Shown here: positions 1 through 64,000 of the stretch, one piece after another
How positions within the stretch are numbered: position 1 is the first letter of the stretch
Layout of the letters: every line of letters begins with the position of its first letter
From: Verrucomicrobiota bacterium
GTDB taxonomy: Bacteria > Verrucomicrobiota > Verrucomicrobiae > Limisphaerales > UBA11358
Reading direction: 5' to 3'
Assembly: GCA_014860005.1 (NCBI GenBank)
Contig: JACZKP010000112.1
Coordinates: forward strand, 1-64,000
DNA: 64,000 nucleotides
Notes under the pieces: model-generated
Told to the model about the DNA's origin: nothing
Databases searched by the model: none
Seen by the model: the letters and a program-made list of their open reading frames with translations, nothing else
Program-made: the position numbers and the translations under genes

Positions 1-1
1 C

Positions 2-388
2 GGGTTTGACTACCAGGACGCTGCCAAGGCGATGGCGGCAAAACGGTTGCCACTCATCGCGCAAGCTGCCGAGCATGTGTTGCAGCAAAAGGACGGCAAA
101 CCGCGTTACCTGCTGGCGGTCATGGAACTGTCCAAAGCATTCGCTCTCGCCGTGCCGAATGACGAGGCGCTGGAGATTCGCGATGAAGTTGGGTTCTTTC
201 AGGAAGTGCGGGCGGTGCTGGCCAAGAGCATCAGCGAAGGCGGCGGAAAATCGCCGGAGACACCGACCTCCACCACCTGCGGGTCCAACCCAGTCCAACC
301 CAGTCAAAGTGAGTCAAACCAGATTTCAACAGAACCGGGGAATGAACCACCAAACCAGCATGGCAGGAGTGACTGCGGACCCAATTAA
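2..388 (+). pseudogene. hsdR: C-terminal remnant of type I restriction enzyme R subunit (HsdR)
   Basis: The frame is open from the left edge. It contains the C-terminal helical pattern of HsdR proteins: AAEHVLQQKDGKPRYL, then LSKAFALAVPNDEALEIRDE, then VGFFQEVRAVLAK. After that point (about base 226) the protein leaves the family and becomes a low-complexity Ser/Pro/Asn/Gln tail that ends at 388, whereas HsdR normally carries roughly another 80-100 residues. Two short tandem repeats lie at and just after the new end. No hsdM or hsdS is visible. The gene's front half is outside the window, so I cannot tell whether the rest is intact. I read it as a truncated and probably inactive restriction subunit. 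Confidence 0.65.
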
Positions 389-403
389 CGGCCCAATTAA
401 CGG
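283..403. repeat. Two short tandem duplications in the HsdR remnant tail
   Basis: A 10-base unit gtccaaccca occurs twice in a row at 283-302, followed by two degenerate gtcaaa-type copies. A 12-base unit cccaattaacgg occurs twice at 380-403. Both lie in the stretch where the HsdR remnant stops resembling its family and before the glyA 3' remnant. This suggests slippage or end-joining scars at a rearrangement junction. Confidence 0.6.
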
Positions 404-419
404 CCTTGACAGGTTTGGG

Positions 420-473
420 CCGGTGCGCCAACGTGTGCGCGAGTTGACTGCGAGATTTCCCTTGCCGTATTGA
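420..473 (+). pseudogene. 3' end remnant of a glyA gene
   Basis: Translated in the frame ending at the TGA at 471-473, the last 16 residues are [16 protein letters not shown]. The intact GlyA in this window (minus strand, stop at 48359) ends [16 protein letters not shown], so 14 of 16 residues and the stop position agree. The nucleotides differ at many third positions, so this is not a recent copy of that gene. Nothing upstream of about 417 resembles GlyA. It is a short orphan 3' end, sitting just after the HsdR remnant. Confidence 0.6.
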
Positions 474-618
474 GGAAAGGTTTCCTCAGCGCGCTGCGAT
501 TGGCAGCGATTCCAATTTGAACTAATCGAGCCGTTGGGCGTCAAAGCTCTGTTGGACTCATTCCGACGGCCCTCAGTGATCTCGCCGGACGATGATTAAA
601 CCTTAACCAAACCGATTT

Positions 619-2103
619 ATGCCAAGAGTCAGTACCAAGAAGGCCAAAAGCAAAGTGGCCAAAGCCAAAGCTCCCCCACCGACGCCGCCAGAAACAGTGG
701 AAGTAGTGGAAGCAGCCGAAGTGGTCGCTACTGCGATGGCCGAGCCGTCTTCCGATCAATTGCAGCCGCCGACCACCCCGGTCGAAGCAATCGAAGAATA
801 CAAACCCGCTCCGCGCATGCCGGAGCAGCGCGACCGCATTGCCGCCTCCCTCAACATCGCAAAGTTGCAGGCGATGGCCATGACAGATTTGAACAACATG
901 GCGCGCGAATTGGGGGTGGAAAACTTCGGCACGATGCGCAAGCACGAGGTTATTTTCCACATCCTCCAGAAAAACGCTGAACGCGCGGGAGTATTGTTCT
1001 CCGAAGGCGTGCTGGAAGTGTTGCCGGAGGGTTTCGGCTTTCTGCGCTCGCAGAGTTTCAATTATCTCCCGTGTCCGGAGGATATTTATGTCTCGCCTTC
1101 GCAAATCCGACGGTTCGATTTGCAGACGGGCAACCTGGTGGCCGGTCAGATTCGTCCGCCCAAGGAAAAGGAAAAGTTCTTCGCGCTGCTCAAGGTTGAG
1201 GGCGTGGACGGCGAGGACCCGGACAAGGCGAAGGAGAAGACGCATTTCGACAACCTCACGCCGCTCTTTCCAGATAAACGGTTCATTCTGGAAACCGTGC
1301 CGGAGGAACTCAGCACGCGGGTATTGGATCTGGTCTGTCCGATTGGCAAAGGCACGCGGGGACTTATCGTTGCTCCACCGCGCACCGGCAAAACGGTGCT
1401 CATGCAGAAGCTCGCCAACGCCATCCTCAAGAACAATCCCGAGTCGTATCTGTTCATTCTCCTGATTGACGAGCGGCCCGAGGAAGTCACCGACATGGAA
1501 CGCACCTGCAAAGGCGCGGAAGTCATCAGTTCCACGTTTGATGAACCGCCCGAACGTCACGTGCAGGTCGCGGAAATGGTCAGTGAAAAGGCCAAGCGCA
1601 TGATCGAGCACAAGCGCGACGTGGTCATTCTGCTGGACTCCATCACACGCCTGGCCCGCGCCTACAACACGGTGCAGCCGCACTCCGGCAAGATTCTGTC
1701 CGGCGGTGTGGATGCGAACGCGTTGCACAAACCCAAGCGCTTTTTCGGCGCGGCCCGCAACATTGAGGAAGGCGGTTCGCTCACCATCATGGCCACGGCG
1801 CTGGTGGACACCGGTTCGCGCATGGATGAAGTCATCTTTGAAGAATTCAAGGGCACGGGCAACATGGAGGTGCATCTGGACCGGGCGCTCGTGGACCGCC
1901 GCATTTTCCCCTCCATCAACATTGAGCGTTCCGGTACACGCAAGGAAGAGTTGCTCTATCACCCGGACGAACTGAACAAAATCGTGCTGTTGCGCCGCGC
2001 GTTGACGGGCGTGCCGCCGGTGGAGGCCATGGACCTGTTGCTCGGCAAATTGAAGAAAACCGGCAGTAATATTGAGTTCCTGCTGGGCATGGATGTGGGT
2101 TGA
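619..2103 (+). CDS. rho: Transcription termination factor Rho
   Basis: This is the hexameric RNA helicase that ends transcription at Rho-dependent sites in the cytoplasm. Visible landmarks are the Rho N-terminal helical domain (around [17 protein letters not shown]), the RNA-binding fold with GFGFLRS, the P-loop APPRTGKT, the Walker B region [29 protein letters not shown] and the R-loop/arginine finger region [11 protein letters not shown]. At 494 residues it is longer than the roughly 420 of E. coli Rho. The extra length is an N-terminal tail of about 75 residues rich in Lys, Pro, Ala and Glu, a common addition in this part of the tree. The ATG at 619 has no strong Shine-Dalgarno. It stands alone, followed by a 209-base gap. 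Confidence 0.97.
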
Positions 2104-2312
2104 GCCTGTTTTGTTACGCTTCAGAATTCGAGTCGCCGGGCCGCCGACCACTGGTTGAACTTCCAAAGGATCGCACTACTGTTCCAAAATGGCTTTGCTC
2201 AGGCCAAGAAATGTTGATTAAATGACGAAATCGGTGAAGCGGTTTCGTGCTTGAGCAACGAGACTGCGCTCGGAAATTGGCAACGCAATTTTGATGATTA
2301 GCTGAAACTGAT

Positions 2313-3458
2313 ATGAACCAAACCAAGAAACCTCAATCGGTTATTCCTCGGCAGCTTCCGGCACGGATGGTGCAGGCCGCTTCTGCGCTCACCCTCCTGG
2401 TTTTAATGGCGGGATGCGGGCGCGAGGAAATCAAGGTTTACAAGGTTACGAAGGAAACCCCAGAGGCTTCCGCGACGGCTCATGCGGCCCACAGCCGGGG
2501 GCAGATGCCGCCGGGTCACCCGGACATCAGTGCCGCCACGCCAAAAATCAAATATGCGTTGCCCGCCGGCTGGGAGGAACGGCCCGCCAGCGCCATGCGC
2601 GCCGCGAGCTTTTCCGTTCCGGGCAAGGACGGGCAGGCGGTGGATGTCTCCGTGATCCCCCTCCCCACCACCGGACAGGAGGTTGAATTGGTCAATATGT
2701 GGCGCGCCCAAATGCAGCTTGCCTCCGTGGGCGAAGCCGAGGCGGCGAACCTCTCCCAAAGCGTCACCATCGGCGGCGAAACGGGCAAACTGTTTGAAAT
2801 GAGCAGCGAAAAACCAGTACTTGATGACAAGCTGCATGGCCGCATGCTGGTGGGCGTCTTGACGCGCGGTGCGACCAGTTGGTTTTTCAAGATGGCCGGG
2901 GAAGATGTCTCGGTGAACGAACAGAAACCGGCATTTGTGGAGTTCCTCAAATCGGTAAGCTTCGACGCCCCATCACCGACAACTCCCGCGAAAGCCGCAG
3001 CGCCGGCGATGGCTGCTCCCGCCGGGGGCACGGACGGCAAACCGGCGTGGACCGTACCAACTGGCTGGCAGGAAGTAGCGGGTGGACAATTCCTCGTCGC
3101 CAAATTTGTCGTCACCGGCGAAGGCAATACCCGGGCGGAGATCAACGTCAGCATGTCCAGTGGCGATGGCGGCGGGCTGGCGCCTAATGTCAACCGCTGG
3201 CGCGGCCAGCTTGGATTGAGTCAGGTTTCCGCCACTGAGATTACCAGTTCGGTCAGGAAGGTACAAGCCGGGGGCAGCGAATTGTCCTATGTGGAACTCA
3301 GCGGCACCGACTTGAACACCGGGCGCCCTGCCCTGGTGCTCGGCGCCATGGTGCCGCGCGCGGGTCACACATGGTTCTACAAGTTGGCGGGCGACCGGCA
3401 ACTGGTGGAAAGCCAGAAAACTACATTCACCACTTTCGTGGAAACCGTGAGGTATTAA
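2313..3458 (+). CDS. Lipoprotein with two tandem domains, upstream of resB-ccsA
   Basis: The N-terminus has a hydrophobic stretch ending in LLVLMAGC, a lipobox, so the mature protein should be anchored by Cys in the periplasm or on a membrane face. It then holds two related domains of about 130-150 residues. Each starts with a Pro-aromatic-Gly-Trp (YALPAGWEE and WTVPTGWQE) and ends with a W-F-(F/Y)-K-(M/L)-A-G segment and a final FVE motif. I do not recognise a named function. It ends one base before resB, so it is probably co-transcribed with the cytochrome c maturation genes and may assist heme or apocytochrome handling. That role is inference from position only. Confidence 0.8.
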   Translation: MNQTKKPQSVIPRQLPARMVQAASALTLLVLMAGCGREEIKVYKVTKETPEASATAHAAHSRGQMPPGHPDISAATPKIKYALPAGWEERPASAMRAASFSVPGKDGQAVDVSVIPLPTTGQEVELVNMWRAQMQLASVGEAEAANLSQSVTIGGETGKLFEMSSEKPVLDDKLHGRMLVGVLTRGATSWFFKMAGEDVSVNEQKPAFVEFLKSVSFDAPSPTTPAKAAAPAMAAPAGGTDGKPAWTVPTGWQEVAGGQFLVAKFVVTGEGNTRAEINVSMSSGDGGGLAPNVNRWRGQLGLSQVSATEITSSVRKVQAGGSELSYVELSGTDLNTGRPALVLGAMVPRAGHTWFYKLAGDRQLVESQKTTFTTFVETVRY

Positions 3459-3459
3459 C

Positions 3460-4605
3460 ATGCTGGACCGGCTGATCAACATATTTACGTCACTCAAACT
3501 AACCGTCGCTTTGCTGGCGCTGGGTTTGATCCTCGTTTTTTGGGGCACGCTCGCGCAGGTGACGCTCGGCCTCTACCAGGCACAAAACGATTTCTTCCGC
3601 AGTTTCCTTGTCTTCTGGAGTCCCGAAGGCTCAGACTGGAGAATTCCAGTTTTTCCCGGCGGCTATCTCATCGGCGGATTGTTGCTCATCAACCTGGTCG
3701 CAGCGCACACGCGCTATTACCGGTCGAGCAAGAAGAAGATTGGCATTGTCTTCATTCACTTCGGTGTGGTCTTGCTGCTCGTGGGCCAGTTACTCACGGA
3801 TTTTCTGTCTGTCGAAAGCACGCTGCATCTGCGCGAAGGCGAGACCAAGAATTACTCCGAGGCCAGCCGCAGCTTTGAACTGGCGGTTGTGGATGTGACC
3901 GATAAGGATTTGGAAAAGCAGGTGGCGATTTCCCAGCGTCTTTTGGGCAAGCAGGGTGAAATCAAGCATCCCGAACTGCCCTTCTCCTTGAAGGCCACGA
4001 CTTTTTACGCAAACTCCGAATTGAAGCAACGGGAGGAATCCGGTTTCCAGCCGGTGAAAGGGGTGAAGGGCATCGGCGAAGGTGTTTGGATGAAGGAACT
4101 GCCGCACGAAACCATGATGGATCGGCGGGACGTGCCCACCGCCATCGTCGAGATTTCCGGGCCGCAAGGTGCCGCGCAATCGTATATGGTTTCCGCGCAT
4201 ATCGCGCGGGCGCAGTCATTCCAATACGAAGATCGCACCTACGAGATCGCCCTGCGCCCGGTGCGCTACTACAAGCCTTTCAGCATGCACCTGCTGGAAT
4301 TCACGCACGACCGGTATCCGGGGACACAGATTCCCAAAAACTTTTCCAGCCGGGTGATTTTGAACCGGCCGGAAACGGGCGAGAAACGCGAAGTGTTGAT
4401 TTACATGAACAATCCCCTGCGTTACTGGGGCGAGACCTATTACCAGTCCAGTTTTGACACCGATGATCAGGGCAGTTATCTGCAAGTGGTGCGCAATCCG
4501 AGCTGGCTGACACCCTACTTATCGTGCGTGCTGGTATCCGTCGGATTGACGGTTCAATTCCTGATGCACTTGGTTCCATTTCTCAAACGGAGGTTGGCGA
4601 CATGA
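3460..4605 (+). CDS. resB: ResB/CcsB-like cytochrome c biogenesis protein
   Basis: This is the ResB (Ccs1) half of the System II cytochrome c synthetase, which works with CcsA to carry heme across the membrane and attach it to CxxCH motifs. It has membrane segments near the N-terminus (LTVALLALGLILVFWGTLAQ, then a second around GGYLIGGLLLINLVA, then a third near KIGIVFIHFGVVLLLVGQLL). A large soluble periplasmic domain follows, then a last membrane segment near the C-terminus. Length (381) is within the shorter ResB range. The start is one base after the upstream lipoprotein stop, and the gene overlaps ccsA by ATGA. Confidence 0.88.
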   Translation: MLDRLINIFTSLKLTVALLALGLILVFWGTLAQVTLGLYQAQNDFFRSFLVFWSPEGSDWRIPVFPGGYLIGGLLLINLVAAHTRYYRSSKKKIGIVFIHFGVVLLLVGQLLTDFLSVESTLHLREGETKNYSEASRSFELAVVDVTDKDLEKQVAISQRLLGKQGEIKHPELPFSLKATTFYANSELKQREESGFQPVKGVKGIGEGVWMKELPHETMMDRRDVPTAIVEISGPQGAAQSYMVSAHIARAQSFQYEDRTYEIALRPVRYYKPFSMHLLEFTHDRYPGTQIPKNFSSRVILNRPETGEKREVLIYMNNPLRYWGETYYQSSFDTDDQGSYLQVVRNPSWLTPYLSCVLVSVGLTVQFLMHLVPFLKRRLAT

Positions 4606-6584
4606 AAAAATGGCTTCCCTGGATTCTCACCGTTGTAATGGCCGGCTGGGCGTTGTCCACGCTGCGACCACATAAGCAGACCGGATTCAAAACGGATGAA
4701 TTCGCCAAGTTGCCCGTGCTCATGAACGGCCGCTTCCAGCCGTTCGATTCCGTGGCGCGCAATTCACTGCTTCAAATTCGCGCCCGGCAAACGGTGCTGG
4801 TGGCGGAGAATGGCCGCTCCCGCAAGTTGCCCGCCCGCGATTGGCTCGTCGAAGTGCTGATGAAACCCGAGCAAGCGGACGACCGGAAAATCTTTCGCGT
4901 AGATAATGTGGAACTTATCAGCCTGCTCAAGCTGACGGAGGACCAGAAGTATTACACGTTCACCGAAATCAAACCGCAGTATGAAGAGATCGGCCGGCAG
5001 GCGGAGCGTATTCAGAAGATTGAGGCCGCCAACCGCACGTCCTTCGAGCGGGAACTGATGAAGCTCTACAACGCCACGGCTTTGTATCAGCGGCTTAAAC
5101 TCAGCCTGAAGCCGCCCACCACGGACGACTTCGCCGCCGAGGTGAGCGCCTACGAGGCGAGCATTGCACCGGGCGTTGCTGCCGTGCGCGCCCGCGAAGC
5201 CGGCAAGGAATTTGACAAGGCGGCGTTCGACCGCCTGCTCCGCTTCATGTCCGGATACGACTCGGTGGCGCGGTTTGCCTTGCCGCTGACCATCCCTTCT
5301 CCTCATCCCGAGGAGGGCCGCGAGAAATGGCTCAATATGGGCCAGGGACTGTTGGACGGCTTGCATCATCAACACGGCCTGCCACCGGCAGCGAAATACT
5401 ACGCGACCATGGTGACCGCTTATCGTCAGAACGACTCGGCATCGTTCAATCGCGCGGTGGCGGAATACCGTGGCTGGCTGGCGAAGGATTTCGCCCCGGA
5501 GGTGCGCAAGGCGAACCACGAGTTCTTCTTCAACCACGCGCAGGTGTTCTACGACGCCATGGTGCTATATGTGTTTGCCCTGATGCTGGCGCTTGGCTCG
5601 TTGCTGACGTTCGGGATGTTCGCCAACCTGTCCGAAGCCCTGCGGCGTTCGGCCTATTGGATTATTATCGTGGGCTGTGTCATCCACACCATCGGCCTGG
5701 TTTACCGCATGGTCCTCGAAGGGCGTCCGCCGGTGACCAATCTTTACTCCTCCGCCATTTTTATCGGGTGGGCGGCCGTCATTCTGGGTCTGTTCCTTGA
5801 GCGCATTTACCGGATTGGCATTGGCAGCGTGGTGGCCTCATGCGTGGGCTTCATCACGCTCATCATCGCCCACAATCTCGCCGTCGGCGGGGACACCATG
5901 GAAATGATGCGCGCGGTGCTGGACACCAACTTCTGGCTGGCGACCCACGTCATCACGATTACGCTGGGATACTCAGCCATGTTCGTGGCGGGCTTGCTGG
6001 GCATTCTCTACATCGTGCTGGGTTTGTTTACGCCCATGCTCTCAAAGAAACTGACGGCAGGCGACCCCGCCAAGGCGGCGCCAGCAGAAGCCGGCAAGAG
6101 TGAAGTGGGTGCGGTGCTCAGCAAAATGGTCTATGGCATCATCTGCTTCGCGACGCTGTTCAGTTTCGTGGGCACGGTGCTTGGCGGCATCTGGGCGGAT
6201 CAATCCTGGGGCCGCTTCTGGGGTTGGGATCCGAAGGAGAACGGGGCGTTGATGATCGTGATCTGGTGCGCCGTGATCCTGCACGCGCGCTGGGGCAAAA
6301 TCATCAAGGAACGCGGCCTGATGACCATGGCGATCGTCGGTAATATCGTCACGGCGTTCTCATGGTTTGGCGTCAACATGCTCGGCATCGGGTTGCACAG
6401 CTACGGCTTCATGGATGCGGCCTTCAAATGGCTGATGCTCTTCAACGCCACGCAGATTTGTTTTATTATCCTGGGTCTGTTGCCACTGCGGGTATGGAAG
6501 AGCTGTCCGGGCCGCGCTCCGCTTCCACCCTCAGCAACCGGTCCCGCCGGTGCAAAAACCGCACCTGCACCCGCTGGCGCCTGA
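4602..6584 (+). CDS. ccsA: CcsA/ResC-like cytochrome c biogenesis protein
   Basis: This is the heme-handling half of System II. The C-terminal half is polytopic and contains the tryptophan-rich WWD signature WGRFWGWDPKENGAL, with conserved histidines on either side (for example VIHTIGLVYR, THVITITLGYS and GLHSYGF) that ligate heme. The N-terminal third (about residues 30-310) is an extra soluble periplasmic region after one membrane anchor, as in other Bacteroidetes/Verrucomicrobia-type fused CcsA proteins. I chose the ATG at 4602 because it overlaps the resB stop as ATGA and has GGAGG about 8 bases upstream. It ends with an Ala/Pro-rich tail. Confidence 0.92.
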   Translation: MKKWLPWILTVVMAGWALSTLRPHKQTGFKTDEFAKLPVLMNGRFQPFDSVARNSLLQIRARQTVLVAENGRSRKLPARDWLVEVLMKPEQADDRKIFRVDNVELISLLKLTEDQKYYTFTEIKPQYEEIGRQAERIQKIEAANRTSFERELMKLYNATALYQRLKLSLKPPTTDDFAAEVSAYEASIAPGVAAVRAREAGKEFDKAAFDRLLRFMSGYDSVARFALPLTIPSPHPEEGREKWLNMGQGLLDGLHHQHGLPPAAKYYATMVTAYRQNDSASFNRAVAEYRGWLAKDFAPEVRKANHEFFFNHAQVFYDAMVLYVFALMLALGSLLTFGMFANLSEALRRSAYWIIIVGCVIHTIGLVYRMVLEGRPPVTNLYSSAIFIGWAAVILGLFLERIYRIGIGSVVASCVGFITLIIAHNLAVGGDTMEMMRAVLDTNFWLATHVITITLGYSAMFVAGLLGILYIVLGLFTPMLSKKLTAGDPAKAAPAEAGKSEVGAVLSKMVYGIICFATLFSFVGTVLGGIWADQSWGRFWGWDPKENGALMIVIWCAVILHARWGKIIKERGLMTMAIVGNIVTAFSWFGVNMLGIGLHSYGFMDAAFKWLMLFNATQICFIILGLLPLRVWKSCPGRAPLPPSATGPAGAKTAPAPAGA

Positions 6585-6746
6585 TTCCTTTTGGTGTCGG
6601 CACCAAGCCGCAAATGCAAACTGCACGGGGCACGTGACAGGCTTGGTTGCTTGGGCTCCCAAAAAGGGCACGATTCGTAAGTCCAAGGCGAAGCGCCGTG
6701 GCGGTTGTCTCGGGGTTCGTGAGTTAGCCTGAAGGCACTCCCCTGC

Positions 6747-7064
6747 TCACTTTGTCCCGGACGTGAGCGGAATAACCTCCAGTTTCGGTTTGAGTATCGG
6801 CATAGGGAAATTCTTTGGAGGATTCTTGAGCACGAACTCGGCATCCAGGTCCGCCGGCGGCACAATGAGAATACAGGCGTAAGGCAACGTCAGATAGCTA
6901 CCAGGCGGAAGAGACCGGAGTTGCATCTCTTTTCGAACAATTACTTGCGGCGTTGACTTTGGGGGGCTTGATGTCTCGCCGGGCACGGCGATCTGCTTCA
7001 AACCGACAACGCTCAACAGCGCTCCGGTGGCGACCCAGGCAGCGATCACGATTCTTTGCTTCAC
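6747..7064 (-). CDS. Small exported protein of unknown function
   Basis: Starting at the GTG at 7064, the protein is 105 residues with a signal-peptide-like N-terminus (KQRIVIAAWVATGALLSVVG) and a short mature part. The mature part contains LRSLPPGSYLTLPYACILIV and ends with a Pro-rich FPMPILKPKLEVIP stretch. Small proteins with this LPPG-Y-PY-C-V pattern and a MP-IKP ending are frequent in Verrucomicrobiota. I know of no function. The reading frame stays open upstream to an ATG at 7166, but the GTG start gives a clean signal peptide. It is divergent from the Sel1 gene at 7243. Confidence 0.6.
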   Translation of the reverse strand: MKQRIVIAAWVATGALLSVVGLKQIAVPGETSSPPKSTPQVIVRKEMQLRSLPPGSYLTLPYACILIVPPADLDAEFVLKNPPKNFPMPILKPKLEVIPLTSGTK

Positions 7065-7242
7065 AATGAAGTTGGACGGAATCTTGCACCTGATTGCTCC
7101 GGCTGAAATCTGTCCGAAAGCAATTGCTGCCAAAAGACTCCCGGTCGTTGGTGATGATCTGGCCACCTTTCCTCACCTCCGCCTTCGCGATTTGCGGAAA
7201 ACGCTTCTTGTATTCGACGCTCAGGAGTCCATCCTAGTAACC

Positions 7243-7806
7243 ATGGACAAACCTTGGTATCGCAAATTTTTTTCAAACTCGCCGCCACTCGTTTCACCCG
7301 CTGACAAGCGTACCGCCGTCAGCGCGGACTACGAAGATCCCGACGTCCAGTTCAAGATGGGCTTGAAATTCGCCAGCCCGGAAGGTGGAGCCCAGGATTA
7401 CGGGCAGGCGGCGGAATGGTATCGCAAGGCGGCGGAGCAAAGTCATTCCCTGGCGCAATTCAATCTTGGAGTGATGTACGCGCAGGGGCAAGGAGTAGCC
7501 CAGGATGAAGCCCAATCGTTGGTCTGGTTTGGCAAGGCCGCGCAGCAAGGCGACGCCGGGGCGCAGTTCCATTTGGGGAGGACCAATCACCGTGCCAGCC
7601 TGCAGGGCACGTCGGAGACTGCGCCTGAATCACGGATCGAGGCTTACAAATGGTACAATCTTGCCGCCGCGCAGGGTTACCGGGGATCAGTCGGCGCCTG
7701 CACGCCCCTGATTCAGCACATGACCCGCGAGGACGTGGCGACGGGCGACCAACGGGTGGCCGCCTTCGCGATCACGCATCCGAATCAGTATCAGGGCACA
7801 CGTTAA
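7243..7806 (+). CDS. Sel1-repeat (TPR-like) protein
   Basis: The protein has 187 residues with at least three Sel1-like repeats. The clearest are YGQAAEWYRKAAEQSHSLAQ, then FNLGVMYAQGQGV followed by EAQSLVWFGKAAQQGDAGAQ, and IEAYKWYNLAAAQGY. Sel1 repeats are alpha-alpha hairpins that mediate protein-protein contacts. No signal peptide is visible from the chosen ATG at 7243, which begins MDKPWYRKFF. An in-frame upstream extension to 7027 has no repeat character and overlaps the divergent gene, so I excluded it. The third repeat has an insertion (HRASLQGTSETAPES). It overlaps the following minus-strand gene tail-to-tail by four bases. Confidence 0.85.
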   Translation: MDKPWYRKFFSNSPPLVSPADKRTAVSADYEDPDVQFKMGLKFASPEGGAQDYGQAAEWYRKAAEQSHSLAQFNLGVMYAQGQGVAQDEAQSLVWFGKAAQQGDAGAQFHLGRTNHRASLQGTSETAPESRIEAYKWYNLAAAQGYRGSVGACTPLIQHMTREDVATGDQRVAAFAITHPNQYQGTR

Positions 7807-8033
7807 GCCGCAACCGTCTGCGCTCCCTTGCCCCGGCCGTGGTCGAGGTTGATGAATTGTTTTGTTTGCGCGATGTAGCAGACGATGTTGAACTTCTGAA
7901 TGGGTTCTCGTTTCGCCGCCAGCAAGGCCGCGTCGGTGGCTCCGAAACTCTTGCCAGCGGTCGGATTTTTGGTCCATTCGCCAGTTGAGGTGAGGTACTG
8001 CAGCGTTTCCGCGTCTTCAATGAGGATGTTCAT
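7803..8033 (-). CDS. Small conserved hypothetical protein
   Basis: The 76-residue product begins MNILIEDAETLQYLTSTGEW and contains GKSFGATDAALLAAKREPI and a FNIVCYI strand. It is soluble and has no signal peptide. The pattern (a small protein that refers to a sequence position and ends with a FNIV-YI strand) recurs in Verrucomicrobiota as short hypothetical proteins, but I know no role. I chose the ATG at 8033 because the upstream 17 codons are hydrophobic and irregular. It converges on the Sel1 gene with a four-base overlap. Confidence 0.6.
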   Translation of the reverse strand: MNILIEDAETLQYLTSTGEWTKNPTAGKSFGATDAALLAAKREPIQKFNIVCYIAQTKQFINLDHGRGKGAQTVAA

Positions 8034-8226
8034 GGGCGAACAGCTTATCAGATTCTCACGGATCACAAGTACGCAAACCAGCAAATCGGGAATATAGTTT
8101 CCCCAGGCCGAAACCCACCGCGAATTGAAGTGAATGCGAACTGCATCTGCGGTGTTTGCTGCGGTGTTTGCTTGAAATCATTTTCGCCAACGGCTTTACT
8201 CCGGCCATCGCCTGCACCCCGCGCTT

Positions 8227-11200
8227 ATGAAACAACGTTTGTTGTGTTGTCTTTGGTGGACCGGAACGTTCACCGCACTGGTGGTCCACGGTGCGGAATT
8301 TAAGTTCCCCCACCAGACCTTCACCGTGCCCGACGGCTTCGAGGTGCAACTGGCGGCACCGGCTGAGTTGGTGCCGCGACCCGTTTCGGCATCGTTTGAT
8401 GATCAGGGCCGGCTCTATGTCACCGATTCATCCGGCTCGAACGAAAAACCGGATATCCAACTTGCCAATGCTGATCACCGCATCCTGCGCCTGGAAGATA
8501 CGAATGGTGACGGCAAATTCGACAAGACCTCGGTGTTTGCAGACAAAGTGATGTTTCCTGAAGGCTGCCTGTGGTACGACGACTCCGTCTATGTGGCTGC
8601 GCCGCCGAGCATCTGGAAATTCACCGACACAAACGGCGACGGCGTGGCCGACCAACGCGAGGAATGGTTTCAGGGCAAAACGCTCACGGGCTGCGCCAAC
8701 GACCTGCACGGCCCCTACCTTGGTCCGGACGGCTACATTTACTGGACCAAGGGCGCATTCGCCGAGCAGACCCACAAGCTGGGCAGCGGTCGCATTCTGA
8801 ACGACAAGGCCGCGCATATCTTCCGCGCAAGGCCCGACGGTTCGGACCTCGATGTCGTGATGTCCGGCGGCATGGACAATCCGGTGGAGGTGGCTTTCAC
8901 GCCGGAGGGCGAAGTGATATTCACCAGCACGTTCATTGATTTCAGCCAACCAGGTTATCGCGACGGCATCGCGCATGCAGTTTATGGCGGCGTGTTCGGC
9001 AAAATTCACGATGTCATTGAGGACGGTCGCGTCAAGCGCACCAGCCCTGACGTCATGCATCCATTTTATCAGGCGGGACCGTCTGCCGAATGCGGCCTGG
9101 TCCGCTATGAGAGCGATGTGTTCGGTGAGGAGTATCGTGACAATTTCTTCGTGACCGCCTTCAACTTGCGCAAGGTCATGCGCCACATCCTCAAACCCAA
9201 TGGCGCCACGTTCGTGAGCACCGCCAGCGATTTTCTCGTCTCCGACAACACGGATTTTCATCCCACCGATGTGCTGGAAGCGCCGGATGGCAGCCTGATC
9301 GTCATTGATACCGGCGGCTGGTACAAACTGTGTTGCCCCAGTTCGCAACTGGTGAAGCCCGATGTGCTGGGCGGAATCTACCGGGTTCGCCGCACCGACG
9401 CACAACGCGTGGAGGATCCCTGTGGGCTGAAGATTTACTGGCCAAAAGCGAATCCGGCTGACTTGGTGAATTTGCTGGAAGACAAACGTCCCTTCGTGCG
9501 CAATCGCGCCGTTCATGAACTTGGCAAACGAGGCGACTCAGCCTTGCCGGCGCTGACCAACTACCTGGCCACGGCATCCAATCTGTCAGCGGCGCAACAC
9601 GCTGTGTTTGCACTCGTGCGGATCGGTAGTCCGAGCGCGACGCTTGCGCTGTGGGCAAGCCTGCAAATGGATGCCGCACCAGTCATGATGGACCAAGCTG
9701 CGCTCAACGCGCTTCGTCAAACCCAGTTCAAAGCCCTGAGTTCGTTGCGAGCGGCGCCACCACATGACGTCGCCCGACTGGCTTTGGATTTTGCGCTGGC
9801 TTGCGAGGTGCCAGAAATCCGCCGGGTCGCCGCTGAACTCACGGGGCGGATTGGAGATTCACATCGAACGACTTCCTTGCTGCGAGCGGTGGCCGAGCAA
9901 GGAGATGATCCGATTGTCGCCCACAGTGTCACGTATGCGCTCCTCGAGATTGATTCACCCAGGTTGCTTCGGCGGGAACTGGCCCGATACAAAGTGAATT
10001 CATCCGAGCCGGTTGAACAAAAGATTTCCGCACGGGTCTGGTCCGCTGGGCTCATTGCCCTCGACCAGATGGACGCCGGTGATTTGAAGCCGGAGGATGT
10101 AATGCCGTTTCTCGCCTCCCCGGATGCGGAACTGCGAAGAACGGCGGCATGGGTGGCGAGTCATCATCCAGACTGGGGCGGTTCGCTGGCTGGATTTTTC
10201 AAGGACCGTTTGGCCGCGCCGAGTTTGACCGAGGCCGACCATGGCGGTTTGGAACAGCAACTCGCGCAGTTCGCCGGCGAAAGTGAAATTCAGAAGTTGA
10301 TGGCTGAAGTGCTCGCGGCATCTGACACGCCCGCGGCCACTCGGCAAACTCTGTTGCGCGCCATGGCGGACGCGAACCTCAAAGCGATCCCCGCGGGGTG
10401 GATTTCGCCCGTAAACACAAGCCTCGCATCAAGTGAAGAAAGCATTGTTCGGTCAGCCGTTGTCACCGCGCGGGTCTTGGCTCAGGCAAAGACCAGCGCG
10501 CCGAATTTTTCCGCGCCGCTCATGAGAATTGCCACGGAGGCCGGCAGGCCAGCGGATTTGCGGCTCGACGCCATGGCGGCGTTGCCAGGCGGTTTGCAGT
10601 CCATCGAGGCGGGGCTGTTGGATTTCCTCTGCGCAAATTTGAATCCCACAACCTCAGTGGCCATGCGCAGCGCGGCGACCACCGTTTTGGCGAAGGCAAA
10701 ACTGAGTGAAGCACAGTTGCTGACGCTGGCGGACACGATCAAGACCACTGGGCCGCTGGAGGTTTCCCGTTTGCTTGCGGCCTTCGAGCAATCGAAAAGT
10801 AAAGCCGTGGGATTGAAGTTGATGGCCGCACTCGCAGAATCCAAGGGATTGGGCGGTGTGCGGCCCGACGCGCTAAAGACGGTGGCTGCCAAGTATCCAG
10901 CCGCCGTGCAGGAAAAAAGCAACGAACTGCTTGCTGTGCTCGATATGGACGAAGCGAAACAGAGAGCGCGTCTGGACGAATTGATCGGCACGTTGCCCAA
11001 AGGTGACATTCGTCGCGGCCAGGCCGTTTTCAACAGCCAGCAAACGGCCTGCGCATCGTGTCACAAGATCGGTTATGTCGGCGGCACCGTGGGGCCGGAC
11101 TTGACGGGCATCAGCCAAGCGCGAACCGAACGCGACCTGCTCGAAGCCATTGTGTATCCGAGCGCGAGTTTTGTGCGGAACTACGAGCCGGTGATCGTGC

Positions 11201-11421
11201 TGACGAAATCGGATGAGGAATACGGCGGCGTCTTGCGCAAGGAGGCGGCGGATGAAATCGTGATCGCCACCGGACCAACCACCGAAGTCCGCATCGCACG
11301 ATCAGAAATTGTCGAGATGCGGCCGGGCGCGGTTTCCGTGATGCCCGGCGGGCTGGATGAGCAACTGACGAAACAGGAGCTGGCGGACTTGGTGGCATTT
11401 CTCAAGAACACCAAACGGTGA
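8227..11421 (+). CDS. PVC-type membrane-bound dehydrogenase with HEAT repeats and C-terminal cytochrome c
   Basis: This is a 1064-residue exported protein. After a signal peptide (cleavage near VVHGA) comes a six-bladed beta-propeller of the PVC-type dehydrogenase family, about residues 25-390, with markers PDGFEVQLAA, the EF-hand-like DTNGDGKFDKT and DTNGDGVADQRE, and the family ending VLGGIYRVRR. HEAT-like helical repeats follow (about 420-900). The C-terminus carries a single heme c site, CASCH, in RRGQAVFNSQQTACASCHKI and a later methionine-containing segment. Relatives are abundant in Planctomycetes and Verrucomicrobia and are thought to oxidise sugars or related substrates in the periplasm, with electrons leaving through the heme. 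The substrate is unknown. The ccsA/resB system earlier in the window would supply heme attachment. Confidence 0.9.
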   Translation: MKQRLLCCLWWTGTFTALVVHGAEFKFPHQTFTVPDGFEVQLAAPAELVPRPVSASFDDQGRLYVTDSSGSNEKPDIQLANADHRILRLEDTNGDGKFDKTSVFADKVMFPEGCLWYDDSVYVAAPPSIWKFTDTNGDGVADQREEWFQGKTLTGCANDLHGPYLGPDGYIYWTKGAFAEQTHKLGSGRILNDKAAHIFRARPDGSDLDVVMSGGMDNPVEVAFTPEGEVIFTSTFIDFSQPGYRDGIAHAVYGGVFGKIHDVIEDGRVKRTSPDVMHPFYQAGPSAECGLVRYESDVFGEEYRDNFFVTAFNLRKVMRHILKPNGATFVSTASDFLVSDNTDFHPTDVLEAPDGSLIVIDTGGWYKLCCPSSQLVKPDVLGGIYRVRRTDAQRVEDPCGLKIYWPKANPADLVNLLEDKRPFVRNRAVHELGKRGDSALPALTNYLATASNLSAAQHAVFALVRIGSPSATLALWASLQMDAAPVMMDQAALNALRQTQFKALSSLRAAPPHDVARLALDFALACEVPEIRRVAAELTGRIGDSHRTTSLLRAVAEQGDDPIVAHSVTYALLEIDSPRLLRRELARYKVNSSEPVEQKISARVWSAGLIALDQMDAGDLKPEDVMPFLASPDAELRRTAAWVASHHPDWGGSLAGFFKDRLAAPSLTEADHGGLEQQLAQFAGESEIQKLMAEVLAASDTPAATRQTLLRAMADANLKAIPAGWISPVNTSLASSEESIVRSAVVTARVLAQAKTSAPNFSAPLMRIATEAGRPADLRLDAMAALPGGLQSIEAGLLDFLCANLNPTTSVAMRSAATTVLAKAKLSEAQLLTLADTIKTTGPLEVSRLLAAFEQSKSKAVGLKLMAALAESKGLGGVRPDALKTVAAKYPAAVQEKSNELLAVLDMDEAKQRARLDELIGTLPKGDIRRGQAVFNSQQTACASCHKIGYVGGTVGPDLTGISQARTERDLLEAIVYPSASFVRNYEPVIVLTKSDEEYGGVLRKEAADEIVIATGPTTEVRIARSEIVEMRPGAVSVMPGGLDEQLTKQELADLVAFLKNTKR

Positions 11422-11459
11422 GCGAGTTGACGCGCAACCTCGCCACGCGCTCAGAGCGT

Positions 11460-12074
11460 TTACAGCTTGAGGCGAATCTGGATGAAGCCGGTCAAGGTTT
11501 TGAGCACCAGCAGAGCGGTGAGAATCCAGAGCAGCACATCGAGGCTGCCGCGCCAGAGATACACTTCCACCGGCATCCAAAGATAAACAAAGAAGCGTGG
11601 ACGCACGAGCCACGAATAGGGAATCGCCAGCGCATTCCGCACCATGGCGAAGATGACCACGAGGCTGTAGAAGAACAGATAAAGCCCGCCCGGCCACGCG
11701 CCGGCATATCCGGCGTGAATCAGGGTCACCGTACTGAACGCCACGACCACTTGATCCGCGCTCGTATCGGTGAACGAACCCTGGTTGGAGGCCCGCTGCG
11801 TGAAGCGTGCCAGCGGTCCGTCGAGTCCATCCAATAAGACATGCGCCAGCAACAGGCCAAACGCCACCGCCTTGGAACTCCAGAGAAACACCGGACAAAA
11901 CGCGAGTCCCGCGACCAGCGAAAGCAGTGTCAAATGATTAGGGGTGATCCGCAGCGCGGCCAGCAAAGTGAGCAGCGGCGACAACCATCGCCCCCGCAGT
12001 TCCTGCGAGCGCTGCATGAAGCCACCTTCGTCCGCGGAATAACAGGTGACTTTGGGTTTGGTCTCGGTCGGCAT
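11460..12074 (-). CDS. CDP-alcohol phosphatidyltransferase family protein
   Basis: This integral membrane enzyme of phospholipid headgroup synthesis transfers a phosphatidyl group from CDP-diacylglycerol (or a related CDP-alcohol) to an alcohol. The family signature D-G-x2-A-R-x8-G-x3-D-x3-D is complete: DGPLARFTQRASNQGSFTDT followed by SAD. The rest is five or six membrane segments, for example LTLLSLVAGLAFCPVF and VVAFSTVTLIHAGYAG. Length (204 residues) is normal. The alcohol substrate cannot be told from sequence. The ATG at 12074 lies 7 bases after the stop of the metallophosphoesterase gene, so the two are probably one transcript. Confidence 0.85.
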   Translation of the reverse strand: MPTETKPKVTCYSADEGGFMQRSQELRGRWLSPLLTLLAALRITPNHLTLLSLVAGLAFCPVFLWSSKAVAFGLLLAHVLLDGLDGPLARFTQRASNQGSFTDTSADQVVVAFSTVTLIHAGYAGAWPGGLYLFFYSLVVIFAMVRNALAIPYSWLVRPRFFVYLWMPVEVYLWRGSLDVLLWILTALLVLKTLTGFIQIRLKL

Positions 12075-12081
12075 GGTTGTG

Positions 12082-12837
12082 TCAACTTCCGGAAGCGTGG
12101 GCGGACAGCAAGTCAGGTTCAAGCTGCGTTTCAAAAATGATGGGATTGAATTCCATGCCGCGAATGGCCGAGCCGGTGTTGTGGAATTTCACGCCGTTGA
12201 ACTCGTAGTTCGCGAAGGGCAGGTGCGTGTGGCCAAAATAGCAGTGACGCGTTGACTGCCGCCAACCGGCGCACGCGTCGTCGAGATAAAACGCAATCCG
12301 CTCGACGGTTCTCTGCCGGGGAAAGTGCCACTCATGCACGCGCCGCGTTATGCCCAGCCGATCAACCCAACGATAGCCGGCAGTCAGGAGTCGGCCGCGC
12401 TGCCAGTCCCCGCGCCACAACTCGCGAAAGCCGTTCAATCCTTGGTGATTCATTGGCCGATGCGCGCAATCGCCGTGCAGGAAGAAGGCGGGGCCAAGGC
12501 GCAGAAAAAACTCGTGCCATTGAAATCGCGGCTGCCGGGCGGCCAACTGCGCCAAATGCGCGGTGAAGGTTCGGCAACAATCGTGATTGCCGACAATGAA
12601 ATGGATTCGACATTCGGAAAATTCCCCGGCCAGTTTGCCCAGCCAGTCCAACGCCGCAGCCAGTGTCCGTTGCGAATCGCGCAGGGTGCTCCACCGGAAA
12701 TCGAAGATATCCCCGTTGAGAACCAGGATGGCCGCGGATTCCAGCGTGGACCGGATGGATTCCATGCAAGTCGCGCCGTCCGAACGTCCCGAGAACAAGT
12801 GCAGATCGGAAAGCACCACGCCTTTTTGGCCGGGCAT
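12082..12837 (-). CDS. Calcineurin-like metallophosphoesterase (LpxH-like)
   Basis: The full set of dimetal phosphoesterase motifs is present in order: SDLHLF (D-x-H), LVLNGDIFDF (GD-x2-D), IVGNHDC (GNHD), FFLHGDCAHRP and CYFGHTHLPF (GHTH). The layout resembles the UDP-2,3-diacylglucosamine hydrolase group acting in lipid A synthesis, but substrate assignment is uncertain. I chose the ATG at 12837 because AGAAGG lies nine bases upstream and it gives a start immediately before the first motif. The longer frame starts with a TTG at 12876. It is followed 7 bases later by the CDP-alcohol phosphatidyltransferase, so a role in lipid metabolism is plausible. Confidence 0.85.
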   Translation of the reverse strand: MPGQKGVVLSDLHLFSGRSDGATCMESIRSTLESAAILVLNGDIFDFRWSTLRDSQRTLAAALDWLGKLAGEFSECRIHFIVGNHDCCRTFTAHLAQLAARQPRFQWHEFFLRLGPAFFLHGDCAHRPMNHQGLNGFRELWRGDWQRGRLLTAGYRWVDRLGITRRVHEWHFPRQRTVERIAFYLDDACAGWRQSTRHCYFGHTHLPFANYEFNGVKFHNTGSAIRGMEFNPIIFETQLEPDLLSAHASGS

Positions 12838-13297
12838 TTCGTTGTACCTTCTCATGTTGGGGGAAAGAGTATCCAAGGATTCGTTGCCACGGCAGGCAAT
12901 TTTTCCCTCTACCTGCCGTAACGCTCAGCGTCAACCACCCGGACGCGGTGCTTCTGGATGGAGCACGGGCTGGTTGTGATTTTGAGGCAATGACCGCTCC
13001 CGTTTTGATCGCACCAGACAGCATTTTGTCCCGCGGCACGCATTTTTGCTTCGGACCACGAGACCCATTTGTCGGTAAAAGCTGGGCGCCACGCGAAATC
13101 GGCAGGGATTTGATTCGCAATGATGGGCGACGGATGCGTCCTAGAAAACGCAGTTCAAAACCAACATTATCATGTTTACCTGTGGCGGCGAAATGAATAT
13201 ACCTCTCACGCATGAAACGATGTCGCCCAAGAGACTGCGGACCGGAACGCGCAGAGTTTCAATTGATTAACCATTCAACCGTCCGTTAACTCAAACT
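12838..13297. other. Intergenic region between divergent genes
   Basis: These 460 bases separate the metallophosphoesterase and the Tat-exported oxidoreductase, which point away from each other, so promoters for both should lie here. I see no convincing gene. An 82-codon open frame on the plus strand has no recognisable protein features. No tRNA-like or strong hairpin structure was found. Confidence 0.5.
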
Positions 13298-14713
13298 ATG
13301 CAAACGCACACACATCCCTCCATCATCAACGTCAAATCTTTGACGCGCCGCCAATTTCTGCGGCGCACTTCTCTCGCGGCCGGCGCCGCCGCCCTCAGTT
13401 TCCCTTACGTCGGGCGTGTTCTCGGCGCGAATGAGCGCATCAACGTTGCCTGCATCGGCGTGGGCGGCAAAGGCGACAGCGACAGCAACGACGCCGCCTC
13501 CAACGGCGGCAACATCGTCGCCATCTGCGACGTGGATCAGCGCACATTGGACAAGAAAGGCCAGCGGTTTGCCCAAGCCAAGAAGTATCAAGACTTCCGC
13601 AAGCTCCTCGACGAAATGGGCAAAGATATTGACGCGGTGACCGTTTCCACGCCCGATCACACGCACGGGGTGGCGGCAATCCGCGCCATGAAGATGGGCA
13701 AGCATTGTTTTGCACAAAAGCCGCTGACTCAGAACGTGGAGGAGGCGCGTATCGTTCGTAAATTGGCGGCGGAGAAGAAACTCGCCACCCAAATGGGCAA
13801 CCAAGGCAGCGCCGAGAGTGGACTGCGACGCGCGGTGGAAGTTGTGCAGGCTGGCGTGATCGGCAAGCCGCTCGAATTGCACGTGTGGACCAACCGTCCA
13901 GTCTGGCCACAGGGGTTTGATCGTCCCCAAGGCGAAGACCCGGTGCCGGCTCATTTGAACTGGGACGCCTGGTTGGGACCGGCAGCGATGCGGCCCTACA
14001 AAAAGGACGTCTATCACACTTTCAATTGGCGCGGCTGGTACGATTTCGGCACCGGAGCGTTGGGCGACATGGCTTGCCACACCGTCAACATGCCGTTCCG
14101 TGCACTCAAGTTAGGTTACCCCAACGAGGTCGAGTGCGAACTGGCTTCGCGGGTTTATCCCGAAACGTTCCCGAAGACTTCGCGCACGCGGTTTGAATTC
14201 CCTGAGCGCGAAGGACTGCCACCGCTCAAATTCTGGTGGTATGACGGCAACCCCGGTGATTCCATCAAACCTTTGCGACCGGACGCCGAAGCGATCAAGG
14301 AAATCGTTGGCACTTTGGGCACCCTCCCGGTTTCGGGCTGCCTGATCGTCGGCGAAAAAGGAAAACTGTTCTCTCCCGATGATTACGGCGCACGTTTCTT
14401 CGTGGCGATGAAAGGCCAGGACGAAATGATCGCTGGCGACAGACACGATGCCTGCAAGGCCGTGCCACAAACCATACCGCGCTCACCCGGCCACATGCAG
14501 GAATGGTTTCGCATGATGAAAGAAGGCACGCCCGCCTACTCGAACTTCGACATTGCGGCGTACCTAACGGAGATTATTCTGCTCGGCTGCATCGCACTCC
14601 GCGTCGGTGAAGGCCGCCGGATGGAATGGGACGGACCAAACATGAAATCCACGAACCTCCCCGAAGCCGCGCAATACGTTCGCCGCAATAATCGCCGGGG
14701 CTGGGAAGCTTGA
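13298..14713 (+). CDS. Gfo/Idh/MocA-family oxidoreductase with Tat signal
   Basis: The N-terminus carries a twin-arginine signal, TRRQFLRRTSLAAGAAALSF, so the folded protein with its NAD(P) cofactor should be exported. The Rossmann fold begins INVACIGVGGKG, with VAICDVD at the end of the second strand. The family's active-site lysine is in HCFAQKPLTQN (EKP-type motif with Gln replacing Glu). The C-terminal oxidoreductase domain follows, with GALGDMACHTVNMPFRALKL. Length (471) is typical of the exported Planctomycete/Verrucomicrobia subgroup. Substrate is unknown, but family members oxidise or epimerise sugars and inositols. A rho-independent terminator follows at 14749. Confidence 0.9.
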   Translation: MQTHTHPSIINVKSLTRRQFLRRTSLAAGAAALSFPYVGRVLGANERINVACIGVGGKGDSDSNDAASNGGNIVAICDVDQRTLDKKGQRFAQAKKYQDFRKLLDEMGKDIDAVTVSTPDHTHGVAAIRAMKMGKHCFAQKPLTQNVEEARIVRKLAAEKKLATQMGNQGSAESGLRRAVEVVQAGVIGKPLELHVWTNRPVWPQGFDRPQGEDPVPAHLNWDAWLGPAAMRPYKKDVYHTFNWRGWYDFGTGALGDMACHTVNMPFRALKLGYPNEVECELASRVYPETFPKTSRTRFEFPEREGLPPLKFWWYDGNPGDSIKPLRPDAEAIKEIVGTLGTLPVSGCLIVGEKGKLFSPDDYGARFFVAMKGQDEMIAGDRHDACKAVPQTIPRSPGHMQEWFRMMKEGTPAYSNFDIAAYLTEIILLGCIALRVGEGRRMEWDGPNMKSTNLPEAAQYVRRNNRRGWEA

Positions 14714-14748
14714 GCGACGACTTCGCTTGAACCATTCAACGTGAAACG

Positions 14749-14780
14749 AGCGGCCTTCGGAAACGGAGGCCGCTTCTTTG
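14749..14780 (+). terminator. Rho-independent terminator
   Basis: A perfect 8-base stem (agcggcct at 14749-14756 pairing with aggccgct at 14767-14774) closes a 10-base loop and is followed by ttctttg. It sits 35 bases after the stop of the Tat oxidoreductase gene. The T-run is short, so termination may be partial. Confidence 0.65.
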
Positions 14781-14845
14781 CGCCGGGCATGAGTCCGAGT
14801 TGTTAGCGGAGGAGCCGCCACTTGTGTGATTAAAAGTGGGTGAGG

Positions 14846-15871
14846 TTAATTCCAAATTGATGACCACTGGTTATTGGCTCTGAGGACGCGCAAGTGGGCA
14901 ATTTGGTCCGCACGGTCTGCCAGCCAAGCGGCCCGGGCTTTTTTCAGTCGGGCTTGGAGCACGTGGCGGTGGCAGCTTTCAATCAGGCCGGAACCAATCG
15001 GCAGGTCCAAGGCTAGGGCTAGGGCATAGTCCAAACAGTCCAGCCGATTCTTCAGATAGCGATGGCCGTTGCGCACCGGCGCGTCCGTTTCCGGCGTCCC
15101 TTCGGCTTCCAGATGTTCCGCCATGGCGGCCACCACCTTGGGCGCGTGGCCGTGCTTGAGCCGCTGCTGTTGGGTGCGCCGCCATTGATCCGGTTGGGCC
15201 GGGCGGCAGCTCGGCGCGGCGGCGGCCAGATATTCGCTGACGTAAAAGAAGTCGCACAGAAACTGGCCCTGGTCGCCAAACACCTCTCGACACTGCAAGC
15301 GGATCCAGTCCGCGCCGTCGCCCCCGGCGTGGATGCGGCTGTTCAATCCCCAGCCGGCCTGCCGAGTGCAGTGGCCCCAACGACGGCGCGTTTCGGCCAC
15401 GCTGCCGAACGTGGCCCCGTACACGGTCGTGGCGCTGTCCTTGGCTTGCGCCGCCACCAGACGCATCTCTTTCCATTCGCGGGGTCGTTTTCCCTTCCGT
15501 GCGCCCGGTGCGACCGTGCAGATCATCGTGCCGTCGGCTTGGGCAATCACAGGTTCCTGGCCCATGACCGGCAGCTCGCGAAACGGTTGGGCGTATTCGG
15601 CCTGCAACTGGACGCGCGCGCATTGCGCATGTTTCAGCGTGGCCGTCCGGATCGCGCTGGCGCCAAGGGCAAAGCCATAATGTTCCCGCACACGCTCCGC
15701 CGCCTGCGCAAAGGAATGTTCGCAACCAAAGTCCGTCAGCACGCGCTCCAACCGCCGCGACTTGCCGCGGGGCGTCACGCCCACCCGCGCGGGCATGGGG
15801 TCTGCTAGAGCCGAATAGACAACCGGCGTCCCCACGCGCAAGATCAGCGGATGGGCGACATTGTATTCCAT
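14846..15871 (-). CDS. ISKra4-family transposase
   Basis: The 341-residue protein has the hallmarks of ISKra4 DDE transposases: PLILRVGTPVVYSALADP near the start, TPRGKSRRLERVLTDFG, then the Asp-containing VIAQADGTMICTVAPG, then GGDGADWIRLQCREVFGDQG, and LPIGSGLIESCHRHVLQARL with the catalytic Glu. It ends with LRVLRANNQWSSIWN. All of these blocks appear intact, so the enzyme could be active. I placed the start at the ATG at 15871. The open frame continues upstream as far as 16501, but that part is antisense to the zinc-ribbon gene and has no transposase character. The first 21 bases overlap the start of that oppositely oriented gene. Confidence 0.88.
   Translation of the reverse strand: MEYNVAHPLILRVGTPVVYSALADPMPARVGVTPRGKSRRLERVLTDFGCEHSFAQAAERVREHYGFALGASAIRTATLKHAQCARVQLQAEYAQPFRELPVMGQEPVIAQADGTMICTVAPGARKGKRPREWKEMRLVAAQAKDSATTVYGATFGSVAETRRRWGHCTRQAGWGLNSRIHAGGDGADWIRLQCREVFGDQGQFLCDFFYVSEYLAAAAPSCRPAQPDQWRRTQQQRLKHGHAPKVVAAMAEHLEAEGTPETDAPVRNGHRYLKNRLDCLDYALALALDLPIGSGLIESCHRHVLQARLKKARAAWLADRADQIAHLRVLRANNQWSSIWN
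14846..15871 (-). mobile_element. ISKra4-like insertion sequence, ends not resolved
   Basis: Only the transposase gene can be delimited. I could not find a pair of terminal inverted repeats. On the right, sequence that belongs to a neighbouring zinc-ribbon gene starts at or before the transposase start codon, so the usual non-coding end and inverted repeat appear to be missing. On the left, the element could extend into the 60 bases after the transposase stop. The copy may therefore be stranded. Confidence 0.5.
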
Positions 15872-16789
15872 TGCGAAGCGTGCCAGGGACGGCTGGCGGT
15901 CCAGGCCAGCGGCGCGGGCATGAGCGTGCCTTGTCCTTTGTGCGGCGCCGAAATCACCATTCCTGCAAAACCCGCCCGGCTCGTCGCCGTGAACGCAGTC
16001 TTGCGTTCGGTGGTGTCGGACATCGTAAACGCGAGGATGAATGAGGCGACGGCGCGGGAAAAACTTCGCGACGAACTGCGCCGGACGGGTTACGCACCCG
16101 CACCTGGCACCGAGGGTTTGGCGGAAGACCTGAGCAGTGATGCACGGATCAATCTGGTGGTGAAGACGCAAACCGAGATGGCGCAGGGCGCAGGGCATTT
16201 CGTGCAACAGAACGCTTACGTGGAAGTTTTGGAAGCCGCGCCGGCGCTGGAACTTTACCGGCTGGAAGAGCGGCGCGAGAAACGCGATTGGCCAATGCGC
16301 TGGCGCTTGTGTGCGCAAGTGGTCGGCGACGTGCAGGCCGCGCGCGTGCTGGTTCAGACGGGCCGCATGTGCGCACTGAAATCCTCGCGGATATGGCAGG
16401 CATTGGGCGATGGCGAAGACGGCAGCACGGACACGCTGGGGAATCCGTATCCGCCGTTTGCGTTCAACTCCGGGATGTGGACGGAAGAACTGGAACGGCA
16501 ACAGGCGATTGATCTCGGGTTAATGGGCGAGAACGACCGCGTGCAACCCGCGCCGTTTGACTGGCCAAATCTCCCAGGCAAGAACGTAGAGTCACCCTTA
16601 CGCAGTGACGCAGTTCTGCCGAGACTGATCCCATTTGAAGACGAGCGGCTCACCGAGTATCTCCGCACAAGGCCGGAGACGTGTGATCATTGCGAGGCAG
16701 ACAAGCCCTTCGGCCAGTTGCGGTATTGCAAAGCCTGCCAGGGGTTGATCTGTCCTGAATGTTTGGAGCGAGGCTGCGGAGAAGGTTAG
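15851..16789 (+). CDS. Zinc-ribbon protein with a phage-head-like middle region
   Basis: The 312-residue protein begins with a double Cys pair, FHCEACQGRL then VPCPLC, a small zinc ribbon, and ends with several Cys pairs (CDHCEAD, YCKACQG, CPEC), a second zinc site. The middle (about residues 50-240) is helical and includes DARINLVVKTQTEMAQGAGH, then LGNPYPPFAFNSGMW. This pattern resembles proteins found beside phage head-morphogenesis genes, so a prophage origin is possible. I have no function to offer. The start codon falls at the junction with the transposase gene and lies antisense to the transposase N-terminus, so the true 5' end and promoter may have been changed. Confidence 0.6.
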   Translation: MGDIVFHCEACQGRLAVQASGAGMSVPCPLCGAEITIPAKPARLVAVNAVLRSVVSDIVNARMNEATAREKLRDELRRTGYAPAPGTEGLAEDLSSDARINLVVKTQTEMAQGAGHFVQQNAYVEVLEAAPALELYRLEERREKRDWPMRWRLCAQVVGDVQAARVLVQTGRMCALKSSRIWQALGDGEDGSTDTLGNPYPPFAFNSGMWTEELERQQAIDLGLMGENDRVQPAPFDWPNLPGKNVESPLRSDAVLPRLIPFEDERLTEYLRTRPETCDHCEADKPFGQLRYCKACQGLICPECLERGCGEG

Positions 16790-17183
16790 CCATAGGCTTC
16801 GCCAAGTCCCGTGTATCGGCAAGCGATTTCACGAACGGCAAAGGACCGCGTGTCGCCATGATTCGATTTGGGCCACCAAGGGCCGGAAGTAATGATTGCT
16901 TCGCATCGGGAAGATGCTTGGGCACGCTGGGGGGGGCGGTGACAGGTTCGCCTTTTCAACCTTCGCGGGGAGTTCATGGTTGGGGCGAGGAGTTGGGCGA
17001 GCAAATCCTTTTTGCCACTGAAGCCGTAGGCAACGAGGACGGCGCCGGCAGATCCCCCAGCCAAAAAGGCGTGGCCAACCACGTGGTGAATTGGGTGAGA
17101 CCCACAACCGGCATGACGGAGTCTTAACTAAAACCAGCCCGGATCGGGCAAATTGAATCAGTCGGGGCGCGGTGGGCCGCTGG
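16790..17183. other. Intergenic region with no supported gene
   Basis: These 394 bases separate the zinc-ribbon gene from the convergent secA. Short open frames exist on both strands, but none shows a recognisable domain or a clean start. A run of eight G occurs near 16929. I see no tRNA or strong terminator hairpin. Confidence 0.45.
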
Positions 17184-20276
<3,093 letters not shown>

Positions 20277-20511
20277 GATGGCCTTTGAAAAATGGCGTCG
20301 GCAACGCTACGGGAACACAAGCGAACCGTCAAAAGGATTCAGCCGTGTTCAAAGGTGTATCTGGCCCACGGAACCGAGGGGACGGCCTCGCAACGCAGGT
20401 GAGAAAACCAACCCGAACCAGTCCGGGTGATTCGTCTGTCTGACCCGACCAGGCCAGGCCCGCCCCGGAAAAGTGATTGAAAACTCCCCTGCCCCACGCC
20501 ACGCTGCTGCC
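20277..20511. promoter_or_regulatory. Divergent intergenic region between secA and leuD
   Basis: These 235 bases lie between two genes that point away from each other, so both promoters should be here. I could not recognise confident -35/-10 boxes. No riboswitch-like or leader-peptide structure was evident ahead of leuD. Confidence 0.35.
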
Positions 20512-21066
20512 ATGCAATCAGTCTTTACCGGACCGGTTTACGTGGTGCGCGACAACATTGACACGGATCAGATCATCTCCGCGCAGTACCTGAACCTCGT
20601 TCCGACCATTCCCGAGGAATACGAGAAGCTCGGCAGTTACGCACTCGCCGGCCTGCCTGAATCACTTTATCCCACGCGCTACGTGAAGGATGGTCAACTC
20701 GACAGTGATTATCCCATTGTGGTGGCGGGACGGAATTTTGGCTGCGGCAGTTCGCGTGAACACGCGCCCATCGCCATGGGCTCCGCACAATGCCGCATTG
20801 TACTTGCCGAGAGCTTTGCCCGAATCTTTTTCCGCAATTGCGTGGCCACCGGCGAATTGTATCCCTGCGAAATCACGGAGCGCCTTTGTGACGTTTTGAA
20901 AACCGGCGACGTGGTGGCAGTGGATCTCGATGCCGCCACGGTGACCGTTCAAAACACCGGCAAGGCTTATCAGTTCAAGCCGTTGGGTGACGTGCGGCCG
21001 GTGGTGGACGCTGGAGGTATCTTCAACTACGCCCGCCAGACTGGAATGATTTCGGCGCAGAGTTGA
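20512..21066 (+). CDS. leuD: 3-isopropylmalate dehydratase small subunit
   Basis: LeuD pairs with the iron-sulfur subunit LeuC to isomerise 2-isopropylmalate to 3-isopropylmalate in leucine synthesis. Markers are the start region [19 protein letters not shown], the family signature [19 protein letters not shown], and the [10 protein letters not shown] segment. I chose the ATG at 20512 because it puts the conserved N-terminus a few residues in. The open frame extends 13 codons further upstream without similarity. Length (184) is on the short side but normal for the bacterial/archaeal-type small subunit. No leuC, leuB or leuA is adjacent, so the pathway genes are dispersed. A homoaconitase-type role is a weaker alternative. 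Confidence 0.9.
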
Positions 21067-21114
21067 GACTCGCCACGTTCCTGCCACACGATTGTTCGGT
21101 TCTAGCTTGTCGCC

Positions 21115-22368
21115 TCAGGCATAACGGTCGGGCGACAGCAAACTCAAATCATGTGACGGCTTGTCGCCCCTCACGATTTCACCGACGAGTTTTCCCGTCA
21201 CCGGCGCGAGGCTCAACCCCATCATCGCGTGCCCCGTCGCCAGCGTCAGGTTTGCAAACTTCGCCGTGCGCCCCACGTAAGGTAAACCGTCGGGTGAGCA
21301 AGGCCGCAATCCGCGCCATGGCTGAATTCCGGCAAAATCTTCGGTACGGAATTCCGGGTAATATCTCGGCAGGGCCTTGATGATGCCCTGGACGCGGGCC
21401 GGATTGATGTCTTCGTTCAAGCCCGCAATCTCCATCGTGCCGCCGACGCGCAACGCCCCGTCTATCGGTGTCACGGCGATACGCGCCTCGGTAAAGATCG
21501 CGCAAATCTGCGGCAACTGACGCGGCTTTGACAGGGTCAGGCTGTAGCCCTTGCCCGCCTGCATCGGAATGTTCAACCCCAACCCTCGTGCCACCACCGG
21601 CGACCAAGACCCACCGCACAGCACAATTTCGTCGTCGCTGAATTCGCCGCGAGAAGTGAGCACCGCGTTGATCCGGTCGCCCGCGATTCGCCAACCTGTC
21701 ACTTCCGAATTCCAGGAGAATTCGACGCCCAATTTGACGCACTCCGCCTCGAGCGTGGCGAGGAAACGCGCCGGGTTGAGATGGCAATCCTTCGGGAAAT
21801 AGACACCGCCGGTCACGTCCATCGTGACGCCGGGATCAAGCTGCGCCAGTTGTTTCGCGTCCAGCACCTGGGCGGGCACGCCGAGTTGGTTCGCCCGCGC
21901 AGCGAACGCGGCTTCCTCTTCCAGCGCATGAGGAGTCTTGCACAACATGATCAATCCCTTGGTCACGAGGCGGAAACTGTTTTCGGTTTTCGCGGCGAAC
22001 TCTTCAAACAACGTGCGACTCGCAAAACTTAAATCACGAATGAGCGGCGCGCTGCGGGCCACATGCCCCGGATTGGCCGCGCGCCAGAATTTGTGCGCCC
22101 ACTCGAACAGTTCCGCGTCCAGGCGTGGCTTGATGTAAAAGGGCGACTCCGGATTCCACATCCACTTGAGTCCAAGCGCCACCATGCCCGGCGCTGCGAG
22201 TGGTACAAAATGACTCGGCACCACCATGCCCGCATTGCTCGCCGAGCAACTATCCCGATCCGCGCCGTTCCGTTCCACCAGCGTCACCTTCAGCCCGCGC
22301 CGGGCGCATTCATACGCGACACTCAGTCCGATGACTCCGCCACCGATGATCAAGACTTGCTTGTGCAT
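21115..22368 (-). CDS. FAD-dependent D-amino-acid dehydrogenase, probably D-hydroxyproline dehydrogenase
   Basis: The N-terminus is a classic FAD-binding fold: QVLIIGGGVIGLSVAYECAR with LVERN at the end of the second strand. The DadA-type C-terminal signature is present in PWRGLRPCSPDGLPYVGRT and LTLATGHAMMGLSLAPVTGK. Such enzymes oxidise D-amino acids to imines and pass electrons to the respiratory chain. The ATG at 22368 lies one base after the stop of the peptidase gene, with AGGGAT just upstream, so the two are translationally coupled. Because a 4-hydroxyproline epimerase lies in the same gene set, the likely substrate is cis-4-hydroxy-D-proline. The specific assignment is inference from context; a plain D-amino-acid dehydrogenase is the alternative. 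Confidence 0.85.
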   Translation of the reverse strand: MHKQVLIIGGGVIGLSVAYECARRGLKVTLVERNGADRDSCSASNAGMVVPSHFVPLAAPGMVALGLKWMWNPESPFYIKPRLDAELFEWAHKFWRAANPGHVARSAPLIRDLSFASRTLFEEFAAKTENSFRLVTKGLIMLCKTPHALEEEAAFAARANQLGVPAQVLDAKQLAQLDPGVTMDVTGGVYFPKDCHLNPARFLATLEAECVKLGVEFSWNSEVTGWRIAGDRINAVLTSRGEFSDDEIVLCGGSWSPVVARGLGLNIPMQAGKGYSLTLSKPRQLPQICAIFTEARIAVTPIDGALRVGGTMEIAGLNEDINPARVQGIIKALPRYYPEFRTEDFAGIQPWRGLRPCSPDGLPYVGRTAKFANLTLATGHAMMGLSLAPVTGKLVGEIVRGDKPSHDLSLLSPDRYA

Positions 22369-22369
22369 A

Positions 22370-24748
22370 TCAATCCCTTCGCGGTTCGACGCCGTATAGA
22401 TGTCGCACCAGAAAATCCATTCGTCGCCGGATGCCATAAGGCGTTTCCGCTGACCCATGTCCGACACCTGTCATTACCACCAGATCAAAATCCTTGTCCG
22501 CCTTGATCAACGCGTTGACCACTTGCATCGTGGAAGCAGGATCAACGTTCTTGTCCAATTCACCCACAAACAACAGCAGTTTGCCCTGCAACTTGGCGGC
22601 ATCTTCCGTGTTGGAGCTTTTGACGTAAGATTCATCCAGCGGCCAGCCGAGCCATTGTTCGTTCCACCAGATTTTGTCCATGCGATTGTCATGGCAGCCG
22701 CAATCGGCCACCGCCACCGAATAAAAAGCGTGGTGATCCAGCAAGGCCCGCATCGCCGTCTGCCCCCCCGCCGATCCGCCGTAAATGCCCACGCGCTCCA
22801 AATCCATCCACGGACGGGTCTTCGCGGCGGCCCGCATCCACGCGATGCGATCTGGAAATCCGGCGTCCTGCAGATTCTTCCAGGCCATGTCTTGAAACTT
22901 CTTCCCGCGATGGTTTGTGCCCATGCCGTCCACCTGCACCACGATGAAACCTAGTTCGGCAATCGTGTGCTGGCGAAGTAGCCGCCCAAATTCCTTGGGC
23001 GCAAACGCCCCGTGCGGCCCGGCATAAACTTCTTCCACAACCGGGTACTTCTGGTTCGGATCAAAGTTCGACGGCTTGATGAGGATGCCGTGAATCTCCG
23101 TCCGGCCATCACGACCTTTGGCCACGAAGCGTTCCGGCATCGTCCAACCGGCTTCGCGCAAGGCACCGGCGTCGGCGCGTTCGAGTTCGCAAACGAGTTC
23201 GCCATTGTCGCTGCGACGCAATTCATGAACCGGCGGGTGATCCGCGCGCGACCATTTGGCGATGAAGAATTTCCCGTCCGGGGAAAACTCCACCGAGTGA
23301 TGGCCATCGCTCTGCGTGAGTTGCGCGAAACCGCTGCCGTCTAAATTCACCCGGCAGAAATGCAGATGGTACGGGTCCTCACCGGCGCGCAGACCGCCCG
23401 CCAAGAACCACACCTGCCGCGCGCTTTCATCTACTTTCACGACCCTGCGCACCACCCATTCACCAGTCGTGACCTGATGCTTCACCGTGCCCGTCGCCAC
23501 GTCATAAAGCCAGAGATGACACCAGCCATCGCGCTCACTCATCCAGAGCAGCTCACCGGTTTGGTCGAGCCATTGCCGCCAGGTCTTGTTGCTGTAATCA
23601 ACAAACGTCCGGCTGGTTTCCTCGACGACGGCGCGGGCCGCGCCATTGGCAACCGTCACGCCGATGATCCGATAAAGCTGATGCCCGCGCTGATTGTAAT
23701 CGAAATAGAACTCTTCGCTCTTCGCCGACCACCGAATGTCCAGCCGGCCGCTCTCCGTGAAAAAGTTCGGGAACAAATCGTTCGATACCGACACGACACT
23801 CTTATCCGCCACGCGAATGAGCACCGGCCGCGGCTGTGGCAGATCGTCGCCCGGCTTGAAATAATCATAGGTCTGCACCTTGGGCTGTAACTGATCGCGC
23901 GGCGACGATTCCACCAGCGTGACGACCCGCTGCCTGACCGTGCGCACGGACTGGACCACGCAACTCTGTGAATCCGGCGACCACGCCACCGGCCCGCGAT
24001 AAGGAGTCGTCTCCGTGCCGTCCTGGGTAAGCTGGGTTGCTGATCCGGATTCCTTTTCAACCAGGAGGATATTCTGGTTCGTGAATTGAATCATCCATTT
24101 GCCGTCCGGCGAATCCACCGTTCGTTCACGCCGGCGCGGTCGTTCCTCCTCACTTACCTGCTCCGCTTTGCCATCCACGACCACTTGAAGTTTCTCCGCC
24201 GTCGCCTCGAAGACTCCCAGCAGACTGCCGAACGCATCCGTGACAATCCAGACGTGGCCCGCGTACGTGTTTTGATCCCGCGTCTGGCCGGGACGCACGC
24301 GTCCATAAGATTGTCGCCGACCCTCGGTATCCACCCAGAACAACTCCACCGAATCAGTGAGTTGATTCTCGAAGCTGATGGTGGTGTTCTCGCTCGTGCG
24401 GCGCGTGGGCCGCACCACCGCGCGGCGCTGGCGCGAGGTCGAAACGGCTTCCGGCGCCGGCAGACCGAGTGACTTCGCATCGGCGGCGCGCTTGATCATC
24501 CCCGAATCGGCATCCACGAGCGCATACTCATAGTCATCCGGGCCCGTCTGCACACGATACCAAAACTGATTCGTACCCGGCAGCCAGTTGGGTCTGACGC
24601 TGGTGCGAAATATCTTCTGCTCGGTGCGGCTGGCCAGCGATTGCGCGCGATCGTAATCGGCCTTTGTACCCTGAGCCGGCAAGGCGGCGGGAGTGAGCAG
24701 GAGTGGGAGTAGGAGCAAGAATATCAGCAGGAAGTTCACCCTTTCCAT
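22370..24748 (-). CDS. Exported S9 peptidase (dipeptidyl peptidase IV-like)
   Basis: This is an exported serine peptidase of the prolyl oligopeptidase clan. It has a signal peptide (MERVNFLLIFLLLLPLLLTP), a beta-propeller domain to about residue 520, and an alpha/beta-hydrolase domain with the nucleophile in YGGSAGGQ (Ser659), the acid in FVGELDKNVDP (about Asp732) and the base in GVGHGS (about His764). Members release Xaa-Pro dipeptides or cut after proline. I chose the ATG at 24748 because it begins the signal peptide; the frame is open far upstream but runs into a repeat-filled gap. It is followed directly by the D-amino-acid dehydrogenase gene. In this cluster it would feed proline/hydroxyproline peptides into catabolism. 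Confidence 0.9.
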   Translation of the reverse strand: MERVNFLLIFLLLLPLLLTPAALPAQGTKADYDRAQSLASRTEQKIFRTSVRPNWLPGTNQFWYRVQTGPDDYEYALVDADSGMIKRAADAKSLGLPAPEAVSTSRQRRAVVRPTRRTSENTTISFENQLTDSVELFWVDTEGRRQSYGRVRPGQTRDQNTYAGHVWIVTDAFGSLLGVFEATAEKLQVVVDGKAEQVSEEERPRRRERTVDSPDGKWMIQFTNQNILLVEKESGSATQLTQDGTETTPYRGPVAWSPDSQSCVVQSVRTVRQRVVTLVESSPRDQLQPKVQTYDYFKPGDDLPQPRPVLIRVADKSVVSVSNDLFPNFFTESGRLDIRWSAKSEEFYFDYNQRGHQLYRIIGVTVANGAARAVVEETSRTFVDYSNKTWRQWLDQTGELLWMSERDGWCHLWLYDVATGTVKHQVTTGEWVVRRVVKVDESARQVWFLAGGLRAGEDPYHLHFCRVNLDGSGFAQLTQSDGHHSVEFSPDGKFFIAKWSRADHPPVHELRRSDNGELVCELERADAGALREAGWTMPERFVAKGRDGRTEIHGILIKPSNFDPNQKYPVVEEVYAGPHGAFAPKEFGRLLRQHTIAELGFIVVQVDGMGTNHRGKKFQDMAWKNLQDAGFPDRIAWMRAAAKTRPWMDLERVGIYGGSAGGQTAMRALLDHHAFYSVAVADCGCHDNRMDKIWWNEQWLGWPLDESYVKSSNTEDAAKLQGKLLLFVGELDKNVDPASTMQVVNALIKADKDFDLVVMTGVGHGSAETPYGIRRRMDFLVRHLYGVEPRRD

Positions 24749-24975
24749 GCACCTCAACGCTGGACTCCGATTTCGTACGAGGAAAGCGGCGCTAAAGTCG
24801 CTCTGGCCTGCAAGTGGTACCCTATCAACCAACCGCAGGTTACCCCGAAAGCAGGAGCAAGCCGTTGTGCGCCAATACCGGTTACTTTCATACGAAGTGG
24901 TGGCCCAAAGGGCCGGGGGATTCATGGGAAGCTTCGACCTCCGAGAACGGACGCGCAACGGGGCCATGAACCGCA

Positions 24976-25043
24976 GGAGCGCGGACAGCCTTGTCCGCGA
25001 GTTTCTCCCGTTAAGTTCGCGCGGACAAAGCTGTCCGCGCTCC
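24976..25043. repeat. Long inverted repeat, 24-base arms
   Basis: The arm at 24976-24999 pairs with 25020-25043 over 24 bases with one mismatch, around a 20-base spacer. Each arm is itself a smaller palindrome (gcggacag..ttgtccgc), so a cross-shaped structure is possible. The outer ends are ggagcgc and gcgctcc, a feature shared with other palindromes in the window. Confidence 0.8.
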
Positions 25044-25112
25044 GAAGGGCGGTTCAGGGGAAGTTTCGACGATCTGAAATCGCACATTGTGACCACGAAC
25101 TGCCGAGACAGC

Positions 25113-25185
25113 GGAGCGCCGGTCTCGGACCCGGCGCGAATCTGCGGTTGCCAACCAACACGCCGGGTCGGGATACCGGCGCTCC
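25113..25185. repeat. Inverted repeat with ggagcgccggt ends
   Basis: The arm at 25113-25136 (starting ggagcgccggt, ending ccggcg) is an imperfect reverse complement of 25161-25185 (starting cgccggg, ending accggcgctcc). The pairing has an internal bulge. It shares its outer ends with the repeat at 24976 but not its core. Confidence 0.7.
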
Positions 25186-25227
25186 GGTTCATCGAAAGGG
25201 CTGAGGTGAGGGTTGGCTTCACCACAC

Positions 25228-26151
25228 TCATAATCGTATCCCCCAACAGAATGGATCCGCGTCGTTCAAGATCAATGTCGAATCCGCGATGACAAACGCC
25301 GAGCCGCGAATGGTGGGCCGAATTTCCCCGTTCACCACGGACACCGAGCCATCGAAACAACTGCCAATGATGCTTTCCTGTCGCCACGTTTCGCCTTCCT
25401 TGATTTTGCCGTCCGTAAAAAGGCAGGCGAGCTTGGCGCTTGTTCCAGTCCCACACGGCGAACGGTCGTAAGCTTTGCCGGGGCATAGCACGAAGTTGCG
25501 CGACTGGGCGCCGGGACTTTGCGGCGGGCCGAAGAGTTCCACGTGATCCACCTCGGGAAAACCCTGTGCGTTAATTGCCTGACGAATGCGCCAGGTCAAA
25601 TCAGTCAGGCGCTCCACGTTCGCAAGCGTCAGTGGTTCGCCGGGTTGTTCAACGAGGAAAAACCAATTGCCGCCCCACGCAACATCCCCAGTGACGATGC
25701 CCACGCCCGCCACGTCCACTGAAACCGCCTTGGCCTTACGATAACTCGGCACATTGGCAACGGAAACCTCGCCGTTCTCATGCAACGTGGCGGTAACAAG
25801 GCCCACGGGCGTTTCGATGCGATGCGCGCCGGGCTTGATGCGCCCGAGATGAGCGAGCGTCACGAGGAGGCCAATTGTGCCGTGGCCGCACATGTTCAGC
25901 ACTCCGACGTTGTTGAAGAAGATGACGCCGGCCACACAGGATTTGTCCTCCGGGTCGACCAGCAGCGCACCCACAAACACATCCGAACCGCGCGGTTCAT
26001 TGACAATGGCACTGCGAAATTGGTCGAAGCCCTGCGCAAAGCGTTCCCGGCGATCCGCCAGAGGACCATTGCCCAGGTCCGGTCCGCCGCTGATCACAAC
26101 GCGCGTCGGCTCACCGCCGGTGTGGGAGTCAATGACGCGAATGGTTTTCAT
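25228..26151 (-). CDS. 4-hydroxyproline 2-epimerase (proline racemase family)
   Basis: The proline racemase family fold is clear: the start IRVIDSHTGGEPTRVV, the first catalytic Cys in NMCGHGTIGL (Cys88) and the second in DRSPCGTGTSAK (Cys233). Having Cys at both positions marks an epimerase/racemase rather than the trans-3-hydroxyproline dehydratase, which has Thr at the second site. The two-cysteine spacing fits 4-hydroxyproline epimerases, which convert trans-4-hydroxy-L-proline to cis-4-hydroxy-D-proline. Length is 307. The neighbouring DapA-family enzyme and D-amino-acid dehydrogenase are the next two steps of the hydroxyproline pathway, which is why I prefer this over proline racemase. 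Confidence 0.85.
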   Translation of the reverse strand: MKTIRVIDSHTGGEPTRVVISGGPDLGNGPLADRRERFAQGFDQFRSAIVNEPRGSDVFVGALLVDPEDKSCVAGVIFFNNVGVLNMCGHGTIGLLVTLAHLGRIKPGAHRIETPVGLVTATLHENGEVSVANVPSYRKAKAVSVDVAGVGIVTGDVAWGGNWFFLVEQPGEPLTLANVERLTDLTWRIRQAINAQGFPEVDHVELFGPPQSPGAQSRNFVLCPGKAYDRSPCGTGTSAKLACLFTDGKIKEGETWRQESIIGSCFDGSVSVVNGEIRPTIRGSAFVIADSTLILNDADPFCWGIRL

Positions 26152-26271
26152 GTTTCCTCAACCACGAACGCCCGCCAATTCGCCAAATGAGCGTCAATCC
26201 ATTCGTAACACAACGATGCGACTTCGCGTAAAAAAAACGGCGGAGATTTCAGCGGATACGTACCGGCGTTA

Positions 26272-26405
26272 TCCCTCTCCCAGCGGGAGAGAGATAAAGG
26301 GTGAGTGAGAACGGCTCGCCTCACGGGACGATTCTGCGTTTGCTCGATGCACCACAATTTCGATGCGCTCTCCCTCACCCACGCCCTCTCCCGCTGGGAG
26401 AGGGA
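26272..26405. repeat. Long inverted repeat ahead of the epimerase gene
   Basis: The arm at about 26272-26310 begins tccctctcccagcgggagag and matches the reverse complement of 26369-26405 over its first 20 bases exactly, and further on imperfectly (a gggtgag block is also shared). Each arm contains its own small palindrome, ctctcccagcgggagag. It fills much of the 344-base gap (26152-26495) between the epimerase and the DapA-family gene. No gene is supported in that gap. Confidence 0.8.
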
Positions 26406-26495
26406 GAATCGCAGTCCACGCCAGTGCGGTTGTGCATCCTCTGTGGTGGCAGCGCCAGCCGTGCTAGGTGAATTAGTGTCCATGCGTGATTCAGA

Positions 26496-27404
26496 CTATT
26501 TTCGCTTCGGAATCTTTGGACGGTTACGGATGCCGTCGTGGATGATCTTGAGGACACGCTTGCGCTCTTCACCGGTGAGCGTGAGACGCGGGGCGCGCAC
26601 CCATTCTTTGCCCAGCCCACATTCCTGGACGGCAAGTTTGATGTATTGCACGAACTTCACGTTCGTATCGAGATGCAGCAAGGGCGTGAACCAGCGGTAG
26701 ATTTCCCGCGCCTTGTCCCATTCGCCCCGCCGAGTGAGTTCCCAGAAGTATTGATTCTCCGCCGGAAACGCGATGCCGCTGCCCGCCACCCAGCCATCAA
26801 TGCCGAGGATGCTGGCCTCCAACGCGAGATCATCCACGCCCGTGAAAATGGCATAGCGCCCGCCGACGGTGTTATGCAGGTCGGTGATCCGCCGCACGTC
26901 GCCGGAACTTTCCTTCAGCGCGACAAAATTTTTCTGGTCCGCGAGTTCGGCGAACATGTGCGGGGTAATGTCGTTCGCGTAACTGATCGGGTTGTTGTAA
27001 ACCATGAGGGGCAACCCGGTGGACTTCGCCACGGCCCGGAAATGCGTGAGTGTCTCGCGCGCATCCCCCTTGTAAAGCATCGCGGGCATCAACATCACCC
27101 CGGCGGCGCCAAGCTTCTCCATGTCGCGCACGTAACGAATCGCCAGGCTGGTGCTGGACTCCGCCACACCGCTCAACACCGGCACGCGCCCGCGCGCGGC
27201 TTCAATAGCGCAGGCAATAACGCGGCGTTTCTCGTCCGGGTCGAGCGCCTGGTTTTCCCCGAGCGAACCGCACATCACGAGCCCACTGACGCCGCTCTGG
27301 ATGAGCACTTCAAGATGGTGCGCCGTGGCCTCGAGATCGAGGGATGCATCGCGTTTGAGTTGGGTGGTGACAGCGGGGAAGACGCCTTGCCAATAGGGTT
27401 TCAT
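26496..27404 (-). CDS. DapA-family lyase, likely pyrroline-4-hydroxy-2-carboxylate deaminase
   Basis: This is a (beta/alpha)8 aldolase-fold enzyme of the dihydrodipicolinate synthase family. The Schiff-base lysine is Lys164 in FVALKESSGD and the conserved tyrosine is Tyr136 in LMVYNNPISY. The substrate carboxylate loop is MCGSLGENQAL rather than the GTTGE of true DapA, so lysine synthesis is unlikely. In hydroxyproline degradation a family member deaminates delta-1-pyrroline-4-hydroxy-2-carboxylate to 2-oxoglutarate semialdehyde. The epimerase and D-amino-acid dehydrogenase on the same strand support that role. Other 2-keto-acid aldolase activities cannot be excluded from sequence alone. Confidence 0.82.
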   Translation of the reverse strand: MKPYWQGVFPAVTTQLKRDASLDLEATAHHLEVLIQSGVSGLVMCGSLGENQALDPDEKRRVIACAIEAARGRVPVLSGVAESSTSLAIRYVRDMEKLGAAGVMLMPAMLYKGDARETLTHFRAVAKSTGLPLMVYNNPISYANDITPHMFAELADQKNFVALKESSGDVRRITDLHNTVGGRYAIFTGVDDLALEASILGIDGWVAGSGIAFPAENQYFWELTRRGEWDKAREIYRWFTPLLHLDTNVKFVQYIKLAVQECGLGKEWVRAPRLTLTGEERKRVLKIIHDGIRNRPKIPKRK

Positions 27405-27434
27405 GGGTGGGGATAAATGCGGTTTGGGAAATGG

Positions 27435-28724
27435 TCAGCGCCGTTTCATCAAGGACTCGATCTCGTCGGGCTCAATCGGGATGTTGGCCATCAAATCCTG
27501 TTGACCGCTTTCGGTGACGAGAATGGTATTCTCCAGTCGGATTCCGAAACCTTCCTCCTTGATATAGATTGCCGGCTCGCAGGTGAGCACCCAACCGGGC
27601 GCGATGCGGTAATGATTGTAAGTCACGTCATGCACGTCCAGGCCGATGGGGTGCGATACGCCGTGCATGAAAAAGGGCGTCGCGGCGGGATTGTCCGGTG
27701 TGGACTTCTTGACTTGCGCGGGTTTCAGCAGGCCAAGGTCCACACATTCCCGGGCGATCAACTCTTCGCATTCCGTGCGAAGATCCTTGGTGGTCTTGCC
27801 CGGTACAATGGCCTTGACCATCTGGCGAAAGACGCGCAGCACGGCGTGGTAAACCTGCTTCTGCCGGCGCGAGAACCGTCCGCTCACGGGAATCGTGCGC
27901 GTCAGGTCGCTCATGTAATTGCCAAGCCCCGCCCCCACGTCGAGCAGCAGCAACTCCCCCTTCCGGCACGGCTGATCATTCTGGCCGTAGTGAAGAATGT
28001 TGTTGTTCGCGCCGCTGGCGATGATCGGCGGGTAGGCAAATTGACCCTTGTGCCGGATGAATTCGTGCGCCCATTCGGCTTCCACCTCGGCCTCGTTGAC
28101 ACCGGGTTTGACGAACCGGCACACACGCCGGAAGCCTTTGCCCGTCAGATCGCAAGCCGCCTGGATCGCCGCGATTTCGTGTTCCGACTTCACCACGCGC
28201 AGACTGTGCATCACGCGGGCAAGGCGTTCGTAGCGATGCAACGGAAACATCCGCTGACATTCCCGAACGAATTTTGCGTCCCGCGTTTCCACTTCCACGG
28301 CGGCGCGCTGATGCTCATTGCTGTTGAGATAAATGGTTTCCGCTTCGTAGGCGATTTGCCGGAGCAAACCCGGAAAGTCCGCCAGCCACTTCACGTTCTT
28401 GATGCCGGAAATCTTCGTCGCCTGCTCTTTCGAGAGCTTGTGCCCTTCCCAGATGGTGAGATGCTCGTTGGGTTGGCGCAGGAAAAGAATCTCGCGATGA
28501 TTCGGATCATACGCATCCGGCGCCAGCAGCAATCTCGTCTCCTCCTGATGAATGCCCGTGAGATAAAACAAATCCGCATTCTGCAGATGCCCCATCGTGC
28601 CGTCCGCGTTGGTGGGCATGATGTCGTTGGCATTGAGCACGGCCACGGAATGTGGCAACAGACTGCGCGTGAGCCGCACCCGGTTGAGCGCAAACAATTC
28701 GGCCGGCAAGGGAATGGGTTTCAT
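27435..28724 (-). CDS. pepP: Xaa-Pro aminopeptidase (M24B)
   Basis: This cytoplasmic dimetal peptidase removes an N-terminal residue preceding proline. It has the aminopeptidase P N-terminal domain (about residues 1-170, with DLFYLTGIHQEETRLLL) and a pita-bread catalytic domain. The ligands are visible: Asp in LLLLDVGAGLGNYMSDLTRT, His in FFMHGVSHPIGLDVHD, Glu in VLTCEPAIYI and Glu in GIRLENTILV. Length (429) is normal. It is the first gene of the five-gene minus-strand series and lies 30 bases ahead of the DapA-family gene, so it likely shares a transcript. It would release free hydroxyproline or proline from peptides. Confidence 0.92.
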   Translation of the reverse strand: MKPIPLPAELFALNRVRLTRSLLPHSVAVLNANDIMPTNADGTMGHLQNADLFYLTGIHQEETRLLLAPDAYDPNHREILFLRQPNEHLTIWEGHKLSKEQATKISGIKNVKWLADFPGLLRQIAYEAETIYLNSNEHQRAAVEVETRDAKFVRECQRMFPLHRYERLARVMHSLRVVKSEHEIAAIQAACDLTGKGFRRVCRFVKPGVNEAEVEAEWAHEFIRHKGQFAYPPIIASGANNNILHYGQNDQPCRKGELLLLDVGAGLGNYMSDLTRTIPVSGRFSRRQKQVYHAVLRVFRQMVKAIVPGKTTKDLRTECEELIARECVDLGLLKPAQVKKSTPDNPAATPFFMHGVSHPIGLDVHDVTYNHYRIAPGWVLTCEPAIYIKEEGFGIRLENTILVTESGQQDLMANIPIEPDEIESLMKRR

Positions 28725-29074
28725 GTCAGCAATGTTTCAAGGAGGCAAAAGTCTAAAAGAATCCGGCCCGAAAACTAAGAACAATTCCATCCTCCAAATG
28801 GGGGAGCAACAAACTGTCCCGATGCGCTCTCATGTAATCCGCTGGCAGCGACCCAGCATTGTCCGGGATTGAGGCTAAGCCTCGGCAGAATGGCGGACTT
28901 CTGATCCTCAGTTATCCTGCTGAATCCTGCCAACCTGATTCGCGGAGGGACGAAGCGCCGACGTGCTGTCGGCTGTATCCAAAGCCGACCACAATACAGG
29001 GCTCCTATTGCACTCCCGCTCCGCACTCAGGCTGCGCCTGCGCCACCCCGCCTAACAGGGTAAAAGTCCAGAAA
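28725..29074. repeat. Gap with nested palindromes upstream of pepP
   Basis: These 350 bases contain no supported gene. At 28957-28973 there is a perfect 6-base stem gccgac-gtgct-gtcggc, followed by another gccgac about ten bases further on, so alternative hairpins compete. Flanking it, ctgtat (28973) pairs with atacag (28994). A second small palindrome gaggctaagcctc lies at 28871. The promoter for the minus-strand cluster that starts with pepP should be at the left end of this region. Confidence 0.5.
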
Positions 29075-30232
29075 TTAAAACTCCCTCACACACCGGAACC
29101 CAAAAAAGTTGAAGGCGACGTCCGGGTGGTTGTTGAAGCGATAGGCGCAGCGCGAGTTAAAGGCGTTGACGCCCCAGTAGCCGCCGCGCAGCACACGGGC
29201 GCTCAAAGCTTCACTCGGTCCCCGCGTGTCATTCTGGGAGGCACCCGTCTGCCCATACCAATTGCTCTGATACCAATCCCAACACCACTCCAACACGTTC
29301 CCAGCCATGTCGTGCAAGCCATAGCCATTGGCCGCAAAGGAGCCAACGGGGCTGGTGTAGGGCGTGCCGCCAGTATTGAAACTTGGATGATGTTCCTGCG
29401 TGGAACTCGTGTCATACGCATACGAAGTGGACGAATAATAACTGGCGCGGCTGTGCTGGATCGTGTCGCTGTCGCTCCACGGAAACCTTCTCCCAGAGGC
29501 CCCGCCCCGCGCCGCCTTCTCCCACTCCGCCTCCGTCGGCAACCGATACCCCGCGTTCCACTTCACCCAGTCATTCTGCACATTCACCTGGCCGGTCCGA
29601 TACACCGTCGTCTGCGCCGCGCTGGTGTAGTAGGCGGCCGGGCGCCCCTCCTTCTCACTCCGCGCATTGCACCATTTCACCGCGTCATACCAGTTGGCGG
29701 TCTGGACAGGGTGGTTGGTCGCCTTGCCCTGCGCCCCGTAATCGAAGGTGTATCCCTGCATGATCGCCCACTGATAAACCTCATCCCACAACGTCTTCGT
29801 CACTTCATACTTGTCCATGTAAAACGCTGAGACATGCACCGTGTGCAACGGCAGTTCCGCGGACCCTCCCTCCTTGAACGTGTCCCCCATCGTGAAGCTG
29901 CCGGCGGGAATGAGCACCATGCCGGCGGGCGGGTTCGGATCCAAGATGCGATGACTCGTGACGGCGTTGCTCGCCGGCACCCGCACCCAGTCCACCCAGT
30001 TGGTTGCGTCTGGCAGGGCCGTCGTGGTTTGCACAGTAAACGTCGCGTTCGTCACCTCATTGGTCCAAGTCACGGTGCCATCCGCCGTCACCGCCGTGAT
30101 GGTCGTCACCACCGGCCCGACGATGCGGAAGAAACGGGCATCCTGCGCGACGGCTGGCGTCCAAATCCCCAGCACCAGCAGGGCCAGGGTGAGGCTCAGC
30201 TTGCCTTGAATTGTTTCCATGGAGAATTTCAT
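29075..30232 (-). CDS. Exported SUMF1/formylglycine-generating-enzyme-family protein
   Basis: The 385-residue protein has a signal peptide ending near PAVAQ, a beta-rich region to about residue 100, then a SUMF1-type domain. The domain markers are MVLIPAGSFTMGDTFKEGG, FYMDKYEVTKTLWDEVYQWA, GYRLPTEAEWEKAARGG and DMAGNVLEWCWDWY, ending LRGGYW and FGFRCVREF. Eukaryotic and some bacterial relatives convert a sulfatase cysteine to formylglycine; many exported Verrucomicrobia copies are probably binding or structural proteins. I cannot see the paired active-site cysteines of true FGE, so I do not claim maturase activity. A frameshifted relative of its usual partner lies just upstream. Confidence 0.85.
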   Translation of the reverse strand: MKFSMETIQGKLSLTLALLVLGIWTPAVAQDARFFRIVGPVVTTITAVTADGTVTWTNEVTNATFTVQTTTALPDATNWVDWVRVPASNAVTSHRILDPNPPAGMVLIPAGSFTMGDTFKEGGSAELPLHTVHVSAFYMDKYEVTKTLWDEVYQWAIMQGYTFDYGAQGKATNHPVQTANWYDAVKWCNARSEKEGRPAAYYTSAAQTTVYRTGQVNVQNDWVKWNAGYRLPTEAEWEKAARGGASGRRFPWSDSDTIQHSRASYYSSTSYAYDTSSTQEHHPSFNTGGTPYTSPVGSFAANGYGLHDMAGNVLEWCWDWYQSNWYGQTGASQNDTRGPSEALSARVLRGGYWGVNAFNSRCAYRFNNHPDVAFNFFGFRCVREF

Positions 30233-30291
30233 GCGTTGGTTCGTTCTCTTGGTTTCAGGTTTTCAGAGTGCGATGAAGCGTTTGCCGCAAT

Positions 30292-30613
30292 TCAAGCCGG
30301 CAACAAGCCGGCGCTCCTCTCCTCCGGCCCTTCTGTGTCGAACTGGAGAACTTTGAAGAATTGGGTCTGCGCCGTAACCGGCAGTGTGGCGGAGAGAAAT
30401 GGAACTGGCCACGAGCGGCGCGCTGCTGGACCAGTCGCCCAGCAAATTCGAGGTGGTGTGCAGGACGTAGCTCTTCCCCGGATAGGCGTTCCAAAGGATT
30501 TGCACTGTGTTCGAGCCGTCGAACAGGATGTGGCAATCAATGGGGGATTGAACGGTGGCGGAGGCGAGGCTGGTGGAGAGCAAACCAGCGGCGAGCAATG
30601 AGAGCTTATTCAT
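30292..30613 (-). pseudogene. Frameshifted small exported protein
   Basis: The frame starts MNKLSLLAAGLLSTSLASAT, a signal peptide, and continues with VQILWNAYPGKSYVLHTTSN and LLGDWSSSAP. At about base 30400 the sensible protein moves to another frame, which reads SATLPVTAQTQFFKVLQFDT and ends near 30292. Together they make a complete beta-rich domain of the kind found at the C-termini of Verrucomicrobia secreted proteins. The shift falls in a tctctc-like run, so a one-base slippage or a sequencing error are both possible. The last residues (PEERSAGLLPA) are encoded by part of a dispersed palindrome. It lies upstream of the SUMF1 gene on the same strand. Confidence 0.6.
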
Positions 30614-30708
30614 AGGGTCTCCGAAGTTGAGGTGATGCTGCCAAGTATCCATACGAATAACAATTCAGAATTCAGTTAAGTTTCCGATAGGTTCGACTCC
30701 TCGGCAAC

Positions 30709-30743
30709 CGGAGCGCAGGTGCTGGTCACAGACCGGCGCTCCG
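30709..30743. repeat. Palindrome with cggagcgc/gcgctccg arms
   Basis: Arms of 8 bases (30709-30716 and 30736-30743) pair perfectly around a 19-base spacer. The outer ends match those of the repeats at 24976 and 25113, and a partial copy (gccggcgctcc) lies at about 30306. It sits 15 bases after the stop of the HEAT-repeat gene and could work as a terminator. Confidence 0.6.
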
Positions 30744-30757
30744 ACATCAAGGGGCGT

Positions 30758-33160
30758 TTAATCCGTGGCTTCCACGCGCAGACCCGGAAGGGGTTTGCCG
30801 TCGAGGTCGAGAACGCGAATCGCCACCGCGCAGCCGAGCGTGTGCTGTGTGATCTTCACCAGAAAATCATTCCAGCCTTCCTTGAGCATGCCCTTGGCCT
30901 TGTCCTCGCCGGCCGTAAAACCGCGCACGGCATTATTCGCGTGAACCAGCGTGCCGTTGATCCACAGCTTCACACCATCGTCACTGCCGATTTCCAGCGC
31001 GACGGGTTGTTCGGCAGGACAGAACACGCGGGTCTTGAGATACACCACACAATGGTCGCCGCCCGCGACTGGTCCTAAATCGGCGAGCCAATTGTTAGTG
31101 AGACTTGAGCTTTCGGGCAGCGGACGCCACTCCGCCTGCACGGGTGCTGACTCCGGCGCGAACTTCACATCGAACAACTGTTGCGCCTCCCTGCCCGCCT
31201 GCCGATACGGTCCGCTCACCAGCCAGGAGGAAATGTAACCCGCCTGCCCTTGGATTACGGTCAAAAGCACTTGCGCCTCGTCGCGAACGCGCCGGCTCCC
31301 GGCTTCGCCGGCGAGATTGCGCAAAGCCACGACCGATGCTTCGTGATGCGCGGCGCTCAGAGTCGAGGCTATTTGGAGACAGGCAGCTTCCGCCTCCAAA
31401 CGCACTGCGGGATCACGTCGGTACGTTTGCGCGAGTTCAAGTGCGGCAACGCCAGGCAATTCGGCCAACCGCGCCAGCCCGAGTTTCTGGTCCGTTGGTG
31501 TCTTCGTGGCCACCAACCCGGCGCGCACAGCGGTCAGGCGGTCGGCGGAGGAGTGGTTGCTCATGGCCTCCACCAGCCGCCAATAACCGCGCAAGGCAAT
31601 CACGCGCTGCGCATCCGAGGTCGCTTCGTCGGCCAGTTTCAACAAGTCGGGCCGGGCCGCATCGCCGGCATACTCAGACATGGTGCGAAGTGCGGTTTCG
31701 CGAATGTGCGCGTCGGCATCCTTCAGTGCAGCGCGCAACGCTTCGAGCACTCCCGGCCCGCCGATCTGGCCCGCGGCCTCCAGCAGCGCACTGCGGGCTG
31801 CGGGTGTTGCGTCGTTCCAAGACCTTAAGGCAGCACTACTGAAACTGTGCGGGTTTGGACAGCGCGTGGCAACAGTTACAAACGCTCCCACGGCTGCTGT
31901 GCGGCGCGATTCATTCGCAGTCTGCAGCATCAACGCAAGCAACGGCGACAACTGGGCCTCGCCCGCCAGATTCTCCAGCGCCCGCGTGGCGGCAACGCCC
32001 AGTTGGTCATCGGCAGCCGCCGCCAGGCGCAGAAGTTCGGGCACGGCACGCGGGTCACCGCGCCGGGCCAGCGCTTGAACCAATTCGAGCTTCGCTTCCG
32101 GGCGCGCCCGGCTGATCTCCGCCAGAATTGCCGCGAAGACATCGCCGCGATGGAGATTCACCAAAGCAACGCGTGCCGTGGATCTCTCCTCTCCTGGGGC
32201 GCTGCCGGCCAACTCAGCTAACATGCCAGCGTGACTGGCGTCACCCAATTCGCCCAAGGCTTTGATGGCTGCCATGCGCGCGGCTGGCTCGCCCTTGCGG
32301 GTCGCCCCAGCCAGAGCCACGGCCGCAACGGGATCCCCGCGCTGACGCAGCGCCTCGATGAGCGCGACTTGGGCAGCCGGCGCGATCTTGTCCAGTGCAT
32401 CCGCGAGAACCAGCGTATCAAGTGCGGGAAACTCACGGGCCAGTTGAATGGACATGGACTGCTCCAGTTCATCCTGCCCAATCAACGCAGCCAGCACTCG
32501 ACTTGTCTGTGCCTCGCCCGCACACAACACGCTGCCGCGGAAAGCCGCCATGCGGACGGCGGGTGGTTCTTCCGGTGCGCGCAATTCCTCATAGACTTTG
32601 GCTGCGGCTTCCACATTCCCTTCCGTCCGCAACCGATCCGCGCAAGCCAGCAAGGCGTCGTTGAAGTACATGCGCATCCGGCCACTCACATCGGCGTGCG
32701 CATTCTGTAACGCGGCCACGGCATCGCGGTTTGCGATTCTGCCCAATGCCTGCGCCGCTGAAATTGCCAACAGCTCGTCAGAATCCGTGCTCAACGTGGC
32801 GAGTTCTGGCACTGCGCGCACCACCCGCCGCAGCCCAAGCGCGTGAATCACCCCGGCCTTGGTGTTGCCCGAAACACCCGGTAATACTGCGAGCAGCGCC
32901 TCGCCGGCCTCCGGCGCCGGCAGTGTTTCCAGCGCATCGAGCGCCCACTGAGCGAGCGTATCATTCGTCAACAAATTCGCCAGGTGCGGAACCGAACTGG
33001 CCGTGCCGATTTCTTTCAAACGCAGACACGCGACTTCTTTCGCTGCAACGGGGGCATCGGATTGCAGAACGGTGAGCGCCTGCCGTTCCGCATCCGCCTG
33101 CGCCGCGCCAAACGCAGCGGTAGCCGATGTAAGGAGAAGAATGAGTAAGTGCTTTTTCAT
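30758..33160 (-). CDS. Exported HEAT-repeat protein
   Basis: The 800-residue protein has a signal peptide (KKHLLILLLTSATAAFGAAQ), then about 600 residues of HEAT-like helical repeats with the recurring pattern of Ala/Leu helices and short Asp/Pro turns (for example ALDALETLPAPEAGEALLAV and AVPELATLSTDSDELLAISA). The last 150 residues are a beta-sandwich, with LEIGSDDGVKLWINGTLVHA and GWNDFLVKITQ, resembling the domain that precedes catalytic parts in exported glycoside-related proteins. No catalytic motif is visible. It lies 19 bases downstream of the Tat oxidoreductase gene on the same strand, an arrangement often seen in Verrucomicrobia, and may form a complex with it. Confidence 0.8.
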   Translation of the reverse strand: MKKHLLILLLTSATAAFGAAQADAERQALTVLQSDAPVAAKEVACLRLKEIGTASSVPHLANLLTNDTLAQWALDALETLPAPEAGEALLAVLPGVSGNTKAGVIHALGLRRVVRAVPELATLSTDSDELLAISAAQALGRIANRDAVAALQNAHADVSGRMRMYFNDALLACADRLRTEGNVEAAAKVYEELRAPEEPPAVRMAAFRGSVLCAGEAQTSRVLAALIGQDELEQSMSIQLAREFPALDTLVLADALDKIAPAAQVALIEALRQRGDPVAAVALAGATRKGEPAARMAAIKALGELGDASHAGMLAELAGSAPGEERSTARVALVNLHRGDVFAAILAEISRARPEAKLELVQALARRGDPRAVPELLRLAAAADDQLGVAATRALENLAGEAQLSPLLALMLQTANESRRTAAVGAFVTVATRCPNPHSFSSAALRSWNDATPAARSALLEAAGQIGGPGVLEALRAALKDADAHIRETALRTMSEYAGDAARPDLLKLADEATSDAQRVIALRGYWRLVEAMSNHSSADRLTAVRAGLVATKTPTDQKLGLARLAELPGVAALELAQTYRRDPAVRLEAEAACLQIASTLSAAHHEASVVALRNLAGEAGSRRVRDEAQVLLTVIQGQAGYISSWLVSGPYRQAGREAQQLFDVKFAPESAPVQAEWRPLPESSSLTNNWLADLGPVAGGDHCVVYLKTRVFCPAEQPVALEIGSDDGVKLWINGTLVHANNAVRGFTAGEDKAKGMLKEGWNDFLVKITQHTLGCAVAIRVLDLDGKPLPGLRVEATD

Positions 33161-33179
33161 CGTGGCGTTTGGGTTTGGT

Positions 33180-34595
33180 TCAGATTTGCCACGGCGGACG
33201 AAACGCGGTGGAGAGCAACCGGTTCGCCTCGTCATCGTTAGTGAACCGCTCCCGCTGCGGGTCCCACGTTAGGGTGCGCTTCAATTGGAGCGCTATCCCC
33301 CCCAACAACACCGCACTGGCGGAACGGTGGGAGGTTTCAATGTCGCAAATCGTCCGGGCGCGCGTGCGGACACATTCCAGGAAATTGCCCGAGTGGCTGT
33401 CACTGCGATAAACGCCCGGCTGCGGCGGGCCGGGCGGTTCAGTCAGGAGTTCCGGCGGATCGCTCACAATGTCGTCACGGTCCACCGCAATCCAGCCTTG
33501 CGTGCCGATGAACCGCGCACCGCCACTGCCACCTGGCCCACCTTGCGGCGCGGGACAGGCGTGAACCACCACCCCATCGGCATAACGATATTGAAGCACG
33601 TCCTTCTCAAAGAATAGCTCCACCGGTCCGGTACGATCCGCGCTCAGCACCCATTGGATGAAATCGTAATGATGCGGCCCCCAGTTAATGTCGCCAATGC
33701 CGCAAAACATGTGGGCGTGAACCGTGCCCTGATAAGGACGCCACGGCGCGGGGCCCAGCGCGAGATCCCAATCCAAACCCGCGGGCACGGGCTGAGGAGC
33801 GCCGAATTGATGCCACGCAAACGAACCTCCGGGTCGGAACGCATACACTTCCTTGAGCCGCCCGATGCGACCGGCGCGCACAAGTTCGCAAGCCCGACGA
33901 AACCGCGCGCCGTATTCCGAGCGTTGCTGCGTCCCACCCTGAAATACGCGTCCGTAACGCTGGATGGCCTTGACCATTTCCTGGCTTTCGCGAATCACGA
34001 TGGCGGTGGGTTTCTCGCAATACACGTCCTTGCCGGCTTGCGCTGCCATGATGGTCATGACGCCATGCCAATGAACCGGCGACGCGATCAATACCCCGTC
34101 AATGTCCGGCCGGTCGAGCAAATCGCGGAAATCATTGTAGGCGCGGCAGGGGGTGTAGTTGCTCGCACCGAACTTGGCGGCGTAGAATTGATCCACCTGC
34201 TGCCGCGCGGACTCACGACGATCCTGCCACACGTCGCACACGCCCAGCACCTGAACATCGTTGCGCGACACGTATCCGCCGCTGACATACGTCCACGCCC
34301 CGCCGAGCAAGTGTCCGCGGCCCTGGCCGCCGATGCCGATGAAACCCATTGCCACCCGCTCATTGGGCGGCTTGATTCCACCCCGCCCCAACACCGCCCC
34401 CGGCACAATCATTGGACCGGAGGCCGCTGCAGCACCGAGCGCCAGCGCCGAACGGCGCAAAAAATCGCGGCGGGTGAAGCGGCGGTTCGCGATCAACGGG
34501 TTTCGTGCGAGTCGCCACGAAGGTTCAGCATGAAATTTCTGTTCGGTGGAGAGAGCAACTTCCGACTTCATAAACAGATTGAGCGTGCCGCTCAT
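33180..34595 (-). CDS. Gfo/Idh/MocA-family oxidoreductase with Tat signal
   Basis: A twin-arginine signal, TRRDFLRRSALALGAAAASG, precedes the Rossmann fold (VAMGFIGIGGQGRGH, then VQVLGVCDVW). The catalytic EKP motif is in KDVYCEKPTAIVIRES, and the C-terminal domain includes GDINWGPHHYDFIQWVL. Length is about 470. The leader before the Tat motif is unusually long, so a later start (ATG at 34571) is possible; I used the ATG at 34595. It is followed by the HEAT-repeat gene and faces away from the GH20 gene across a 144-base shared promoter region. Role: oxidation or epimerisation of an unknown sugar outside the cytoplasm. Confidence 0.88.
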   Translation of the reverse strand: MSGTLNLFMKSEVALSTEQKFHAEPSWRLARNPLIANRRFTRRDFLRRSALALGAAAASGPMIVPGAVLGRGGIKPPNERVAMGFIGIGGQGRGHLLGGAWTYVSGGYVSRNDVQVLGVCDVWQDRRESARQQVDQFYAAKFGASNYTPCRAYNDFRDLLDRPDIDGVLIASPVHWHGVMTIMAAQAGKDVYCEKPTAIVIRESQEMVKAIQRYGRVFQGGTQQRSEYGARFRRACELVRAGRIGRLKEVYAFRPGGSFAWHQFGAPQPVPAGLDWDLALGPAPWRPYQGTVHAHMFCGIGDINWGPHHYDFIQWVLSADRTGPVELFFEKDVLQYRYADGVVVHACPAPQGGPGGSGGARFIGTQGWIAVDRDDIVSDPPELLTEPPGPPQPGVYRSDSHSGNFLECVRTRARTICDIETSHRSASAVLLGGIALQLKRTLTWDPQRERFTNDDEANRLLSTAFRPPWQI

Positions 34596-34739
34596 GTTCT
34601 CGCGGAGCAACACGAAAAATCGCCAGCCAAACACCAAAGTCACAAATCATCACGCGCGGTCCGTGTTAACAGATTGCGTCCTGGCTTGTCTGCGATAACA
34701 CTGGCACTCACTGGATGACGGCCATTTGTTAGCGCCAAT

Positions 34740-36692
34740 ATGAAATCTCTGAATCTCCTGCCGGCGCCCCGCTCGCTAAAATTCACGGGCGGCAGTTTTA
34801 CCTTGCCCCGACACGGAGTCCTGCACCTGGATGCCGCACTGCCACGCGATACGGTGCTGCTCTCGCTGGCCGCGCGGCTGCAATCCGCCGCGCAGGAGGC
34901 GGGCGTGACGCTCGAACTCGTCACCGGTCCAGCGAAACATCCGCGGTTGGCCGTGCGCGCAGTGGTGAACCGCTCAACGTCAGGGAACGCGGAAGGTTAT
35001 GTGCTGACCATCAATCGCCGCGTCGTGTTGATCGAATATCACGCTGTTGGCGGATTACGCGCGGGCGTGGCGACTTTGCGCCAGTTGCTGCGCGAGTGTG
35101 GGCGTCGTCTGCCCTGTCTGGTCATCCGGGATCAGCCGGATTTTCCGCGACGCGGCGTGATGCTGGACGTGTCGCGCGGACGGGTGCCGAACCTGCAAAC
35201 CTTGTTGGGACTGGCAGAGCATCTGGCCGATTTCAAAATCAACGAACTGCAACTCTACACCGAGCACACGTTCGCCTACCGGAATTATGAATCCGTCTGG
35301 CGCGACTGGGGCGCGTTGACGGGCGAAGAGATGCTGAAACTCGACGCACGTTGCCAACAGCTTGGCATTGATCTGGTGCCGAATCAGAATTCTTTCGGTC
35401 ACTTGCGCTATTTTCTCGAACATCCCCGCCTGCGAAAGTTGGCCGAGGTGTCCGCTCCGTATGAAGGTTCAACCGGCGATTTCCTGCGCTTCCCCACCAC
35501 GCTCGCGCCGAATCATCCGGGCACGCTGAATTTCATCCGCGAGCTTTACGACGAATTTCTGCCGAACTTTACCAGCCACCATTTCAATGTTGGCTGTGAT
35601 GAAACCTGGGATCTGGGTCGGGGACAGAGCAAGCAGTTTTGCGAACGACGCGGCAAAGGGCGTGTGTATCTCGACTTCCTCAAATCAATCCATCGCGAGG
35701 TCACCGCTCGCGGACGGCGAATGATGTTCTGGGGCGACATCATCCTGCATCATCCCAAACTGATTCCCGAACTGCCGCCGGATAGCATCGCGCTGAACTG
35801 GGGTTACGAAGCCAATCACCCGTTCGACAAGGAAGCCGCGCTGTTTGCGAAGTCTAAAGTGCCCTTCTACGTCTGTCCCGGCACCTCAACCTGGATGACA
35901 TTGCTGGGCCGGCATGACACGGGTTTCGCCAATCTGCGCCTCGCGGCAGACGCGGGACGTAAACACGGCGCGGTCGGTTATCTAAACACCGATTGGGGCG
36001 ACGGCGGCCATCCGCAACCACTGGCCGTGAGTTACGCGCCATATCTGCTGGGCGCAAGCGTCAGTTGGTGTGCCGCGAGTTTCGACGAAGCGCAACTGGT
36101 GCCAGTCCTGAGCCGCGATGTTTATCACGATTCCACACAACGAATCGCCAAGGCTGCGATTGCCCTTGGCTTTGCCCATCGCAAGTTTCGTTACCTCGAA
36201 TCGAACATCACCCCCTTCGGCGCGGTGATTGCCGCGCCGCCGCCGGAGACGCGCGAATTATTCTGCCGCAGCGGGCTGAAATACTACGCGCGCATCCCGG
36301 AGAAAAACATCCGGGCCGCGCTGGCCGAACTTGAAACGCAGCGCGCAGTGATGCAGCGCGGTCAGCCGGCAACGCCGGAGGCCGAGTTACTACGAACAGA
36401 ACTGGCTCTCGCCATCCGTATGGCAGCGCAGTCCTGTTCGATCATGCTCTGGCAACAAGCTTTGGCCGCCGAAAAAGCCGCGTCTGCCCGCGGCCTGGCC
36501 GCACGAGGCATACGTGAGTTGCGCGAGATTGATCGTGACTTCAACGCGTATTGGCCGTTGCGCAACAAAGGCACGACGGCCAAGTGCTCGCCATTCTTGG
36601 AATGGCGGATGGATGATTATCGCCGGGGAATTCTGCACTTCCCGCCGGAAACCGCACGCGTGGAGGTAAAGAAAACCTACGTCGCGGAATAG
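34740..36692 (+). CDS. GH20-family beta-N-acetylhexosaminidase-like glycosidase
   Basis: The protein has the GH20 N-terminal alpha/beta domain (to about residue 125, with LLPAPRSLKFTGGSFTLP) followed by the TIM barrel beginning DFPRRGVMLDVSRGRVPN. The catalytic Asp-Glu pair is in FNVGCDETWDLG, the position expected for substrate-assisted hydrolysis of N-acetylhexosamines. Length is 650. No signal peptide is visible, so it may act in the cytoplasm. The C-terminal 150 residues are helical and not obviously family-related. It is divergent from the oxidoreductase gene and lies next to a carbohydrate-binding-like gene, which suggests a local glycan-degrading function. Confidence 0.88.
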   Translation: MKSLNLLPAPRSLKFTGGSFTLPRHGVLHLDAALPRDTVLLSLAARLQSAAQEAGVTLELVTGPAKHPRLAVRAVVNRSTSGNAEGYVLTINRRVVLIEYHAVGGLRAGVATLRQLLRECGRRLPCLVIRDQPDFPRRGVMLDVSRGRVPNLQTLLGLAEHLADFKINELQLYTEHTFAYRNYESVWRDWGALTGEEMLKLDARCQQLGIDLVPNQNSFGHLRYFLEHPRLRKLAEVSAPYEGSTGDFLRFPTTLAPNHPGTLNFIRELYDEFLPNFTSHHFNVGCDETWDLGRGQSKQFCERRGKGRVYLDFLKSIHREVTARGRRMMFWGDIILHHPKLIPELPPDSIALNWGYEANHPFDKEAALFAKSKVPFYVCPGTSTWMTLLGRHDTGFANLRLAADAGRKHGAVGYLNTDWGDGGHPQPLAVSYAPYLLGASVSWCAASFDEAQLVPVLSRDVYHDSTQRIAKAAIALGFAHRKFRYLESNITPFGAVIAAPPPETRELFCRSGLKYYARIPEKNIRAALAELETQRAVMQRGQPATPEAELLRTELALAIRMAAQSCSIMLWQQALAAEKAASARGLAARGIRELREIDRDFNAYWPLRNKGTTAKCSPFLEWRMDDYRRGILHFPPETARVEVKKTYVAE

Positions 36693-36776
36693 CCCTTCCG
36701 TTGGAATAAAACCCTAGCTTAACGAAGCTTTATCAAAGTCCGCCTCCTCACGTCGGCGGCTACGCGCTTGATGGAG

Positions 36777-37136
36777 TCAGAACGCCGGTGTGACTTGCAG
36801 TCTTTGCCCGGGCGCGGCCACGAAGTCATCACCCTGAGACCAGACGCAATCGTTGAGCAATAGTTTGAACTTCACATTGTCCTCGACCTTGCCGGACCAT
36901 TGCCAGGTCTGACCGTCCAGGCACTTGAGGGGGATGCCACGCTCCCAACTCAGTCCACCGCCCTGGCCACGGAGGAACAGGTTGTTGCCATAGCCCACAT
37001 CAATCCTGGCTTCGATCGTGATTCCCGGATTGATGGACCGGGTCGGTTGAGCGGTTTTCGTTTCGACCCCGGGAGCCGCTGAAGTCTTGGTTGCCGAGGT
37101 CTTCGTCGTACGTTTGGTTGTTTTCACTGGTTTCAT
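36777..37136 (-). CDS. Small carbohydrate-binding-like protein with basic N-terminal tail
   Basis: The 119-residue protein has a Lys/Thr-rich N-terminal tail of about 35 residues (KTTKRTTKTSATKTSAA) and a compact beta domain with GYGNNLFLRGQGGGLSWERG, WQWSGKVEDNVKFKLLLND and a final QRLQVTPAF. This arrangement resembles starch-binding/early-set domains (CBM20/48-like) in which Trp and Lys residues line a sugar site. No signal peptide is seen. A cytoplasmic glycogen-binding or nucleic-acid-binding role are both possible given the basic tail. I have moderate confidence in the fold and none in the role. Confidence 0.65.
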   Translation of the reverse strand: MKPVKTTKRTTKTSATKTSAAPGVETKTAQPTRSINPGITIEARIDVGYGNNLFLRGQGGGLSWERGIPLKCLDGQTWQWSGKVEDNVKFKLLLNDCVWSQGDDFVAAPGQRLQVTPAF

Positions 37137-37305
37137 TTTTCAATTACAGTTGCGATTTATTCATTCTGACAAAATTGCATCACGTTCGCTCAAACTTTGC
37201 CGCACAAATCAATGCGCGTTGCTCTCAAGCAAGCAACGTTCCATGTCGGTTAAGTTACGAACCGGTGACGAGTCTGCAAAAAAGGTCGTCTGAAGGCGGG
37301 GTGGC

Positions 37306-38724
37306 TCAGACCTGCCGGGTGAACTGGACGCCCGTGCGCAACAGTTTGCGCACGTTCGCATCGGTCCCGGCTTCGGCGTAAATGCGCAGGATGGGTTCGG
37401 TACCCGAGCCGCGCAGCATGAGCCAACTGCCGTCCTGCGCGACATATTTAACGCCGTCGAACGCCTTGACCTCCGCCACCGGAGAACGCAGCAGTTTGGC
37501 GGGCGGATTTGTCTTGAGGTGCTCCATCAGGGCCGCGCGTTTCTCCAGCGGGAAATGTGCGTCAATGCGGTCGTAACGATGCGGACCGAATTCCTTTTCC
37601 AACGCCGCCACCAGTTTGTTCAACGACACGCGTTCGGTGGCCAGCATTTCGAGCAGCATCAAGCCGGCAGCCAGGCCGTCGCGTTCGGGAATGTGGCCGG
37701 GAAATCCGATGCCGCCGCTTTCTTCGGCGCCGAGCAAGACGTCGCCTTTGAGCATCTCGGCGCAGACATACTTGAAGCCCACGCCGGTCTCCACCAACTC
37801 CAATCCGTAGGCCGTGCTCATTTTGTCCACCATGGAAGTAGCAGTCAGCGCCTTCACCACGCGGCCATGGCCCTGGCGGTTGACGAACAGATGGCGCAGC
37901 AACAGACAGATCAAAATGTGCGTGGTGAGGTAGTTGCCGCGACCATCCATGCCGCCCACGCGATCGGCATCGCCGTCCGTCACCAGGCAAAGATCGTGTG
38001 GATGCCGGCGCAGAAACGCCTGGCTGCGCGCGTAGTTTTGCTCGACCGGCTCAGGATTGATGCCGCCGAACAACACATCGTGCGCGCCGTTCAACGTCGT
38101 AACCTTGCAGGTAGTGCCGGCCAGCAACTGCTCAAAACAACCCGCGCCCACGCCGAACAACGCCTCGTGCGCGAAACGCAGTTTCGATTTTGCGATCAAT
38201 TTGAAATCCACCAGACGCTTGAGTGCGCGATAGTGCGCGGGGCGGACATCTCTGACGATCACCTGTTTGGCCGCAATGGCTTCAGCCAGATTCTTTGACC
38301 GCACTGGATTGCCGTCCAGCAGGCTCTCGACCGCCTGGCAGGTTTCCGGGTCGCTGGAGCCGCCGTAATGCGACTTGAGTTTGAAGCCGTTGAAGATCGG
38401 CGGATTGTGGCTGGCCGTGATCATTACGCCGCCAACTGCCCGTTGATCCTTGACTGCGAAGGACACGGACGGCGTGGGCACGGGCGTCGGCGTGAGCACG
38501 ACTGCGTAATCGTTTCCGGCGAAAACTTCCGCTGTGCGTTGGGCAAATCGGTCCGAGAAAAACCTACGGTCGTAGCCAATGATAATCTTACGCTCCGTGC
38601 CCGCCACCGGATTGTCGCTCCAATAATCCGCCGTGGCCTGCGCCACGCGCGCGACGTTGTCAAAAGTGAAATCCTCGGCGATCACCGACCGCCAGCCGTC
38701 TGTTCCGAATTTAATGTTTGCCAT
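37306..38724 (-). CDS. Phosphoglucomutase/phosphomannomutase family protein
   Basis: This alpha-D-phosphohexomutase has all four signatures: the phosphoserine loop GVMITASHNPPIFNGFK, the metal loop VTDGDADRVGG, the sugar-binding GAEESGGIGFPGH, and the phosphate-binding RGSGTEPILRIYAEA. It interconverts sugar 1- and 6-phosphates in the cytoplasm. Length (472) is normal. Substrate choice among glucose, mannose and glucosamine phosphates cannot be settled, but the EESGG sugar loop suits glucose/mannose. It lies 33 bases downstream of rpe in the same direction, so the two could be co-transcribed. galU at the right edge of the window would use its glucose-1-phosphate product. Confidence 0.9.
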   Translation of the reverse strand: MANIKFGTDGWRSVIAEDFTFDNVARVAQATADYWSDNPVAGTERKIIIGYDRRFFSDRFAQRTAEVFAGNDYAVVLTPTPVPTPSVSFAVKDQRAVGGVMITASHNPPIFNGFKLKSHYGGSSDPETCQAVESLLDGNPVRSKNLAEAIAAKQVIVRDVRPAHYRALKRLVDFKLIAKSKLRFAHEALFGVGAGCFEQLLAGTTCKVTTLNGAHDVLFGGINPEPVEQNYARSQAFLRRHPHDLCLVTDGDADRVGGMDGRGNYLTTHILICLLLRHLFVNRQGHGRVVKALTATSMVDKMSTAYGLELVETGVGFKYVCAEMLKGDVLLGAEESGGIGFPGHIPERDGLAAGLMLLEMLATERVSLNKLVAALEKEFGPHRYDRIDAHFPLEKRAALMEHLKTNPPAKLLRSPVAEVKAFDGVKYVAQDGSWLMLRGSGTEPILRIYAEAGTDANVRKLLRTGVQFTRQV

Positions 38725-38757
38725 GGTTGTTATCGCGTGAAATTCAAGCTGGCGATT

Positions 38758-39426
38758 CTAATCCTTCGGCTGCGCCGCCGTCACGATCTTACGCAATTTC
38801 ACCACCGCCGCCTTGAGATTGCGCTGACCGAATAACGTCGTGCCGCTGACGAACATGTCCGCGCCGGCTTGAGCGCACTCGGCGGCGGTTTTGAAATTGA
38901 TACCGCCATCCACGCCGATGTGATACGTCAGGTTGCGCTCGCGCCGCCAGGCATGGGCCTGCTGCATTTTTGGCAACGTTTCGTGAATGAACTCCTGTCC
39001 GCCAAAGCCCGGGTTCACCGTCATGATCAGCAACAGATCAATCTGGTCAAGGTAAGGCCGCACGGCGCTGATGGGCGTGGGCGGGTTAAGCGCAAGCCCG
39101 ACTTTCCGCCCCAGCGATTTAATCTTCCACAGCAACGACGTCACCTGGTCGCCCAACTCAACGTGAACCGTGAGTTGATTCGCGCCCGCTTGGGCGAACG
39201 GTTCGAGCAAAATCTGCGGCTTGGAACACATAAGATGCACATCGAAGAACATCCGCGTCAGAGGTCGAATGGATTTCACCACACCCGGACCGAAGGAAAT
39301 GTTGGGCACGAAATGGCCGTCCATAATGTCCAGATGCAACCACTCCGCACCCGACTTGGCGGCACGCAGGGTTTCTTTGGCGAACTGGCCGTAGTTGGCG
39401 GCCAGCAGCGACGGCGCAATTATCAT
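38758..39426 (-). CDS. rpe: Ribulose-phosphate 3-epimerase
   Basis: Rpe interconverts ribulose 5-phosphate and xylulose 5-phosphate in the pentose phosphate pathway. The TIM-barrel signatures are IAPSLLAANYGQFAKE, WLHLDIMDGHFVPNISFGPG, FFDVHLMC, MTVNPGFGGQEFI and IGVDGGINFKTA. The metal-binding His and Asp residues are all in place. Length (222) is normal. It is upstream of the phosphohexomutase gene and downstream of ftsH, all on the minus strand. Confidence 0.96.
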   Translation of the reverse strand: MIIAPSLLAANYGQFAKETLRAAKSGAEWLHLDIMDGHFVPNISFGPGVVKSIRPLTRMFFDVHLMCSKPQILLEPFAQAGANQLTVHVELGDQVTSLLWKIKSLGRKVGLALNPPTPISAVRPYLDQIDLLLIMTVNPGFGGQEFIHETLPKMQQAHAWRRERNLTYHIGVDGGINFKTAAECAQAGADMFVSGTTLFGQRNLKAAVVKLRKIVTAAQPKD

Positions 39427-39472
39427 GCGCGCCAGCTAACCAGAACCTTGCGCATGTGGGAAGATGGAAGAT

Positions 39473-41506
39473 TCAAGCCGCCGGCGCAGGCGCAGGCGTG
39501 CCGAGTCCGGGCAACGTAGGCGGCGAAGGTTTGGGCGGCGGCTCGGGCAACGGTGTGCCCGCTGGCGCACCCATCGGGGGACCGGAATCAGACTTGGGCG
39601 ACGGCGGCGTAAACTTGCCGGTGCGGATGATCTCCTCGACCTGCGTGCCATCGAGGGATTCAAATTCCAGCAGCGAATTGGCGATCAGTTCCAGTTTGTC
39701 GCGATTGGTTTCGATGATTTCCTTCGCGGTTCGAAATGCTTCGTCAATGATGCGCTTGACCTCGGCATCAATCTCCTGGGCGGTGCGTTCGCTGTAATCC
39801 TTGGTGCGCATCATGTCCCGCCCGAGGAACACATACTCCTGGCTTTCGCCGTAAAGCACGTGGCCGAGGGTTTCACTCATGCCCCAGTGCATGACCATGG
39901 CCTTGGCCATGGCGGTGGCTTGCTGAATGTCGCTGGCGGCGCCGCTGGAAATGTCGTCAATGACACACTCCTCGGCGATGCGCCCGGCCATCGTCATGAT
40001 GATGGTGTCAATGGCCTGCTTCTTCCGCATGTTGAGCACATCCTCCTTGGGCAGCGACATGGTAACCCCCAAGGCGCGGCCCCGCGGAATAATGGTGACC
40101 TTGTGCAACGGATGCGTGTGCTTGAGAATGACGTTGACCAGCGCATGACCGGCTTCGTGCCAAGCCGTGGCGCGTTTTTCCTCGTCGGACATCGCCATGC
40201 TGCGGCGTTCGCGGCCCCAGCGAACCTTGTCACGCGCCTCTTCAAGTTCCGTCATGCCGACACCCTTCTTATTCGTGCGGGCGGCCAGCAGGGCAGCTTC
40301 ATTCAGCAGATTGGCCAGTTCCGCGCCGGAATAACCGGGCGTACCGCGTGCGATAATGGAGAGGTCAACTTCCGGCGAGAGCTTCACGTTCTTGGCGTGG
40401 ACCTTCAAAATGCCTTCCCGCCCGCGAACGTCGGGCAAATTCACCGTGACCTGCCGGTCAAAGCGGCCCGGACGCAACAATGCCGGGTCAAGCACGTCAG
40501 GCCGGTTGGTGGCCGCGATGATGATGATGCCTTCCTGCGTATCGAAACCGTCCATCTCTACGAGCAGCGCATTAAGCGTCTGCTCGCGTTCATCATTGCC
40601 GCCGCCCAGACCGTGGCCGCGGCTGCGACCCACAGCGTCAATTTCATCAATGAAAATGAGGCACGGGGTGTTCTTGCGCGCCTGCTCAAACATGTCGCGC
40701 ACGCGGCTGGCACCGACGCCGACAAACATTTCCACGAAGTCGGAACCGCTGATGCTGAAGAACGCGGCATCTGCCTCGCCGGCGATGGCCTTGGCGAGCA
40801 GAGTTTTTCCCGTGCCGGGCGGACCGATCATCAGCACACCCTTGGGAATCCTACCGCCGAGACGTTGGAATTTCTTCGGGTCCTTGAGGAACTCCACAAG
40901 TTCGGAGACTTCCTCGATGGCCTCATCCACACCCGCCACGTCTTTGAAGGTGGTTTTGTTGCGTTCCTTGGCGAGCAGGCGGGCCTTGCTTTTGCCGAAA
41001 CTGAGCGCGCCCTTGCCGGCCATCTTAATTTGGCGGATGAAGAAGAACCAGATCAGCAGCGCGATGAGCAGAAAGAAAATAAGTTGATAACCCAGACTCC
41101 AGAGCAGCGTGTTGGCTTCGCGAGGCTCAATCTTGTCGAGGGCCAACAGTTTGTCCTCCATTTTCTCCGTCAAACGCGCTTTGGTACGGAACGGGACTTC
41201 GATCGCCTTCCCATCCGTGCTGCTCGGATCAGTCTGGAGATACTTACCCTCAATGGTCGTCAGATAAGCGGATTGCGCGCCGTAATGAATGACCGCCCGG
41301 GTAATCTGGTCGGCGTCCAGTTTCTGGAAGAACTCGTATTGGGAGAGCGGCTGGCTCTGCGTTTCCATGCGCTCGCGCGCCAGCATGAGCAAAATGATCC
41401 CGCCAAAGATGGCAATCCAGACAATCCAGGTACGGGGCGGGACGCGGAATTCGCCGGCCTTTTTCTGGGACTTGTCGTCGTCGTTACGTTTGTTGTCTTC
41501 AGCCAT
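39473..41506 (-). CDS. ftsH: ATP-dependent zinc metalloprotease FtsH
   Basis: FtsH is a membrane-anchored hexameric protease that degrades damaged membrane proteins and short-lived regulators. It has two N-terminal membrane segments ([16 protein letters not shown] and [19 protein letters not shown]) around a periplasmic domain, the AAA+ module with Walker [19 protein letters not shown] and Walker [13 protein letters not shown], the SRH, and the zinc site HEAGH. The C-terminus has an added Pro/Gly-rich tail of about 50 residues. Length is 677. It lies 57 bases after tilS, the order found in many bacteria (tilS-ftsH). Confidence 0.97.
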
Positions 41507-41563
41507 TTGTCAGTTAAAGGTGCGGCAAGTTAGCATGGCTGGCGGACGCCCGCAATGCAGGAG

Positions 41564-42931
41564 TTAGCCCCTTTTCCAGCGCCAATCCAGCCGTCGCCGG
41601 GTCCGCGCCGTCAATTTGAACCGCTCGGCAATGCGCAACCTTTCAACCCAAAAGATTTCTCCCGCTACAGTGGTGGCCACGACGAGTTCGCGCCGTCGAA
41701 TGGCAGGAATCTTCTGGTTCGTGAACGCATCCTGGAGTTTGACGGACGTTTTCATCCCGATGGGCTGGTAACGATCTCCGGGACGCCAATGCCGGAGCAC
41801 AATCTGCTCCCCCACCGCGTCCGCATCCAAGGACTCGCGGCCGGGTGCCCGAACGAGGTTCTGATGACGATGCGCAACCACTCGCCACGAAGCTTCCACG
41901 CCAGCCATGGCCACCCTGCCCGTCCGACTCTGCAAAGCGACGGGCAGTTCATCAGATTTGAAGCTTGCCGGAGAGCGACCCAGCAATTCAACCGCGCCCG
42001 CCTGGTTGCGAATCACCGCTGCCTGCGACCCCACACTCACGGGAAGCCCCGGACGCTTGCGCAGCGCCTCGATCAACTCGAAATCCGAATCAACCTTCAG
42101 CCGCAGCAATTGCAGGTGAAGACAACGGCGTTGCACTGCGGTTGGCAGGCGGTTAAATGATGTCGCGGAACCCTTTTGAGCCAGCCATTTGCGGGCGACC
42201 GCAGTCACACAGTCCGCTTCCGCACCGATGATTTGCATGAAACGAGGCACGGTCTTGCGCACCGCCGGCTGGTAGTGCTTTTCGAGGAGGGGCAATAACT
42301 CGTGGCGGATGCGGTTGCGCCGGAAATCCAACGTGTCGTTGCTCGCATCCACGCGGAAGCGGATTCCATTTTCGCGGGCATACCGCTCGATCTCTTCCCG
42401 GCTTACGTCCAGCAATGGCCGCACAAGTCGAATCCGCGTGTCCATCGGCGAAGGACCGCGCGGTTTCATTCCGGCAATTCCTTCACCACCGGCCCCGCGC
42501 AGGAGTCGGAGAAAAAACAGTTCCACCTGATCATCAGTGTGATGGCCGAGGGCAATGGTTTTGCATTTGAGCCGGCGGGCGGTCCGGGCCAGAAACTCAT
42601 GCCGCAACTGGCGGGCGGCCATTTCGATGGATTGCTTCTGATCCAAGGCGAATGATTTGACCTGCCCCTGCTCCACAGCCAGCGGCAGGCCGAGCGCCGC
42701 AGCGGTTTTACCGACGAATCGTTCGTCTGCGGCGCTGCTGCGACCCCGGAGTTGGTGATTATAGTGAGCCACGCAGAGTTTCCAGCCCTGCGTGGCAGCA
42801 AGCTGGCGCAGTAAATGAAGCAGCACCATTGAATCCACGCCGCCCGAAACGGCCACAAGTATCCGCTCATTCCGCCCTAGAAGCGAATGTTCGCAGATGA
42901 AACGGTTGACCCGGTCCAGTAGATTGGTCAC
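41564..42931 (-). CDS. tilS: tRNA(Ile)-lysidine synthase
   Basis: TilS adds lysine to the wobble cytidine of the AUA-reading tRNA-Ile, changing its codon and charging identity. The PP-loop SGGVDS is in ILVAVSGGVDSMVLLHLL, and the family block GHHTDDQVELFFLRLLRGAG is present. C-terminal domains include WRPGDRYQPIG and FTNQKIPAIRRRELVVA, the substrate-binding C-domain of the long form. Length (455) is normal for the two-domain type. It lies immediately upstream of ftsH on the same strand. Confidence 0.95.
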   Translation of the reverse strand: MTNLLDRVNRFICEHSLLGRNERILVAVSGGVDSMVLLHLLRQLAATQGWKLCVAHYNHQLRGRSSAADERFVGKTAAALGLPLAVEQGQVKSFALDQKQSIEMAARQLRHEFLARTARRLKCKTIALGHHTDDQVELFFLRLLRGAGGEGIAGMKPRGPSPMDTRIRLVRPLLDVSREEIERYARENGIRFRVDASNDTLDFRRNRIRHELLPLLEKHYQPAVRKTVPRFMQIIGAEADCVTAVARKWLAQKGSATSFNRLPTAVQRRCLHLQLLRLKVDSDFELIEALRKRPGLPVSVGSQAAVIRNQAGAVELLGRSPASFKSDELPVALQSRTGRVAMAGVEASWRVVAHRHQNLVRAPGRESLDADAVGEQIVLRHWRPGDRYQPIGMKTSVKLQDAFTNQKIPAIRRRELVVATTVAGEIFWVERLRIAERFKLTARTRRRLDWRWKRG

Positions 42932-43051
42932 GCAGTCAGGCTACCGTCGCGGTCGCGATCGGGGCAAGACGTTTACCGGCAACCATCCTTCCATACAAAC
43001 CCACGCAACCCGCGTTTGACAAGTTCGCCTTTCGCGCTAATGATCTTCCGC

Positions 43052-43597
43052 ATGAAACTAATTGCCCTGATGACTGCGCTAATCATTTCCTGCACGCTGG
43101 CCGCTCGCGCGGGATCCATTCACGATATTGCCGTAAAGGACATTGACGGAAAGGACGCCGCACTTGGTGCCTACAAAGGCAGGGTTGTGCTGATCGTCAA
43201 CGTCGCCTCTCGTTGCGGGTACACCAAGCAATACACGGGTCTGGAAGCCATCCATCAGAAATACAAGGACAAAGGCTTCGTCGTGCTCGGGTTTCCCTGC
43301 AACCAGTTTGGTGGCCAGGAGCCGGGCACGAACGAGGAGATCAAGGAGTTTTGTTCGAGCAAGTTCAACGTCACTTTCCCGCTGTTTGACAAAATCGAAG
43401 TGAACGGCGAGAAACGGCATCCGCTTTACGTTGCGCTGGCCGGCAAGGATTCGCCGTTTCCCGGTGACATCAAATGGAATTTCAACAAATTTCTGATTGG
43501 CAAGGATGGCCGGATTCTCCAGCGCTTTGACTCCAAGGTTGCTCCCGAGTCCGAGGAGATGAGGAAGGCAATTGAGTCCGCCTTGGCCGCGAAGTAA
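43052..43597 (+). CDS. Exported glutathione peroxidase-family protein
   Basis: The sequence is a thioredoxin-fold peroxidase with the catalytic cysteine in NVASRCGYTKQY, the conserved Gln in NQFGGQEPGTNEEI and the Trp in IKWNFNKFL. These form the Cys/Gln/Trp peroxidatic set. It reduces hydroperoxides with thiols. A short signal peptide precedes it (KLIALMTALIISCTLAARAG), so it acts outside the cytoplasm. I chose the ATG at 43052 because it gives a compact signal; earlier Met codons in the same frame are at 43040 and 43016. Length is 181. It stands alone. Confidence 0.9.
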   Translation: MKLIALMTALIISCTLAARAGSIHDIAVKDIDGKDAALGAYKGRVVLIVNVASRCGYTKQYTGLEAIHQKYKDKGFVVLGFPCNQFGGQEPGTNEEIKEFCSSKFNVTFPLFDKIEVNGEKRHPLYVALAGKDSPFPGDIKWNFNKFLIGKDGRILQRFDSKVAPESEEMRKAIESALAAK

Positions 43598-44087
43598 TCA
43601 GAAGCTGCGCAGGTATCACCAACAACGTAATTCCGACAGCAGGCTCGAGCAATCCACCCCAACCAATCGGATCGCGTTCAAGAGGTGAGGCTTACCTCGC
43701 TTCGGTAGTTGTCTGAACCCGGCAAAGCTTGCTCCGCCCAACCTGTCCAGCGCCATGTCACAAAGCTGGACTGGTGGATTGCTGAACCCAGCGGGTGAGG
43801 CAATCAGGAGAAGGTGTTATCATCTCGTGACGCTTCGGACTTCATCACATGCTGCGCGAGATCAGCGTCCCTCGCGCGACAGCAATTCCGAGGTAATTCG
43901 CGACCATGCAAAATCACTTCAGGTCGAATTTGCCTCGGCACGCACCATGCGGCACTTTGTCAGTGATACTGAAAGCCGGCAGGGAATCACGACATGGCAG
44001 TGACAGCGCGAGTTGCGTTGTCCGCACACCGCCCAGCGCGGTCACCAATGCCTGAAATCAAGGAAGTTGCCGGCCGCAGATTTGTTT
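43598..44087. other. Intergenic region with no supported gene
   Basis: These 490 bases contain only an 82-codon plus-strand frame at 43755 with no domain character. A weak palindrome around 43684 (gaggt..acctc) could be a terminator for the peroxidase gene. No tRNA fold or long repeat was seen. Confidence 0.4.
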
Positions 44088-44513
44088 ATGGAAAGGAAGA
44101 AATCACTCACCAGGGTTTTCTGGTACCAAGGCGCGGGTTTTCTGGTGATTATCGCGCTCTGTTTTCTGGATGAATTCCTGAGTTTGTCCTCAATGATACT
44201 GCACGGCCATCCCTACCTTCACAACTTTGGCGAATCCACCGTCAAAATGCTCCTGATCCTTGCGGTCTGGCTGATCGTCGTGAGTTCGACGCGGCGGTTG
44301 CTGTTGCGTGTGCGGCAGCTTGAAGAGTTCCTGCGGGTTTGTGCCTGGTGCCATCGCATAGATTTCAAGGGCCGCTGGATGCCGATTGAAGAATTCTTTC
44401 AACAAGGCTTTGACACCCCCACCACCCACGGCATTTGTCCGATCTGCCTGGAAAGGAACAAAGCCGCCATCAAGCGGGCGCGGGAGACTGCGGAGCAGCC
44501 GGCTTCCATCTGA
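44088..44513 (+). CDS. Membrane protein with C-terminal two-CxxC zinc motif
   Basis: The 141-residue protein has two membrane segments (FLVIIALCFLDEFLSL and VKMLLILAVWLIVV), then a short helical linker and a Cys-rich tail: FLRVCAWCHRIDFKGRW, then HGICPICLERN. This CxWC-HGICPxCL pattern is the same as the small zinc tail found at the ends of some sensor and response-regulator proteins, so a signalling accessory is plausible. The ATG at 44088 is used; the longer frame adds 25 residues without hydrophobicity. It converges on the cysteine-cluster gene at 44535. Confidence 0.65.
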   Translation: MERKKSLTRVFWYQGAGFLVIIALCFLDEFLSLSSMILHGHPYLHNFGESTVKMLLILAVWLIVVSSTRRLLLRVRQLEEFLRVCAWCHRIDFKGRWMPIEEFFQQGFDTPTTHGICPICLERNKAAIKRARETAEQPASI

Positions 44514-44534
44514 ACCATCACTCGACTGCTCAGT

Positions 44535-45110
44535 TCACGCCAGAAAATCGCGCTCAAGAATTCGGGCCAACTCATCCACCGTCTGCATCAATTCACTGCG
44601 GCGTTGCACGACGGTTTGGTCGCCGGCTAGTTCAATGGGTTGCGCCATGATGGTCGAGTACCGGAGGTTCAACGGAACGCGCTCGTCGGTGTGGCCCAAT
44701 TCACGCACCAGCCTCCGCAACGTTTCCACCCTGCGCCGGGCTTGCGCAATGACCTTGAGCGCCGCCGCCGCATCGGTTTTGCCGGATTGAACCCGCTGAA
44801 GCAGTCGGCACTCGAACGTTGCACAGCGCTGCGGTCGGTCGTCGTAAATGCGGCACCACTTTCCATCGAAACAGGCACAGGGCTGGCTGAAACAGCGCTT
44901 GCGACCCTTACGGAACAACTCCAATCCGCGCGCGGCCAGCCGTTTGCCATCGTCGCCCGGCTGCAATTCCACATCGCCGAACAAAACACCGTTGCAGCAC
45001 ATCCCGCACGCGGGACAAAGCTGTGAAACCGCTCGTTGGGTTTCCGATGATGAAAGACTCACGATGGGAAGTTTGACCTCCTCGGGGATGCGGGCGAGGC
45101 TAATTTTCAA
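44535..45110 (-). CDS. YkgJ-family cysteine cluster protein
   Basis: The 191-residue product contains the zinc/iron-chelating cysteine cluster of the YkgJ family: CPACGMCCNGVLF and, later, CFSQPCACFDGKWCRIYDDR followed by CATFECRLLQ. The rest is helical. These proteins are thought to bind Fe-S or zinc and several are involved in metal-dependent maturation, but the role is unknown. It stands next to the small membrane zinc protein. Confidence 0.82.
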   Translation of the reverse strand: MKISLARIPEEVKLPIVSLSSSETQRAVSQLCPACGMCCNGVLFGDVELQPGDDGKRLAARGLELFRKGRKRCFSQPCACFDGKWCRIYDDRPQRCATFECRLLQRVQSGKTDAAAALKVIAQARRRVETLRRLVRELGHTDERVPLNLRYSTIMAQPIELAGDQTVVQRRSELMQTVDELARILERDFLA

Positions 45111-45291
45111 GTCCTTTGCGCCAACCCGCGCGTTCTTCGCGCTCTGACGTGAAAATCGCCAAGAAGCACCACAATAGGCACGCTATCTCGGCATCTCTTG
45201 GGAATCAGGAACTCGTCAGGTAGTTCCGGACGGCCGGACACGCGCCAGCTTCAGCAGACCGGGAAACCCACCGCTGACTATACTCGGTCCT

Positions 45292-46644
45292 TCAGACATC
45301 CTCCAGCTTGCCCGTACTGTCACCGACGCGCTCGGCGGACACACCAATTCGCTCAAGCATGGACAGATAAAGGTTGGTCATCGGTACATCGCGCCCATAA
45401 CGCACGTGGCGACCTGGTTGGAGTGAGCCAGCACCGCCGCCCGCCAACAGGATGGGCAGATCATTGTGATTGTGACGGTTGCCGTCGCTGATGCCGCCGC
45501 CATACACAATCATGCAATTGTCCAGCAACGTGCCCTCCCCTTCTTTCACGGATTTCAGCTTCTCAAGGAAATATGCGAACTGTGTGGCATGGTAATGGTT
45601 GATCTTCGCAATCTTCTCCTTCTTCACCGGATCGTTGCCATGATGGGAGAGATCGTGATGCCCCTCCGAGACGCCGATGTTGGGATACGGACGATTGCTA
45701 CCGTCGTGTGCGACAATGTACGTGCCGATTCGCGTGGTGTCAGTCTGAAACGCCAGCGTCATCAAATCAAACATCACCCGCAGATACTCCTCGTGCTGTT
45801 GCGGGATGCCCTCCGGCTTCTCGTAATCAGGCAGCGCGGCGGCAAATTTCTCGGACCGCTCAATGCGCAACTCCAGTTCCCGCACCGAGGTCAGATATTC
45901 GTCCAGCTTGCGATTGTCTGTGTAACCAAGCTTGCGCTTCAAATCCCGGGCGTCTTCGGCCACAAAATCCAGAATGCTCCTGCGCTGGTTTAACCGCGCG
46001 GCCTGATTCGCCGCTGTTTCCACGGAATCGCTCCCGGCGAACAACCGCTCGAACACCAGCCGCGGGTCCACTTCCGGCGGCACGGGCGTGGACTCGGTCT
46101 TCCACGCAATGTTGAACTGATACGCGCAGGCGTAACCGGAATCACACGAACCGGTTGTGCGCCGACGATCCGCCGAAAGCTCCAACGACGGCAGTCGCGT
46201 GTGCTTGCCAATCAGTTCCGCGGCAATCTGGTCCACTGAAACCCCTACCTTGATGTCCGCCCCGGCGGTTTTCCGCGCCTGACAACCGGTGAGGAAACTG
46301 GCCGAAGCGCGGGCATGGTCGCCGGCACCGTCGCCGTTGGCCCGCGCCTTGTCGTGCGCCAAACCGGTCAGCACCTGGAAATCCTTTTGATACGGCTTGA
46401 GCGGTTCGAGAATGTAAGGCAGCTCAAACTCCGTGCCCACAACCTTGGGCGTCCAATCCACCATGTTCGCGCCGTTGGGAATGTACACGAAGGCCATACG
46501 ACGTGGAAACGCCTTGGCCGATTTGCCCGCGCCTGCGGCAAGCGAGCGCATCGCCGGGGACATTGCTTCAAGCATCGGCAAGGCGACCAATGCGCCCATG
46601 CCTCTCAGAAAAGTTCGTCTCGGCAAATACCAAGGTTTATTCAT
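45292..46644 (-). CDS. DUF1552 protein with Tat-type signal
   Basis: The 450-residue protein starts with a twin-arginine signal (LPRRTFLRGMGALVALPMLE) and then the DUF1552 pattern: RMAFVYIPNGANMVDWTP, FQVLTGLAHDKA, DHARASASFLTGCQ, SCDSGYACAYQFNIAWK. In other Verrucomicrobia and Planctomycetes these genes lie beside DUF1592/cytochrome c genes and are co-expressed in polymer degradation. Here that partner is absent from the neighbourhood. The fold resembles alkaline-phosphatase-like proteins, and the metal ligands cannot be confirmed from sequence alone. It is divergent from the response-regulator gene. Confidence 0.85.
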   Translation of the reverse strand: MNKPWYLPRRTFLRGMGALVALPMLEAMSPAMRSLAAGAGKSAKAFPRRMAFVYIPNGANMVDWTPKVVGTEFELPYILEPLKPYQKDFQVLTGLAHDKARANGDGAGDHARASASFLTGCQARKTAGADIKVGVSVDQIAAELIGKHTRLPSLELSADRRRTTGSCDSGYACAYQFNIAWKTESTPVPPEVDPRLVFERLFAGSDSVETAANQAARLNQRRSILDFVAEDARDLKRKLGYTDNRKLDEYLTSVRELELRIERSEKFAAALPDYEKPEGIPQQHEEYLRVMFDLMTLAFQTDTTRIGTYIVAHDGSNRPYPNIGVSEGHHDLSHHGNDPVKKEKIAKINHYHATQFAYFLEKLKSVKEGEGTLLDNCMIVYGGGISDGNRHNHNDLPILLAGGGAGSLQPGRHVRYGRDVPMTNLYLSMLERIGVSAERVGDSTGKLEDV

Positions 46645-46842
46645 GGTAACATTCTTTCGGTGTTTCGCTGAAACTAGTCCAAGGGCAGCGTGAAGACAAC
46701 CTCAGAAGCCAAAAAGTTTGCGCATGAAGCGGCAAAGCCGCCACCGCACTTACAACAAGTGCTGGCGTTTGAACTCAGACCGTGTACTGTCATATCGTTT
46801 ACTCGACAGAATTACACCGTTTGGAATTGAATCGGGAATGAC

Positions 46843-47247
46843 ATGACAAAACCGCCCATAGTGCCGCGCCGCATCCTTGTGGTGGACGATGAACCGTTCG
46901 TGTGTGATGCCGTGAAGATGATGTTGACCTTTGACGGTCACCATGTGGACACGGCCAGCAGTGGCAAAGAGGCCCTGGCGCGTTACGATCAGGAGAATTA
47001 CGACTTGGTCATCACCGACTACGCCATGCCAGCCATGAAAGGTGATGAACTGGCCACCGCAATCAAATCGCGTACGCCGGGCCAGCCGGTAGTGCTGATC
47101 ACGGCGTATGCGGAAATGCTTAAAGCTTCAAGTAATCCGCTGGAGGGCGTGGATTTTGTCATCAGCAAACCGTTTCTTCTGGAAAACCTGCGGGAGGCAA
47201 TCAGCAAGGCCACCGCGGCAAAATCTCCCGGTGACTCCAAAAGTTAG
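46843..47247 (+). CDS. Single-domain response regulator
   Basis: The 134-residue protein is a lone receiver domain. It shows the acidic pair in RILVVDDEPFVC, the phosphoacceptor Asp in DLVITDYAMPAMKG, the Thr in VVLITAYAEM and the switch Lys in VISKPFLLE. There is no output domain, so it should act through protein contacts or phosphotransfer (CheY/Spo0F style). No histidine kinase is nearby. A sulfatase remnant follows its stop codon in the same frame. Confidence 0.92.
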   Translation: MTKPPIVPRRILVVDDEPFVCDAVKMMLTFDGHHVDTASSGKEALARYDQENYDLVITDYAMPAMKGDELATAIKSRTPGQPVVLITAYAEMLKASSNPLEGVDFVISKPFLLENLREAISKATAAKSPGDSKS

Positions 47248-47433
47248 CCAGCCACAACTATCGCCAGCGTAATCGCCGAGGTGAACGACAACGTCGGTCG
47301 GCTGCTGGATGACTTGAATCAAGCTGGGCTGAACAACACCACCCCTGTCATCTGCACCTCAGACCGGGGGATTCTGGTGAACCATCAGTTCCGTTCGCTT
47401 CTCCAAGCGCGCATGCCCACCCGGGCGAGGTAA
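47248..47433 (+). pseudogene. Sulfatase gene remnant
   Basis: Directly after the response-regulator stop, in the same frame, there are 61 codons without any ATG start that read ATTIASVIAEVNDNVGRLLD, then DLNQAGLNNTTPVICTSDRG and end at a TAA at 47431. This is the block of type I sulfatases that follows the active-site domain (VDDNVGRLLD-YLDE-G-L-NT-VIYTSDQG). About 60 of the usual 450 or more residues remain. It is a decayed fragment. Confidence 0.65.
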
Positions 47434-47551
47434 AAAAGCATCTACGCGGCATGCTTCAGTGAAACGTCGTTGTCCGTACTTTTTGGGGCTTTCTAGGTAA
47501 TTTGCGGTGTTGCCAACCAGAACCAAAACTGTCATTGATTGAATAGGAATA

Positions 47552-47589
47552 GGACAGTATTTCATAAAAAATGGACAGTCTCGCATAAC
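47552..47589 (+). promoter_or_regulatory. Two direct repeats of a 16-18 base motif just before lepB
   Basis: The motif ggacagtatttcataaaa (47552-47569) recurs as ggacagtctcgcataaca (47573-47590), matching at 13 of 18 positions, with a period of 21 bases, close to two helical turns. The second copy ends at the lepB start codon. An inverted aactgtc lies at about 47527. The arrangement looks like a pair of binding sites for a regulator covering the start of lepB. No regulator is identified. Confidence 0.4.
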
Positions 47590-48174
47590 ATGAATCTGGA
47601 AATGGTTACGACCCCGGAGACTCAAGTGACTACTGTCGCGACGTTTGCACCAGCCCGGACTCGTCCGCCCTTGGCGCTCTTGGCCTCCTTTCTCAACGTC
47701 GTGCTGCAACTCAGCTTGATTGTGCTGCTCGCTTACGGAAGCTTCCTTCTGATTTCTCGCTACGTTATGCAATCCGTGCAGGTCATCGGAGGCAGCATGT
47801 CCCCGACGCTGAAGCATTCGGACTATTACCTTCTAAATCGGTTGGTGTATCAAATCCGTGAACCGAGGCCGTCTGAAATCGTGGTTCTCCGTGACCCGAC
47901 GGATAGTAGCTACGCGGTCAAACGTATCATCGCACGTGAAGGTGATTCGGTTTATCTCAAGGCTGGTCGCGTTTATCTGAACGGACAGGTTCTGGTGGAG
48001 CCCTATCTTCCTCCGCACACCCAGACATTCGCCAAGCCGACGGTGAAAGAGCAATTCTTCATCTGCGGCAAGGATCAGTATTTTGTCATGGGAGACAATC
48101 GCAACAACAGCGCGGACAGCCGGACATTTGGCCCCGTTTCCCGGAGGGATATCCTTGGAGAGATAATAAGGTAG
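47590..48174 (+). CDS. lepB: Signal peptidase I
   Basis: Signal peptidase I removes Sec and Tat signal peptides from exported proteins. The N-terminus holds one membrane segment (LSLIVLLAYGSFLLISRYVM). The catalytic Ser is in VIGGSMSPTLKHSDYYLLNR and the Lys in YAVKRIIAREGDSVYL. The substrate-contacting block is YFVMGDNRNNSADSRTFGPV. Length (194) is on the short side but complete. The ATG at 47590 is used; an in-frame TTG lies 17 codons upstream but would overlap the direct repeats. Several exported proteins in the window are its likely substrates. Confidence 0.92.
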   Translation: MNLEMVTTPETQVTTVATFAPARTRPPLALLASFLNVVLQLSLIVLLAYGSFLLISRYVMQSVQVIGGSMSPTLKHSDYYLLNRLVYQIREPRPSEIVVLRDPTDSSYAVKRIIAREGDSVYLKAGRVYLNGQVLVEPYLPPHTQTFAKPTVKEQFFICGKDQYFVMGDNRNNSADSRTFGPVSRRDILGEIIR

Positions 48175-48358
48175 TGAAGTCGAGCACGGAGAATTTACGC
48201 GCCGTGGCTGAGTAAAATAGTAACGCCTCGAAATCCGTTTGCAGCGGACGTTAGCTATTCTTGGTTCTTACAATTCTCTCACTCGATAGGAGTTTGTAAG
48301 CTCACATTCTCGAAACCATCCTGCAAAAGCCTGGAGACTCTCCGCAGTCAAGCAGCCG

Positions 48359-50533
48359 TCAATATGGCAGCGCGAACCTCGCCGTCAATTCTCGCACTCG
48401 CTGCTGGACTTGCATGGCCGCCTCCGCGTTCTTGATGTCCAACAAGACCTCGCTGATCATGTCCGCGATAGCCGCCATTTCGCTCTCCTTCATGCCGCGC
48501 GTGGTCACGGCGGGAGTGCCCAGTCGGATGCCGCTGGCCTGAAACGGCGAACGCGTCTCGAAAGGAATCGTGTTCTTGTTGACCGTGATCCCTGCGGCGT
48601 CCAGCGCAATCTGGCAGTCCTTACCCGTCACGCCGCGCGCCCCCACGTCCACCAGCATCAAGTGATTATCCGTGCCGCCGCTGACAAGGCGGAAGCCGTT
48701 GCGTTTCATGCCTTCGGCCAACGCACGGGCATTACGGACGACTTGCTCCTGATACGCGCGGAACGAAGTTTGCATCGCCTCCTGAAAACAGACCGCCTTG
48801 GCCGCAATGACGTGCATCAGCGGTCCACCCTGGATGCCGGGGAAAACCTGCGAGTCAATTTCCTTGGCGTATTTCTCCTTGCACAACACCAGTCCGCCGC
48901 GTGGTCCGCGCAGCGTCTTGTGCGTGGTGGTGGTCACAAAGTCCGCATGCTCGACGGGATTGGGGTGCAATCCGGTTGCCACCAACCCGGCAATATGCGC
49001 AATGTCCGCCAGCAAATAAGCCCCCACTTCGCGTGCGATATCGCCCATGCGCTGGAAGTCAATGAGACGCGGATACGCGCTCGCACCGACCGTGATCATC
49101 TTTGGTTTGTGCTCCCGGGCCATTGCGGCGAGTTGATCGTAATCAATCCGTTCGTCCTCTTTACGGACGCCATAGTGGACAATCTCAAAAAACTTGCCGG
49201 AAAAATTCGCCTTGTTGCCATGCGTCAGATGCCCGCCATGGCTCAGGTCCATGGTCAGCATTTTGTCCCCGGGTTTTAGGAACGCGAAGTACACCGCCAT
49301 GTTTGCGCCGCTGCCGGAATGGGGCTGGACGTTGGCGTGCTCGGCACCAAAGAGTTTCCTGGCGCGGTCAATCGTCAGTTGCTCGACCACGTCCACGTTC
49401 TCACAGCCGCCATACCAGCGCTTCATCGGATAGCCCTCGGCATATTTGTTCGTGAGCACTGATCCCTGCGCTTCCATGACGGCAAGACTGGTGAAGTTCT
49501 CACTGGCAATCAGTTCGATGTTCTCCTGCTGACGAAGCCGCTCGTGCTCGATGGTGGTGGCAATGGCAGGATCAACGCTTTTCAAGCGCAACTCTGGAGG
49601 TGTGATTCGAGGTTCCATTTTTTTTACCCGTCGTTCATGGCGTCCGCCTTCAAAGCGGGCATTGAGAAAGGCGTCGAGAATTCGTTTGGCCGCATCCGGC
49701 GGCGTGGTCCTGCCAGACAAACAGAGCACGTTGGCATCGTTGTGCTGCCGAGCCAGCGTCGCGGTGACCTCGTCTGCCACGAGTGCCGCACGCACACCGG
49801 GCACTTTGTTGGCAGCGATGCTCATGCCCACACCGGTGGTGCAAATCAACAGCCCCGCCTCCGCCTGGTGCGCCGCCACACTCTGCGCAACAACTTGCGC
49901 AAAATCCGGGTAATCGGCGGGGTCCGCAGAGTGCGCGCCCAGATCGTTCACGCTGACCCCGCGTTCCTGCAAGTGCCATTTGAGCGTCTCCTTCAATGCG
50001 TAGCCGCCGTGGTCCGCGCCCACCGCCACGGTCGCAACCTTTGCACCGCCCCCGGCTGGGACACCCGCCGCCACCTGACTCTGTGCCACAAACCGCAACA
50101 GCGACGCGATGCCCTGCTCGATTTGGTCGCGGCAGTTCAGATAAACTTCATAGGAACCGCCAATGGGATCGCTGATGTCCTTTTCAAATGCGTCGAGCGT
50201 GTCGTCGAATTCGCGCAGCAGGAAGGTTTTTTCCGCCGCCGCGGGATACAACAGCGTAATCGTATCCACGTGGCTGTGGGTCATGCCGAGAATGTAATCG
50301 GCCTGTTGCACCAGTTCGGGATTGACCATCCGGCTGCGCTGCGCGGAAATATCAATCCCCAATTCCTTCATGGCTCGGACCGCATGCAAGCTGGGCGGCT
50401 GACCATCCATCGCGCCCAAGCCGGCCGACAGCACGCGGTAATCTCCCCGGCCCGCGACGGCGTGACGAAAAAGCCCCTCGGCCATCGGGCTGCGGCAGAT
50501 ATTCCCAGTGCAGACAAACAGAAAGGTCTTCAT
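48359..50533 (-). CDS. glyA: Fusion: low-molecular-weight phosphatase / RpiB / serine hydroxymethyltransferase
   Basis: One uninterrupted frame of 724 codons carries three complete enzymes. Residues 1-150 are a low-molecular-weight protein tyrosine (or arginine) phosphatase with the P-loop [10 protein letters not shown] (Cys8, Arg14) and Asp122 in DISDPIG. Residues 165-305 are ribose-5-phosphate isomerase B, with [12 protein letters not shown] and [19 protein letters not shown]. Residues 306-724 are GlyA of normal length (419), with the PLP lysine Lys539 in [14 protein letters not shown]. The RpiB C-terminus ([12 protein letters not shown]) runs straight into the GlyA start Met306 with no linker. 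The junction DNA holds eight A, a slippage-prone site. The same three functions are separate adjacent genes in Bacillus (ywlE, rpiB, glyA). Confidence 0.9.
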
Positions 50534-50594
50534 TCAAATCGGCAAATGAAACAAGGCCAGTTTGGAGCGGCGAGCCAAATCGTCAACGGCGAAA

Positions 50595-51662
50595 TCAGGA
50601 ACGCGTCCGCCGCACCAGCGCGAGTCCTTTCAAAAGGTCAACGGCCCGGGCCAGCGCCGGATCACGAATTAGGGGCTTCTCCGGCTCGCGTTCGCGAGCA
50701 AGGGTGAAATCCTCAACATTAAAATTCGTGCCCTCACGCCGTTCACGCACCAGATCCGCCTCGCTGATGCGCGGCCGTCTCACCGGGCGATTCGTTCCTT
50801 CTGTTGCTGCCGTCAACCCTGCCGTCAACGCAACATTTGTGCTTGGCAGAATCGCGTAGGCATTCTCGAAATAGGCGCGCTCGTCCGGCGGACTGACCGC
50901 CACTTCAATGTCCGGCCGCAGCCCCTGCGAAGGAATGGTCGAACCGTCGCCCAGTTTGACCGGTCTGCTGGCGATGCGGAGGCGTTGGCCGTTCTTCAAC
51001 GAAAACTCCCGCGCCACCATGGCCCCGCCCGCCGTCGTGCGACCCAGAATCAGACCGACTCCAGCTTCACGCAGCATCGCCGCCAGCGCTTCCGCCGCTC
51101 CGACAGTTTCCCGGTTCACGAGCACGGCCACAGGCAGCCGGACGGCGTTGGCTTTTTCCTTCGATTTTACCATACCGTCGCCCCAATCCAGCAGGGGGCG
51201 TTCTTTGGCAACAAACAAATCCGCCGCCGCCACCGCCGCCGCAAAATCGTCGCCCGCGGAGAAGCGCAAATCCAGCACCAGCCCCTTGAGTTGATTCGTC
51301 GCGTTCAAACGCTCAATGGCTTGGCTCAAACCGCTTGCCAGTTCCGCACCCACGCGCTTCACCCGGAGATACGCCACCTCATCTTCAATCGCCGTGACCC
51401 GGCTCAAATGACCAATCGGGGAACTTTCCGTTCCGCCCTTCTCCCCAACCATGGATACTTTGCCGCGCAGTTGCTCGAAAAGGCCCATGATTGCCGCCCG
51501 GTTCAACTCCGCTTCCGTAGTGCCGGGCAAATTTGCGCGGAGCATTTCATACACCTCCGTGAAATCCGGCATGTCATTTGTTGAGGCGGCCCGAACGGAT
51601 GGCGCACTAATCATCCATCCGGCCAACGCGGCCAGGCAAATACTGATAGCAGAACGTGTCAT
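50595..51662 (-). CDS. Exported S41-family peptidase homologue lacking catalytic residues
   Basis: The 355-residue protein has a signal peptide (about residues 1-25) and the S41 (C-terminal processing protease) core strands: LKGLVLDLRFSAGDDFAAAV and LPVAVLVNRETVGAAEALAA. In active members the second segment reads like SASASE and is followed 25 residues later by a Lys in GKG. Here Gly188 replaces the Ser and Gly213 (in GRTTAGGA) replaces the Lys, with the correct 25-residue spacing. It is therefore probably not a peptidase, though it could bind protein termini. It lies 61 bases upstream of the phosphatase-RpiB-GlyA gene on the same strand. Confidence 0.8.
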   Translation of the reverse strand: MTRSAISICLAALAGWMISAPSVRAASTNDMPDFTEVYEMLRANLPGTTEAELNRAAIMGLFEQLRGKVSMVGEKGGTESSPIGHLSRVTAIEDEVAYLRVKRVGAELASGLSQAIERLNATNQLKGLVLDLRFSAGDDFAAAVAAADLFVAKERPLLDWGDGMVKSKEKANAVRLPVAVLVNRETVGAAEALAAMLREAGVGLILGRTTAGGAMVAREFSLKNGQRLRIASRPVKLGDGSTIPSQGLRPDIEVAVSPPDERAYFENAYAILPSTNVALTAGLTAATEGTNRPVRRPRISEADLVRERREGTNFNVEDFTLAREREPEKPLIRDPALARAVDLLKGLALVRRTRS

Positions 51663-51967
51663 TGGGTTTCAAAATGAGTCACACGCGGGCAGATGTAAAG
51701 TGACAAGGATTTGTCCCGCTTCCGAGCGTGGGTAGTGCCGCTGCTCGCTCCGGCAGTTGCCGCCGATGCGCGGATAGTCGCGTCTGCCCGGAAGGAGACG
51801 CTTGGATCCATGTTTTGTGATTATTAGGTTGACCAAATCCCAAAATGCCTCACTCTAACCCGCGAACTAACCAACCCAGAGAAGATGCCAGCGTCAAGGC
51901 CCATAGACCTTCCAACGCCATCAGCGGGCGAGGTGTTCTGCCCTGAATTATCAAACCCATCAAGAAC
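51663..51967. promoter_or_regulatory. Divergent intergenic region
   Basis: These 305 bases separate the S41-like gene and the LamG gene, which point away from each other, so both promoters should lie here. I see no gene, hairpin or repeat that I can support. Confidence 0.35.
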
Positions 51968-54670
51968 ATGAAAACTCTAACCCTCCGTTCCGCCATGGTC
52001 GCGTGTCTGACGCTGCCGGCACTATTGCCCCTGTCGGGCCACGCTGATTATTCGTCCGCAGTGCTGAGTGACGGACCGCGTGCGTATTATCGGCTCAACG
52101 ACGACACCAGCCGGTCCAATATCAACAAAAACAGTGGAAGCATCGGCGCCGCTGGCGACCTTGAAAACACTTCCACCTTGAAGGCCTTTCCCGGTGCGCT
52201 GGTCGGAAGCGGAAACCGGTCACAGTTTTTTGATACCGGAACGGCGTACGGAATGATCCCTTTCAATGCGGCCCTTAATCCCGACAATACCCAGCCGTTC
52301 ACCATTGAAGTCTGGTTCTATCCGGCCAGTGACCAGATCAACGCCGGGCAATGTCCGATCAACAATCGCGTTTCTTCCGGTTTCCCCGACCGGACTGGTT
52401 GGGTCTTCTTCCAGCGAGCGCCGAGCGCCGCTTATGCCGGGACGCCGGGGTACGAAGGCGTGGGTTGGAATTGCAGATTCTACCGTGGCAGCGGCGGCAG
52501 CAGCGGCTTGGATATCACCAGTGATATGCCGTATCAGGTTGGCAAGTGGACGCATGTCGTGGTGGTTTATGATCCCGTGCAACTGACGAATTCCACGGCG
52601 ACCATTTACATTGATGGCGTAGCCGCGAATACGAACGTTTGGAACGGCGGTCCCGATGGAATGTCTCCGGGTTATGCCGCGAACCCGGCGGAAACGGACG
52701 CCGCCCTGTCACTCGGCGCCTACAACAACACCAGCGGCGCCGGGGGCAATCCGTATTTTGGCGGCATGGATGAATTCGCGTTTTACGCCGCCAAGCTGAC
52801 GCCGGAGCAAATTCTAGCGCACTACCAGAATGGTACGAACGCCAATCGCACCACGCCCTACGAGACGCTCATCCAATCGCGCAACCCGGTGGTCCACTTG
52901 CGGCTCGACGAGTTGTCGCTCACGCCAAGAACAGCCATCAACCTGGGCGATACACGCGCCACCGGCAATGCGACTCACTCGGATGAGGTGCGTTACCCCG
53001 CCCCCAGCGCACTCGCCAGCAGGACCGATGACGGTGCCGTCGCTTATCACCTCCGCAACGGCTATGGTGTTACCACGCTCCCTTGGATGGCGGAAAACAA
53101 TCCGCCCGCCGGGGTGCCGTTTACTTTCGAAACCTGGCTGCGCCCGATGCGGGATCAACAGGGCGGGCAGTGCCCGATCAATAACCGTTGGGTGGGCGGT
53201 AGCGGCCGGACCGGTTGGGTCATTTTTCAACGCAACCCAAACCTAACCTACCCTGCCAGCGAGGGTCATGGCTGGAATTTCCGGATGTTCAGCGGCGTAG
53301 GCGGTGGCGGCCAGGATGTCGTAACCGGCACTGACTATACCGTGGGCAAATGGCAGCATCTGGTTGTCACTTGGGAACCTCAAGTGGACAATGGCGATCC
53401 CGGTGGCAATGGAAATAACCAGTGGCAAGGCATTCTGACCGCGTATGTTGATGGTGTCGTGGTGGCATCCAACCCTTCGGCCCTCTACTCCGCCAATCGT
53501 GAGATCACCGAAACCGGGGCCACAGCCGCCGACCTGGGTATCGGCTCTTACAATGCCGCTTCCGGCCTGGGCCAGAATCCTTACGAGGGCGACATTGACG
53601 AGTTGGCGATTTACAACAATTACGTCCTGACCCCCGACCAAATCCTGGCGCACTATGAAACCGGGATAGGTGCCCGCTCGGGCACCAATTACGAGACGTT
53701 GGTGCTGACCGCGGCGGACGATGGCATTGGCACCCAAAGGTTGGGGCCAAAAACGTATCTTCGCTTCAGCGATCCGGCCGACTTTCCGGTGGCCAACCGC
53801 GGCACGGGCGGCGACTTGGCCGACGGAAGCCTGGTCCTCACCACCACCGCCGCCGAAGGGCCGCGTTCCCCAACGTATGCGGGTTTCGAGAGCTTAAATA
53901 ATGCAGTTTCGTTCGATGGTCTGAAGAGTTGGGGCAGCCTGAACAACCCGCCCAGTCTGAACATTGCCGGCGAGATAACCCTGGAAGCGTGGATCAAACC
54001 CGATGCCTCGCAAGGCGATCCCGCGCGCATCATCTCCCACGGACCGGCGGTGCCCAGCAACTTCCTGATTCAGTTTCCAATTCCTGACAACGCGGTGACA
54101 AACAGTTCAGAGGTGTTCCTGCGAATTGATGGCGGCGCGAACTACGTGGTTGGCTCGATCGAGGTCATCTACACCAACCTCTTTGAAGTCAGCAGCAACA
54201 TGTACAGCGCCAGCTTCCCCATCCCGACGGGCGATTTGGGCGGCGGCCAGTGGGTGCATCTGGTGGGCACTTACGACGGCACGCACTGGAAGCTGTATCG
54301 CAACGGCACTGAGGTTGCCAGTGAACCGGCTGCCGTCGGCGCGCTTGCCGAGGATAACGCGGATTGGGCTATCGGCTCTGCTGGCAACGGCTGGGCGGAT
54401 TACTACACCGGAGCCATTGACGAAGTAGCCATCTACGCCCACGCGCTGACCCCGGCACAAGTGGCAGCTCACTATCTGGCGGGCACGGCCGTCACGTCAC
54501 CCATCTCCATCACCCGTTCTGGCGGCAACGTGACTATCACGTGGCCGGCAGGCACGACGCTGCAGGAAGCAACCGTCGTTTCAGGGCCGTACACCGATGT
54601 CACGGGTTCCCCCGTTTCACCGCTGACGATCCCGGCCACCGGGACAAAATATTATCGCTGGCGGCAATAG
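51968..54670 (+). CDS. Exported protein with three LamG domains
   Basis: The 900-residue protein has a signal peptide (cleavage near LSGHA) and three concanavalin-like LamG domains of about 220-270 residues each. Repeated markers are AVLSDGPRAYYRLND, then FTIEVWFYPASD, FTFETWLRPMRDQ and ITLEAWIKPDA at the start of a long strand pair, and AIDEVAIYAHALTPAQVAAH near the ends. A short beta domain closes it (ITRSGGNVTITWPAGTT and KYYRWRQ). Such proteins are very common in Verrucomicrobia and probably bind extracellular polysaccharide. No catalytic site is seen. A LamG domain of the same kind is present in the next gene. Confidence 0.85.
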   Translation: MKTLTLRSAMVACLTLPALLPLSGHADYSSAVLSDGPRAYYRLNDDTSRSNINKNSGSIGAAGDLENTSTLKAFPGALVGSGNRSQFFDTGTAYGMIPFNAALNPDNTQPFTIEVWFYPASDQINAGQCPINNRVSSGFPDRTGWVFFQRAPSAAYAGTPGYEGVGWNCRFYRGSGGSSGLDITSDMPYQVGKWTHVVVVYDPVQLTNSTATIYIDGVAANTNVWNGGPDGMSPGYAANPAETDAALSLGAYNNTSGAGGNPYFGGMDEFAFYAAKLTPEQILAHYQNGTNANRTTPYETLIQSRNPVVHLRLDELSLTPRTAINLGDTRATGNATHSDEVRYPAPSALASRTDDGAVAYHLRNGYGVTTLPWMAENNPPAGVPFTFETWLRPMRDQQGGQCPINNRWVGGSGRTGWVIFQRNPNLTYPASEGHGWNFRMFSGVGGGGQDVVTGTDYTVGKWQHLVVTWEPQVDNGDPGGNGNNQWQGILTAYVDGVVVASNPSALYSANREITETGATAADLGIGSYNAASGLGQNPYEGDIDELAIYNNYVLTPDQILAHYETGIGARSGTNYETLVLTAADDGIGTQRLGPKTYLRFSDPADFPVANRGTGGDLADGSLVLTTTAAEGPRSPTYAGFESLNNAVSFDGLKSWGSLNNPPSLNIAGEITLEAWIKPDASQGDPARIISHGPAVPSNFLIQFPIPDNAVTNSSEVFLRIDGGANYVVGSIEVIYTNLFEVSSNMYSASFPIPTGDLGGGQWVHLVGTYDGTHWKLYRNGTEVASEPAAVGALAEDNADWAIGSAGNGWADYYTGAIDEVAIYAHALTPAQVAAHYLAGTAVTSPISITRSGGNVTITWPAGTTLQEATVVSGPYTDVTGSPVSPLTIPATGTKYYRWRQ

Positions 54671-54759
54671 CAGCGATAGCTCTCGCCAAGGCTTGCGGGT
54701 TCGCCTAAACCGACTGCGCCCGGGCAGATCGGGACGCCGAAACCGCTCCGTGTGAGTTT

Positions 54760-56703
54760 ATGAAACCTTCAAGAACCTCCGTCGCGGGCATCCATCCATT
54801 CACCCTGTCCCAAAGCGAGCAGCGGCGGCAAGCTGGCGTCCGTTCGCAGGCCGGGCACGATGCGCGGGGCCGCGGAGGCTGCTTCCAGGGCTTCACTCTT
54901 ATCGAACTGCTCGTGGTGATTGCGATCATTGCGATTCTGGCGGGGATGTTGTTGCCGGCGCTGGCCAAGGCTAACACCAAGGCCCAAGGCAGATTTTCCC
55001 TGGCGCATGCATACCACGAGGTTGACGCTGCTGCGCGCAATCCCACCGGTTACGCGCAGGTGATGGAGGAGATAACGGTGGTTCCTCCCGCCGCGACCGG
55101 CTTGGTCGGCTATTGGGCGATGGACGAGGGCGCTCCCAACACGCTGACGATGGATGCTTCCGGCAACGCCAACCACGGCACGCTGGTTGGCGGACCTGTC
55201 TGGAGCAGCGGGCAGATCGGTGCGGGCAGCCTGATGTTTGACGGGGTGAACGACTATGTGCAGGTCGGGGCGCGCGCGAGCCTCGTTATGTCCGCGAGCA
55301 TGACAATGAGCGCGTGGATTTATCCGACTGGCGCAGGCGGAATCATCGTGAACAAGGAAGGGGAATACGAAATTGGAGTTATCAACGGAACCGTCCAATG
55401 GGCCATCGCCGATACCGTTCCGACCTGGGCCTGGAGAAACAGCGGCTATGCTCCGCCGCTGAACAGATGGAGCCATATCGCCGTGGTGTACAGCCAGGGA
55501 GTGGTGCAGACCTATGCCAATGGCACCCTCTTTCACACATACCCCGGATCGGGAACCATCGGGGACGTAGCAACCTCGATGAACGATTTCCGGGTCGGCG
55601 GGCGTCAAGCAGCGGTTCAGCATTTTGCGGGAAAGATTGACGAAGTGCGGATGTATAACCGCGCCTTGAGTGCGGGCGAAGTTGCCGGGCTGGCGGGCAC
55701 GTCCTGCCAGTATGTCTATGGATTGGACCTCGTCAGCCAGAAGCGCGGCAGCACCGTGCGGTATTACGGTTACGACGGGTTGGGCAGTGTGCGTTACCTG
55801 ACGGATGCGAGCGGCGCGGTGACGGACACCTACACGTATGATGCCTTTGGAATCCTGATTGGCCAGACACCATCCAGCGGACAGACCCTGAATAACTACC
55901 GCTACACCGGCGAACAATGGGATGAGCACTTGGGGATGTACTACCTGCGTGCCCGTTACTACAAACCGGAACTGGGCCGCTTCTGGACCATGGACAGTTA
56001 TGAGGGGAATAACTCAGATCCATTGAGCCTCCACAAATACCTCTATGCGCATGCTAGCCCGGTGAACAACACGGATCCAACCGGAAATGAGACGTTGATT
56101 GGAATTTTTATCGCTTCCACAATTAGCGTGGGGCTTCACGGTCAATACGACGCTGGCGTTTCGGTTGTCGGAAACTCGCTAAAGAACATCATCATTGGCG
56201 TGTATTCGGGAATGTCGGTCAACCAAATCCTCCTGCTGAACTTCTTGGATAACGCGGGAGGCGTGGTTGTTGGCAAAGCTCTCGGGAAGCTTGCACAACT
56301 GCGCCGGCTCCCAGGTGTTGTGAAGGGCGTTGGCAAGGTGATTCAAGGCGACCGCTGGCTTAGAGGCTCGCAAGGCAACGCTGGTTTTGTTCCAGCGCAA
56401 ATTGCCCAACGGCTCGCTGGTCGAAATTTCAAGAACTTCGATAGATTTAGAGAGGCGTTTTGGCGGGAAGTGGCGGCGGACGCCAACTTGTCGAAGGGCT
56501 TCACGTTCGACGACCTCGTGGCAATGCGAAAGGGAAATGCCCCGGCTGTTGATGTGACACAAAGGGTCGGAAAGAAAGTTAGCTACGAACTTCACCACGC
56601 TACGCCTATCCAGCATGGCGGTGACGTTTACGACCTCGACAACATCATCGTCGTAACACCACGCTACCACCAAGAGGTTTTGGAGAAAGCGTATCACTAC
56701 TGA
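54760..56703 (+). CDS. Prepilin leader - LamG - RHS core - colicin-type DNase toxin
   Basis: The 647-residue protein has a leader of 44 residues ending in Gly44, then FTLIELLVVIAIIAILAGML (cleavage Gly44/Phe45, Glu49 at position +5), a type IV prepilin/pseudopilin signal. Residues about 93-104 read RNPTGYAQVMEE, an RHS segment, and a LamG domain (about 112-312) then interrupts the RHS sequence. The RHS core resumes at YVYGLDLVSQ (319) and DGLGSVRYLTDASGAVTDTY and ends HASPVNNTDPTG (442). Residues about 540-647 form an HNH DNase like colicin E9/pyocin S: VPAQIAQRLAGRNFKNFDRF, then REAFWREVA, VSYELHHATPIQHGG, VYDLDNIIVVTPRYHQ. Glu610, His612, His613, Asn628 and His637 match the catalytic set; the last metal His is Leu641. 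An immunity gene follows. Confidence 0.85.
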   Translation: MKPSRTSVAGIHPFTLSQSEQRRQAGVRSQAGHDARGRGGCFQGFTLIELLVVIAIIAILAGMLLPALAKANTKAQGRFSLAHAYHEVDAAARNPTGYAQVMEEITVVPPAATGLVGYWAMDEGAPNTLTMDASGNANHGTLVGGPVWSSGQIGAGSLMFDGVNDYVQVGARASLVMSASMTMSAWIYPTGAGGIIVNKEGEYEIGVINGTVQWAIADTVPTWAWRNSGYAPPLNRWSHIAVVYSQGVVQTYANGTLFHTYPGSGTIGDVATSMNDFRVGGRQAAVQHFAGKIDEVRMYNRALSAGEVAGLAGTSCQYVYGLDLVSQKRGSTVRYYGYDGLGSVRYLTDASGAVTDTYTYDAFGILIGQTPSSGQTLNNYRYTGEQWDEHLGMYYLRARYYKPELGRFWTMDSYEGNNSDPLSLHKYLYAHASPVNNTDPTGNETLIGIFIASTISVGLHGQYDAGVSVVGNSLKNIIIGVYSGMSVNQILLLNFLDNAGGVVVGKALGKLAQLRRLPGVVKGVGKVIQGDRWLRGSQGNAGFVPAQIAQRLAGRNFKNFDRFREAFWREVAADANLSKGFTFDDLVAMRKGNAPAVDVTQRVGKKVSYELHHATPIQHGGDVYDLDNIIVVTPRYHQEVLEKAYHY

Positions 56704-56713
56704 GGCAACGATT

Positions 56714-56917
56714 ATGACAGACGCTGAAATTATTGCACTGCTCGACCGGATTTTGAGCGGGGATCGCCCTGACGACGAGTTCGGAGAATGGATTGAAAGG
56801 CTTGAGCGAGCGACGCGATGCCCGAACATCCTCAATCTCATCAAGTATCGAACTCCGGAGGAAACATCCGAAACCATTCTCCGCAAGGCGCGCGAGTATC
56901 GGCCCATCCAACTCTGA
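56714..56917 (+). CDS. Im9-like immunity protein to the preceding DNase
   Basis: The 67-residue acidic protein begins MTDAEIIALLDRILSGDRPD and contains LERATRCPNILNLIKYRTPE and a final ILRKAREYR. The order (helix 1 with AEIIALLDRIL, helix 2 with EFGEWIERLERAT, a CPN turn, a short helix 3 with LIKY, helix 4 ending in YR) fits the four-helix colicin/pyocin immunity fold, where the equivalent region reads EHPSGSDLIYYP and the last helix ends QWR. One of the two usual tyrosines is Lys here, and the protein is about 20 residues shorter than Im9. It starts 10 bases after the toxin stop. It should block the DNase in the producing cell. Confidence 0.75.
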   Translation: MTDAEIIALLDRILSGDRPDDEFGEWIERLERATRCPNILNLIKYRTPEETSETILRKAREYRPIQL

Positions 56918-57123
56918 ATCCCGCCGGTGTCCCACCAAACGGTGAGAAGGAATCCAGCGGCGTTCAGGCTGCGCCGGAACGCTCGCAGCCCCGCGCCGTC
57001 AGGCAGGCTGCGAACCAAAGGCCAGCCGTCCTGCCTCACGGGCCTGCTGGCAAAGACAATGAGTTTGGCCGAGCAGATGAGTGATGTTGAAACGAAAACA
57101 GACTAAGAACAACGAACAACCAA

Positions 57124-57621
57124 ATGAGACACCAGACGAAACGGCGGGTTAGTTTGTGCCTGACGCTGCTGCCGGCCCTGTGGATCGGCGTTGGAACGTC
57201 GCAGGCGACTGAAACCAACGCGATTCGGCAGACTGCCGCAGTGGGGACGAACGCCGTGGCGACGCAGTCCGGAACGAGCGGGAGCGAGCGGCTTCAGGCT
57301 GACGGATCGAGAACCCTGCCCCGGTTGCAGCCGCGCAAGAGGCCGGATTTGGCGTCCTCGCGCGTCCTATCGCCCGCCCAGCAAGCGGAACTGCAACGAC
57401 GCCAGCTCACCCGGCCCGGGATGTCGCCCAACCGATTGGCGCCTGGTGCCACTAATGGTCCGGCGGGGCATGATCTCCGCACCTCACGCTCCAGCCAGTA
57501 CGAGATCAGGTCCCGCCGTGCGCCGCCTGCCGTCCTGGAACGGTACGATCACGATAAGAACGGCTTGCTGGACCCGGCGGAGTGGTATCAATACCGCCAG
57601 GAGGTCGAGCAGGCTACGTGA
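57124..57621 (+). CDS. Exported protein with a C-terminal EF-hand
   Basis: The 165-residue protein has a signal peptide (cleavage near GTSQA), a long disordered middle rich in Ser, Arg, Pro and Gln, and an EF-hand loop near the end: ERYDHDKNGLLDPAEWYQYR, where D-x-D-x-N-G-x-L-D-x-x-E is complete for calcium binding. I do not know a role. It ends 53 bases before the start of the nitroreductase gene and is probably co-transcribed with it. Confidence 0.7.
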   Translation: MRHQTKRRVSLCLTLLPALWIGVGTSQATETNAIRQTAAVGTNAVATQSGTSGSERLQADGSRTLPRLQPRKRPDLASSRVLSPAQQAELQRRQLTRPGMSPNRLAPGATNGPAGHDLRTSRSSQYEIRSRRAPPAVLERYDHDKNGLLDPAEWYQYRQEVEQAT

Positions 57622-57674
57622 GAAATGTGATCGCCATTGGCGGCGGCCATCGCGGGTCGCACCATTCTTCAGCT

Positions 57675-58322
57675 ATGAACATGATTGCCGTCAGCGTGCC
57701 GGGGTTTTTCAGCCTGTTCCTTTCGCTTTCGCTTCCGGCGAGTGAGGTTCAGCCAATTCCCCTGCCCCAGCCGCAAACCGACGGCGGCCGGCCCTTGATG
57801 GAAGTGTTGCGCGAGCGGAAGTCCACACGCGAGTTTGCCACGAATACCCTGCCCTGGCAGGCGCTGGGAGATTTGTTGTGGGCCGGCTTCGGCACCAACC
57901 GCGTGGATGGGCATCGCACCGCGCCTTCCACCATGAACTCGCGGGCGCTGGACATTTATGTGTCGCTGGCCCAGGGCACCTACGTTTACGAGGCGCAGTC
58001 CCATCGGCTGCGTCCCGTTGCCGCCGGTGATTTGCGGGCCAAAACCGGCGGTCAGGATTATGTCAAGACGGCGCCGGTCGCATTGATCTTTGTGGCCGAC
58101 CTGTCGCGCCTGGATCGGGCGAAACCGGAAGATCGCGAACGTTACGCGAACTTGGACGTGGGTTATCTAAGTCAAAACGTTTATCTGTATTGCGCCGCTG
58201 AAGGCCTGGCCACCGTGGTTCACGAACTGGATCGCCGCGAGCTTGCCACCCTGCTGGGGCTGAAGCCGGACCAGCGAATCATCCTGGCGCAATCGGTGGG
58301 TTTTCCCAGACCGATCCCGTGA
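57675..58322 (+). CDS. SagB-type nitroreductase-family protein
   Basis: The 215-residue protein belongs to the FMN-dependent nitroreductase superfamily, SagB/ThcOx branch. Markers are LMEVLRERKSTREF, WQALGDLLWAGFGTNRVDGH, the TAPSTMNSRALDIYVSL segment and LDVGYLSQNVYLYCAAEGLA, which lines the flavin. SagB proteins oxidise azolines in peptide natural products, but here no precursor or cyclodehydratase is near, so a general reductase is as likely. A hydrophobic N-terminus (VSVPGFFSLFLSLSLPA) suggests a signal peptide, which is unusual for this family. I used the ATG at 57675. Confidence 0.75.
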   Translation: MNMIAVSVPGFFSLFLSLSLPASEVQPIPLPQPQTDGGRPLMEVLRERKSTREFATNTLPWQALGDLLWAGFGTNRVDGHRTAPSTMNSRALDIYVSLAQGTYVYEAQSHRLRPVAAGDLRAKTGGQDYVKTAPVALIFVADLSRLDRAKPEDRERYANLDVGYLSQNVYLYCAAEGLATVVHELDRRELATLLGLKPDQRIILAQSVGFPRPIP

Positions 58323-58814
58323 TTACGGAACGCTTGCAGCCAGGAAGCGCACCGCGCCTTCAAAATCGCGTTTGAGGTATTCCATCTCCTGCGACAAAGG
58401 CGACAAGATGGCGGACGAAGCGCGTTGGGGCGCTGAAGGAGGCAACTCAACCACCGAGGCCAGGGGGGCAGCCACAGGTTCTACCGTCACCGGTTGGGAA
58501 GTGTGCCACCACAAACCGATTGCAGCCAGGAGCGCCACGCCTGAAGCCGGCAGCCATCGCAGAAGCCACGGGGACAGCTCTCGCCGCTCCGGGGTTGATG
58601 CCTTTCGCACCGCCCGCATGATCGAAGCGTGCAAAGCATCGGGTACGTCTGAGAGCGCGCGTTCCGCCTTAAGACGACGATCCAGTGATTTAACTGACGC
58701 AGCGAAGCGCCTGACTTCCTCTGCTTCAACGCCCACGATTGAAGATTGTGTCCGCGACACCTCGCTCGAATCTAATTCTTTCGAGATCCGAAGTTTTGCC
58801 AGCCAGGTTTTCAT
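58323..58814 (-). CDS. Membrane-anchored probable anti-sigma factor
   Basis: The 163-residue protein has a cytoplasmic helical N-terminal half (EVRRFAASVKSLDRRLKAER then DVPDALHASIMRAVR), one membrane segment (WLPASGVALLAAIGLWWH) and a short outer part. It starts 10 bases after the stop of the ECF sigma gene, so it is translated with it. The order and topology are those of an anti-sigma factor that holds its sigma at the membrane. No zinc-binding ZAS motif (HxxxCxxC) is seen, so it would be a divergent type. Confidence 0.7.
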   Translation of the reverse strand: MKTWLAKLRISKELDSSEVSRTQSSIVGVEAEEVRRFAASVKSLDRRLKAERALSDVPDALHASIMRAVRKASTPERRELSPWLLRWLPASGVALLAAIGLWWHTSQPVTVEPVAAPLASVVELPPSAPQRASSAILSPLSQEMEYLKRDFEGAVRFLAASVP

Positions 58815-58823
58815 AATTGCTCC

Positions 58824-59480
58824 TCAGAGATTTGAACTCGGCGCCATGCCGGTCAACCCCGTGGTCGGGGCTGAGAGTTTCCTTTGCGCCGTCCGCTTGA
58901 CTTCGGCTGCCACAGCTTCTGCGCCGGGCGGTTGCTCCAACTCGCGCGCGAGTACTGTGCGGGCGCGAAAGAGGAGCACTTTGACATGGACCGAAGTTTT
59001 GCCCAACACGCGGGCGATGTCGGCAACGCTCAAGTCTTCGGCGTAGCGCAACCACAGCGCTTGAAACTGCAACTCCGGTAACACGCGCCGGGCCAGTCGC
59101 CAGAGGTTTTGCCGTGCCTCATGACGCGCCAGCAATTCCGCCGGATCGTCAGCGTCCATGAGGTCGGCGGCGGCCGCGTTCGGCACGCCAAGGTGGCGAC
59201 GGTTGGCGCGCTGGCGATCAATGCACTTGCGGCGCGCGATCGTGAACAGCCAGGTGGCAAACGAGCGGGCTGGATCAAAATTGTGAAGATGCGCGGCGGC
59301 GCTCACAAAGGCATCTTGCGTGACTTCCTGCGCATCGGCGGGAGTGCGGCATTGGTTCACGACGAACCGGTAGATGCGGTTCTCATAGCGGCGAACCAGT
59401 TCCTCGAAGCCGGACGCGGAGCCCGCCTGCGCCTGCCGGGCAAGCTCCTCATCCGACACCGGTTGTTGTTCTGATGCCAC
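58824..59480 (-). CDS. ECF-type RNA polymerase sigma factor
   Basis: The protein carries sigma region 2 (FEELVRRYENRIYRFVVNQC, then DAQEVTQDAFVSAAAHLHNF and FATWLFTIARRKCIDRQR) and region 4 (LPELQFQALWLRYAEDLSVA then DIARVLGKTSVHVKVLLFRA). It is about 218 residues with a 40-residue C-terminal tail beyond region 4. The GTG at 59480 is preferred because it places region 2 at the usual distance. A TTG at 59525 also begins a frame next to the upstream gene's stop. It is followed 9 bases later by the membrane protein that is its likely regulator. Confidence 0.88.
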   Translation of the reverse strand: MASEQQPVSDEELARQAQAGSASGFEELVRRYENRIYRFVVNQCRTPADAQEVTQDAFVSAAAHLHNFDPARSFATWLFTIARRKCIDRQRANRRHLGVPNAAAADLMDADDPAELLARHEARQNLWRLARRVLPELQFQALWLRYAEDLSVADIARVLGKTSVHVKVLLFRARTVLARELEQPPGAEAVAAEVKRTAQRKLSAPTTGLTGMAPSSNL

Positions 59481-59526
59481 TAATTGGTTTCCGCGTTTGC
59501 GCCGCGAGCTTGGGCCGGGCGGCAAT

Positions 59527-60462
59527 TTACTTCGCTGCTCTGGCCTTCATCATTTCCACGACATCCCCGGCGGGCAACGACAACTTTACCGTCACGGAAG
59601 CTCCGGCCTGCTGAATCGAAATTCCCTGCGCCAGCTTCACGGACTCCGGCTTGTCACTCTGCAAGGCCATCAGCCCCACCAACCCGCGCCCCACCGCTTC
59701 GATCTGTTGGGCCACTTCTGAACTTTCCGCCGTCATGGTGAGAGCGGCTTCCACGCGTTGTTGCGGCTCGCCCAGGCTTAACCAGAGCATTTTGGACTGC
59801 TTCAAAATGGCGGCGTTCGGATCGGAGGAGGGCATCTCAATCTTGCGGGCAGCGCCCTGAATGAAAGCGTTGCCGTTCCCGAGGCTCAAACTGGCGTAGT
59901 CTGCGCTGAGGGTCAGATTTGGTCTTACCCGATCCAGTACCTCCAGCGCATCCGCCACGCGGCTCTGCTTCTGCCCGAAGACAATTATCTTTGCGTTATG
60001 GATTGCGGAATAAGTGCGCGGCTTCACTCCGTCCTTGACCGGCTTTTTCTCATCAATCCAGCTATGAATCGTGTGCTGATGGTGCTCGGCGGTCTTGTGC
60101 TCCTTGGCGCCGCCAGCCAGCGTGGCGAGCCGCGCCGCGTCAAAATCCGCATACACCAGCAGCAGCCCGTCCTCCGCTTCCGCCGTCGGACCGTAGAGGG
60201 TCAGGCCGTGAACTTCTTTCTGCGGGTCAATGCCCGTGATGGCTTGGAAGGCCGCGAGCTTTTTCTGCACTTCCGGTTGCTCGCCCGCGCTCAACAGGTG
60301 ACGCCCGATCACCGTCCCCCGCAGGGCATCGCAGTCCACATGCAGGACCCAGGCCGGGTCCTTGACGACATCTTCGCGTTGCAGCGGCCCGGCGATGGTC
60401 GTGGCAGTTGCGGCAAGCAGCAAGCCGCCGACGGTGGTTAACTTCCAGTCAATTGATTTCAT
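59527..60462 (-). CDS. Exported protein upstream of the ECF sigma gene
   Basis: The 311-residue protein starts MKSIDWKLTTVGGLLLAATA, a signal peptide, and contains LQREDVVKDPAWVLHVDCDA and, in the middle, LVYADFDAARLATLAGGAK. I recognise no catalytic motif. Exported proteins of this type often sit beside ECF sigma genes in Verrucomicrobia and may be part of the regulon or the sensed target. Its stop codon lies 47 bases ahead of the preferred sigma start. Confidence 0.7.
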   Translation of the reverse strand: MKSIDWKLTTVGGLLLAATATTIAGPLQREDVVKDPAWVLHVDCDALRGTVIGRHLLSAGEQPEVQKKLAAFQAITGIDPQKEVHGLTLYGPTAEAEDGLLLVYADFDAARLATLAGGAKEHKTAEHHQHTIHSWIDEKKPVKDGVKPRTYSAIHNAKIIVFGQKQSRVADALEVLDRVRPNLTLSADYASLSLGNGNAFIQGAARKIEMPSSDPNAAILKQSKMLWLSLGEPQQRVEAALTMTAESSEVAQQIEAVGRGLVGLMALQSDKPESVKLAQGISIQQAGASVTVKLSLPAGDVVEMMKARAAK

Positions 60463-60606
60463 AATGTGCGTAGCTTGATTTGTCGTTTCTCTCCCGGCGG
60501 ACGATTCATTCGTACGTCTCGCAAGGGGATACGTCGCACGAGCCACAAAGGTTACAGCCCGCCGTATCATTTCAGAAGAAAGTGGCAAAGCAGCGATCCA
60601 CCACGG

Positions 60607-62175
60607 CTAGGCGGCGGGCTTGGGTTCTTCCTTCCGATAGCTGGCCACCACCCAGTCACTCAGGGTTTTGTCCGCGTGGCGCACCGCCTCCTCATCAATC
60701 ACAAACTCGGTGCGCCCGGAGTTCTGGGCAATCAACCGCAGACCAAACTGGTAGTCCTTGAACCGCGTTGCGCAGAGATCGCGCACCGATTGTCCGCTCG
60801 CCAACGCCTCCTCCACCAACAAGCCCGCGGCGGCATCCGTGAAGCTCAGTTGCAGGGTGTGCGTTTCCTGGAATCGCCGGGCAAATTCCTCGACGACTTG
60901 AAGCGCCACCATACGCTCCTCGCGTTGTGAATCCCCCAGAATTCGTTTCAGTTCGATCAGCGGATTATCCACCAATTCGCGGGAGACGACGAACCGCTTC
61001 ACGAGCGTGGACGGCAGTTCATACTTAAGCTCGCGAAACACCTGCTCGCATACCGTCATCAAGCCACGCGCCCCTGTTTGCTCCTCAGCGGCATGTTCGG
61101 CAATCCGGTGCAGGCCGTCGTCCGAAAACAGCACTTCCAGTCCGTAAGCGGCAAAGTCCTGTTCATACTGGCGGATGATACTGCCTTCGGAGTTCTTCAA
61201 CACACGAAACAGATCGTCCTCGTTCAACGAATGACACACCACGCGCACTGGCAATCGTCCGATGAACTCCGGTTCAAAACCGAACTCGATGAAATCCCGC
61301 GTTCGCGCCTGGGCCAGAACTTCCTCGCCAACTTCCGCCACACCATCCTTGGCGGCAAAGCCGATCACGGCCTCGCGCAAACGTTTACGCACAATCTTTT
61401 CCAAGCCGTCAAACGCCCCGCTCACAATAAACAGAATGTGCCGTGTGTTGATGGTGCTTGGCGATTTGCGGCCGCGTTGCGACATGTCCATCATCGCCTG
61501 AATCTGACCCGCGATATCGTTGGGCGAGCGGGCGGGCACTTCCGTTTCCTCCATCAGCTTCAAGAGATTGGTCTGCACCCCGCGTCCGCTCACGTCGCGG
61601 TCCGACGCGCTGGTGGCCGCCGCAATCTTGTCAATCTCGTCAATGTAGATGATGCCGTACTGCGCCCGGGCGACATCGCCATCCGCCAACCGCACCAGAT
61701 CGCGCACCATGTCCTCCACGTCGCCGCCGACATAACCGGTTTCGGAAAATTTGGTGGCGTCCGCCTTCACAAAAGGCACGCCGATCAACTCTGCCGCACT
61801 GCGGATGAGGTAGGTTTTGCCCACGCCCGTGGGGCCGATCAAAATGATGTTCTGCTTGGCGTAATTGGAGGATTCCTTGCCGTCAAGCGCCAGACGCACG
61901 TGGTGATAATGGTCGCACAGCGCCACACTGAGAACTTTCTTGGCCTCGTCCTGCTTGATGACAAAGCGGTCGAGATACTCCTTTACTTCGCGGGGCTTGT
62001 ACTTGAATTCAAAATCCGCCGGCCCTGCTGCCGCCGTCCCCTGCTCTGCCGCGTTGCCCACGTCTTCCGGCGCTGCCGCGGTGCGATTGTTCTGGAGATG
62101 CTGGCGCAAAAAGTCCGAAAGCTGCCGTTGAAATTCTTCCGGCGAAGGCGGTCCGCTCAATACTGGTTTGTTCAT
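60607..62175 (-). CDS. ClpX-like AAA+ unfoldase without zinc domain
   Basis: This is an ATP-dependent unfoldase of the ClpX group. Walker A is in ILIGPTGVGKTYLIRSAAEL, the pore loop is GYVG in FSETGYVGGDVEDM, Walker B is IIYIDEIDKI, and an IGF-type ClpP-contact loop appears in LREAVIGFAAKDG. The usual N-terminal zinc-binding domain with four Cys is absent; instead there is an 80-residue region rich in Gln and Ala. The C-terminus has about 110 residues beyond the ClpX core. I chose the ATG at 62175. It would either feed ClpP or act alone as an unfoldase. Confidence 0.85.
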   Translation of the reverse strand: MNKPVLSGPPSPEEFQRQLSDFLRQHLQNNRTAAAPEDVGNAAEQGTAAAGPADFEFKYKPREVKEYLDRFVIKQDEAKKVLSVALCDHYHHVRLALDGKESSNYAKQNIILIGPTGVGKTYLIRSAAELIGVPFVKADATKFSETGYVGGDVEDMVRDLVRLADGDVARAQYGIIYIDEIDKIAAATSASDRDVSGRGVQTNLLKLMEETEVPARSPNDIAGQIQAMMDMSQRGRKSPSTINTRHILFIVSGAFDGLEKIVRKRLREAVIGFAAKDGVAEVGEEVLAQARTRDFIEFGFEPEFIGRLPVRVVCHSLNEDDLFRVLKNSEGSIIRQYEQDFAAYGLEVLFSDDGLHRIAEHAAEEQTGARGLMTVCEQVFRELKYELPSTLVKRFVVSRELVDNPLIELKRILGDSQREERMVALQVVEEFARRFQETHTLQLSFTDAAAGLLVEEALASGQSVRDLCATRFKDYQFGLRLIAQNSGRTEFVIDEEAVRHADKTLSDWVVASYRKEEPKPAA

Positions 62176-62262
62176 GTGCAAATTGGACAGGAAACCGCGC
62201 AATTCGTTCGCGCGTGAATCCCGCTTGCCACTTTATCCCGGGTTTGAAATAAAACCAACGAC

Positions 62263-62919
62263 ATGTCGCACAATTTTCAGCCGGCCGACCCGTCCCGCTT
62301 TGAAACCGCCCTCCGCCACTTTGACGAAGTAAACAGTGGTGATCCTAATCAGGAAACCGTCAATGGCTCGCCGCAGCCACGCGAACTGGCCCACGCACGC
62401 TGGTTGTCCGCCTGGGTGCTCCGGCTCTGTCCCGAAGCGTCAGAGGCATTGCGATTGGCGGCCCGCTGCCAGCATCTCGGCCGCTGGCAGATTCCGCGCG
62501 ACAAGTATCCCATGACGCGCGCGGGCTACCTGCAATGGCGCGCGGCACTCAAACGGTTTCATGCCGCGGCGGCGGGGGAAATACTGCGGGAAGTCGGCTA
62601 CCCGGACGATGTCATTCGGCAGGTACAGCAGTTGAATCTAAAGCAAAACTTCCCAGAAGACCCCGAGAGCCGCGTGCTCGAAGACGCCCTCTGCCTGGTT
62701 TTCCTCGAACATCAACTCGCCGCACTGGCGCTCAAAACGAGCGAGGACAAAGTAATCAATGCCCTGCAGAAGTCCTGGAAGAAAATGACCCCCACCGCGC
62801 ACGCCGAAGCATTGAAGTTGCCTTACGGCCCGCGGGAGCAACGTCTGCTGGAGCATGCCTTGGCGACCACAGATTCAAACATGATTAACCGTTCAACCGA
62901 GCCGACCAATCAGGATTAG
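62263..62919 (+). CDS. DUF4202 family protein
   Basis: The 218-residue soluble protein has the DUF4202 pattern: FETALRHFDEVNSGDPNQE, PQPRELAHARWLSAWVLRLC, AARCQHLGRWQIPRDKYPMT, AGYLQWRAALKRFHAAAAGE and LEDALCLVFLEHQLAALALK. The histidines and acidic residues in the middle resemble an HD-like helical metal site, but no activity is established in the sequence itself. It is divergent from the ClpX-like gene and ends in a four-base tail overlap with a decayed fragment on the other strand. Confidence 0.85.
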   Translation: MSHNFQPADPSRFETALRHFDEVNSGDPNQETVNGSPQPRELAHARWLSAWVLRLCPEASEALRLAARCQHLGRWQIPRDKYPMTRAGYLQWRAALKRFHAAAAGEILREVGYPDDVIRQVQQLNLKQNFPEDPESRVLEDALCLVFLEHQLAALALKTSEDKVINALQKSWKKMTPTAHAEALKLPYGPREQRLLEHALATTDSNMINRSTEPTNQD

Positions 62920-63104
62920 GGTTTCCAGAGCCGATAATACCGGTTGCCAGTTGGCGGATTGACAATAAGCGTCCGGGTCGCGCCATCGTCGTAGATTGTG
63001 TCGTTGACGTCGCTCCAGTTGAGCGAACCGGCGCTGTTGGTATTCTTTTGAAGTGTCCAAGCCGTGGAAGGTGACGGCCAGGAAACCGCCACGGTACTGG
63101 GCTA
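62916..63104 (-). pseudogene. C-terminal remnant of a Verrucomicrobia-type secreted protein
   Basis: Read on the minus strand, with no start codon, the frame gives STVAVSWPSPSTAWTLQKNT and then NWSDVNDTIYDDGATRTLIV and NPPTGNRYYRLWKP before a TAA. This is the small beta domain that closes many secreted proteins in this phylum (SW-PSPST-W-LQ, SDV-D, NPPTGN-(R/F)YRL). An in-frame stop lies just upstream at about 63103. It is a decayed end with nothing of the rest. Confidence 0.65.
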
Positions 63105-63350
63105 AGACAAAGAAACGCTGCTGCGCGGTCTTTCCCGCTCAATCCGAATTGGGCCAATGGCTTCCAGCACAGGTATGGTTGATGACGGCGCGAATCAAAG
63201 CGACAGATTCGACAGGCTCGCAGGGCTTATTTTCGCCTTCTATCTAAAAAGATACGAGGCATAATTCCTGCGGCTTCAGGCGCAAATGCGCGTAACGAGA
63301 AACCAACGCTAATTTACCTGAGCAAATGAAACAGCAATTCAGTATCAGTC
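62920..63350. other. Gap upstream of galU
   Basis: The left part holds the minus-strand remnant listed separately. From about 63105 to 63350 I see no gene. The promoter for galU should be in the last 150 bases, but I could not identify it with confidence. Confidence 0.4.
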
Positions 63351-64000
63351 ATGATAGACATTAATATTGCAGTGGTTCCGGTGGCAGGTTTGGGGACGCG
63401 GCTTCTGCCTGCCACCAAGTCCCAACCCAAAGAGATGCTGCCCGTGGGACGCAAACCGGTCGTACAGTACGTGGTAGAGGAACTGACGCGGATGAGGATG
63501 AAGCGCGTGTTGTTCATCACCGGTCCGGGGAAAACCTCAATCGAGAATCATTTTGATCTGAACGAGGAGTTGATCAAGGAGTTGCGCGAAACCGGCAAGG
63601 AGGAACTGTTGGAGGAACTCGAGTACGAACGCGCGCCGTTGCAGTATTTCTATACACGCCAGCGAGAATTGTTGGGGCTGGGCCACGCTATCCAATGCGC
63701 GGAACCGTTTGTCGGCCACCAGCCATTCGTGACCGCGCTAGGCGATTCCATCATTGGCATGCAGGCCAAAAGCGACATTGTGCAACGCATGGTCAGTTGT
63801 TTCACCGAGCAGCAGGCGTCCGCCGTCATCGCCTTCGAAAGAGTCCCCATGGAGGAGGTGCATCGCTACGGCATTGCCAAGCCGAAAAGCGCTGGCGAAA
63901 TCTTCGAAATCGAAGAACTCGTCGAGAAACCAACACGGCAGGAGGCTGCCAGTAATCTCGCTATTGCGGCGCGCTACGTGTTCGCGCCGGAGATTTTTGG
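63351..64000 (+). CDS. galU: UTP-glucose-1-phosphate uridylyltransferase (partial, runs off the right edge)
   Basis: The frame starts at the ATG at 63351 with MIDINIAVVPVAGLGTRLLP and is still open at the window edge, so only about 216 codons are visible. The nucleotide-binding loop is VAGLGTRLLPATKSQPKEML, followed by VVQYVVEELTRM, LFITGPGKTSIENHFD, the LALGD-type segment TALGDSIIG and the VEKPTRQEA loop. GalU makes UDP-glucose from UTP and glucose 1-phosphate for glycan and lipid synthesis. The phosphohexomutase gene at 37306 would supply its substrate. Confidence 0.93.
   Translation, partial: MIDINIAVVPVAGLGTRLLPATKSQPKEMLPVGRKPVVQYVVEELTRMRMKRVLFITGPGKTSIENHFDLNEELIKELRETGKEELLEELEYERAPLQYFYTRQRELLGLGHAIQCAEPFVGHQPFVTALGDSIIGMQAKSDIVQRMVSCFTEQQASAVIAFERVPMEEVHRYGIAKPKSAGEIFEIEELVEKPTRQEAASNLAIAARYVFAPEIF

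What the first reader, a model, noticed from the sequence alone, without database searches (positions are those of the whole stretch)
54760..56917. Prepilin-leader RHS protein ending in a colicin E9/pyocin-type DNase, with its own immunity gene
The protein carries an intact prepilin cleavage site (Gly44/Phe45, Glu at +5), an RHS core, and a C-terminal HNH domain with the E-L-H-H, D-N and P-R-x-H positions of colicin DNases. The next gene, 10 bases on, has the four-helix outline of Im9-type immunity proteins. RHS toxins are normally 1000-2000 residues and travel through type VI or Sec/TcB-like routes; this one is 647 residues with a pilin-type export signal. That points to delivery through a type II secretion or type IV pilus machine. 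Family assignments follow known motifs; the delivery route is inference.
Basis: partly seen in the sequence, partly recalled or inferred. Interest (0 to 1): 0.9.

Follow-up and report, generated by a model that had tools for sequence, protein, structure and literature searches.

The report
Pilin-leader Rhs toxin with immunity gene
A bacterial DNA-cutting toxin of the colicin type, with its protective partner gene next to it, sits on a short stump of an Rhs delivery protein whose front end has been replaced by the export tag of a pilus protein; several short stumps in related bacteria carry a different, ordinary secretion-type tag.

Summary
ORF 54760-56703 (647 aa) is open throughout, with a prepilin leader (G44/F45, E49), an Rhs core and a colicin/pyocin DNase (PF21431, 129 bits). 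The next ORF is a short Im-type immunity protein: conserved family, four predicted helices, best structural matches all DNase-immunity proteins. A 5'-truncated Rhs tip thus gained a prepilin leader. No second prepilin-Rhs fusion was found (0 of 62 short tips; none in two capped lists of 120 hits). By a simple hydropathy rule, 17 of 28 short tips of the related order carry an export-type leader (14 of 14 with strong cores, a cut set afterwards; 3 of 14 others), against 2 of 14 from other groups and 120 of 1806 control segments. Leader capture by orphan Rhs tips looks recurrent there; the prepilin leader is a rare variant. Delivery by a pseudopilus is untested; accidental fusion is the main rival. 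One metal-binding histidine of E9 (recalled) is Leu here.

The parts
54760..54891 (+). prepilin leader peptide, residues 1-44, ending G44
   Evidence: N_methyl and IV_pilin_GFxxxE over cut-off at 43-65; sequence shows G44/F45, E49
54892..54999 (+). pilin N-terminal hydrophobic helix, residues 45-80
   Evidence: helix 47-73 in the full-length model; hydropathy maximum 3.76 in the first 110 residues
55000..55035 (+). junction between pilin leader and Rhs fragment, residues 81-92
   Evidence: identity with the Rhs protein P0009 begins at residue 93
55036..55080 (+). Rhs fragment NPTGYAQVMEE, residues 93-107
   Evidence: same motif preceded by Rhs sequence in P0002, P0008, P0009, P0034 and others
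55240..55686 (+). LamG / concanavalin-like domain, residues 161-309
   Evidence: PF13385 105.5 bits; best-predicted part of the model
55705..56088 (+). Rhs-associated core, residues 316-443, ending in DPTGN
   Evidence: TIGR03696 68.4 bits at 360-442
56089..56298 (+). pre-toxin linker, residues 444-513; the GC3 drop begins here
   Evidence: conserved with P0003 and P0008; GC3 0.60 against 0.70 in the Rhs core
56299..56703 (+). colicin/pyocin-type DNase domain, residues 514-647 and stop
   Evidence: PF21431 129.2 bits; PDB colicin E9 and pyocin S2
56714..56917 (+). 67-residue Im9-type immunity protein

Best explanation
This is a mosaic 'mini-Rhs' antibacterial toxin. A DNase-immunity cassette lies behind a truncated Rhs tip that has lost its shell and gained a new export leader, here a prepilin leader. 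Shown by sequence: the mosaic, an intact prepilin signal, the DNase homology and the immunity family. Suggested by a simple count: export-type leaders recur on short Rhs tips in the related order. Inferred: the leader puts the protein in the inner membrane, prepilin peptidase cuts after G44, and the protein is held or pushed outward by a T2SS/type IV pilus-type pseudopilus with LamG facing outward. The DNase then harms neighbouring cells while the Im protein protects the producer's cytoplasm.
For: One open 647-aa frame with GC3 0.71-0.73 through leader, junction and LamG, 0.70 in the Rhs core and 0.60 from the linker to the DNase and immunity gene. Residues 93-455 are 58% identical to P0009, which then has a different end. 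The DNase is found on other heads: P0003 (70% over 324 residues; its start reads by eye as a Sec-type signal) and P0008 (78% over 267). Hydrophobic leaders on 17 of 28 short order tips (14 of 14 with core score >=90, 3 of 14 with 45-90), against 2 of 14 tips from other groups and 120 of 1806 control segments; a stricter Sec rule gave 14 of 40 order tips, 0 of 16 tips from other groups and 38 of 1120 controls. Leader-headed tips lie behind an Rhs gene in two loci. Prepilin peptidase, T2SSF and secretin families in 11 of 11 related genomes. Im protein.
Against: The prepilin-Rhs combination is a single case. No promoter-like site was found around the gene (0, with 1.0 expected from shuffles). Order tips with weaker cores show leaders in only 3 of 14, the score cut of 90 was chosen after seeing the list, four of the 14 come from one genome (G085), and 341 of 1400 shuffled leaders also pass. 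The full-length model is poor in the Rhs and DNase parts, so folding of the stump is untested. The third metal histidine of E9 (recalled) is Leu641. The window was not searched in full for secretion machinery; among the 11 ORFs scanned with Pfam, SecA was the only part of an export system.
Confidence: 0.5

Rival explanations
1. A recent accidental fusion: an orphan Rhs toxin cassette landed in frame behind a pilin gene start. The toxin part is a silent reservoir or on its way to decay; only the immunity gene may matter.
For: Single case. Related genomes carry dozens of prepilin ORFs (the list is cut short), giving many donors. Other database hits show a prepilin leader at the start of long proteins with other domains (P0175, P0229). 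Orphan CDI toxin modules mostly lack translation starts and are proposed as reservoirs (PMC3150448, passages).
Against: The frame is intact with native-like codon bias. The leader scores over both prepilin cut-offs. Export-type leaders recur on short tips.
Confidence: 0.3
2. The toxin works inside the producer as a toxin-antitoxin-like pair and is not delivered.
For: Main and orphan Rhs toxins with their immunity proteins act as type II TA modules in Salmonella (PMC7043789, abstract and passages).
Against: An export leader would remove the DNase from the cytoplasm (inference).
Confidence: 0.08
3. A pilin-displayed LamG adhesin with an inert DNase tail.
For: LamG is the best-predicted part. The third metal histidine of E9 (recalled) is replaced by Leu641, as in P0003 and P0007.
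Against: The rest of the active site is kept, Rhs core plus toxin are 70-78% identical to relatives, and an immunity gene follows.
Confidence: 0.08
4. An assembly chimera.
For: The database holds one member sequence on one contig. Pilin leaders are highly repeated in related genomes.
Against: Inference: a mis-join inside the leader repeat would exchange what lies upstream, but could not create a leader-to-Rhs junction, which is in frame.
Confidence: 0.04

Closest known systems
Colicin E9/E7 and pyocin S2 DNase with Im proteins
   Same: DNase domain (PF21431, E 1.3e-37) and adjacent Im-fold immunity gene
   Different: No colicin receptor-binding or translocation domain among Pfam matches at E<=1; immunity protein 67 aa where the solved Im chains listed have about 80-95; position of E9 H131 (recalled) is Leu641
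Rhs polymorphic toxins, Tox-ColE7/Imm-ColE7 class of Zhang et al. 2012 (PMC3482391, passages)
   Same: Rhs core, DP[ST]G boundary, swapped C-terminal toxin; the table there pairs Tox-ColE7 with RHS repeats and also lists Sec-dependent export of RHS toxins, so a Sec leader is not a new route
   Different: Shell missing; prepilin leader. 'pilin' occurs 0 times in the main text held (first 300,000 of 357,715 characters); Verrucomicrobia are not listed for Tox-ColE7 in the passage seen
Orphan CT/immunity modules (PMC3150448, passages)
   Same: 5'-truncated tip with immunity gene; in relatives placed behind an Rhs gene (L088, L090)
   Different: The CDI orphans there mostly lack a translation start, and the one studied lacks a signal sequence; this one has both
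VPA1263 T6SS DNase effector (PMC9602870, passages)
   Same: Homologous C-terminal DNase (NF047924, 97.3 bits over residues 516-639)
   Different: MIX/T6SS delivery; the window protein is far below that model's cut-off of 900
Kil Tad-like contact-killing apparatus of Myxococcus (PMC8460266, passages)
   Same: Pilin-type machine required for killing by contact
   Different: No toxin-pilin fusion in the passages seen; [quoted passage not shown]

Membership tests
Colicin/pyocin DNase (PF21431) | Profile score over the curated cut-off | tested here: met
   129.2 bits against 27
Colicin/pyocin DNase (PF21431) | Core HNH residues (E-L-H-H, N, H) | tested here: met
   E610 L611 H612 H613, N628, H637
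Canonical three-histidine metal site of colicin E9 (sub-feature, positions recalled) | Histidine four residues after H637 (E9 H131, recalled) | tested here: not met
   L641 in the window, L also in P0003 and P0007; His kept in P0031; nearest later His in the window is H646
Im-type immunity (PF01320) | Own score over the curated cut-off | tested here: not met
   14.8 bits against 21.2; so it is filed as Im-like, on family and fold. 8 of 12 family members match at E<=1, best 5.5e-5; the protein database's precomputed list does give PF01320 for it
Im-type immunity (PF01320) | Four-helix Im fold with short helix III | tested here: met
Type IV prepilin | Class III leader: G-1, hydrophobic helix, E+5 | tested here: met
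Type IV prepilin | Pilin globular domain after the helix | tested here: inconclusive
   No pilin C-terminal family among Pfam or NCBIfam matches; LamG-Rhs follows instead
Rhs toxin | Rhs-associated core before the toxin | tested here: met
   TIGR03696 68.4 against 32.5
Rhs toxin | Long YD-repeat shell enclosing the toxin | tested here: not met
   Only residues 93-107 and about 316-443 are Rhs; not filed as a full Rhs toxin
Orphan CT/immunity module | Lacks translation start and export signal | tested here: not met
   ATG at 54760 and an intact prepilin leader
T2SS/type IV pilus substrate | Processed and assembled by the machine | not testable with these tools
   Machine families present in 11 of 11 relatives; own genome not held

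The most novel reading that the evidence does not exclude
Polymorphic toxins can be delivered as pseudopilins. In this order of Verrucomicrobiota, orphan Rhs toxin cassettes are routinely reactivated by capturing export leaders, and one captured a prepilin leader, so that a colicin-type DNase is mounted on a type IV pilus/T2SS pseudopilus and presented to neighbours through its LamG lectin-like domain.
Probability: 0.18. Interest if true: 0.85.

Novelty: new variant of a known kind. Interest (0 to 1): 0.55.

Why it matters
If the leader works, it adds a delivery entry that does not appear in the held main text of the standard catalogue of polymorphic-toxin export routes, and gives a simple gene to test whether a pilin machine can present a toxin. 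Independently of that, short Rhs tips with their own export leaders in this order suggest that 'orphan' cassettes, described elsewhere as mostly lacking translation starts (CDI orphans), can be expressed secreted toxins. That is directly testable.

Tried and rejected
Search for a second prepilin-Rhs fusion: database search with residues 38-130 (best 120 of 4768 listed; only the window's own protein showed an Rhs motif) and leaders of 62 short tips (none by a motif). Five long prepilin ORFs of two relatives (G001, G003), picked by length, read by eye as ordinary pilins.

DNase query: 0 of 320 genomes of the order (the tool warns that an empty answer alone shows little). PF21431 over 387 genomes of the phylum: 2 match at E<=0.001, 1 over cut-off (L125, an Rhs-type protein followed by a 75-aa ORF that looks Im-like by eye, not tested); of 14 control genomes only E. 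coli rings. Viral contigs: 12 pattern matches, none confirmed.

Full-length AlphaFold model: mean pLDDT 58, residues 601-647 below 50, so it cannot speak on the metal site. Its Foldseek list is led by an arabinanase carbohydrate-binding domain and holds lectin-like jelly rolls, many of them binding domains of clostridial toxins, at low TM. I take this as a generic LamG-type fold and draw nothing from it.

The first leader count, with a too strict Rhs pattern, was discarded and replaced. Of 129 distinct Rhs-core ORFs there, 63 are cut at the 5' edge and 4 are long; these were not counted as tips, and the 43 of them with core start >=450 and score >=45 served as controls. Searches also drop tips with core score under 45 (62 to 56), and those with core start >=250 (56 to 42). 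L082, one of the 14, lies in a gene with a stop inside. Shuffled leaders reach the threshold in 341 of 1400, so composition explains part of the signal. Neither rule is a trained signal-peptide predictor.

Paper searches: 'polymorphic toxin'+'RHS'+'prepilin' gave 0 papers; 'prepilin'+'polymorphic toxin' gave 1. Searches were read as listings only, apart from the five papers opened for passages.

Full report
What is there. The window holds a 647-codon ORF at 54760-56703 and a 67-codon ORF at 56714-56917, ten bases apart. Pfam and NCBIfam place, in order, a prepilin leader (N_methyl 43-65, IV_pilin 43-64), a LamG domain (161-309), the Rhs-associated core (360-442) and a colicin/pyocin DNase (519-640), all over their curated cut-offs. 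The closest solved structures for the end are colicin E9 and pyocin S2. A motif scan of all six frames of the 64 kb finds no other prepilin-like sequence and no other convincing Rhs motif.

The mosaic. Three borders can be read from relatives. (a) P0009 is an Rhs protein 58% identical to residues 93-455, LamG included. Its sequence before RNPTGYAQVMEE is Rhs, where the window has the pilin leader, and after DPSG it soon diverges into another end. (b) P0003 (359 aa) shares Rhs core, linker and DNase at 70% over 324 residues, but starts with what reads by eye as a Sec-type signal. P0008 shares 78% over 267 residues (its end is cut), and P0007 has the same DNase on a longer Rhs stretch. (c) Third-position GC is 0.70-0.73 from the leader to the Rhs core and 0.60 from the linker through DNase and immunity gene. 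So a compositionally distinct toxin-immunity cassette sits on a LamG-Rhs tip, and that tip on a pilin start.

A departure in the DNase. The usual residues up to H637 are kept. From memory, E9 has a third metal histidine four residues on; here that position is Leu641, as in P0003 and P0007, while P0031 keeps a histidine. The window, P0003 and P0007 share a tail with AYHY whose histidine might substitute. The structure model could not test this.

Is the leader meaningful? The nearest Rhs relatives in named genomes are from Verrucomicrobia subdivision 3 (L001); the window's own organism is not told. In 293 genomes of L001's order, 127 have an Rhs-core match at 1e-8, with many short open frames. 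I fetched 40 regions picked by eye from that (cut) list and pooled them with the loci held. Of 129 distinct Rhs-core ORFs, 62 were short and not cut at the 5' side; none had a prepilin motif. Many had a hydrophobic leader followed directly by a scrap of Rhs. With a 10-residue hydropathy rule on 42 tips, 14 of 14 order tips with core score >=90 pass (nine genomes, four of the 14 from G085), 3 of 14 order tips with weaker cores, 2 of 14 tips from other groups (L015 and L018, near-identical), 120 of 1806 length-matched segments of 43 long Rhs ORFs, and 341 of 1400 shuffled leaders. A stricter Sec rule on 56 tips gave 14 of 40 order tips, 0 of 16 others, and 38 of 1120 controls. The score cut was set after looking, and neither rule is a trained predictor. 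L088 shows an Rhs gene, another ORF and then a leader-headed tip; L090 shows an Rhs end followed by two leader-headed tips.

Machinery. Prepilin peptidase (PF06750), T2SSF (PF00482) and secretin (PF00263) are over cut-off in 11 of 11 related genomes searched. Whether the window's organism has them is unknown.

Mechanism. Most likely the gene makes an exported mini-Rhs toxin whose leader was captured from a pilin gene. The prepilin pathway would insert it with the DNase outside the cytoplasm, prepilin peptidase would cut at G44/F45, and a pseudopilus could hold or extend it. Everything from insertion onward is inference. An accidental, silent fusion is the strongest rival, because the combination was seen once and pilin starts are very common in related genomes.

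Literature. Orphan CDI modules mostly lack translation starts, and the one studied also lacks a signal sequence (PMC3150448, passages). Orphan Rhs toxins can act as TA modules (PMC7043789, abstract and passages). A homologous DNase kills as a T6SS effector (PMC9602870, passages). A Tad-like pilin machine is required for contact killing of prey in Myxococcus, with toxin secretion left open (PMC8460266, passages). The catalogue of polymorphic toxins pairs RHS with Tox-ColE7 and with Sec-dependent export, but 'pilin' does not occur in its held text (PMC3482391, passages). Searches showed no paper in this library whose subject is a prepilin leader on an Rhs toxin.

Noticed in passing
window 48359-50533 (-): One 724-aa ORF joins a low-molecular-weight phosphotyrosine phosphatase, a ribose-5-phosphate isomerase B-type domain and a serine hydroxymethyltransferase.
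   Followed up: partly
window 22370-25486 (-): DPP IV-type peptidase with a match to the VHL beta domain (PF01847, 4e-8) between residues 366 and 418.
   Followed up: no
window 51968-54670 (+): Upstream neighbour is a 900-aa protein with three LamG stretches; BLASTP found no similarity at E<=1e-3 to the toxin gene's protein.
   Followed up: partly
L090 (1-4601), L088 (1-4601): An Rhs gene followed by short Rhs tips with hydrophobic leaders and small ORFs between them; candidate secreted orphan toxins with varied C-termini.
   Followed up: partly
P0003 (protein): The Rhs core of this short DNase protein with a Sec-like start is degenerate while its toxin is well conserved, as if the core were free to decay once the shell is gone.
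   Followed up: no
window 54769-55929 (-): A 386-aa open frame lies antisense to the toxin gene; probably a by-product of GC-rich codon use.
   Followed up: no
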